From assembly GCA_011050075.1 (NCBI GenBank), contig DRGK01000017.1, forward strand, positions 1-39,837: a DNA stretch of 39,837 nt, given 5' to 3'. The notes under the pieces are model-generated. The model had not been told where the DNA came from. It ran no database searches and saw only the letters and a program-made list of their open reading frames with translations. Shown in pieces: positions 1 to 39,837 of this stretch (its first letter is position 1; each line of letters starts with the position of its first letter). This stretch comes from Candidatus Jorgensenbacteria bacterium (lineage in GTDB: Bacteria > Patescibacteriota > Minisyncoccia > UBA6257 > GWB1-50-10). The position numbers were made by a program, and so were the translations under genes.

Positions 1-1
1 G

Positions 2-838
2 GAGGTGGTGGAGTTGTACCGGAGCGTGTATCCTGAGCTCGATGCTGGTGCTGTCTTAGGTATCTGGGATGGGGAGGTGAAAAAGTTTGAGAAGACACTG
101 CATCAGGGACTGAGAGCGCTTAATAAGAAGAAAGGTAAGGCGCAGAATGAAGAAGAATTAGCACAACTCGCGTTTAGTATGTATCAGAGTTACGGATTGC
201 CGATTGAGGTATCGTTGGAAACGTTTCATGACTGGGATATTTCGTTTGATGTAACGAGAGTGCGGGAAGTGTTTGATGCCATTTTTGGAGAACATCAGAA
301 TATTTCTCGTGCTGGTGTTGAACAAAAATTCGGCGGTCATGGACTCATTTTAAGTACCGGCGAACTCAAAGCCAGTGATGAAGAAGGACTTAGGAAAGTA
401 ACACGTCTTCATACCGCAACACACCTTTTACACCAAGCTATCCGAGACGTGCTTGGACCAGAGGTGCAGCAAATGGGTTCCGATATTACGGTAGAGCGTA
501 CTCGTTTTGATTTTTCATTTGATAGAAAACTATCACCCGAAGAACTGCAAAGAATTGAAGATATTGTGAATGGGAAAATAAAAGAAGATCTCCAAGTGAA
601 ATACGAAGAGATGTCAAAGGAGGATGCTGAGAAAACCAGTGCGCTGCATTTCTTTAAGGAAAAGTATCCGGATATGGTGAAAGTGTATTATATTGGAAAA
701 GATCTGAAGAATGCGTATAGCAAAGAATTCTGCGGCGGTCCGCATGTGGAACATACCGGGGAAATTGGGACGTTTGTGGTTAAAAAGCAAGAATCAGTTG
801 GACGCAGTACGAAGCGTATTCGCGCGACGGTAGTATAA
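2..838 (+). CDS. alaS: Alanyl-tRNA synthetase, C-terminal part (5' end outside window)
   Basis: Editing-domain motifs HTATHLLHQAI and EFCGGPHVEHTGEIG; ends RIRATVV right after the editing domain; open at the 5' window edge. Confidence 0.93.
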   Translation, partial: EVVELYRSVYPELDAGAVLGIWDGEVKKFEKTLHQGLRALNKKKGKAQNEEELAQLAFSMYQSYGLPIEVSLETFHDWDISFDVTRVREVFDAIFGEHQNISRAGVEQKFGGHGLILSTGELKASDEEGLRKVTRLHTATHLLHQAIRDVLGPEVQQMGSDITVERTRFDFSFDRKLSPEELQRIEDIVNGKIKEDLQVKYEEMSKEDAEKTSALHFFKEKYPDMVKVYYIGKDLKNAYSKEFCGGPHVEHTGEIGTFVVKKQESVGRSTKRIRATVV

Positions 839-859
839 GCCGCATAGTACAATTACCGA

Positions 860-868
860 TGATATAAT
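860..868 (+). promoter_or_regulatory. Extended -10 (TGaTATAAT) of tsaC, 6 nt before the ATG
   Basis: T860 G861 A862 TATAAT 863-868; ATG at 875. Confidence 0.6.
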
Positions 869-874
869 GTATAC

Positions 875-1417
875 ATGGCAGATGTGTTTCGCTCAGCGAC
901 CGGTACAGTTGTAGATATATTGAAACGAGGGGGTGTTGGCGTACTGCCGACCGATACCATCTATGGATTAGTGGCATCCGTATACGAACAAAGAGCTGTC
1001 GAACGGGTATATAAAATAAAGAGACGCGATAAAGATAGGCCGGTCATTGTGCTCATTGATACACAGAAAAGGCTGCATGAGTTTGGTATTGATGTATCTG
1101 ACAAAGTAGATCGCCTATTGCGCAAGGTCTGGCCGGGTCCGATTAGTATTATTTTTAACGACATTGGAAATGGATGGAAGCACATTCATCGAGGAACCGG
1201 TGGTATTGCGTTCCGTATACCAAAATCATCTACATTACGGCAATTACTAAAAAAAGTTGGGCCAATTATTGCGCCAAGCGCAAATCTACAAAAACAACCA
1301 TATGCGAAAAATATATCGGAGGCACGCGCATATTTTGGAGATACAGTTGATTTTTATGTTGATACGGGATCACATACCGGAAAATCTTCAATAGTTATTG
1401 AAATTCATCGGTCATAA
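875..1417 (+). CDS. tsaC: L-threonylcarbamoyladenylate synthase (TsaC/Sua5/YrdC family)
   Basis: GGVGVLPTDTIYGLVA...RVYKIKRRDKDRPVIVLI...APSANLQ motifs of the YrdC fold. Confidence 0.9.
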   Translation: MADVFRSATGTVVDILKRGGVGVLPTDTIYGLVASVYEQRAVERVYKIKRRDKDRPVIVLIDTQKRLHEFGIDVSDKVDRLLRKVWPGPISIIFNDIGNGWKHIHRGTGGIAFRIPKSSTLRQLLKKVGPIIAPSANLQKQPYAKNISEARAYFGDTVDFYVDTGSHTGKSSIVIEIHRS

Positions 1418-1428
1418 TAATTACGACA

Positions 1429-2568
1429 ATGCAGAGTGAACGATACACTATCATAGAGCAGCTTGATCTCTCATTTAGGGTTGTTGATGTAATACTTGAG
1501 GGTTTAAGTCGTATACATATTGTGGCAGTTCGGTCGGTGGATGATATCGCGCAAGCCGCGAAACATACATATATGACAGACTTAACCCACCTCGGCTTGT
1601 TCAGGGTAGGGTCGAGAACGAGACGGGTTGTGCTGGCTTTGAATCCTGATAGCGCGACAACAGTCACCGCAAAAATAACTGTACCGCGTGTGCATCAACA
1701 AGAACCGATACGAGAAGGTGAACTTGATTATTTGGTCTTTAAAGGATTATGGAGTTTTTTAAGTGAGTACCGCGAATGGGCCGCGAAGAAAATGAAGGTG
1801 ACTGACGCGGATATGGTGCTTGCGAATGTCTCAGTCTCGCGGGTGTTTCTTGATGGTAGTCAGGTGCTTACACCAATAGGTTTTAAGGGTAAAGAGTGCA
1901 CATTGCAGCTTGTCGGTACGTTTGTGCCTCGAAATATACTGCCATTAGTGGAGCGGGCACATCAATTTGGCAGGCAAGTTATGGTAATAGAGCGCGCGAG
2001 CGCAATATCGGCCCTACTTGGAAAATCTGATATTGGTTTACATATTGACAGGATGAGCACTCAGATATGTGCGGTTCATGATACCGAAACTAAATTTGTC
2101 CGGAGGGTCATGTGGGGCATCGATACAATGGTGAAGCCTGTGGCACATGAGTTTGCTGTAAATATGGAAACTGCCCGCGCGATTGTTGAACGTTATCTAA
2201 ATAGTCGTGTCTCAAAACAGATGGAGCAGTTGCTAGATACATTAACTAAGAAATCACGCAGTGATCTGCAAAGTGTGGTGCGTACGGCAACGCGCAGGCG
2301 TTCTCCTCGTATACTGGTTAATGTTCCGGGACTGGTGTTTAACAGGGCGTTACGTGGAATGAAGGGTGTAGAGCATATGGATTTTGTAGATATTGCCAAG
2401 CAGAGAGGTTTTAATGTTATGATGGAGGAGAATGATTTATTGTTAGGCGGGCTTCAGGTTGCGCCAGATTATCTCTTGCTCATTAGCAGTAATCTATTCA
2501 GTCAACACTACGAATTGTTGAACCATATGCTGCAGAGACGTTCTCGATGGCTTATTCCCCACATGTGA
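1429..2568 (+). CDS. Divergent FtsA-like / actin-fold protein
   Basis: SHS2-like middle region and an IDRMSTQICAV...VMWGIDTMVKPVAHEFAVNMETARAIVERY segment resembling FtsA phosphate-2/helix region; N-terminal DxGxxxxK-type phosphate loop not recognisable. Confidence 0.5.
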   Translation: MQSERYTIIEQLDLSFRVVDVILEGLSRIHIVAVRSVDDIAQAAKHTYMTDLTHLGLFRVGSRTRRVVLALNPDSATTVTAKITVPRVHQQEPIREGELDYLVFKGLWSFLSEYREWAAKKMKVTDADMVLANVSVSRVFLDGSQVLTPIGFKGKECTLQLVGTFVPRNILPLVERAHQFGRQVMVIERASAISALLGKSDIGLHIDRMSTQICAVHDTETKFVRRVMWGIDTMVKPVAHEFAVNMETARAIVERYLNSRVSKQMEQLLDTLTKKSRSDLQSVVRTATRRRSPRILVNVPGLVFNRALRGMKGVEHMDFVDIAKQRGFNVMMEENDLLLGGLQVAPDYLLLISSNLFSQHYELLNHMLQRRSRWLIPHM

Positions 2569-2656
2569 AGGAGTTGGTTGAAAAATGTAAGCCGAAAGCG
2601 TAGCACTTTTCAATACCAAACCTTTATCCTGAGTTAATCGAGGGATTACATAAATT

Positions 2657-4273
2657 ATGGCAAAAACAGAACAAAAACTATTTCTAAAACCGGATGATGA
2701 TATTGATGTAGTTATAAAGAAAATAACTTCATCGCGCGCCGGGCACATCATTTTACGCATTCCTGAGAATTCTGTACTGCGCTCCTCAGCAGACAATTTT
2801 CACACCATTAAAGATGAGGTGTCTCGTGCAAAAAAGAAACTACTGATAGAATCGATTGATCCTTATATTGAAGAAATGGCGACACTTGCCGGCATTGATT
2901 CAATCAACCCTATTTTTGGTAAGAATGAGCGTCTTATTTCGGATATTATTCCAAGGTCAGGGGTACCATCGGTACGAAAATATCATGCGACAAAACGTAT
3001 GTCATCTGAAACAGAAAGAGAAGAAGCATTCTCATCTTTCTTTTCACATGAGCGTGCTCCCAAGAAACACAAACAGAGGAGAATACGGCGTGAGCGTTCC
3101 TATCGTCCTCGCAGTAAAAAGCAACTTGCCTTCTCATTAGCAGTTATAGCATTCATATTAGTTGGTGGTGTTGTGCTCGCCACACGTGTACTGCCGCGTG
3201 CGACGGTGGTAGTGCTATTGGAAAAGACGCCGCTTGAATTTAATACTGCAGTTATTGTTTCAAGCGTTGCGTACGAAGTAGACGCAGAAGAAAATAAAGT
3301 AACCATTCCCGGTGAGTTACTAACCGCGATACGAAATATTGAAATGCAGTTTCCTGCGAGCGGTGAAGAGATGGTAGAACAAAAGGCGACGGGAGAACTT
3401 TATATTTACAACGAATACTCGTCTTCACCACAGACGCTAGTGAAGACGACACGATTTGAAACGCCGGACGGTAAGATATACCGACTCGATGACCGTGTAA
3501 TAGTACCGGGCGTAACGGTGGATGGAGGAGTGATTACACCATCATATATTAAAGTGTCGGTTACCGCAGATAAGCCAGGTGAAACGTACAATATACAACC
3601 GGACCTTGATGAGGTATGGAATATTCCAGGATTTAAAGAGGCGGGACTAATGGAACGATACCGTGGATTTTATGCAAAGCCGGTGCTTGCAATGACTGGC
3701 GGATATATGGGTACCGCATTTGTACCAACCGAGAATGATATTTCGGAAGCACGGAAGAAAGTGGTAGCAGCACTACGCAATTCACTGCTCGCTCAGATGC
3801 TCGTGGTTGAGTCACGTGAACTGCAGTTATTAGAAGGCAGTGAGCGTTTTGCAGTACTCCGCGATGAAATAAAAATTGATACGGGTGAAGCGGGAACGTT
3901 CAGATTTTTTGCTGAAGCAGAAATGCAACGTATCGTCTTTCAGGAAAGCGTTCTTGTGAATACACTGCTGGACGGTCTTGTGTCACCGCTTGATTATGAT
4001 TTTCGCATTATTGAAAAAGATTTCACCTATCAGGATATATTACCAGACTGGGACGTGGGAAGTCTTACGTTCGTCATCGCAGGGTCATTTTATGTGGAGC
4101 CAGACGTGGAAAGTAGCACTATTAAAGCACAACTATTGAATCAAGATGAGATGATGATCAGGTCTATTATTTTTACTATCCCCGGTCTTAAAAAAGCGAA
4201 TATCTCACTCTGGCCTTTTTGGGTGAAGCGTGTTCCTAATAATTCTGAAAAAGTCACCGTTGAGCTACAGTGA
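2657..4273 (+). CDS. Single-pass membrane protein with basic cytoplasmic segment and large extracytoplasmic region
   Basis: Long ORF; RAPKKHKQRRIRRERSYRPRSKKQ followed by TM LAFSLAVIAFILVGGVVLA; baseplate-J-like character of the outer domain is only a weak impression. Confidence 0.6.
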   Translation: MAKTEQKLFLKPDDDIDVVIKKITSSRAGHIILRIPENSVLRSSADNFHTIKDEVSRAKKKLLIESIDPYIEEMATLAGIDSINPIFGKNERLISDIIPRSGVPSVRKYHATKRMSSETEREEAFSSFFSHERAPKKHKQRRIRRERSYRPRSKKQLAFSLAVIAFILVGGVVLATRVLPRATVVVLLEKTPLEFNTAVIVSSVAYEVDAEENKVTIPGELLTAIRNIEMQFPASGEEMVEQKATGELYIYNEYSSSPQTLVKTTRFETPDGKIYRLDDRVIVPGVTVDGGVITPSYIKVSVTADKPGETYNIQPDLDEVWNIPGFKEAGLMERYRGFYAKPVLAMTGGYMGTAFVPTENDISEARKKVVAALRNSLLAQMLVVESRELQLLEGSERFAVLRDEIKIDTGEAGTFRFFAEAEMQRIVFQESVLVNTLLDGLVSPLDYDFRIIEKDFTYQDILPDWDVGSLTFVIAGSFYVEPDVESSTIKAQLLNQDEMMIRSIIFTIPGLKKANISLWPFWVKRVPNNSEKVTVELQ

Positions 4274-4335
4274 GCGTTATTGCATCGTAGTTTTAGCTAT
4301 TTGTGCTTCTGCATAAGTAGTGTAGGGTAACGGGG

Positions 4336-4364
4336 TTGACCTGTGCCTGCTTTATTACTACAAT
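4336..4364 (+). promoter_or_regulatory. Sigma70-type promoter for infA and the ribosomal-protein block
   Basis: TTGACC (4336-4341) - 17 nt - TACAAT (4359-4364); ATG at 4376. Confidence 0.7.
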
Positions 4365-4375
4365 AATCCCACTGT

Positions 4376-4606
4376 ATGGCAGACCCAGATAAAATACTGA
4401 AAGTAGAGGGATTCGTGGAAGAGTCGTTACCCGGCCTGCTTTTTAGGATTACCATAGATACTTCGGATGGTGAAAAAAAGACGGTATTGGCGCACCTTGC
4501 GGGAAAGATGAAACTGTACCGCATCAAGGTGGTTCCGGGGGACACTGTGTTGATTGAGATGTCTAGTGCAACAGATGAGCGTGGTAGAATCATAAGGCGT
4601 TTGTAA
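4376..4606 (+). CDS. infA: Translation initiation factor IF-1
   Basis: [21 protein letters not shown]...[28 protein letters not shown]1-like IF-1 signature. Confidence 0.92.
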
Positions 4607-4610
4607 TTCT

Positions 4611-4727
4611 ATGAAAGTTCGTGCATCAGTAAAAAAAATATGCAAAGATTGTAATACCGTCCGCCGTAAAGGACGGGTCTATGTTATTTGCAAGAAAAAC
4701 CCGCGTCATAAACAGAGACAAGGATAA
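4611..4727 (+). CDS. rpmJ: 50S ribosomal protein L36
   Basis: Read directly (too short for the ORF track): [38 protein letters not shown]; Zn ligands CxxC...C...H. Confidence 0.95.
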
Positions 4728-4729
4728 CT

Positions 4730-5113
4730 ATGCGTATTGTTGGTGTTAACATTCCTGATAATAAGATGATAGAAATAGCGCTTACGTATGTGCACGGTGT
4801 TGGGCGTGTCTCTGCGCGCGATATTTTAACCAAAGCAAAGATTGCATATGATAAGCATGCAAAAGATTTATCAGCAGACGAAGTAAATGTACTGAAGAAA
4901 ATCCTCGAAAAAGAATATCGTGTTGAGGGAGAATTGCGCCAGATAGTACGGCAAAATATCAGTCGGCTGAAAGATATACAGTCATATCGTGGTACACGGC
5001 ATAGTCGTAACTTACCGGCACGAGGTCAACGCACAAAAAGTAACTCACGTACGGTTCGTGGAAATGTGCGAAGAACAGCCGGAAGCGGTAAACGCAAAGT
5101 AGAGTTGAAATAG
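4730..5113 (+). CDS. rpsM: 30S ribosomal protein S13
   Basis: MRIVGVNIPDNKMIEIALTYVHGVGRVSA...YRGTRHSRNLPARGQRTKSNSRTVRG. Confidence 0.97.
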   Translation: MRIVGVNIPDNKMIEIALTYVHGVGRVSARDILTKAKIAYDKHAKDLSADEVNVLKKILEKEYRVEGELRQIVRQNISRLKDIQSYRGTRHSRNLPARGQRTKSNSRTVRGNVRRTAGSGKRKVELK

Positions 5114-5114
5114 T

Positions 5115-5567
5115 ATGGGTAAAAAACAAGTTGCAGAAAAAACAAAAGAGCAGGTTGTGGCGGAAGCGCGTCTTATTGAAGAAAAACACGCACAGCGTGT
5201 TAGTAAGTCTGCCAAAAAACGCTATGAAAAAGGGAAGGTGTACATTAAAGCATCATTCAATAATACCTTTATTACCGTAACGGATATGGACGGTAATGTT
5301 ATTACATGGATGACTGCAGGGTCTCTCGGATTCTCCGGTCCTAAAAAAGCAACACCGTTCGCCGCTGCAAAAGTAGTAGAAGCAATTGCGGAAAAACTTC
5401 AACGTACCGGTCCGTTTGAAATAGAAATATACTTAAAGGGTGTCGGGAGTGGACGGGATTCTGCGGTGCGCACGTTTGGTGCAAAAGGGTTTACTATCAC
5501 TGCAATAAAGGACATTACACCTATTCCACATAATGGTCCGCGTGCCAAAAAAGTACGTCGAGTATAA
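5115..5567 (+). CDS. rpsK: 30S ribosomal protein S11 with about 40-aa charged N-terminal extension
   Basis: VYIKASFNNTFITVTDMDGNVITWMTAGSLGFSGPKKATPFAA...ITPIPHNGPRAKKVRRV. Confidence 0.96.
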   Translation: MGKKQVAEKTKEQVVAEARLIEEKHAQRVSKSAKKRYEKGKVYIKASFNNTFITVTDMDGNVITWMTAGSLGFSGPKKATPFAAAKVVEAIAEKLQRTGPFEIEIYLKGVGSGRDSAVRTFGAKGFTITAIKDITPIPHNGPRAKKVRRV

Positions 5568-5568
5568 A

Positions 5569-6174
5569 ATGAAAAGAATTAAAGAGAAAAAAGAACGAGC
5601 ACTTGGAACAAAACTGTTTCTAAAAGCAGAGCGATGTAATTCACACAAGTGTGTTATGATACGGCGCCCGTACCGTCCGGGGGAACATGGACAAAAGCGT
5701 CGTCGTGCTATTTCTGATTTTGGTAAACAACTGCAGGAAAAACAAAAGATCCAGTTAGTGTATGGGCTTACGAATCAACAGATGCGAAGGTTGTTTCGCG
5801 GGCATTCGGGTAATCCTGACGCTATTATGGTAGAGTTGGAGAAACGACTTGATCGCGTGGTGTACTTGCTTGGATTTGCGGCATCGCCGCGCATTGCGCG
5901 TCAGCTTGTTTCGCACGGTCATATTTTAGTTAATGGACGAAAGATTACTTCAGCTTCTTACAAGGTGCGTGAAGGAAATGTAGTAAGTGTCAGACCCCAG
6001 TCACGGGAACGTAAAGTGTTTAGTGATGTACAGGAGTATTTTAAAAAACATGAAGTTCCCACATGGCTCAGTCTGGATAAGAGTGCATGGGAAGGAACAT
6101 GCGTCAGTAAGCCATCGGGAGAAACTTTGATTTCATTTGATATTAACTTGGTCGGTCAATATTATATGCGTTAA
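5569..6174 (+). CDS. rpsD: 30S ribosomal protein S4
   Basis: ERCNSHKCVMIRRPYRPGEHGQKRRR; S4 RNA-binding region ARQLVSHGHILVNGRKI; start at 5569 preferred over 5533 because it follows the rpsK stop. Confidence 0.95.
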   Translation: MKRIKEKKERALGTKLFLKAERCNSHKCVMIRRPYRPGEHGQKRRRAISDFGKQLQEKQKIQLVYGLTNQQMRRLFRGHSGNPDAIMVELEKRLDRVVYLLGFAASPRIARQLVSHGHILVNGRKITSASYKVREGNVVSVRPQSRERKVFSDVQEYFKKHEVPTWLSLDKSAWEGTCVSKPSGETLISFDINLVGQYYMR

Positions 6175-6186
6175 AAGAAATATACA

Positions 6187-7002
6187 ATGCATTATTCATA
6201 TTTAGTCGATACAGTCGGCATTAAGACGATAGAAGAGAAAGGCAATAAGGGTGTTTTTCATATTGAGGGGTTGTATACCGGTTATGGGATTACGCTCGGC
6301 AACGCGTTGCGTCGCGTACTGCTGTCATCCTTGCCGGGTGCAGCAATTTCTCAAGTCCGTATTAACGGAGTGAAGCACGAATTTTCTACAATTCCCGGTA
6401 TGCAGGAAGATGTTATTGCATTCACATTGAACTTAAAGCAGGTTCGTTTTCACTTTCACGCAGACGAGCCCCAAACGTTGAGTTTGAGGGTAAAGGGAGT
6501 GAGTAATGTAACAGCGGGGGATATTGCTTCTACATCACTAGCAGAGGTGATTAATAAAGACCTGCACATAGCTACGCTCACCAATAAAAAAGCAGAACTT
6601 GATATGGAGATAGTAGTTGAAAAAGGACTCGGTTACGTACCAGCAGAGTCACGGCGCATGGAACGTGTGCCGGTCGGTGCTATTATGCTCGACAGCATAT
6701 TTTCTCCGGTCCGTAACGTGCAGTTCAAAATAGAAGACATGCGTGTCGGTGAGCGGACGGACTTCAATCGTCTCAGGATTGAAGTTGAAACTGATGGGTC
6801 TATTACACCATCTCGTGCAATTCACCGTGCAGCAAATATTCTTAGAGACCACTTTGATCGTGTTGCGGGTATTATCCCTTCTGAAAAGGAAGGGGACTTA
6901 TTGAAGACGAAAAAGCCTGTGAAAAAAACAACTAAGAAAGCGACAAAGAATACTGCCACCGCTACAAAGAAGACCAAGAAAAGCGTGACGAAGAAAAAAT
7001 AA
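6187..7002 (+). CDS. rpoA: RNA polymerase alpha subunit, NTD plus Lys-rich tail, no recognisable alpha-CTD
   Basis: EGLYTGYGITLGNALRRVLLSSLPGAAI; ends ILRDHFDRVAGIIPSEKEGDLLKTKKPVKKTTKK...KKK. Confidence 0.95.
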   Translation: MHYSYLVDTVGIKTIEEKGNKGVFHIEGLYTGYGITLGNALRRVLLSSLPGAAISQVRINGVKHEFSTIPGMQEDVIAFTLNLKQVRFHFHADEPQTLSLRVKGVSNVTAGDIASTSLAEVINKDLHIATLTNKKAELDMEIVVEKGLGYVPAESRRMERVPVGAIMLDSIFSPVRNVQFKIEDMRVGERTDFNRLRIEVETDGSITPSRAIHRAANILRDHFDRVAGIIPSEKEGDLLKTKKPVKKTTKKATKNTATATKKTKKSVTKKK

Positions 7003-7023
7003 AGAACATCGTATATTGTTTTA

Positions 7024-7374
7024 ATGAAGCATCTAAAGAAGGGTAGAAAATTTGGGAGAGAACGTGGTCAGCGCCGCGCATTTATGAAAGGGTTAGCACA
7101 TAACCTTATTCAGCGTGAGCATATTATAACGACTGAGGCACGTGCGAAAGAATTGCGTCCCTTTGTAGAACGACTGGTAACATACGGAAAGAAACAGAAT
7201 CTTGCGGGGTTGCGGATGCTGTTGAAGTACTTGCCAAAAACAACTGCGTACAAGATGCAGCATAATATAGCACCACGTTATGAGGATAGAAAGGGTGGAT
7301 ACACACGTGTAGTAAAACACGCTGAACGGAGAAAGCAGGATGGTGCTAAGAAAGCAACTATAGAATTTGTATAA
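7024..7374 (+). CDS. rplQ: 50S ribosomal protein L17
   Basis: MKHLKKGRKFGRERGQRRAFMKGLAHNLIQREHIITTEARAKELRPFVERL. Confidence 0.96.
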   Translation: MKHLKKGRKFGRERGQRRAFMKGLAHNLIQREHIITTEARAKELRPFVERLVTYGKKQNLAGLRMLLKYLPKTTAYKMQHNIAPRYEDRKGGYTRVVKHAERRKQDGAKKATIEFV

Positions 7375-7395
7375 TACCCATACGTTTAAACAAAC

Positions 7396-7740
7396 ATGAC
7401 AGATCATATTATTGATGCGAACGGCAGACGGTTGGGACGTATCGCGACTGAAGTGGCGTTGATTTTGCAGGGTAAGCATAACGCTTCATATGACCCGCGC
7501 CTGCCGGGTGATGATAAGGTAATAGTGAAAAATGCAAAGCAGATTACGATGAGTGGGAATAAAGAAGATACAAAAATATACTATAGTCACACTACGCAGT
7601 TCGGTCACTTGAAAAAGCGAAGCTACCGTAACGTTTTTCGCAGAGACCCCGCATGGGTTATTCGTCACGCGGTTCACCTTATGCTACCGAAAAATCGATT
7701 AAGAAAGGATCGTATGAAACGGTTGACGATAGAAATATAA
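7396..7740 (+). CDS. rplM: 50S ribosomal protein L13
   Basis: DANGRRLGRIATEVALILQGKHNASY...AVHLMLPKNRLRKDRMKRL. Confidence 0.95.
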   Translation: MTDHIIDANGRRLGRIATEVALILQGKHNASYDPRLPGDDKVIVKNAKQITMSGNKEDTKIYYSHTTQFGHLKKRSYRNVFRRDPAWVIRHAVHLMLPKNRLRKDRMKRLTIEI

Positions 7741-7741
7741 T

Positions 7742-8218
7742 ATGCCGAAAAAAACAGACAGCAAAGCGAAAAAAAAGGCTGGCAAAGCGGATAAGGTAAG
7801 TAAAACGAGTAAAGAGAGCAAAACGAGTAAAGAAAAGTACATTGAGGGTATAGGCAGGCGTAAAACAGCCGTTGCGCGTGTGCGTATTTATCCTGCGTAT
7901 AAAAAAGAGGACAGTATTATAAATGACCGTGCGTACACTGAATACTTTCCGCTACCTCGACAACAGCAAACGATATACGCTCCATTTAAAGTAACGGATG
8001 TTGTACTGAAAATGACGGTGCGTGTAGTCGGTGGCGGTATAAATGCCCAGGCAGAGGCAGTACGGATGGGACTCGCGAGAGCACTCGTAATACACGATGA
8101 AACACTTCGTGTAAAGTTAAAACCACACGGATATTTAACGCGAGATGCACGTATGGTGGAGAGTAAGAAACCTGGACTTCGCAAAGCTCGCCGCCCTCAG
8201 CAGTGGAGGAAGCGATAG
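7742..8218 (+). CDS. rpsI: 30S ribosomal protein S9 with Lys-rich N-terminal extension
   Basis: YIEGIGRRKTAVARVRIYP...LTRDARMVESKKPGLRKARRPQQWRKR. Confidence 0.96.
   Translation: MPKKTDSKAKKKAGKADKVSKTSKESKTSKEKYIEGIGRRKTAVARVRIYPAYKKEDSIINDRAYTEYFPLPRQQQTIYAPFKVTDVVLKMTVRVVGGGINAQAEAVRMGLARALVIHDETLRVKLKPHGYLTRDARMVESKKPGLRKARRPQQWRKR
7799..7834 (+). repeat. 18-nt tandem duplication in rpsI encoding SKTSKE x2
   Basis: AGTAAAACGAGTAAAGAG / AGCAAAACGAGTAAAGAA. Confidence 0.8.
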
Positions 8219-8233
8219 TTTTAAAAGCTGCGC

Positions 8234-8239
8234 TATACT
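8234..8239 (+). promoter_or_regulatory. -10 element TATACT of murA, 6 nt before the ATG
   Basis: TATACT 8234-8239, ATG 8246; no clear -35. Confidence 0.45.
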
Positions 8240-8245
8240 TATATT

Positions 8246-9550
8246 ATGGCTCAATTCGTCATACAGGGTGGAACTCCATTACATGGCGATATACGGCTTT
8301 CTGGTGCAAAGAACGCCGCGTCTAAAATGTTAATAGCGTCACTCCTCACCGACGAGGAGTGTGTTTTTGAAAATTTTCCACGCATCGGAGATACTAACAT
8401 AACGCGTGAACTATGCGAGGCAATCGGTAGCCGTATTGTGGTTGAGGGATCTCGACTTCGTATTGTAACACCGACTTTGAGCACTACTACCGTCGGAGCA
8501 TTGAGTCGGCGAAATAGAATTCCAGTGTTAGCGCTCGGAGCACTGTTGGGGCGTGCGGGAGAAGCCGAGGTGCCGTTCGTTGGTGGAGATAAGATTGGTC
8601 CACGCCCAATTGATATCCATATACAGGCATTGACACAACTTGGTGCAACAATAACAACTGGAGAACAATCATATCGCGCAACAGTTTCCGGCCGTCTACG
8701 TGGCGCAAATATTACATTTCCGTATCCAAGCGTTGGCGCTACAGAAAATACCATATTTGCATCGGTATTTGCTCTTGGTAGAACGGTAATTCGTAATGCA
8801 GCTGTTGAACCGGAAATACTAGACCTTATTAAGCTGCTTCAAAATATGGGAGCGATCATCGAACTCGGCACTGACCGGCGCATTATGATAGAGGGCGTTA
8901 AGCACTTACGTGGAGCGCATCATACTATATTACCTGACCGTAATGAGGCAGTTTCATTTGCCTGTCTCGCTATTGCAACGAAGGGAGATGTTATTGTTAA
9001 GGGTGCGGTGCAGGATCATCTGGTAACATTTTTAAATACCGTACGGCGTATTGGCGCAGAGTACGAGGTACTGCATGACGGAATTCGTTTCTGGTGCCCG
9101 GGTTCATTGCGTGCTGCACATATTGAAACTGATACACACCCTGGTTTTATGACTGACTGGCAGCAACCATTAGTAGTGGCGCTTACCCAAGCAAAAGGCC
9201 GTTCAGTGGTGCATGAAACAGTATATGAAGATAGGTTTGGATACGCCGAGGACTTGAATTCAATGGGTGCACGTATTAAAGTAGGAACAGAATGTTTAGG
9301 AGATATTTCTTGCCGTTTTAAAGACAAAATATGTTCCCATACTGCACTTGTAGAGGGACCAACAGAATTACACGGCACAGAATTGCGCGTACGGGATATT
9401 CGTGCAGGTATAGCACATGTAATAGCAGCACTTACCGCTCATGGTACGTCCACTATTGATAACATTGAGGAGCTTGACAGAGGTTATGAGCGAGTTGATG
9501 AACGATTACGATATATCGGCGCGCAGATTAAGCGAGTATCTGAAAACTAA
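8246..9550 (+). CDS. murA: UDP-N-acetylglucosamine 1-carboxyvinyltransferase
   Basis: LSGAKNAASKMLIASLLTDEE; DRNEAVSFACLAIATKGDV; DLRAGIAH-like VRDIRAGIAHVIAAL. Confidence 0.93.
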   Translation: MAQFVIQGGTPLHGDIRLSGAKNAASKMLIASLLTDEECVFENFPRIGDTNITRELCEAIGSRIVVEGSRLRIVTPTLSTTTVGALSRRNRIPVLALGALLGRAGEAEVPFVGGDKIGPRPIDIHIQALTQLGATITTGEQSYRATVSGRLRGANITFPYPSVGATENTIFASVFALGRTVIRNAAVEPEILDLIKLLQNMGAIIELGTDRRIMIEGVKHLRGAHHTILPDRNEAVSFACLAIATKGDVIVKGAVQDHLVTFLNTVRRIGAEYEVLHDGIRFWCPGSLRAAHIETDTHPGFMTDWQQPLVVALTQAKGRSVVHETVYEDRFGYAEDLNSMGARIKVGTECLGDISCRFKDKICSHTALVEGPTELHGTELRVRDIRAGIAHVIAALTAHGTSTIDNIEELDRGYERVDERLRYIGAQIKRVSEN

Positions 9551-9577
9551 CACCTAACACCTAAAATCTAAAACCTA
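9547..9577 (+). repeat. Degenerate CCTAAAA/CCTAACA intergenic repeat
   Basis: aactaacacctaacacctaaaatctaaaacc; a related aaaacctaaaacct occurs at 39604-39616. Confidence 0.6.
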
Positions 9578-9581
9578 TTAT

Positions 9582-10589
9582 ATGTTTACTCGTCGGTTGG
9601 GAATTGATCTAGGAACTACTAATACGCTCGTATTTTTGCCGGATCGGGGGATTATTATTAATGAACCAACAGCAGTGGCATTGCGCAAACCTGATAATTC
9701 GGTGCTCGCGGTGGGAGCAGAAGCAAGGGAAATGGTTGGTAGAACACCTGACAATATTGTAACGTACCGACCGCTCAGAGAAGGTGTTATTGCTGACTAC
9801 TACATTACGCAGCGGATGTTGAAATACTTTATCGCGAAGAGTATCGGCACATTCAATTTTTTTAAACCAGACGTAGTTATTTCAGTACCGGCAGGAATCA
9901 CTTCAACTGAATTTCGCGCGGTTATGAATGCTGCGAAAGAAGCTGGTGCGCGTGACGTGCATTTGGTAAAAGAACCATTGCTCGCAGCGCTCGGCGCTGG
10001 GATTCCTATACATTCTTCCAGGGGCAATATGATTGTGAACCTCGGTGGAGGAACAACTGAGGTAGCAGTCATTTCGCTCGGTGGTATCGTTGCGTGGTCA
10101 AGTTTGCGCGTAGCGGGAAACTTGTTTGATGCGTCAATTACCGAGTATATTAAAAAGAAGTATAACTTAGCAATTGGTGAGGCAACGGCTGAGAATATTA
10201 AAATTACTGTTGGTACAGCATTACCGGGAAAAGAGAAACTTGAAATGAAAATCAGGGGTCGTGATCTGGGAAGCGGCTTGCCTAAAGATTTAATAGTGAA
10301 CTCTAATGAAGTTGCTGAAGCGATTAACTTACATCTCGTGGATATTGTTAACGAGATTCAGTCAGTGTTTAATGTTACGCCACCAGAACTTGCAGCTGAC
10401 ATTATGGAAAAGGGAATCATTCTTTCGGGTGGTAGTGCACAACTGAGAATGTTTGACGAATTTTTAAAACGTTCATTGGGCGTTACCGCATACCGCGCAC
10501 AAGAACCCTTTTTCTGTGTGGCAAAAGGAACTGCAACTATTTTGAACCACTTAGATATCTACAAAAAAACTCTCTTGACGCAGCGTTAA
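9582..10589 (+). CDS. mreB: MreB-like rod-shape actin homolog (paralog 1)
   Basis: [63 protein letters not shown]. Confidence 0.92.
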   Translation: MFTRRLGIDLGTTNTLVFLPDRGIIINEPTAVALRKPDNSVLAVGAEAREMVGRTPDNIVTYRPLREGVIADYYITQRMLKYFIAKSIGTFNFFKPDVVISVPAGITSTEFRAVMNAAKEAGARDVHLVKEPLLAALGAGIPIHSSRGNMIVNLGGGTTEVAVISLGGIVAWSSLRVAGNLFDASITEYIKKKYNLAIGEATAENIKITVGTALPGKEKLEMKIRGRDLGSGLPKDLIVNSNEVAEAINLHLVDIVNEIQSVFNVTPPELAADIMEKGIILSGGSAQLRMFDEFLKRSLGVTAYRAQEPFFCVAKGTATILNHLDIYKKTLLTQR

Positions 10590-11347
10590 TGATATTTGGA
10601 CACGAGGACAAGGTAGCACTCTTTACCTCGCTTGCACGGCAGAATGCGTTGAAGCATGCGTACCTGTTTTTTGGCGATTCACAGATTGGAAAATATCACT
10701 TTGCACGGCATCTTGCATACTTCTTGGAGTATGGAGTTTTTGCCGTTAGTAATAAACCGCTCATTGATACGATACTGGTTGAACTGCAGGATGATAAGAA
10801 AACTATTGGCATTGACGAAATCAGGCAGTTGCGCGGCTTTTTATTTCAGAAACCGTTTAAATCACAACGCCGACTGATTATTATCAACGATGCACATTTA
10901 CTTACTGTAGAGGCGCAGAGCAGTATGCTCAAGTTTGTTGAGGACGCATCACCTCACGTAACTTTTATTTTTATTGCGTGGGATCCGTATGTACTGATTC
11001 CTCCACTTGCCTCGCGATTGCTCCATGTGTATTTTGCACGTGCATCTGAATTGGAGGTAGTAACATTTTTACAAAAGCATCATAGTGTCGCTAAGCAGAA
11101 AGCGCAGAAAATTGCTCAACGGTCATTCGGTAGAATTGGCAGAGCGGCAGCATTACTTGATACAGTTGAAAATGGAGAGCAGTCCGTAGCGGAGTGGGTT
11201 GGCGACACTATTATGGAGCTTTACCTGCGAGATAAAAAAGGTAATGCGCAAACGATTATGTGGTTACTGGAAAAAGAAATGATGCTGCACCGCTATCCAT
11301 TGAATCAAAATCTACAGCGTAAAGTTATTGAGGAACGCATACGGTAA
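10589..11347 (+). CDS. DNA polymerase III delta'-like clamp-loader subunit
   Basis: LKHAYLFFGDSQIGKYHFARHLA; TIGIDEIRQLRGFLFQKPF; LLTVEAQSSMLKFVEDASPHVTFIF; degenerate P-loop as in delta'. Confidence 0.75.
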   Translation: MIFGHEDKVALFTSLARQNALKHAYLFFGDSQIGKYHFARHLAYFLEYGVFAVSNKPLIDTILVELQDDKKTIGIDEIRQLRGFLFQKPFKSQRRLIIINDAHLLTVEAQSSMLKFVEDASPHVTFIFIAWDPYVLIPPLASRLLHVYFARASELEVVTFLQKHHSVAKQKAQKIAQRSFGRIGRAAALLDTVENGEQSVAEWVGDTIMELYLRDKKGNAQTIMWLLEKEMMLHRYPLNQNLQRKVIEERIR

Positions 11348-12054
11348 TGGGTGGTCTTCTATTGCGATTAATAGTAATAGCCGGTGTTGTTGCGGCAGTA
11401 TACTTTGCCGCAACGGGTGAACATATTACGAGTTTGCTTGGCGAGAACTCGTTTGTGCAGGAAATAGGGGATTCTCAGGCGGCGACTCGTATAAAGGAGA
11501 CGATACTGGCAATTGTGCCGGGCATTAGCACGGATGAGGAGACAGATGTGGTTTCTGGCGGCACTACGTCCGGAGAAGGCGATAGTTCAAGTGCTATACA
11601 GGAAGAAGTAGATACGGTAAAAAATCCGCTTAAGGAACTATGGGAGAAATTCAAACCGGACCTAATACCTGACATGGAGGTAGCAACATCTTCCGAAAAA
11701 ACATTTAAGACACAGGCGGGGCCGCTTCCCGGGTACACCGCTGTCTGTTTTCCGACAGTCAAACGGGTTTGTACTGTCGCAGAGTGCCGCACGGCAAAAA
11801 TTGGTGCAATATTTACATTGGTAAATCGTGATGACCGCACACTGGCATTGTGCGGTTCTGATGGCTGTGAAGTATATGATGTACGGTACAATGTGAGCGG
11901 TGCGTATGAACAGTACCGGCCGGAGAAATCCATCGGATTTCTCTTTACGAAGGAAAATAGTTTACCCGGTGCAGTGGAGCGCACCGAATATATAGCCGTT
12001 GCGTTGGAGGGTATCCAGACTACTTTGTATGCGGGATACTGTTTAGAAAAATAA
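11347..12054 (+). CDS. Hypothetical membrane-anchored protein with Cys-containing outer domain
   Basis: ORF starts at the delta'-like gene's stop; N-terminal TM LLRLIVIAGVVAAVYFAA. Confidence 0.6.
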   Translation: MGGLLLRLIVIAGVVAAVYFAATGEHITSLLGENSFVQEIGDSQAATRIKETILAIVPGISTDEETDVVSGGTTSGEGDSSSAIQEEVDTVKNPLKELWEKFKPDLIPDMEVATSSEKTFKTQAGPLPGYTAVCFPTVKRVCTVAECRTAKIGAIFTLVNRDDRTLALCGSDGCEVYDVRYNVSGAYEQYRPEKSIGFLFTKENSLPGAVERTEYIAVALEGIQTTLYAGYCLEK

Positions 12055-12090
12055 AAACCCCCAACATTATACAATGTTGGGGGTTTGTTT
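12055..12090. terminator. Bidirectional intrinsic terminator
   Basis: aaacccccaacatt-atac-aatgttgggggttt hairpin with A-rich left and T-rich right flanks, between convergent genes. Confidence 0.88.
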
Positions 12091-12102
12091 TGATGTAAAC
12101 CG

Positions 12103-13347
12103 CTACTGCGCATACGGTCTGCAGATCTGTGCTTTGAGATCCAAAAACCGTAGATGAATAGTACGTTTTGTTTGGGGAAGTGCGTTGATGCTCGGTTGAA
12201 GCTCACCATTACAAGCGAGGAGCTGTTCGAGCTCTTCGTGCATAGCTGCTCTTTCTTTGAGTAGCCGTTCCTCAGCAGCTTTTTGCTCACGCTCTTTGCG
12301 TTCTTTCGCGGCCCGTTTACGTTCCATTCTCTTCTGTTCCCATGCATCGGAGTTATTCGCGATCCAGTTGATAATGGGTTTGAAGATGAGTGCAGTCAGC
12401 AGTATCCAGACCAGTGTGAAGGCGGCATAGGCAACTGCGGCAACTGCGGCGATTACAAATGGGAGCACTACTCCGACAACAGCGTAGTACCACCATGGGA
12501 CCAGTGTGTATGAAAATGTCCATTCACCCAGGACTCCGAGACCGACAAGTAAAACACTGAGTACCAAGAGTACTGGAGGACTAAAAGCACGGAACATTAA
12601 TGGATACTTCTCACCGTCTTTTTTACACCAGAAAACCGAATCACCCTTCTCCACCCGTTTCTTTATATCACCTGTTGGATATCTAAAGGGATGGATGACT
12701 GGGTTCCAGTCTGTGCCACGCATGCCGGCGATAGATAATACCAATGCCCCTATGAATCGAGCGATGGTTATAACTATTACCCAAGCCAGCACTGCGAACG
12801 GTTGAACACTGTATGCTAACATACGACGTCGCCTGAACTGGCACTGGTCAACAGGTCTGTATTCAAAGAAGAGATTCACCCACCACTTCTCAAATCTGGA
12901 AGGTTCCTTGGAGAAGAACTCCTCTGGAACCATTACAGTTACATGTGCCGTTTCATCTAACCGATTGTAGCTCTGTCCATTTGATGAGTAATATTCTTTG
13001 AATCCAAGCTTCTCATCGAGCCGGAGTACTCCGTGTTCATAAGAGAGGCGACTGTACTTTTCTAGAAAGAAACTTTTCAGTTTCTTAACATTGTCTTCGT
13101 TGTGCCAGACCACAGCGGCATGAATAGTATTCTCACCAAAACGGTGGAACTGAACGTACGCCATCATCTGGTCCATCGGAACGAGTTGCCGATGCTCGTG
13201 ATTGTTGTTTCTTACAACAATGAGGACGTGTGGCTTGTTCACGCCGCGTCTTTCAAGCTCTTCCAACTCTTTACGATAGAGACACCACCGCACTGGCACG
13301 GTGCCACCCTGCACAGCCGTGTTTTTTTGGTCAACGATTAATCGCAT
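12103..13347 (-). CDS. Hypothetical multi-TM protein with soluble N-terminal domain and charged C-terminal coiled coil
   Basis: Start MRLIVDQKN set by a strong SD (AGAAGGAG) upstream; hydrophobic segments LAWVIVITIARFIGALVLSIA, PPVLLVLSVLLVGLGVLG, YYAVVGVVLPFVIAAVAAVAYAAFTLVWILL; KRAAKERKEREQKAAEERLLKERAAMHEELEQLL. Confidence 0.7.
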   Translation of the reverse strand: MRLIVDQKNTAVQGGTVPVRWCLYRKELEELERRGVNKPHVLIVVRNNNHEHRQLVPMDQMMAYVQFHRFGENTIHAAVVWHNEDNVKKLKSFFLEKYSRLSYEHGVLRLDEKLGFKEYYSSNGQSYNRLDETAHVTVMVPEEFFSKEPSRFEKWWVNLFFEYRPVDQCQFRRRRMLAYSVQPFAVLAWVIVITIARFIGALVLSIAGMRGTDWNPVIHPFRYPTGDIKKRVEKGDSVFWCKKDGEKYPLMFRAFSPPVLLVLSVLLVGLGVLGEWTFSYTLVPWWYYAVVGVVLPFVIAAVAAVAYAAFTLVWILLTALIFKPIINWIANNSDAWEQKRMERKRAAKERKEREQKAAEERLLKERAAMHEELEQLLACNGELQPSINALPQTKRTIHLRFLDLKAQICRPYAQ

Positions 13348-13389
13348 CTGATTTCTCCTTCTGTTATTCTGCTTACAAGGAACCATAGT

Positions 13390-13419
13390 TATTTAATCAT
13401 ATAGTGGTTTTATTGTCAA
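13390..13419 (-). promoter_or_regulatory. Promoter of the - strand membrane-protein gene
   Basis: On - strand TTGACA (13419-13414) - 18 nt - TAAATA (13395-13390). Confidence 0.55.
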
Positions 13420-13436
13420 TAAAACCACTATATGAT
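13396..13436. repeat. Perfect 19-bp inverted repeat with 3-nt spacer (candidate operator)
   Basis: atcatatagtggttttatt-gtc-aataaaaccactatatgat between divergent genes. Confidence 0.9.
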
Positions 13437-13439
13437 AAT

Positions 13440-13467
13440 TTGATTAAGTTTTTTGCTGCGATATACT
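13440..13467 (+). promoter_or_regulatory. Promoter of frr
   Basis: TTGATT (13440-13445) - 16 nt - TATACT (13462-13467), ATG 13475. Confidence 0.55.
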
Positions 13468-13474
13468 GAAGGAA

Positions 13475-14023
13475 ATGGATACTATTGAACGATTTAAGGA
13501 ACAGGCACGTCGTATCATTGAAACATTTCAACAAGAAGTTAAAGGCGTGCGTGCAAATCGTGCAAGTACTGCACTGGTTGAAGATATTAAGGTTGACTAC
13601 TATGGAACACCGACGCCTATGAGCCATATCGGTTCTATTCACATAGTACCGCCGCGCGAAATTCAGATTCAGGTATGGGATAAAGACGTTGTACAGAGTG
13701 TGGCACAGGCGATTGAGTCGTCTGATCTGGGATTGTCTGCGAGTGTGGAAGATCAAGTCATTAAAATATACTTACCAGAGCTTAGTAAGGAACGGCGCGA
13801 AGAACTTATAAAACATATTAAAAAAGTTGTAGAGCGGTTTAAAATTCAGGTGCGTACGGGGCGTGATGAATACAATAAGGAGATTGAAAAATTATTTGAG
13901 AAGAAAGAAATTGGTGAAGATGATAAATTTCGTCTTAAAGAAGGATTACAGGAAGTAACCGAGGAAACTAATAAATCGATAGATGAAGTCTTGAAACATA
14001 AAGAGGAAGAAATTAACCAATGA
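13475..14023 (+). CDS. frr: Ribosome recycling factor
   Basis: GVRANRASTALVEDIKVDYYGTPTPMSHIGSIHIVPPREIQIQVWD. Confidence 0.95.
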   Translation: MDTIERFKEQARRIIETFQQEVKGVRANRASTALVEDIKVDYYGTPTPMSHIGSIHIVPPREIQIQVWDKDVVQSVAQAIESSDLGLSASVEDQVIKIYLPELSKERREELIKHIKKVVERFKIQVRTGRDEYNKEIEKLFEKKEIGEDDKFRLKEGLQEVTEETNKSIDEVLKHKEEEINQ

Positions 14024-15078
14024 TTATACTTATTATTATTATCAGTTTATCGCTGCTTATTATTGCCCATGAGCTTGGGCACTTTTTTGCTGCTAAGTTA
14101 TTTGGAGTTAAGGTTGAAGAGTTTGGTTTTGGTTTTCCACCGCGGTTAGCTGTTAAAAAACATGGGGAAACCGAATATAGCATTAATGCACTGCCGTTTG
14201 GTGGATTTGTTCGACTGCACGGAGAGGATGGTACAGAAACAGAAGGTGAGCATATTGATGTGAAACGCAGTTTTGCCAATCAGCCCGCGTGGCAGCGTGC
14301 GAGCATTATTCTCGCCGGTGTTGTTGCCAATGTGTTAGTGGGTTGGCTGCTTATCAGCGCAATATTTATGGTTGGCGCGCCGCAGCATTTGGGAATTGCT
14401 AGTGTGGTTGAATCGTCACCTGCAGCTGAGGCCGGTTTACGACCGGGTGATATCGTGACCAAGGTTGTCTATGAAGATGCGATACTCTCCGATCCCATTA
14501 CTGCTGACGCACTCATTGGTTTTGTCCAACAGCGCCTTGGGGAAACCTTTGTGTTGACTGTTCAGCGTGGAGATACAATGCAAACTATGTCGGTGACAGG
14601 ACGTGAATATCCACCGGAAGGGGAAGGAAGTTTGGGTGTGAGCTTAGTCGATATGGGAATACCACGCACCTCAGTATTCCAGAGCTTCGTTAAAGCTGCA
14701 GAGACGACAGTAATGACACTCACATTAATTGTTGCTGGGTTTTATAACCTCTTCTCACGTATTTTTGTAGACTCGACGGTTCTAGAAACCATAACCGGAC
14801 CGGTTGGTATTTTCGTTCTCGCGCGCGAGACAGGTTCTATTGGATTGGTGTATTTAGTGCAGCTGGTAGCGCTCATCTCACTGAATCTCGCGGTGCTAAA
14901 TGTGGTCCCTTTTCCGGCACTTGATGGTGGTAGATTCGTTATGGTGTTGATCGAGAAGATAAAAGGGTCACCAATTTCACGTAAGATACAGGTTGCGATT
15001 AACGCAGTGGGATTTGCATTACTTCTCATTTTAATGATCGTGGTTACTATTCAAGATATTGGACGGTTGGCAATGTAG
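14020..15078 (+). CDS. rseP: RIP (site-2) metalloprotease RseP family
   Basis: AHELGHFFAAKLFGVKVEEFGFGFPPRL; PDZ-like region; NLAVLNVVPFPALDGGRFVMVLIE; ATGA overlap with frr. Confidence 0.92.
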   Translation: MIILIIIISLSLLIIAHELGHFFAAKLFGVKVEEFGFGFPPRLAVKKHGETEYSINALPFGGFVRLHGEDGTETEGEHIDVKRSFANQPAWQRASIILAGVVANVLVGWLLISAIFMVGAPQHLGIASVVESSPAAEAGLRPGDIVTKVVYEDAILSDPITADALIGFVQQRLGETFVLTVQRGDTMQTMSVTGREYPPEGEGSLGVSLVDMGIPRTSVFQSFVKAAETTVMTLTLIVAGFYNLFSRIFVDSTVLETITGPVGIFVLARETGSIGLVYLVQLVALISLNLAVLNVVPFPALDGGRFVMVLIEKIKGSPISRKIQVAINAVGFALLLILMIVVTIQDIGRLAM

Positions 15079-15086
15079 GTATTTAG

Positions 15087-15115
15087 TTGACCCCGTAACC
15101 CGTATCGCCTTTAAT
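15087..15115 (+). promoter_or_regulatory. Promoter of proS
   Basis: TTGACC - 17 nt - TTTAAT; ATG at 15126. Confidence 0.55.
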
Positions 15116-15125
15116 AAAGGTATAT

Positions 15126-16373
15126 ATGCGGCAATCAGAGCTTTTTACCAAAACACAGAAGGCCTTTCCAAAGGATGAGGTATCTGCAAATGCACGCTTG
15201 CTTATCCGTGCTGGATATATTGAAAAACTCATGGCGGGCGTTTTTTCTATGTTGCCGCTTGGTTTTCGCGTGCGGGAAAATATTATGCGGATTATTCGTG
15301 AGGAAATGAATGCGACCGGTGCGTGTGAGATTATTATGCCAGCTCTGCACCCAAAGTCAGTGTGGGAAACAACGGGACGCTGGGATGAAATGAAGAGTGT
15401 GATGTATCAATTTGGTGAAGGTGAACGTGCATACGGACTTGGTCCTACACACGAAGAGGTTATTGCGCCTATAGTACAAAAACATGTGAACTCGTACCTT
15501 GATTTACCGATTGCGTTGTACCAGATACAGGTGAAGTTTAGAAATGAAGAACGACCGAAATCAGGACTCTTACGTGGTCGTGAGTTTACTATGAAAGACC
15601 TCTACAGTTTTCACACTAATGAGGAATCGCTTAATGTATTCTATGACCGTGTCAAGGAGGCATATCGAGGCATTTTTAAGCGTGTTGGACTAGGCGATAC
15701 AACATATCTTACGCTTGCATCGGGCGGCAGTTTTTCTCAGTATTCCCATGAATTTCAAACGGTTTCTGATGTTGGTGAAGATACTATTTATTTATGTAAG
15801 GCGTGTAGTGTTGCGGTTAATCATGAGATTATTACGGAACAGAAGGTCTGTCCTGAGTGTAATAGTAATGACCTTGTCAAGAAAAATGCTATTGAGGTCG
15901 GGAATATTTTCAAGCTCGGTACCCGTTTTTCTGAGCCGGTTGGGCTCATGTATCGTGATACGGACGGTACACAAAAACCGGTTATTATGGCGTCATACGG
16001 CATTGGCGTTGAGCGGCTCATGGGAGCAATTGTAGAAACGTATCATGATGATGCAGGCTTGATATGGCCGCAGGCAGTTGCACCATTTATTGCTCATCTG
16101 CTGATTATTGGTGAACAGACGGGTACGTTGAAAAAGTTTGCCGATACTGCATACCAAAGTATGATTGATGCTGATATTGAAGTTTTGTATGATGACCGTA
16201 CTGATGTATCAGCGGGAGAAAAATTTGCAGACGCAGACCTTTTAGGGTTACCATGGCGACTAGTAGTGAGCAATTCGACACTTGCAGAAGATAAGATTGA
16301 GGTAAAGAAACGTACGGAAAAAGAGAAAAAGCTCATTGCGCTCAAGGAGTTACCGAAATATATAACAAAGTAA
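15126..16373 (+). CDS. proS: Prolyl-tRNA synthetase, short form without canonical editing domain
   Basis: RAGYIEKLMAGVFSMLPLGFRVRENIMRIIREEMN; LLRGREFTMKDLYSFH; CKACSVAVNHEIITEQKVCPECNSND linker; SYGIGVERLMGAIVE. Confidence 0.92.
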   Translation: MRQSELFTKTQKAFPKDEVSANARLLIRAGYIEKLMAGVFSMLPLGFRVRENIMRIIREEMNATGACEIIMPALHPKSVWETTGRWDEMKSVMYQFGEGERAYGLGPTHEEVIAPIVQKHVNSYLDLPIALYQIQVKFRNEERPKSGLLRGREFTMKDLYSFHTNEESLNVFYDRVKEAYRGIFKRVGLGDTTYLTLASGGSFSQYSHEFQTVSDVGEDTIYLCKACSVAVNHEIITEQKVCPECNSNDLVKKNAIEVGNIFKLGTRFSEPVGLMYRDTDGTQKPVIMASYGIGVERLMGAIVETYHDDAGLIWPQAVAPFIAHLLIIGEQTGTLKKFADTAYQSMIDADIEVLYDDRTDVSAGEKFADADLLGLPWRLVVSNSTLAEDKIEVKKRTEKEKKLIALKELPKYITK

Positions 16374-16378
16374 TTAGT

Positions 16379-17410
16379 ATGTTATTAAAGAAAGTTATTA
16401 GCATTGATTTAGGAACGAACGGTGTACGTTGCTATTTAAAGGGTAAGGGTATTGTGGTAGATGAGCCGGCAATTGTAGCGGTGAATAACCGTACGAATAA
16501 AATGGTAGCAGTAGGGCGAAGTGCGAAAACTATGCTCGATCGTACTCCATCGCACATTAATGCATTACGTCCCATAAACCACGGAGTAATTGCTGATTTT
16601 GATATGGCAAAGGAGATGATGCGTGTATTCTTACGTCGATCTGTTTTTCCGTGGTCATTCTTTACCGATATTGTTGCAACAGTACCCACAAACTTAACCG
16701 AAGTAGAGCGCAAGTCGGTAGTCGATCTTTTTAAAGAGAATGGTGCAAGTCGGGTATACCTTTTAGAGCAGCCGCTCGCGGCTGCATTCAGTAACCGGTT
16801 GGATATTTATCGTCCGACTGCATACCTCATTGTTGATATTGGTGCCGGTACAACCGATATGGCTATTATGTCCATGAATGGCATTGTAGTATCAAAACGC
16901 TTGAAGGTAGCCGGCGACTACTTTAATCATGAGATTATTAAAGGTGTACGTGAGGAATTGCAAATGTATATTGGTGAGCCAACCGCTGAAGACATTAAAT
17001 TGGCAGTAGGGAGTGCAATACCGCTCACAGGTGAACGGTTGGATATTACCGTACGTGGACGCGATGTTGCGAGTGGTCTTCCGCGTGAGGTAGTAGTGAA
17101 AGATACGATAGTGCGATCATGGATAAGCCCCGGTTTAGAGAATATTGAGGATGCACTACATGATCTTATTGAAGTAACACCGCCGGAGCTGGTCGGTGAT
17201 ATTTATAAGAATGGTATATATCTATGTGGCGGTGGCAGCTTACTGCGTGGTATTGACGAATTGTTTAAGAAAAATGTTGGAGTTGACGTTACTATTATGG
17301 ACGAACCGCTAACATGTGTTGTACGCGGGTCCGGTATGATAGCCGAGAATCTTTCTGATCACAAACACCTCGTGGATACTGCAGTGGTGCTTGGTGATCC
17401 ACGTACGTAG
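16379..17410 (+). CDS. mreB: MreB rod-shape protein (paralog 2)
   Basis: ISIDLGTNGVRCYLKGKGIVVDEPAIVAVN; VDIGAGTTDMAIMSMNGIV; CGGGSLLRGIDELFKK; followed by mreC. Confidence 0.92.
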   Translation: MLLKKVISIDLGTNGVRCYLKGKGIVVDEPAIVAVNNRTNKMVAVGRSAKTMLDRTPSHINALRPINHGVIADFDMAKEMMRVFLRRSVFPWSFFTDIVATVPTNLTEVERKSVVDLFKENGASRVYLLEQPLAAAFSNRLDIYRPTAYLIVDIGAGTTDMAIMSMNGIVVSKRLKVAGDYFNHEIIKGVREELQMYIGEPTAEDIKLAVGSAIPLTGERLDITVRGRDVASGLPREVVVKDTIVRSWISPGLENIEDALHDLIEVTPPELVGDIYKNGIYLCGGGSLLRGIDELFKKNVGVDVTIMDEPLTCVVRGSGMIAENLSDHKHLVDTAVVLGDPRT

Positions 17411-17422
17411 CACTCAATATAC

Positions 17423-18109
17423 ATGAAATCATTTAAGCACATCGTCATACCCCTTGTACTGGTTGCGCTTATTGTATTTATTGTATTTTGGAAGGATGTT
17501 ACGAATAGTGCGTACCAGCGTATACAGAGTACTGTCGGTAGTATATTTGGAAAAGGTATAGCGTGGGATATTGCTAACCAGCTCACTATGGAAAATCAGC
17601 GCCTACGTTTTGAGCTAGCACGGGAAGAAAGTGAAGAATCTGAGGATGGATACCTTAATGTTTCTGTGTACTCGCAGTATCCGTTTAATGATAAGACTAT
17701 GTTTATTATTAGCGCGGGTAAGGAAGAGGGTGTTGCGATCGGTATGCCAGTACTTACATCGGAACAATTCCTTGTTGGTATTGTTATAAGCGTACGCAAA
17801 CATCAGGCAGAGGTACAAACATTTTTTGATGTTTCTTGGCGAAGCAGTGTTGCTATCGGTACCGCACGAAACAAGGCAGTACTGGAAGGTGGGCAGTCGC
17901 CCCGCTTAGAACTTATTGGTCGTACGTACGATATTGAAGAAGGAGACAACGTATTTAATATAGATAGTGACTTTCCGTACGCGCAGTTAGTTGGCTCGGT
18001 TGCACATATTACTGATATTCCTGGGAATCCATGGCGTACAGGGTCTATCAATATTCGATACGATGTAACCAATCTTGTTACCGTGCTGGTTGTAACCGAT
18101 TTTCCATAA
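17423..18109 (+). CDS. mreC: Rod shape-determining protein MreC
   Basis: N-terminal TM, coiled coil, AGKEEGVAIGMPVLTSEQFLVGIV; directly after mreB. Confidence 0.85.
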   Translation: MKSFKHIVIPLVLVALIVFIVFWKDVTNSAYQRIQSTVGSIFGKGIAWDIANQLTMENQRLRFELAREESEESEDGYLNVSVYSQYPFNDKTMFIISAGKEEGVAIGMPVLTSEQFLVGIVISVRKHQAEVQTFFDVSWRSSVAIGTARNKAVLEGGQSPRLELIGRTYDIEEGDNVFNIDSDFPYAQLVGSVAHITDIPGNPWRTGSINIRYDVTNLVTVLVVTDFP

Positions 18110-18111
18110 CA

Positions 18112-18594
18112 ATGACGACTACTCGGTTGCGCGTATTAACTACCGCATTACTATTTGCACTATTGTTTATCGTACTTATGGTGCTGCAGACAAATCGTGT
18201 TTTGGAGATTGTCGGTATAGCGCCCAATATATTACTTGCGGTACTGTTGGCGCTTACATTTTCATTGCGTCGCAATGAAGCACTCATCATTGTTTTATCT
18301 GCGGTGTCGCTGTTAGTGTTTGTGGCATTGTGGTGGTCGCCATTTTGGGTTTGGGATTTTTTTGCGCTCGGCATTGTTATTATTGGTATCGTAATGGTTC
18401 GACCTTTTCTTAGTGGTAACACATTTGTTGATTTTGCAATGTATGCGATAGTGGCAACATTCGTGTTTTATGGACTGCTGCATCCTTTGAAACTGACAAA
18501 TGTACCTTGGTTGGTGATAGCAGGGGAAGCGCTCTATACGGTATGTATAGGTGAGATTTTTCTCTTACTCTCTAAAAGAACTAATCGTATATGA
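18112..18594 (+). CDS. mreD: MreD-like integral membrane protein
   Basis: MTTTRLRVLTTALLFALLFIVL, several TM helices, between mreC and PBP2; start refined from 18031. Confidence 0.6.
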   Translation: MTTTRLRVLTTALLFALLFIVLMVLQTNRVLEIVGIAPNILLAVLLALTFSLRRNEALIIVLSAVSLLVFVALWWSPFWVWDFFALGIVIIGIVMVRPFLSGNTFVDFAMYAIVATFVFYGLLHPLKLTNVPWLVIAGEALYTVCIGEIFLLLSKRTNRI

Positions 18595-20417
18595 AACAAG
18601 AAATACCAAGTCTTGAAGATATACTGGCAGATGGGTCAACTGAGGATAATATGCTGGAGGTACCGCTTACCGGTAAAATCTTCAGTACATTTTTAGCAAT
18701 TACCGTCACTATAGCGCTCGTTATCGTTGCGCAGCTGTTCAATATAGGAGGCGTACAACGCGATCTATACCTAAAGAGTGCGCAGGCAAATATGACGCGT
18801 GCTGATATTGAGCCGGCACCGCGCGGTATTATCAAGGATAGATTTGGTAATCCGTTAGTACGCAATGAACCTGCATTCCGTGCATTCATATCTTTTAAAG
18901 GGTTGCCACATGATGCAGTAGAGCGTGAAAGTGCGCTTCAAGCTATTGCTGATATTATTAGCAATAGCTATGGAGACATTATTGATATGCTTGAGAATCA
19001 TGACTGGCGGCTCGGACGTCTTTTGCTCAGTGCAAATCTATCGCACGATGAGTTAATAGCGTTTTCTACAAAACAGATACCGGGGATTGATATTGAACCT
19101 GGATTTATGCGAGTCCTGGCACATCAATTTGCATTTAGTCACCTTCTTGGTTACACCGGTCTGGTGGCACAGCAGGATCTTGAACGTTCTCCGCAACTTA
19201 CCCTTGAAGAGGAAATAGGAAAAAGTGGTTTGGAGCTATTCTATGATGACTTGCTGCGTGGTATGAGCGGTCAGCAAATATCGGTACTTGACGTACATAG
19301 CGAGGTGCAGGAGGCTTATATCGTTCGAGAACCTTCAATTGGGGAAGATGTGTATACGTTTATTGATGGAGAACTACAAACGTATTTGTATGAACGACTT
19401 ACACAGCAGGTACAGGCATTCGGTAATAGCGGCGGTGTGGGTGTTGCAGTGAATCCGCAGAACGGAGAGGTACTCGCACTTGTAAGTATTCCAAGTTTTG
19501 ATACGAATCGTGTTGCTGACTTTCTTAATGTGTCGGGGGAACCACTCTTTAATCGCGCGGTGAGTGGAAGGTATAATCCTGGGTCAACCATCAAGCCGTT
19601 GGTTGCAGTGGCAGCGCTGGAAGAGCAGATTGTTGACCCTGAAGATTTATTTTTCTCTTCAGGATCTTTGCGTATACCGAACCCGTACTATCCAGACAAG
19701 CCGTCAATTTTTCTCGACTGGAAACCGCACGGGTGGGTGAACATATATTCTGCACTTGCAAAGTCAAGCAATGTATATTTTTATATTGTAGGAGGAGGTT
19801 TTGAAAGTACAGATGGTTTAGGTATTCAGGTGCTACGCCAGTGGTGGCAGTTGTTTCGTCTTGATAAGCAGACCGAAATAGACCTTCCAGAAGAAAAGGT
19901 GGGATTTCTACCGAGTGCTGAATGGAAGCGTAAACGGGAAAATGATCCATGGCGTGTAGGAGACACGTACAATGTGAGTATTGGCCAGGGGGATCTTACC
20001 GTGACGCCACTTGAGCTTTTGAACTACGTTTCAGCCATTGCGAACGGGGGTACATTGTATAAGTTTCGCGTGGCTCAAGGTGAACCGGAGGTGCTGAGTA
20101 GTATCAAAGAACACATATCTCTCCTTTCATTCAAGGCGGTACGGCGTGGTATGCGTGATGCGGTTGTGAAGCAGTATGGTACTGTGCGTATGCTTCTCGA
20201 TGTGCCAATGGATATTGCAGCTAAGACAGGGACTGCACAGGTAGGAGATGGAAAAACCAATGCATTGTTTATTGGATACGGTCCGTTTGAAGAACCTGAA
20301 ATTGCTCTCTTGATCATTATTGAAGACGCACGTGAGGGAAGCTTAAACGCGACACCAGTAGCCAGAGATACTTTTTTATGGTACTATGAGCATCGGATGG
20401 GCACAGAAGCCCGTTAA
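18591..20417 (+). CDS. mrdA: Penicillin-binding protein 2 (class B transpeptidase)
   Basis: APRGIIKDRFGNPLVRNEPAF; GRYNPGSTIKPLVAVAALEE; SSNVYFYIVGGG; AKTGTAQVGDGKTNALFIGY. Confidence 0.92.
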   Translation: MKQEIPSLEDILADGSTEDNMLEVPLTGKIFSTFLAITVTIALVIVAQLFNIGGVQRDLYLKSAQANMTRADIEPAPRGIIKDRFGNPLVRNEPAFRAFISFKGLPHDAVERESALQAIADIISNSYGDIIDMLENHDWRLGRLLLSANLSHDELIAFSTKQIPGIDIEPGFMRVLAHQFAFSHLLGYTGLVAQQDLERSPQLTLEEEIGKSGLELFYDDLLRGMSGQQISVLDVHSEVQEAYIVREPSIGEDVYTFIDGELQTYLYERLTQQVQAFGNSGGVGVAVNPQNGEVLALVSIPSFDTNRVADFLNVSGEPLFNRAVSGRYNPGSTIKPLVAVAALEEQIVDPEDLFFSSGSLRIPNPYYPDKPSIFLDWKPHGWVNIYSALAKSSNVYFYIVGGGFESTDGLGIQVLRQWWQLFRLDKQTEIDLPEEKVGFLPSAEWKRKRENDPWRVGDTYNVSIGQGDLTVTPLELLNYVSAIANGGTLYKFRVAQGEPEVLSSIKEHISLLSFKAVRRGMRDAVVKQYGTVRMLLDVPMDIAAKTGTAQVGDGKTNALFIGYGPFEEPEIALLIIIEDAREGSLNATPVARDTFLWYYEHRMGTEAR

Positions 20418-20432
20418 ATTTTTATTATTGTT

Positions 20433-20891
20433 ATGACAAATATTTATGTTACTAAAAATCGATATAAAGAGCTTGAGGAAGAATTAAAGCAACTAAAAGG
20501 AAAAGGACGGCGCAGCATTGCTTCACGTCTCAAGGAAGCAAAGGAATTAGGAGACCTCTCAGAAAATTCTGAGTATCAGGAAGCACGTGAAGAACAGCTC
20601 ATACTGGAACGACGTATTCACCATTTGGAACGAGTATTGCGCGGCGCAACTATTATTCAGAAGAAAAAAGGATCTGACGTAATAGAAGTTGGCTCTTTCG
20701 TAAAGGTGCAAAAAGGAAAAAATTCAGTCCAATACACCATTGTCGGTTCTGATGAAGCAGATCCGAAGGAAGGTAAGATATCAAATGAATCTCCTCTGGG
20801 CAGAAGCCTGCTTGGTAGAAAGGTGGGTGACCATATAGAGGTAGATACGCCAAAGGGTAAAATAGCATACCACATCATTGGTATTGAATAG
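20433..20891 (+). CDS. greA: Transcription elongation factor GreA
   Basis: LKEAKELGDLSENSEYQEAREEQLILERRIHHLERVL; SPLGRSLLGRKVGDHIEVDTPKG. Confidence 0.94.
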   Translation: MTNIYVTKNRYKELEEELKQLKGKGRRSIASRLKEAKELGDLSENSEYQEAREEQLILERRIHHLERVLRGATIIQKKKGSDVIEVGSFVKVQKGKNSVQYTIVGSDEADPKEGKISNESPLGRSLLGRKVGDHIEVDTPKGKIAYHIIGIE

Positions 20892-20895
20892 TCCA

Positions 20896-22347
20896 ATGAT
20901 TGAAGACCTTATACGAGATCGATTAAAGAAGTTGCATACGTACGAGCAAGACGCATCTCCGTATCCAGCACGGGTGCGTCGTGATGTGACACTCAAAGAA
21001 TTACGCACTGAATTTCAAAAACTTTCCCGTAAGAAGAAAAATTTGTATGTGGTTGGTCGGGTGTGGAGTATGCGTGATCAGGGGAGCATTATTTTTATTG
21101 ATATACGGGACGCGAGTGGTAGCATGCAACTCCTTATTAGCAAAGCGGAGACAAAAACATTTAACTTGATTAAAAAAACACTCGACCGCGGTGATTTTAT
21201 TGAGGCATACGGATTTCCCGTACGTACAAAGCGTGGTGAAAAGAGTGTTTCCGTCAAGCGAGTGCGCATTATCGCAAAGAGTATTCGTCCGCTTCCTACT
21301 ACCTGGTATGGTTTGGAGGATACGGAAGTCCGTCTTCGTGAGCGTTACCTTGATATATTATTGCACCCGGAGACGCGGGAACTATTTGCAAAAAAGATAC
21401 GATTTTGGGATACAATACGCTCGTTTTTGAAAGAGGAAGGATTTTTTGAGGTGGAGATGCCGGTGCTGGAATCAGTACCGGGGGGAGCAGAGGCAGAGCC
21501 GTTTGTAACGCATCATAAGGCGCTTGATAAGGATTTTTATCTACGTATTTCCTTAGAGCTTCCCCTAAAAAAGATGCTGGTTGGCGGTGTTGAAAAAGTA
21601 TTTGAAATTGGGCGTATTTTCCGCAATGAAGGTATCGACCAAGAACACTTACAGGATTACACACAGATGGAGTGCTACGCTGCCTACTGGGACTATACAG
21701 CTATGATGAAATTCACGGAGCGTCTATATAAACGAACTATTAAAAAGACGCTCGGTACGCTTACAACGAATACGCGCGGCCACAAAATTTCCTGGGGAAG
21801 TCGTTGGTCTCGTGTGGATTACTATGAAGTATTTAAACGAAAGACCGGAATTGATTTGGTTCATACCACCATTGCGGAGCTGAAAAAGAAGGCGCGTTCA
21901 CTTGGTATTACCGTCGCGCGAGGATACGGAAAAGGACGTATCATTGATTTGATTTACAAACACTCGGTGCGGGGAACACTTATACAACCCTGTTTTTTGA
22001 TAGATCCGCCGGTCGAAATAGAGCCGTTGGCAAAGCGGCGAGATGATGATCCGGGACGGGTTGAGCGATTTCAGATCGTTGCAGCCGGTACCGAATTAGG
22101 AAAAGGGTTTTCAGAATTGAATGACCCTATTGATCAGCGTAAACGGTTTGAGGATCAAATGAAGCTGCGTGAGCAGGGAGACGTAGAGGCGCAGCGTATA
22201 GACGAGGATTTTCTGAAAGCGCTTGAATATGGCATGCCTCCCGCAGGAGGATTTGGTATGTCAGAGCGATTGTTTGCTGTTTTACTTGATAAGCCAGTAC
22301 GTGAAACAGTCATCTTTCCCTTAATGAGAAAGAAAACCGATGCTTGA
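20896..22347 (+). CDS. lysS: Lysyl-tRNA synthetase, class II
   Basis: LRERYLDILLHPETRELF; RIFRNEGIDQEHLQDYTQMECYAAY; GMPPAGGFGMSERLFAVLLDK; start refined to 20896. Confidence 0.93.
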   Translation: MIEDLIRDRLKKLHTYEQDASPYPARVRRDVTLKELRTEFQKLSRKKKNLYVVGRVWSMRDQGSIIFIDIRDASGSMQLLISKAETKTFNLIKKTLDRGDFIEAYGFPVRTKRGEKSVSVKRVRIIAKSIRPLPTTWYGLEDTEVRLRERYLDILLHPETRELFAKKIRFWDTIRSFLKEEGFFEVEMPVLESVPGGAEAEPFVTHHKALDKDFYLRISLELPLKKMLVGGVEKVFEIGRIFRNEGIDQEHLQDYTQMECYAAYWDYTAMMKFTERLYKRTIKKTLGTLTTNTRGHKISWGSRWSRVDYYEVFKRKTGIDLVHTTIAELKKKARSLGITVARGYGKGRIIDLIYKHSVRGTLIQPCFLIDPPVEIEPLAKRRDDDPGRVERFQIVAAGTELGKGFSELNDPIDQRKRFEDQMKLREQGDVEAQRIDEDFLKALEYGMPPAGGFGMSERLFAVLLDKPVRETVIFPLMRKKTDA

Positions 22348-23602
22348 TATAAACCTCATTCGGGAACATGTAGATGCGGTAAAGGAAGGTGTTGCAAAGA
22401 AAGGAGTTGACTCAAAAATAGTTGATAAACTATTGCGTCGTGATGAAGTATGGCGAGAAAAAGCAAAAGCGCTTGATGACCTGAAGGCGGAACAGAATGA
22501 AGTAACTAAAGAGATTGCGAAAAAGCATACGAAAGGGGCGTTGAGCCGTGCAAGGCTTTTGAAGCAGCAGATTACAAAACTTAGTGATGAAGAAACGCAT
22601 CTAAAACAACAACGTGATGTGTTACTTGAAAAGCTTCCAAATATTCCGTTTGACGACGTACCAGTTGGTAAGAATGATAAGGATAATGTGGAACTCCGGC
22701 AGGTTGGCAAACAACCGGAGTTTGATTTTAAGCCGAAAGATTATCTTACAGTTGCTGAACAGTTGGGTATTATTGATGTGAAACGTGCCGCAGTAGTTGC
22801 CGGCAGTAGGTTTGGGTATTTATTGGGTGGCGCAGCGCGTTTAGAGTTTGCGCTGATACAGTTTGCTATAGAAACTATAACCGCAGAAGGGTTTATACCT
22901 GTGGTGCCTCCGGTGATGATACGACCAGAGATTATGCGTCGTATGGGGAAAGGTACGTTCATTGATGATCATGACGCGTTTCGTATTGACGAAGACGACT
23001 TATATTTGGTGGGGAGCTCAGAGCATACAATTGGACCTTTGCATATTGATGAAACACTACGTGAGAAAGATCTCCCTCGACGCTACGTTGGGTTCTCTAC
23101 TTGCTTCAGGCGTGAGGCAGGTTCGTATGGTAGAGATACGCGTGGCATTTTACGCGTGCACCAATTCGATAAAGTAGAAATGTTCTCTTTTGTACATCCC
23201 GAAAAATCAGAGGAAGAGCATCAATTTTTACTTGCTATACAGGAGTGTCTCATGCAGAAGCTTGAACTTCCTTACCGTGTCGTTGAGGTATGTACTGGAG
23301 ATATGACGTGGAGTGATGCGCGTCAGTATGACATAGAGACATGGTTACCTTCTGAGAAGCAGTACCGAGAAACGCATTCATGTTCCAATACCACTGATTT
23401 TCAGGCGCGTGGCATACGTGCACGGTTTATACAAGAAGGTATGAATAAGCCGCAGTACATGCATACGCTTAACGCAACCGGTTTTGCAATAGGCAGGACG
23501 ATTGTTGCAATTATTGAGAATTATCAAACCAAGCAAGGTACGGTGCGTGTACCGCCCGTGTTGCAATCGTGGACAGGCAGTAAAGAAATAGACGTAATCT
23601 AA
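22340..23602 (+). CDS. serS: Seryl-tRNA synthetase
   Basis: MLDINLIREHVDAVKEGVAKKG; STCFRREAGSYGRDTRGILRVHQFDKVEMF; overlaps lysS end. Confidence 0.96.
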   Translation: MLDINLIREHVDAVKEGVAKKGVDSKIVDKLLRRDEVWREKAKALDDLKAEQNEVTKEIAKKHTKGALSRARLLKQQITKLSDEETHLKQQRDVLLEKLPNIPFDDVPVGKNDKDNVELRQVGKQPEFDFKPKDYLTVAEQLGIIDVKRAAVVAGSRFGYLLGGAARLEFALIQFAIETITAEGFIPVVPPVMIRPEIMRRMGKGTFIDDHDAFRIDEDDLYLVGSSEHTIGPLHIDETLREKDLPRRYVGFSTCFRREAGSYGRDTRGILRVHQFDKVEMFSFVHPEKSEEEHQFLLAIQECLMQKLELPYRVVEVCTGDMTWSDARQYDIETWLPSEKQYRETHSCSNTTDFQARGIRARFIQEGMNKPQYMHTLNATGFAIGRTIVAIIENYQTKQGTVRVPPVLQSWTGSKEIDVI

Positions 23603-23608
23603 TTTATT

Positions 23609-24397
23609 ATGTTGCTCACTGATTCACGAAGGTCGCATAAAACACTTTTTCTGTGGCTTGGTTTTATCACCGTATTCGTGTTTGTGGTTACCGGCATTGC
23701 ATACCTCATACTATACTCAGATTTATTTACCGTAAGCGCTTTTAACGTTGAAGGCGCGCATTTGAGTCCAAATCCTGAGACCGTTATTTCAGCGCTCGCG
23801 ATGCAGAGCATCCAAACGAGTCGTGCGCTAGGGATACTGGGAAAAGACCACACACTATTCTGGCTCTTTGGCGAGCGGGACAAAGTACGTGATCGGCACA
23901 CGTTGCCTGCAATTGCGGCGTTCAACGTGGATGTGGATGTGCTGCGCCGAAACGTACAAATAACAATAAAGGAACGTTCATTGCGCGGCATTGTGTGTGC
24001 CAAAGAAAAGAACTGCTACGCGTTTGATGATGAGGGCATGATATTTGCACCAGCTCCATTCGGGAAAGGTGTACTTATTACGCAGATTATAGACCCTAAT
24101 GAGCGTCCGTTGGTGCTCGGTGAAGCATTCCTGCCGCGTCCGCAATGGGTGACTAATATATTTGCCGTGCTCAACAGTATTGAGAATAGTGGTCTTTTGG
24201 TTGACAGTATCACATTGCGTGACATTGCGGTACAGGAATGGGAAGCGACGTTGACGTTAGGCCCAAAACTGTTTTTTGACTTCAATGTAATACCTGATGA
24301 TCTTGATACGGTACTTACATCGCTTGGTGAACGCGTCGATTTTTCTCGGCTGCAGTACTTGGATTTTCGTGTCCAGAATCGAGTCTATTATAAGTAA
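23609..24397 (+). CDS. FtsQ/DivIB-like POTRA-domain protein
   Basis: N-terminal TM; LFTVSAFNVEGAHLSPNPETVISAL; ITIKERSLRGIVCAKEKNCYAFDDEGMIF; terminal LQYLDFRVQNRVYYK. Confidence 0.6.
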   Translation: MLLTDSRRSHKTLFLWLGFITVFVFVVTGIAYLILYSDLFTVSAFNVEGAHLSPNPETVISALAMQSIQTSRALGILGKDHTLFWLFGERDKVRDRHTLPAIAAFNVDVDVLRRNVQITIKERSLRGIVCAKEKNCYAFDDEGMIFAPAPFGKGVLITQIIDPNERPLVLGEAFLPRPQWVTNIFAVLNSIENSGLLVDSITLRDIAVQEWEATLTLGPKLFFDFNVIPDDLDTVLTSLGERVDFSRLQYLDFRVQNRVYYK

Positions 24398-24398
24398 A

Positions 24399-24407
24399 TG
24401 GTATGAT
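24399..24407 (+). promoter_or_regulatory. Extended -10 (TGgTATGAT), 6 nt before the pilin-like ATG
   Basis: TGG TATGAT 24402-24407, ATG 24414. Confidence 0.5.
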
Positions 24408-24413
24408 AACAGT

Positions 24414-25205
24414 ATGAGGAATAGAGCCTGCCTGTCGGACAGACAGGGATTTTCACTTATTGAGATGTTAATCTACATCAGTATCTTTGTCGCAATCTCG
24501 GCGTTTCTGGTGAGTATTTTAATTATATTTACACAGGTACATGTTCGACAGACGTCAATTAACGAGGTAAATGATCAAATTAGTTTTGTGAATAATACCG
24601 TTGAGCGTCTTGTTCGTGAGTCAAGTATTATTGATATGACGAGTAACGTAACAACTTCAACACTTACACTACGCATGGCATCTTCAACGCTTGACCCGAC
24701 AACTATTTATCTATCTGATAATATGGTGTATTTACAGGAAGGGAGTTATGATCCTATTCCGCTCACTGATTCACAGATACAGGTAAATGATTTTTCTGTC
24801 ACGAAGTACGAAAATCCAGGTGGTCATGCAATCGTGCAGGTGCATATAACGGTCAGTTACAATACGGAGAGTCAGCGTGCCAAGTACAAGAGAACGACAC
24901 GTACGGCTATCAGTCGTGTAACGGCGGCTACTTTTGATTCTAGTTTACTGCCCAATACCGGCAGTACGTACGATGTGGGAGAGTCGGGTACTGCGTGGCG
25001 GTACGGCTACTTTTCATCTGGTGTCGGTGTCGGTGCTGCGCCAGTAGCAGGTACGAGCATTAAGACTACTGATGATATTTACATCTCTACCTCGACCGCT
25101 GGCATCATTTTTACTAAGCCGGACGGTACCTGTATTAGGTTGACGTTTGATAATAGTGACAATGTCACTACTACTCCAGTCTCTGTTGGTGATTGTCTCC
25201 CATAG
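24414..25205 (+). CDS. Type IV pilin-like protein with prepilin cleavage/methylation motif
   Basis: DRQG|FSLIEMLIYISIFVAISAFLVSILIIF; start refined from 24297. Confidence 0.75.
   Translation: MRNRACLSDRQGFSLIEMLIYISIFVAISAFLVSILIIFTQVHVRQTSINEVNDQISFVNNTVERLVRESSIIDMTSNVTTSTLTLRMASSTLDPTTIYLSDNMVYLQEGSYDPIPLTDSQIQVNDFSVTKYENPGGHAIVQVHITVSYNTESQRAKYKRTTRTAISRVTAATFDSSLLPNTGSTYDVGESGTAWRYGYFSSGVGVGAAPVAGTSIKTTDDIYISTSTAGIIFTKPDGTCIRLTFDNSDNVTTTPVSVGDCLP
24427..24447. repeat. Near-perfect 21-nt palindrome inside the pilin leader coding sequence
   Basis: CCTGCCTGTCGGACAGACAGG, one mismatched pair. Confidence 0.75.
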
Positions 25206-25232
25206 GAGTCATTGGCATAATTTTGCAGTCTT

Positions 25233-25259
25233 GTAGCACTTGACGATGTAGAGTGCTAA
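25233..25259. promoter_or_regulatory. CIRCE element (HrcA operator)
   Basis: gTAGCACTt-N9-GAGTGCTAA versus consensus TTAGCACTC-N9-GAGTGCTAA. Confidence 0.92.
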
Positions 25260-25268
25260 TGTTACATT
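25240..25268 (+). promoter_or_regulatory. Promoter of the hrcA-grpE-dnaK operon, overlapped by CIRCE
   Basis: TTGACG (25240-25245) - 17 nt - TACATT (25263-25268); ATG 25277. Confidence 0.75.
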
Positions 25269-25276
25269 GATACTCA

Positions 25277-25981
25277 ATGGAAGAGCGGAGAGAGCAGATT
25301 TTTGAAGCTGCAATAGAGGATTTTATTGAAACGGGACATCCAATTACGTCCGGTAGATTGTATGAGCAGTACAATTTTGGTATTAAGCCTGCCATGATCC
25401 GCCGCGAACTTGCAGCGCTCGATAGAGACAAGTACCTTATACAAACACATCCTTCGGGGGGTAGAACACCAACCAATAAGGCGTATCGTCTATTCGTACA
25501 GTCGCTATTGCACAAGCGAACTGAGCAACGAAAAAGAAACGATAGACTTGATATGTTAATAAACGAGTTTTTTGCGCGGCATATGCAATTGTTTACTCAA
25601 GAACTCGCATCGTATCTGAATGTTCTAAGTGTTGTGTATGAACCTGAACATAAAGTTCTTCATAAAAGTGGTTTACAAGCTTTATGTCAGGCACTTGATG
25701 CAACATCAACAGAGGATATATTGCATGTCATTCGTGATTTTGAACACCTTTCGCATCGCCTTGAATCTAGCAGTGATTGGTTGGAGAATATGAATACGGT
25801 ACCACAAGTATTCGTTGGGACAAGTCCGATCACAACGAGCGGTACACTTTCTGTTATTGCAGAACAGTTCGTTATAGACGATGAACATATACTACTGCTC
25901 GCAATCGGTCCACGTCGCATGAACTATCGCAGGTCGCTCGATTTTTTCCGCTCATTTGACGAAGCGGTACACGAAATATAA
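25277..25981 (+). CDS. hrcA: Compact HrcA heat-shock repressor
   Basis: EAAIEDFIETGHPITSGRLYEQYNFGIKPAMIRRELAALDRDKYLIQTHPSGGRTPTNKAYRLFV; C-terminal IGPRRMNYRRSLDFFRSFDEAV. Confidence 0.88.
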   Translation: MEERREQIFEAAIEDFIETGHPITSGRLYEQYNFGIKPAMIRRELAALDRDKYLIQTHPSGGRTPTNKAYRLFVQSLLHKRTEQRKRNDRLDMLINEFFARHMQLFTQELASYLNVLSVVYEPEHKVLHKSGLQALCQALDATSTEDILHVIRDFEHLSHRLESSSDWLENMNTVPQVFVGTSPITTSGTLSVIAEQFVIDDEHILLLAIGPRRMNYRRSLDFFRSFDEAVHEI

Positions 25982-25983
25982 CT

Positions 25984-26490
25984 ATGTCCGAACATAAAGA
26001 CAAAAAAGAAAAGCGCGCGCGAAAGCTGAGAGGCACAGAACTCACACGGTGCAAGAAAGAGCGCGATGAATACCTTAATGGATGGAAGCGCGCGAAAGCT
26101 GATTTCATTAACTATAAAAAAGAAGAACAGGAACGATTCGATAAAACAGCACGCGTACAAAAAGAGAAGTTAATACAAGAACTCGTAACGGTTTTAGACA
26201 GTTTTACCTTGGGCATTATGGCGAATAAAGACGATGTAATGGAGAAGCGTGGAGTAGAGCTTATTTATAACCAGTTCGTGGATACATTGAAGCGATACGG
26301 ACTGAAGAAGATACCAATCAAGGCAGGGGACATGTTTAACCCTACCAAGCATGAAGCAGTTACGGAGGTGGAGTCTAATAAGCCTGAAGGCACCATTGTA
26401 GAAGAAATTGAGTCTGGATATATACTGCACGATAAGGTACTGCGTCCCGCACGTGTAGTACTCTCAAAGGGCAAAAAAACTAAAAATTAA
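25984..26490 (+). CDS. grpE: Nucleotide exchange factor GrpE
   Basis: ERDEYLNGWKRAKADFINYKKEEQER; MFNPTKHEAVTEVESNKPEGTIVEEIESGYILHDKVLRPARVVLSKG. Confidence 0.93.
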   Translation: MSEHKDKKEKRARKLRGTELTRCKKERDEYLNGWKRAKADFINYKKEEQERFDKTARVQKEKLIQELVTVLDSFTLGIMANKDDVMEKRGVELIYNQFVDTLKRYGLKKIPIKAGDMFNPTKHEAVTEVESNKPEGTIVEEIESGYILHDKVLRPARVVLSKGKKTKN

Positions 26491-26518
26491 ACATTAACCA
26501 GTAACATTTGTTAAAATT

Positions 26519-28387
26519 ATGAGTAAAATTTTAGGCATTGATTTAGGCACGACCAACTCTGCGATGGCAATCATTGAAGGAGGTGAACCAAAGGTTTTGG
26601 AGAACGAAGAGGGCAATCGTACAACACCATCCGTGGTGGCACTTAATAAGTCCGGCGAGCGATTGGTTGGGCAGGTGGCAAAGCGTCAATTAGTAGTCAA
26701 TCCACACAATACTATTTTTTCGGTGAAGCGTCTCATCGGACATAAGTTTGATGATGCTGAGATTCAGGAAGATAATAAAATACTCCCGTACGAACTGCAG
26801 AAAACAGATCAGGGTGGTGTTCGGGTAAAGATGGGAGACCGTTGGTATACTCCCGAGGAGATTTCGGCGATGATTTTACAAAAAATGAAGCGAGATGCGG
26901 AAGCGAAGATTGGTGAAAAAATTACCGAAGCGGTGATAACCGTACCTGCGTATTTTGATGACAGTCAGAGACAGGCGACGAAGCAGGCTGGCGAAATAGC
27001 CGGATTTAAAGTACGTCGCATTATCAATGAACCAACTGCAGCGGCATTGGCGTATGGACTCAATAAAAAGACAAACGAACAAATTGTTGTCTATGACTTT
27101 GGCGGCGGTACCTTTGACATCTCAGTGCTTGAAGTAGGAGATGATACTGTTGAAGTAAAAGCAACAGGAGGTGATTCACATCTTGGAGGTGAGGACTTTG
27201 ATAACCGAATTATTAAGTACCTGCTCAGCGAATACAAGAAGCAGGAGGGCGTTGATTTGTCGAAAGATACGCTTGCGGTACAGCGTTTGAAAGAAGCAGC
27301 TGAACGTGCAAAGCATGAACTCTCAGTTACTCAGGAAACAGAGATTAATTTGCCGTACATTACTTCCGACGATAACGGACCTAAGCATTTCACCATGAAG
27401 CTAACGCGCGCGAAGCTTGAAGATTTAGTAAAGGATTTTGTTGACAGGTCAGTGCAAATGATTAAAGAAGCCGTCACTGCAAAACAACCGAAAGGAGCAG
27501 GTATGAAGCTTGAGGACATTGACGAAATTATCCTTGTCGGTGGTCAAACACGTATGCCCGCAATTCAGAGAGCGGTGAAAGAGTTATTTGGCAAGGAGCC
27601 GCACAAGGGTATTAATCCTGATGAGGTGGTTGCTATCGGCGCGGCAACGCAGGCCGGTATTTTGCAGGGAGATGTAAAGGATGTGTTATTGCTTGATGTT
27701 ACGCCGCTTACGCTTTCTATTGAGACGCTCGGTAGCGTTGCTACGCCAATGATTCCCAAAAACACTACTATTCCAACATCAAAGATGCAAATTTTCTCAA
27801 CTGCAGCAGATAATCAACCCTCCGTAGAGGTGCATGTATTGCAGGGTGAACGTACTATGGCGGGGGATAATAAAACGCTCGCTCGCTTTATTTTAGATGG
27901 TATTCCACCATCTCCACGAGGTGTACCACAAGTTGAGGTGACGTTTGATATTGACGCAAACGGCATACTGAACGTTTCGGCAAAAGATAAGGCGACAGGT
28001 AAAAGTCAGTCAGTTCACGTTGAAGCGACAACGAGCTTGAATAAGGAAGAAGTGGAAAACCTTAAGAACGAAGCAATGGAACACGAAGAAGAAGACAAGA
28101 AGAAGAAAGAACAGGTTGAATCAAAAAACAACGCAGAATCTCTCGTTTATGTTGCTGAGAAAACATTGAGAGAAAATGGAGATAAAATACAACCCGACTT
28201 GAAAGATGACATTGAAAAGAAAGTAAATCACCTAAAAGAGCTTTTGCAGAAAGACGATATTGTTCTTATTAACGATTCCATGAAGGAACTTTCCGAAACC
28301 CTTCAAAAGGTAGGAGAAGCGCTCTACAATGAAGATAAGGAAAAAAAGAATGTCGGAGATAACGGAGACACTACTAAAGAAAGTTAA
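26519..28387 (+). CDS. dnaK: Chaperone DnaK (Hsp70)
   Basis: [73 protein letters not shown]. Confidence 0.98.
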
Positions 28388-29357
28388 AATTGTTGGACTT
28401 GGTGCTGCCGGTGCAGGGTTAAGCACGCTTACGTTTTTTGTCTTCAACCGATTTTTGATAACTGCTCAGTTTTCTGATTTACTGTTCAGCTCAATTTTTC
28501 TCGCACTCTACCTCGTAATACTCGCGCTACAGGTGATGCTGTTGCGGAGATTCACGTATATTGCGCCGCTTGTTGTACTCGCCGTGATAGCTCCACTCTT
28601 TATTTTCTGGTCGTACATATACCCACAGCCATCACTGTTCGTAGTAATTGGTTTTATGCTGTTTTTGCTGATGACTCTTATCGCCGTTGAGTACGGATCG
28701 CGACTTTTGCGTAATACGCTCAAGATTCATTTCTTTACGATTATGTTTCGGGTATTACCGAAGGCGCTCGCAGGAGTATTACTCTGTGTATCATTTTTAA
28801 GTTACAACCACTACGTACACCTCGGAAATTTTTCGGGTGACGTAGCCGAACGATGGTTTCAAGCGGCGCTCACAACTACAGAACCGGTAGTACATTTATG
28901 GTTTCCAACGATTACATTTGATATGTCCATAGAAGAAGCGATAGCGCATATGAGTGAAACACAACTGCGCCGTTCTAAAATTGATTTACTGCAACAGGGG
29001 ATTAATATTGATAAGCTGCCGCCGGCAGCGCGTCGTGGATTTATTGAGAATATCGAAGTTCAGTTTGAAAGCATGTTTGAACGTATTGAGGGGGGCACAC
29101 TCAGTAAGGAACAAACACTCTATTCGTTTATATACGGTGTGGTTGAACGTGAGATATTGTCATTATCACCGACGATTCAAGCACTCGGTGGCGCAGGAGT
29201 TATTCTTATGCTTTTCTTCGCGCTGCGTGGACTCGCGTTCGTGCTATATCTTCCAGCGGCAGTGGTTGCATTCCTTCTGTACAAGCTTTCAATTTTGATA
29301 GGATTTGCATATGTTACATCTGAAGACCGTAAACAAGATATAGTTGTGTTGAGTTAA
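28350..29357 (+). CDS. Hypothetical multi-TM protein between dnaK and dnaJ
   Basis: ATG at 28350 overlaps the dnaK 3' end; multiple hydrophobic helices ([50 protein letters not shown]). Confidence 0.7.
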
Positions 29358-29387
29358 TTGAAGGAGTACACTAATATTTCAATAATT

Positions 29388-30497
29388 ATGGAAAGCGATT
29401 ACTACAAAGTACTGGGGGTTTCACGAGATGCTTCAAAGGAGGAAATTAAGAAAGCGTTTAGGCGACTTGCGCACAAGTACCACCCTGACAAAAAGAGTGG
29501 TAACGAAGGGAAATTTAAAGAAGTTAATGAAGCATATCAGGTGCTCTCAGATGAAACAAAGCGCACTCAGTATGACCAATTCGGGCATGTATTTTCTGGT
29601 GCGGGTCATCAAGGAGGTGGTTTTGGTGGTTTTGATTTTGGTAATATGGGTAACGTAGAATGGAATGCTGCCGGTGACGTTGGTGATTTGAGCGATATGT
29701 TTGGAGACTTGTTTGAGCAGTTTGGATTTAGCAGACAGAAGCGACAAACGTACGTACACGGGTCGGATATAGAAATTATCCACACCATTACACTTGAGGA
29801 AGCGTTTCGTGGTGGCAAGCGTGATATTACATTCGGCACACAGGTATTCTGTAAGGGATGTGATGGTCTTGGGCACAATACGAGTGCGGGGTTTAAGAAC
29901 TGTACTGTGTGTCAGGGGAAGGGAGAAATTCGTGAACAGCGCCGCACATTTTTTGGGGAGTTTTCTCAAGTAAGGAGCTGCCCCCAGTGTTTTGGGAGAG
30001 GCGAAGTACCAAATGAGATATGTTTAAAATGTACAGGAACCGGTCGCGTAAGAGGAAAACGTTCAGTTACTATAGATTTCAATCCAGGCATTGAGAACGG
30101 GCAGATTATTAAAATTCGTGAGAAAGGTGAAGCAGGGGAGCATAGTGGTCGTGTCGGTGACTTGTACATTATTATCCAGGTTAAGTCACATGATGTTTTT
30201 GAACGCAGAAGAGCAGATCTTTTTATGACGAAGAATGTAACTGTTACACAGGCACTATTAGGAAAGCCGATCATTATTATGGGCGTGAGCGGTGAGGAGT
30301 TTTCGGTTACTATCCCCACTGGATTTAATTTCAAGGATCCTCTTGATGTTCCGAAGCATGGTATGCCAAAGTTTTCCCTCATTGCAGCGAACGAACTTTC
30401 GCGAGGCAGCCTTTATATTACATTCCATCTCGTCTTACCAAAGAAGCTTTCTAAGAAGGCAGAGGAATTATTAGAGAAACTGGACGGGGAACTATAA
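29388..30497 (+). CDS. dnaJ: Chaperone DnaJ (Hsp40)
   Basis: [32 protein letters not shown]; four CxxCxGxG repeats [32 protein letters not shown]; start refined to 29388. Confidence 0.97.
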
Positions 30498-30530
30498 AAG
30501 AACGGCTCAATTACTTTTGAGCCGTTCTTT
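30497..30530. terminator. Bidirectional terminator between dnaJ and tig
   Basis: aaagaacggctcaa-ttactt-ttgagccgttcttt. Confidence 0.9.
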
Positions 30531-30533
30531 TAT

Positions 30534-31655
30534 TTATATTGTTTCCGCGTGTTTTTCGTTCTGATTTTCCAAGAACTGCATAACGTGTTCATTGGTTAGT
30601 AATGAGCGTACGTAGTCTGTGAGTGCCTCTATCTCTGCATCGGGATGGCGCGCACGGAGCATCTGTACATTTTGCTCAACTTCTTTAGGGTCTAGCGTAA
30701 TATCTTCTTTTTTGCCGATAGCTGTTAAGACGAGTTTCAATTTGAATTGGCGTTCAATATGGTCACGTTGTGCCCGCATAAACACTTCTTCTGTTTGGTT
30801 GGTGCGTTTGAGATACTTTTCAAGTGTCGTGTTGTTCTGCTTCAGTTCACTCATAAATCGTTCTTTGAGGATATTCATCTCATTATCAAGAACGATGTCA
30901 TGAATGGTTAGTTTTGTTGCCGCTATAAGCGCCTTGGCGAGCGCATCGCGCCTCTTTCGCTGCATCGCGATGATCTTATCTTGTTTTATAGTATCTTGTA
31001 TCTTTATCCTGAAATCTTCTACGTTCTTGAATGAGCCGAGTTTCTGTACAAGCGTGTCGGTAAGTTCAGGAAGTTCTTCATTTTCTTTTGTAGTTGAGAG
31101 TGGTTTCCCTTCGGTATCGACGAGACCGGTACCGTCTTCTTGCTTGGTTTTTACGTCTGTGGATTGTGCGTGCATGCGTATAATATCATTGATGACATTT
31201 TTTACCTCTTCGTCGGTTGCTTCCGTTTTTTCCACGGACTCCAATTTAATCGTGTCCTTAGCTACTTTTTTGTAGTTTGGTAATTTGACCTCTGGAGTGA
31301 TGCCGACACGTAAGGTAAAGCCGAGTGGATTGCCGAGAGCGAGCTTGGTAATTGTTACCTGTGGTGCACTCATTACATCAAGTTTGTGTTCGTCAACGAT
31401 TGCCGGATATGCTTTATTAAGTGCACGATTGGCTGCATCTTCCAGTATCTCTTCTTCACCGACACGTTTGAGTATCTCCTCATCGGAAGCGTGTCCTTTT
31501 CGGAATCCTGGCACCTCAATATCTTTACGCCTCGCGTCGAGTGAGCGCTTACGGTATTCTTGCATTATCTCGGTCGGTATTTCACCTTGAATATCAGCAA
31601 TCCCATCTTTACCGATATCAACTTTCACGTTTGTAAATAGTTTTTTGTTGTCCAT
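30534..31655 (-). CDS. tig: Trigger factor lacking the PPIase domain
   Basis: IEVPGFRKGHASDEEIL ribosome-binding signature; LPNYKKVAKDTIKLESVEKTEATDEEV and ELPELTDTLVQKLGSFKNVEDFRIKIQ flank where the FKBP domain would be. Confidence 0.9.
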   Translation of the reverse strand: MDNKKLFTNVKVDIGKDGIADIQGEIPTEIMQEYRKRSLDARRKDIEVPGFRKGHASDEEILKRVGEEEILEDAANRALNKAYPAIVDEHKLDVMSAPQVTITKLALGNPLGFTLRVGITPEVKLPNYKKVAKDTIKLESVEKTEATDEEVKNVINDIIRMHAQSTDVKTKQEDGTGLVDTEGKPLSTTKENEELPELTDTLVQKLGSFKNVEDFRIKIQDTIKQDKIIAMQRKRRDALAKALIAATKLTIHDIVLDNEMNILKERFMSELKQNNTTLEKYLKRTNQTEEVFMRAQRDHIERQFKLKLVLTAIGKKEDITLDPKEVEQNVQMLRARHPDAEIEALTDYVRSLLTNEHVMQFLENQNEKHAETI

Positions 31656-31669
31656 GGTGAGTACACCAT

Positions 31670-31698
31670 AGTATAGATATAGGCGTTTCGCAAGACAA
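31670..31698 (-). promoter_or_regulatory. Promoter of tig
   Basis: On - strand TTGTCT - 17 nt - TATACT (31675-31670), 14 nt before the tig ATG. Confidence 0.5.
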
Positions 31699-31749
31699 CT
31701 GTATACTTAGTGGGGTTGATCAAGTAGTGAATATTCGATCAACTCCGCA

Positions 31750-31777
31750 TTGATAATTTTTTCCATGTATGTATCAT
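31750..31777 (+). promoter_or_regulatory. Candidate promoter of the propeptide/peptidase gene pair
   Basis: TTGATA (31750-31755) - 16 nt - TATCAT (31772-31777). Confidence 0.45.
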
Positions 31778-31800
31778 GAAAATACAACTTAAGAATCATT

Positions 31801-32634
31801 ATGAAAATAATAATTATTTTTATTGTGGTGCTGTTTTTATCAACGGTATTTATAGTTTATGCTCAGGATGATTGTCCGATGAACGATCAATTCCTTTCTA
31901 ATGATGCACTTAGTAGTAGCATTTCGTTTTTTTCGAATCTATGGGAAAAGAGTGGTACTAGTAATCCTAGTTTTTATCCGACTTTTTCTCCCTTCTTCAT
32001 AGAAGAAGGTTTTTCTCCCGAAAGTTTTATTAACTCCGGTGGTAGTCCGGAAAAGTCAGCCTTGTGTTTTATAAAGCATTACCCAGATATTTTTAAGTTG
32101 GATAATCCAGATGAGGAATTAGAGGTAGTCCAAGTTACAGAAGATGATGTAGTAGGATATACCCACGTAAAACTTAACAGAATCTTTAAGGGGATTCCGG
32201 TGTTTGCAAGTCAGCTGATTATCCACTTTAACCAAGAAGGCCAAGTTAGTAGTTTTAATGGTAATTATCACCGTTCTTTTACTATATCCTTAGAATCAAC
32301 ACTTAGTGCTGATGAAGCAATTAAGATTGCTAAAAAAGACGCAGGTAGTCCAGCTAAAAAAGTTGCTACTGGCTTATTGATTTATCCTAAGCAACAATCT
32401 TATTTGCTCAGTTGGGGGGTAGACTATGCGCAGTCTGATGGGCCAACATTGGGATATATTATTGATGCTCATACGGGAGAAGTTCTTTTCAAGGATCCTG
32501 GGATTCGAACCGCAGGTGGTGCGTTGGCTGATAGAACTCCGCCTCTAAAAGAAAAAAGCGCTATGTATGTACTGCTTGGATTCATCGTTTTACTGATAGC
32601 CATATTCATTGGTTGGAGGGTTTTTAAAAAATGA
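31801..32634 (+). CDS. Secreted/membrane-anchored FTP-PepSY-like propeptide protein without peptidase domain
   Basis: Signal peptide; VVGYTHVKLNRIFKGIPVFASQLIIHFNQEGQVSSFNGNYH...LSADEAIKIAKKDAG...LSWGVDY...YIIDAHTGEVLFKDPGIRTAGG (as in M4 propeptides); C-terminal TM YVLLGFIVLLIAIFIGWRVFKK. Confidence 0.65.
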   Translation: MKIIIIFIVVLFLSTVFIVYAQDDCPMNDQFLSNDALSSSISFFSNLWEKSGTSNPSFYPTFSPFFIEEGFSPESFINSGGSPEKSALCFIKHYPDIFKLDNPDEELEVVQVTEDDVVGYTHVKLNRIFKGIPVFASQLIIHFNQEGQVSSFNGNYHRSFTISLESTLSADEAIKIAKKDAGSPAKKVATGLLIYPKQQSYLLSWGVDYAQSDGPTLGYIIDAHTGEVLFKDPGIRTAGGALADRTPPLKEKSAMYVLLGFIVLLIAIFIGWRVFKK

Positions 32635-34310
32635 AAAAAATAATAGGTGGTTTAATAATAGTTCTGGTAATTATTACAGGATTATATTTTTGGAGCGCAC
32701 AACAAAATGGTGGCAGTGGGGTTCAAATAGTATTAGGAGAATTGTCTCTATCTGATCAGCCGATCTTAAATACGCTAGTTACAGTTACCCTAATCCTTAT
32801 CCCTGAAGTAGATATCCCTAATTACCCCGCGAGCATTGAAATTCCGAATAGCTTTGAACTAGTTAGTGGCTACTTAGATCGGCAAGTGAATTTGAAAGCG
32901 CGTGAGGAGTTCAAAATTGAGGCCATAATTAAACCAACGGAAGTAGGACATTATAAATTAAGAGCAAGCGTCGGTGACGACCTTTATGTAGAGGTTATAG
33001 GGGACAATGGTATGAGTGATATGAGTATAAGCCAATTCGGAAGCTGTAAGCCGTTGGTTTATAAGGGTAGCATTAGCAATAAGATTAACTTTGTTTTTAT
33101 TCCTGCTGAAGAAATGCAAAACGAACAAGAACTCGTTAATTCTGTAAAAGATTTTTTTGATGAAAACAAAGAAAGCTCTTTTTATACAATTTATCCTTAC
33201 AGTGAGTATAAAGATGATTTTAATTTCTTTTATCTGGATGAATATAGCAATCTTGAGAACCTAAGAACTATTAAGAGGGTTCTAATGGAAAAGTGTCCTG
33301 GTTTATCAAGCAATATTTATCAAATTATTTCTACTGGTTCACAAATTAGAGGCACAGGGCATGATTATCTTAGAACCATAAACAAAATAGGATATCAGTC
33401 CATAAGTTCTTATAGTAAATCTAATTTACATACATTTTTGCATGAGATAGGTCATTCTTTCGGAGGACTGGACGAGGGTTATGGTAAAGGATTTACTTAT
33501 GATTTAACCAGTATATCAGGCGTAACCGATTACAAGAAAAATTACAATGATAATTCAGACCTTCCACCAAACTGGGACATTGAAGGTTGCCCCAAGTGGT
33601 GTTCGGGCCAAATCAATACCAATTCGGTATGTTATGAAGATTACATAAGCTTGAAACGCTGTTTATTGTCGTCTGAAACTGATAATGATAAGGAAGCACA
33701 GGATTGTGTTATGGCATTTGATAATACTCTTGAAGGCATGAGGGTAATGATTTATCCGCATGAGTGTGATTTCGGCATAAATTGCGTTGACAACACCAAT
33801 TGCTGGTTTGTAGGTAATGGATATTTTAGAGCATACGCTAGAGATCTCATGTATTCCGGTAGCGATGACTTCGGCATCATAACAAAAAGTTACGGTCCTG
33901 CTGGAGGTAAACAGCTGAAAGAGACGATTGAGCTCTTAAAATTGTGGATCTATCAAAAAAATAATTTGAGAGAAGTGCATTTTGAAATTGTAGATAGCTA
34001 TTTTCACAGTTTTAATGACAGAGATGAAGTTTATATTGAGTTCGGGTTATCAGATTCTACGGGTAATACTCTATCTATCTTCAAAGACGAGATGCTAGAT
34101 AACGTCTTTTCTATAAAATATAAAAAGTCTGGGGAACCAACCTATTTCGATGTAGGGGTTAATAAACGCTTAGGTGGGAACTATTATGTAGCCGCCACAG
34201 AATATAGAAGCGAAAAAGATTTACCCCCCGATCGATTAGATTTTATTTTTGCAATGGAACTTCCTAGGTTTAAAAAAACATGGAGTTTTGTGCTAAATCG
34301 AAATAATTAA
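32631..34310 (+). CDS. Membrane-anchored zinc metallopeptidase, M64 (IgA peptidase)-like
   Basis: N-terminal TM IIGGLIIVLVIITGLYFW; FLHEIGHSFGGLDEGYG resembles the M64 HExGHxFxxLxDEY signature; Cys-rich region after the active site; ATGA overlap with the upstream gene. Confidence 0.7.
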   Translation: MKKIIGGLIIVLVIITGLYFWSAQQNGGSGVQIVLGELSLSDQPILNTLVTVTLILIPEVDIPNYPASIEIPNSFELVSGYLDRQVNLKAREEFKIEAIIKPTEVGHYKLRASVGDDLYVEVIGDNGMSDMSISQFGSCKPLVYKGSISNKINFVFIPAEEMQNEQELVNSVKDFFDENKESSFYTIYPYSEYKDDFNFFYLDEYSNLENLRTIKRVLMEKCPGLSSNIYQIISTGSQIRGTGHDYLRTINKIGYQSISSYSKSNLHTFLHEIGHSFGGLDEGYGKGFTYDLTSISGVTDYKKNYNDNSDLPPNWDIEGCPKWCSGQINTNSVCYEDYISLKRCLLSSETDNDKEAQDCVMAFDNTLEGMRVMIYPHECDFGINCVDNTNCWFVGNGYFRAYARDLMYSGSDDFGIITKSYGPAGGKQLKETIELLKLWIYQKNNLREVHFEIVDSYFHSFNDRDEVYIEFGLSDSTGNTLSIFKDEMLDNVFSIKYKKSGEPTYFDVGVNKRLGGNYYVAATEYRSEKDLPPDRLDFIFAMELPRFKKTWSFVLNRNN

Positions 34311-34335
34311 TTATTAATAATTTAGTAGCTCATCC

Positions 34336-34363
34336 TTGACATGTTCTTCTATATAGATATCAT
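34336..34363 (+). promoter_or_regulatory. Promoter of rplJL
   Basis: TTGACA (34336-34341) - 16 nt - TATCAT (34358-34363). Confidence 0.7.
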
Positions 34364-34369
34364 AAAGAC

Positions 34370-34464
34370 ACTCCACAGACAGCAGGCAATGGGGTAAGAC
34401 CTGCCGAGGAGGGAACACAGAACGTGTTTCGGTATGTCTGCGGAGCGAACCGCAGATTTTTATT
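34370..34464 (+). ncRNA. L10 (rplJ) leader-like cis-regulatory RNA
   Basis: cagacagcaggcaat...agacctgccgaggagggaacacag...gtatgtctgcgg resembles the bacterial L10 leader (CCTGCCGAGG...AACAC...GTCTGCG). Confidence 0.7.
34437..34462 (+). terminator. Attenuator-like terminator just before the rplJ start
   Basis: tctgcgg-agcgaa-ccgcaga then tttttatt; ATG at 34465. Confidence 0.75.
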
Positions 34465-34953
34465 ATGGCAAAGACGAAAATACAAAAAGAAGAGGAAATT
34501 AAGTACATCAGTGATGTACTTAAGAAGCATGATGGTTTTATACTCGCTGGATTTTCTGGGTTATCTGTTAATGAATTAAATGCGTTTCGCCGTACACTGC
34601 GTGAATCTGGCAGTGTTATGCGTATTGCGAAACGTCGTCTGTTACGCATCGCACTCCAGCAGGCCGGTATCTCACTCAATGTTCCAGAAAGGTTTCTTGG
34701 GCAAGCAGGATTTATTCCGTTCTCTGGTGATATTTCTGACATTGCTGGCACCGTGTATCGTTTTGTAAAAAAACATGACGGTACTATATTTGATAGTTTT
34801 GATATTAAGGGAAAGCAAGTAATAGAAGCGTCGTTTTTGGAGCGCGTTGGTCAGTTACCACCGCGTGATGAAATGCTTGGACTCGTGGTTAGTACAATTT
34901 CTGCACCTCTGCGAGCACTCGCATACGTTGTAGGTCAGATAAAGGGCGAATAG
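34465..34953 (+). CDS. rplJ: 50S ribosomal protein L10
   Basis: AKTKIQKEEEIKYISDVLKKHDGFILAGFSGLSVNELNAFRRTLRESGSVMRIAKRRLLRIAL. Confidence 0.93.
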   Translation: MAKTKIQKEEEIKYISDVLKKHDGFILAGFSGLSVNELNAFRRTLRESGSVMRIAKRRLLRIALQQAGISLNVPERFLGQAGFIPFSGDISDIAGTVYRFVKKHDGTIFDSFDIKGKQVIEASFLERVGQLPPRDEMLGLVVSTISAPLRALAYVVGQIKGE

Positions 34954-34968
34954 AGTATATATAAAAAT

Positions 34969-35484
34969 ATGGCAGAAGAAAAAGAACAAAAGGTAGCTCC
35001 GACGCCTACAGGGTCGGAGTCCCGACCTCAAGAGAGCGTCGGGAAAGAAAAAAAGGAAGGAAAAAAAGAAGAAGAAAAAGAGGAAACTAAAGAAACGTCT
35101 GATGATAGTGTGGACGTAAATGATAAACGGTTCGTGAAAATCATTGAGGCAATTGGCGATATGTCGGTTATTGACCTTGCTGATTTAGTGAAAGTGTTTG
35201 AGAAAAAATTCGGTGTTTCTGCAGTTGCTCCTGCAGCAGCAGGTGGTGGTACGGCTGAAGGTGATGAGGAAAAGAGTGAAGTTGACGTGATTTTGGAAGC
35301 TGTGGGCGGCCAGAAAATTAACGTAATTAAGGCAGTGAAGGAAATCACTGGCTTAGGCTTAAAGGAATCAAAGGAGTTGATTGATAACGCGCCAAAAGCT
35401 ATTAAGGAAAGCGTAAAGCGCGAGGAAGCTGAGAAAATGCAGAAAAAGCTTAGCGAAGTGGGTGCTACGGTGAACTTGAAGTAG
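34969..35484 (+). CDS. rplL: 50S ribosomal protein L7/L12 with long charged N-terminal extension
   Basis: [29 protein letters not shown]...[44 protein letters not shown]. Confidence 0.95.
34997..35044. repeat. Compound palindromic element inside the rplL 5' coding region
   Basis: ctccgac...gtcggag and tcccgac...gtcggga hairpins joined by a central ggtcgg-agtc-ccgacc. Confidence 0.7.
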
Positions 35485-35508
35485 GAATGAGCATACGCTC
35501 ATTCCTAC
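35481..35508. repeat. Perfect 12-bp hairpin over the rplL stop codon, abutting the tRNA
   Basis: gtaggaatgagc-atac-gctcattcctac; tRNA starts at 35509. Confidence 0.9.
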
Positions 35509-35582
35509 GGGCGGTTAGCTCAGTTGGCTAGAGCGTTCGGGTCACATCCGAAAGGTCACTGGTTCGAATCCAGTACCGCCCA
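35509..35582 (+). tRNA. tRNA-Val (anticodon CAC)
   Basis: GGGCGGT TA GCTC AGTTGGCTA GAGC G TTCGG GTCACAT CCGAA AGGTC ACTGG TTCGAAT CCAGT ACCGCCC A; CCA not encoded. Confidence 0.95.
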
Positions 35583-35584
35583 CT

Positions 35585-35616
35585 AAAACAGCTCAATACC
35601 ATTGAGCTGTTTTTTC
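35585..35616 (+). terminator. Intrinsic terminator after tRNA-Val
   Basis: aaaacagctcaat-acc-attgagctgttttttc. Confidence 0.9.
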
Positions 35617-35644
35617 TTTACGTCAAATACCCGTGCGGTACAAT
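35617..35644 (+). promoter_or_regulatory. Promoter of the UDG gene
   Basis: TTTACG - 16 nt - TACAAT (35639-35644), 7 nt before GTG 35652. Confidence 0.5.
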
Positions 35645-35651
35645 AAAAGCA

Positions 35652-36293
35652 GTGAATAAAATAGATGATTTAGCAAAACTGGAGCAGGAGATGGCTGTTG
35701 ATGAATCTTTACCGCTTCGCGAAGCGAATTTAGTGTTCGGAGAAGGAGATCCGGAACAAGGTATTATGTTTATTGGCGAAGGTCCCGGATACCATGAGGA
35801 CAAACAGGGTCGACCTTTTGTCGGTCGCGCGGGTCAACTTCTGGACATACTTATCAGAGACGCTCATTGGAAGCGGGAAGGGGTGTATATTACGAATATT
35901 ATCAAGCATCGACCACCGAATAACCGCGATCCATTGCCGAACGAGATTGAGGCATACAAACCATACCTTACCCGCCAGATCAAAATTATTGATCCTAAAG
36001 TCATTGCCCCGCTCGGCAGGTTTGCTATGAATTACTTCATTCCTGATGCAAAGATATCCAAGGACCGTGGCAAAATATTTTGGCTTAACGATACTATTGT
36101 AATGCCTTTGTACCATCCAGCCGCGGCACTTCGTTCCACACAGGTTAAGAAAGACTTGGAACTGGACTTCAAGAAACTTGAACAGGTAGTGGAACGATAT
36201 GATGAGTTTGTAGAGGAGCATCGCAAGAAGCGCGCAGAACAGAAGAATGTTTCCTTAACTAATTCAGAGAAAACAGAACAACCACTACTTTAA
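35652..36293 (+). CDS. Family-4-like uracil-DNA glycosylase without Fe-S cysteines
   Basis: IMFIGEGPGYHEDKQGRPFVGRAGQLLD; VYITNIIKHRPPNNRDPLPNEIEAYKPYLTRQI; MPLYHPAAALR; GTG start. Confidence 0.88.
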   Translation: MNKIDDLAKLEQEMAVDESLPLREANLVFGEGDPEQGIMFIGEGPGYHEDKQGRPFVGRAGQLLDILIRDAHWKREGVYITNIIKHRPPNNRDPLPNEIEAYKPYLTRQIKIIDPKVIAPLGRFAMNYFIPDAKISKDRGKIFWLNDTIVMPLYHPAAALRSTQVKKDLELDFKKLEQVVERYDEFVEEHRKKRAEQKNVSLTNSEKTEQPLL

Positions 36294-36295
36294 CT

Positions 36296-38032
36296 ATGGA
36301 AATTACCGAAGCAGTACAAGGGTTTAATAAAAAGTATGAGCCGCGCACGGTTGCACCGAGTAACCAATATGTACTGTTGCGATTTGCAGAGGTGCTGCGA
36401 GAGGTGTTAGGTAGTACATCGGAAGTTGGAAACATGAACGAACCCCCAATGCATGTCGGAGCCGACGTTGCTATATCTATTGGTAATCCTAAGTTGGCGC
36501 GCAATATTGCAGAACGCATTACAGAACGCCATGAAACATACCTTGATAAGGTTGTCGCAGAAGGTCCGTTCGTCAATGTATGGTTTAACAAGGAGAAGCT
36601 CATTACCGAAACGCTCACCGTGGTGCAGGAATTAAGAGATATGTTTGGAACGAGTGATGTATGTGGAGGTATGAAGACACTTATTGAGTACTCTTCACCG
36701 AATATTGCGAAGCCGATGAGTGTTGGGCATTTGCGTTCAACTATCATCGGAGAGTCACTTGCACGTATCTATGAGGCGACAGGATACACTGTGTTTCGCG
36801 AAAATTATCTCGGCGATTGGGGTACGCAGTTCGGTAAGTTGATATACGCATACCAGACTTGGGGGGATATAAAGGAAGTAAAGCATAAACCAATACAAAC
36901 ACTGAAAGATCTGTACGTCCAGTTTCATGAAGAATCAGAGCAGGACGGAACGCTCAATGACAAAGCGCGCGATATATTCAAGCGTTTGGAAGGAGAAGAC
37001 GGTACATTACTGCGGTTATGGAAACAGTTCCGTGATATGAGTGTTACAGCATTTGAGTCTGTTTATAAACGGCTCGGCATTGTTTTTGATAACTACGACG
37101 GTGAGAGTTATTACCGTGATGTTGCTGAGGAAACCATTAACGAATGCCTCAAGCGCGAGATATGTATGTACGGTGAGGGCAATGCCGTTGTTGCGGAAAT
37201 CGATAATCTTCCGACGTTCTTATTAAAAAAACAGGATGGTGCAACACTATATCTTTCACGAGACATAGCAGCGCTGCGAAAGCGTGTGACTGCGTTTGAG
37301 CCGCATAGTTTGCTGTACGTTGTGGGAAGCGAGCAGACATTGCATTTCCGGCAATTGTTTGCGCTTGCTAAGCGATTAGGGTATCTGGATAGCGTAAGAG
37401 CAGAACATATCCTGTTTGGTTTGGTTATGTTGGGGGGGAAGCGTATGTCAACGCGCAAGGGTTCAAGTGTGTCGCTTGAGGAGCTACTGGATAAGTCCGT
37501 AGTAAAGGCGCAGGAAATTCTGTTGAAGAAAAACTCGGAGCTTTCCAAACGTGAACAAAACCTTCTCGCTGAGATGGTAGGTATCGGTTCGGTTGTGTAC
37601 AGTGATCTGCGTCAGTCACGTGAGCGTACTATTTCGTTTGACTGGGATAAAATGCTCAACCTTGAAGGGGGGAGTGCCGTGTATTTGCAGTACACGTACG
37701 CACGTGCTCGTTCGGTGCTTCGCAAAGCAGGGAATAAAGTCCATGTTCCAGAGCAGGTACGGTGGGAGGAAAATATAGAGTTTCAACTTGTACGCAAACT
37801 TTCTTTTTTCCCGTTCGTAGTACAGGAAGCGCAGCGTCGCAATGCACCGCATCTTATTTGTACATACTTGGAAGAACTTGCACGGCAATTTAATGCATTC
37901 TATAACGATATACCAATTTTAAAAGCAGAAGGTGGTCTGCGCAGCACGCGATTGGCACTTACGAGTGCCATCGCGATTACTATCCAAAATGGACTGACGC
38001 TTCTTAATGTAGGTGTTCCGGAAAAAATGTAG
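36296..38032 (+). CDS. argS: Arginyl-tRNA synthetase
   Basis: SPNIAKPMSVGHLRSTIIGESLARIYEATGYTVFRENYLGDWGTQFGKLI; GGKRMSTRKGSSVSLEELLD. Confidence 0.96.
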   Translation: MEITEAVQGFNKKYEPRTVAPSNQYVLLRFAEVLREVLGSTSEVGNMNEPPMHVGADVAISIGNPKLARNIAERITERHETYLDKVVAEGPFVNVWFNKEKLITETLTVVQELRDMFGTSDVCGGMKTLIEYSSPNIAKPMSVGHLRSTIIGESLARIYEATGYTVFRENYLGDWGTQFGKLIYAYQTWGDIKEVKHKPIQTLKDLYVQFHEESEQDGTLNDKARDIFKRLEGEDGTLLRLWKQFRDMSVTAFESVYKRLGIVFDNYDGESYYRDVAEETINECLKREICMYGEGNAVVAEIDNLPTFLLKKQDGATLYLSRDIAALRKRVTAFEPHSLLYVVGSEQTLHFRQLFALAKRLGYLDSVRAEHILFGLVMLGGKRMSTRKGSSVSLEELLDKSVVKAQEILLKKNSELSKREQNLLAEMVGIGSVVYSDLRQSRERTISFDWDKMLNLEGGSAVYLQYTYARARSVLRKAGNKVHVPEQVRWEENIEFQLVRKLSFFPFVVQEAQRRNAPHLICTYLEELARQFNAFYNDIPILKAEGGLRSTRLALTSAIAITIQNGLTLLNVGVPEKM

Positions 38033-38130
38033 TGGGTGGGGAATGTTGTTAAATATAGAAAAAGAACATGGGTGGATAACATGTTGACAAGTTAATAGGT
38101 AAAACACAATTTTTCGCATGAATAAAGAAT

Positions 38131-38160
38131 TACTCGCCATAAAATGGCGAGTATTTTTAT
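38131..38160 (+). terminator. Intrinsic terminator after argS
   Basis: tactcgccat-aaa-atggcgagta followed by tttttat. Confidence 0.88.
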
Positions 38161-38161
38161 T

Positions 38162-38189
38162 TTGACGTTATGGCCCGTGGTGGTACAAT
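38162..38189 (+). promoter_or_regulatory. Promoter of mraZ
   Basis: TTGACG (38162-38167) - 16 nt - TACAAT (38184-38189). Confidence 0.75.
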
Positions 38190-38200
38190 GAGACATGTAA

Positions 38201-38249
38201 GTGGGGAATTGTGGATAACTATGTGGATATAGGTTGAATCTGGGGATAA
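38201..38249 (+). promoter_or_regulatory. Repeat cluster in mraZ leader (MraZ-box- and DnaA-box-like)
   Basis: GTGGGGAATT GTGGATAACTAT GTGGATATAG ... TGGGGATAA; TGTGGATAA (38210-38218) is the complement of TTATCCACA. Confidence 0.55.
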
Positions 38250-38254
38250 ATACC

Positions 38255-38686
38255 ATGCTTTTAGGAGAGTTCAAACATAATCTAGATGATAAAGGTCGCA
38301 TCGCTATTCCGGCTAAGTTTAGGACTACATTAAGCGATGGTGCCATTATGACTAAGGGACTCGATGGGTGTCTCTTTATGTTCGGTTTATCGGAGTGGAA
38401 GATATTAGCAGAGAAACTAGTGAAGTTGCCGCTTGCGCAGTCAAACTCGCGAGCGTTTGCACGATTGATGCTTGCGGGAGCGGTTGATGCCCGCGTTGAT
38501 GTTCAGGGTCGTGTTTTGGTTCCCGATTACCTGCGTAAGTACTCGGAATTGAAGAAGCAGGTAATTATTGCTGGGTTGTACAACCGCATTGAGCTGTGGG
38601 ACGCAGACAGATGGGAGAAGTACAAGGAGAAGACTGAAGGATCTTCTGAAGAGATTGCAGAGCAGTTAAGTGAATTAGGCATTTAG
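38255..38686 (+). CDS. mraZ: MraZ transcriptional regulator
   Basis: MLLGEFKHNLDDKGRIAIPAKFRTTL; ARVDVQGRVLVPDYLRKYSEL; start refined from 38234. Confidence 0.94.
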   Translation: MLLGEFKHNLDDKGRIAIPAKFRTTLSDGAIMTKGLDGCLFMFGLSEWKILAEKLVKLPLAQSNSRAFARLMLAGAVDARVDVQGRVLVPDYLRKYSELKKQVIIAGLYNRIELWDADRWEKYKEKTEGSSEEIAEQLSELGI

Positions 38687-38690
38687 GTGC

Positions 38691-39611
38691 ATGCACCAAC
38701 CTGTTCTTTTACATGAAGTTATGGAAGTACTGCAGCCACGCCAGGGAATGTTTTACATTGATGGAACAATTGGCAGTGGCGGGCACGCATCTTCAATTAT
38801 TGAACAAATTGCGCCGAAGGGTACGTTACTAGGAATTGACCGTGACCCGAGTTCTGTTTCTAGTGCTAAAGAATATATTTCACACGTTGTTGCAGAACAA
38901 GAATTGGATGTTGCGGTAACAATACGTGAAGGGAACTTTGGAGGGTTGGCACAAATTATATCTGAGTACGGGGAGCGCAAAGCAGATGTATTGCTGATTG
39001 ATCTTGGATTTTCATCGGACCAGCTCATTTCTGGTAAGGGATTTAGTTTTCGAAAAGATGAACCATTGATCATGCGGTATGACGGTGATGCAGGAAAAGA
39101 AACAGCCGCACAGGTAGTTAATGGATACCCCGAAGCGAAGCTTGCAGAGGTACTGAAAGAGTATGGCGGGGAACGGTCCGCGCGCCGTATAGCACGAAGC
39201 ATTGTACGTACGAGAAGAAAGAATCGAATACGTACCACCGGTGAGCTTGTTGAGGTCATTAATGAAGCGTTGTCGGGTATGTATCGACCAAAACTTCATC
39301 CTGCAACGCGTACGTTTCAAGCACTTCGCATATTGGTGAATCGTGAGCTTGAGAACTTGGAACAGCTGCTCAATGATATACCGAATATAGTTGCGCCGGG
39401 CGGTAGAGTCGCGATTATATCATTCCATTCTTTAGAAGACAGATTAGTGAAACAACGATTTAAAGCATTGGCATCTACGGCTGGTGCAGTACTACTCACA
39501 AAAAAACCTATTACCCCGAGCGAAGGAGAGGTAAAACGCAACCCGCGTAGCCGCTCAGCAAAGTTAAGAGCTATTACATTAAAACCTTCCGCCAAAGGCG
39601 GAAAAACCTAA
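38691..39611 (+). CDS. rsmH: 16S rRNA (cytosine(1402)-N(4))-methyltransferase
   Basis: HQPVLLHEVMEVLQPRQGMFYIDGTIGSGGHASSI; DLGFSSDQL; HPATRTFQALRILVNRELENLEQLL; IISFHSLEDRLVKQRFK. Confidence 0.96.
   Translation: MHQPVLLHEVMEVLQPRQGMFYIDGTIGSGGHASSIIEQIAPKGTLLGIDRDPSSVSSAKEYISHVVAEQELDVAVTIREGNFGGLAQIISEYGERKADVLLIDLGFSSDQLISGKGFSFRKDEPLIMRYDGDAGKETAAQVVNGYPEAKLAEVLKEYGGERSARRIARSIVRTRRKNRIRTTGELVEVINEALSGMYRPKLHPATRTFQALRILVNRELENLEQLLNDIPNIVAPGGRVAIISFHSLEDRLVKQRFKALASTAGAVLLTKKPITPSEGEVKRNPRSRSAKLRAITLKPSAKGGKT
39587..39603. repeat. Palindrome in the 3' end of rsmH
   Basis: TTCCGCC-AAA-GGCGGAA. Confidence 0.75.
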
Positions 39612-39622
39612 AACCTCTATAT

Positions 39623-39837
39623 ATGACTATTATTAAACCAGACCAGTATAAATCACTATTCACGTTTCTTGCTCAACTACTCATACTTGTTGTTCTCGGC
39701 GGCGTGCTTTACATTTATCAATACAACATTGTTGCTGATAACCGCTACGAAATAGAATACTTGCAGGAGCGCATAGCGCATTTGCAGGTGGTAAATGCCG
39801 AGCTTGAAAACGAACTGTATGAGCAGGTTGATCCGAA
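39623..39837 (+). CDS. FtsL-like small bitopic protein, truncated by window end
   Basis: MTIIKPDQYKSLFTFLAQLLILVVLGGVLYIYQYNIVADNRYEIEYLQERIAHLQVVNAELENELYEQVDP; TM plus coiled coil right after rsmH. Confidence 0.65.
   Translation, partial: MTIIKPDQYKSLFTFLAQLLILVVLGGVLYIYQYNIVADNRYEIEYLQERIAHLQVVNAELENELYEQVDP

Follow-up and report, generated by a model that had tools for sequence, protein, structure and literature searches.

A two-gene locus between tig and rplJ

The window, a stretch of 39,837 nucleotides from a Candidatus Jorgensenbacteria genome, carries two genes on the + strand, ORF1 (31801..32634; 277 aa) and ORF2 (32631..34310; 559 aa), which overlap in the sequence ATGA such that the TGA stop codon of ORF1 occupies 32632-32634 and the ATG start codon of ORF2 occupies 32631-32633. 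Inspection of the sequence revealed a Shine-Dalgarno-like GGAGGG (32615..32620, + strand) inside ORF1, 10 nt 5' of the ORF2 start, and a promoter-like TTGATA-16-TATCAT (31750..31777, + strand) upstream of ORF1, the latter a weak candidate from a scan whose total equalled that of shuffled sequences. An Rfam search at the ORF1-ORF2 junction found no RNA leader, its sole match being a tRNA downstream of rplL. The two genes are probably transcribed together. Their GC contents are 37.3% (ORF1) and 35.6% (ORF2), versus a gene mean of 43.9 ± 3.4%, and among ORFs of at least 150 aa in the same genome they rank in the bottom 5% and 2%, respectively, for GC and in the bottom 2% and 5% for GC3. Such values are compatible with acquisition of the pair, although low GC can also stem from the amino-acid composition of secreted proteins.

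The pair is flanked by tig (trigger factor, opposite strand) and by rplJ, encoding L10, which is followed by rplL; coordinates, overlap and GC/GC3 all agree with the AT-rich, ATGA-linked gene pair between tig and rplJ described in the initial annotation. Together, tig and the pair sit between dnaJ and rplJ, genes that are adjacent in 17 loci of the family, with dnaJ upstream in the same direction and mostly within a few hundred bases. The site of the pair resembles an insertion separating these two genes. tig itself (window positions 30534-31655) also separates dnaJ from rplJ, genes that directly adjoin in relatives. The genome assembly totals 526 kb, spread over 18 contigs, and is 91% complete; from this small size, the organism may be a Patescibacteria-type episymbiont.

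ORF1 resembles an M4-type propeptide without a peptidase

ORF1 is predicted to comprise, in order, a signal peptide, an FTP domain, a PepSY domain, a C-terminal transmembrane helix and a basic tail. Hydropathy analysis placed signal or transmembrane segments at residues 3-21 and 253-271, corresponding to a signal peptide at residues about 1-21 and to a transmembrane helix (32557..32613, + strand) that is followed by basic residues. The FTP domain (32113..32268, + strand; residues 105-156) scored 52-56 bits against PF07504, with E = 5.7e-14 and 52.1 bits in the Pfam search and a curated cut-off of 21. The PepSY domain that comes after it (32302..32487, + strand; residues 168-229) gave a marginal match to PF03413 (E = 8.8e-5; 23.2 bits, 0.8 bit below the curated cut-off of 24), and a fold match spans both domains. 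No peptidase domain was matched in Pfam, and ORF1 contains neither an HExxH motif nor an M4 catalytic domain.

Across FTP and PepSY, ORF1 aligns with protease propeptides encoded elsewhere in the phylum, and a profile of five other propeptides, with ORF1 left out, recovered ORF1 from six-frame translations of its own genome at E = 1.2e-16, the next-best stretch of that genome reaching E = 4.5. The predicted model of ORF1 was of fair quality between residues 81 and 230, its core, where pLDDT was mostly 65-85. A Foldseek search with this model placed the propeptides of vibriolysin MCP-02 (4.5e-7) and fungalysin (5.3e-7), together with YpeB, ahead of all other structures, with YpmB also among the matches. 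Searched against the PDB sequences, a profile of ORF1 and the propeptides matched thermolysin and Mcp02 and nothing else. Every annotated plasmid match of ORF1 at E < 0.02 was an M4 protease. ORF1 therefore shares domain order, fold and core sequence with the M4/M36 propeptides of vibriolysin MCP-02, thermolysin and fungalysin, but unlike these it ends in a transmembrane helix and lacks the M4/M36 catalytic domain. Taken together, the Pfam, leave-one-out profile, fold and hydropathy analyses uphold the original description of ORF1 as a protein with a signal peptide, FTP/PepSY and a C-terminal transmembrane segment and no peptidase, and they indicate that ORF1 is a predicted full FTP-PepSY propeptide of the M4 (thermolysin) kind, apart from any enzyme.

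ORF2 resembles a divergent M64 metzincin

ORF2 carries an N-terminal transmembrane helix (residues 4-22 by hydropathy) plus HEIGHSFGGLDEGYG, and its regions, read along 32631..34310 on the + strand, are this helix, a beta-rich N-terminal part, an M64-like metzincin region at residues about 150-440 and a beta-rich C-terminal part, making it a candidate membrane-tethered M64-like metzincin. The zinc site HEIGHSFGGLDEGY (33441..33482, + strand) includes H271, E272, H275 and D281, followed by E282 and Y284, residue roles being assigned by comparison with PMC12237041. Within it, HEIGHSFGGLD (H271-E-I-G-H275-S-F-G278-G-L-D281) conforms to the metzincin motif HExxHxxG/NxxH/D. A probable Met-turn, DLMYSG (33843..33860, + strand), was suggested by alignment, in which M407 corresponds to a Met in relatives, the ORF2 model being poor (pLDDT 40).

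On its own, ORF2 fell below every curated Pfam cut-off, matching the M64 family PF09471 at E = 0.014 and 15.1 bits (cut-off 26). A match to Glyco_hydro_17 (E = 0.0044, under its cut-off) was rejected as a chance match because both the profiles and the fold indicate M64. G011, from the same family, is an M64-like relative with 25% identity to ORF2; ORF2, G011 and relatives in the class have in common the zinc-site region and a conserved Trp (W323), and ORF2 and its relatives also share a Cys/Gly-rich stretch preceding the shared Met. A profile of six relatives, with ORF2 left out, recovered ORF2 at E = 4.6e-20, a test that is not fully independent since the relatives were found with queries including ORF2. 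The same profile matched the M64 structures 3p1v (2.4e-14) and 4df9 (3.9e-13). When the AlphaFold model of ORF2 was searched with Foldseek, ranks 1-17 were all M64 enzymes; as the model is poor, these fold matches are supportive only.

The motif of M64 enzymes, HExxHxxxGxxD, exceeds the metzincin motif by one residue, and a Glu that binds a structural zinc and a Tyr come after it (PMC12237041; motif also in PMC12402451). Like the M64 (igalysin) enzymes T. ramosa IgAse and BF3526, to which it is similar in profile and fold, ORF2 has the HExxH helix and an Asp as third ligand followed by Glu. ORF2 does not contain the M64 motif, however: it has HExxHxxGxxD, with the Asp one residue nearer, and an extra Gly between the Glu and Tyr, giving D-E-G-Y versus D-E-Y in M64 (PMC12237041). 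The shorter spacing is found in most relatives, while L009 has the M64 spacing. Because of this spacing and the extra Gly, we refer to ORF2 as M64-like rather than M64, and sequence and model together indicate that it is a divergent M64-like metzincin and not a canonical one. Of the initial annotation of ORF2, the N-terminal transmembrane helix stands and the likeness to M64 holds through the relatives' profile and the fold, whereas the PF09471 cut-off was not reached and the canonical motif is absent. The profile homology expected for the pair was likewise recovered, with FTP above its cut-off, PepSY just below it and M64 homology seen via relatives and fold.

Distribution of the pair and search for another client peptidase

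Conservation was surveyed in samples of 42 family, 286 class and 380 phylum genomes, counts that include the genome under study. FTP was found in none of the other 41 family genomes or the other genomes of the class sample, and in four other genomes of the phylum sample, always within ORFs of at least 764 aa. Where these long ORFs could be read, they contain HExxH domains that look like M4, L016 (2772 aa) being more divergent. The class sample has 6 genomes out of 286 with M64-like genes and the phylum sample 10 out of 380, both figures including the own genome. No FTP adjoins any other M64-like gene in the class and phylum samples; one genome, G319, has both, on different contigs, and a Pfam scan of ten neighbours of other M64-like genes detected neither FTP nor PepSY. 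The pair was not found again in the family, class and phylum genomes, nor by scans of wider genome contigs, viral contigs or plasmids. It is thus a single-genome observation, and the adjacency of ORF1 and ORF2, whose absence from related genomes the initial annotation had itself named as speaking against its proposal, is not conserved across the genomes sampled.

The own assembly was read throughout, apart from the final 0.7 kb of contig 17. A three-sequence M4 profile gave nothing above noise in its six-frame stretches; among the controls this profile found L015 at 2.6e-48 and missed the divergent L016. HExxH is present in eight reading frames of at least 150 aa, namely ORF2, two M50-like frames, one HtpX-like, one deformylase-like and three others without a secretion signal, with labels taken from motif context rather than family search. 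From this survey, no HExxH zinc peptidase other than ORF2 is evidently secreted in the assembled sequence examined.

A membrane-anchored propeptide may regulate ORF2 in trans

The reading we favour, at about even odds, is that ORF1 is a membrane-anchored, propeptide-derived regulator acting in trans on the neighbouring ORF2, in the manner of YpeB on SleB or SUB1-ProM on SUB1. The fuller scenario, that an M4-type propeptide was detached, anchored in the membrane and recruited to control an M64-like metzincin as a split zymogen at the cell surface, is put forward tentatively. The overlapping genes would be made together as a two-protein, membrane-tethered protease module, in which ORF1 would be anchored by its C-terminal helix and ORF2 by its N-terminal helix, both facing outward. 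ORF1 may bind ORF2 and keep it inactive or aid its folding, and a signal or proteolysis of ORF1 may then release ORF2. Binding of ORF1 to ORF2, the direction of its effect (inhibitor or foldase), the substrate and any role in host contact are all inferred. Trans regulation is favoured by the propeptide identity of ORF1, the M64-like identity and intact catalytic motif of ORF2, the topology signals of both proteins, the gene overlap, the GGAGGG, the failure to detect an M4 domain in the own genome and the finding of no further evidently secreted HExxH peptidase there. Against it, other M64-like proteins, including that of the same-family G011, do without an FTP partner, and only a single genome shows the adjacency; in addition, the M4 search relied on a profile that missed its divergent control and on an assembly about 91% complete.

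Other readings of the locus would dispense with this regulation. ORF1 could be a PepSY-type envelope protein that stands alone and has a partner other than ORF2, the overlap reflecting operon packing only, and PepSY proteins can indeed target non-proteases, as CopD acts on penicillin-binding proteins (PMC10653890). The presence of YpeB and YpmB among the fold matches and the M64-like relatives that lack an FTP partner agree with this reading, which we nevertheless regard as unlikely, given that ORF1 has FTP besides PepSY, that its annotated plasmid matches are all M4 proteases and that a peptidase gene overlaps it. To our knowledge, YpeB has no FTP domain, unlike ORF1.

It is quite improbable that the two genes came together by chance after acquisition, each acting alone and ORF2 serving as a surface protease like its relatives. 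The scattering of M64-like genes across the phylum and the insertion-like site between dnaJ and rplJ would fit such a history; the four-base overlap, the matched base composition and the lack of another target peptidase seen in the own genome argue against it. The least probable of these readings makes ORF1 the remnant of an M4 peptidase gene, its catalytic part replaced by a hydrophobic tail and without a regulatory role. A stand-alone FTP relative was found nowhere else in the family, class and phylum samples, and ORF1 is AT-rich with an acquired look, both as would be expected of a remnant, yet its frame of 277 aa is intact, with a signal peptide and a conserved FTP core, its transmembrane helix is well formed and followed by basic residues, its stop codon overlaps the ORF2 start, and M4 sequence was not found in the own genome.

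Comparison with known propeptide and PepSY systems

Propeptides are usually regarded as private chaperone-inhibitors of their own enzyme. In Bacillus, sleB and ypeB form one operon (PMC6660665, PMC13393411), YpeB is needed for the stability of SleB, and a portion of the protein is able to inhibit SleB in vitro (PMC6660665). Like ORF1, YpeB is a separate PepSY protein encoded beside a hydrolase gene (PMC6660665), while SleB, unlike ORF2, is a spore cortex-lytic enzyme and not a peptidase. SUB1-ProM of Plasmodium is encoded by a free-standing propeptide gene that adjoins subtilase genes and is a potent inhibitor of SUB1 in trans (PMC6993865), similar to ORF1 in being a stand-alone propeptide-like protein whose gene adjoins protease genes. 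SUB1-ProM and its target belong to the same family (subtilases), unlike ORF1 and ORF2, and the abstract on SUB1-ProM mentions no membrane anchor. The trans action of such parts is already known, and the novelty lies in pairing an M4-type propeptide with a metzincin; we found no precedent in the literature for an M4 propeptide that targets a peptidase outside its own family, which also weighs against trans regulation. Whether PepSY is a portable regulator was asked in 2004 by Yeats et al., as cited in PMC6393860. If trans regulation is correct, a stand-alone FTP-PepSY protein linked to a peptidase from a different family would demonstrate that FTP-PepSY is such a portable regulator, the pair would provide a compact two-protein system for testing this portability, and a regulated surface protease would have been named in a reduced-genome lineage with little-known secreted enzymes.

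Other M64-like genes in the phylum

Several M64-like genes of the phylum have same-strand neighbours a few bases away (L049:4346-4909, L091:223-882, L092:3717-4637, L092:6490-7314 and L051:1536-2552), which combine a transmembrane helix with a predicted extracytoplasmic part, are of differing kinds and, where scanned, lack FTP/PepSY. A membrane-anchored partner may thus be recurrent for M64-like genes in the phylum. In L092:4641-9340, M64-like genes are duplicated in tandem and alternate with small transmembrane proteins. Two related M64-like proteins, L051:2560-3546 (L011) and L087:4463-5518, have HLVGH and HLLGH, respectively, replacing HExxH; the catalytic Glu is lost and they therefore look like inactive homologues. 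The M64-like proteins L002:1039-2904 and L090:5906-7984 have dockerin-like repeats near the C-terminus, with a Pfam match to Dockerin_1 at E = 4.2e-7 in one M64-like relative, and the upstream neighbour of the M64-like gene in L090 ends in a similar dockerin-like repeat.
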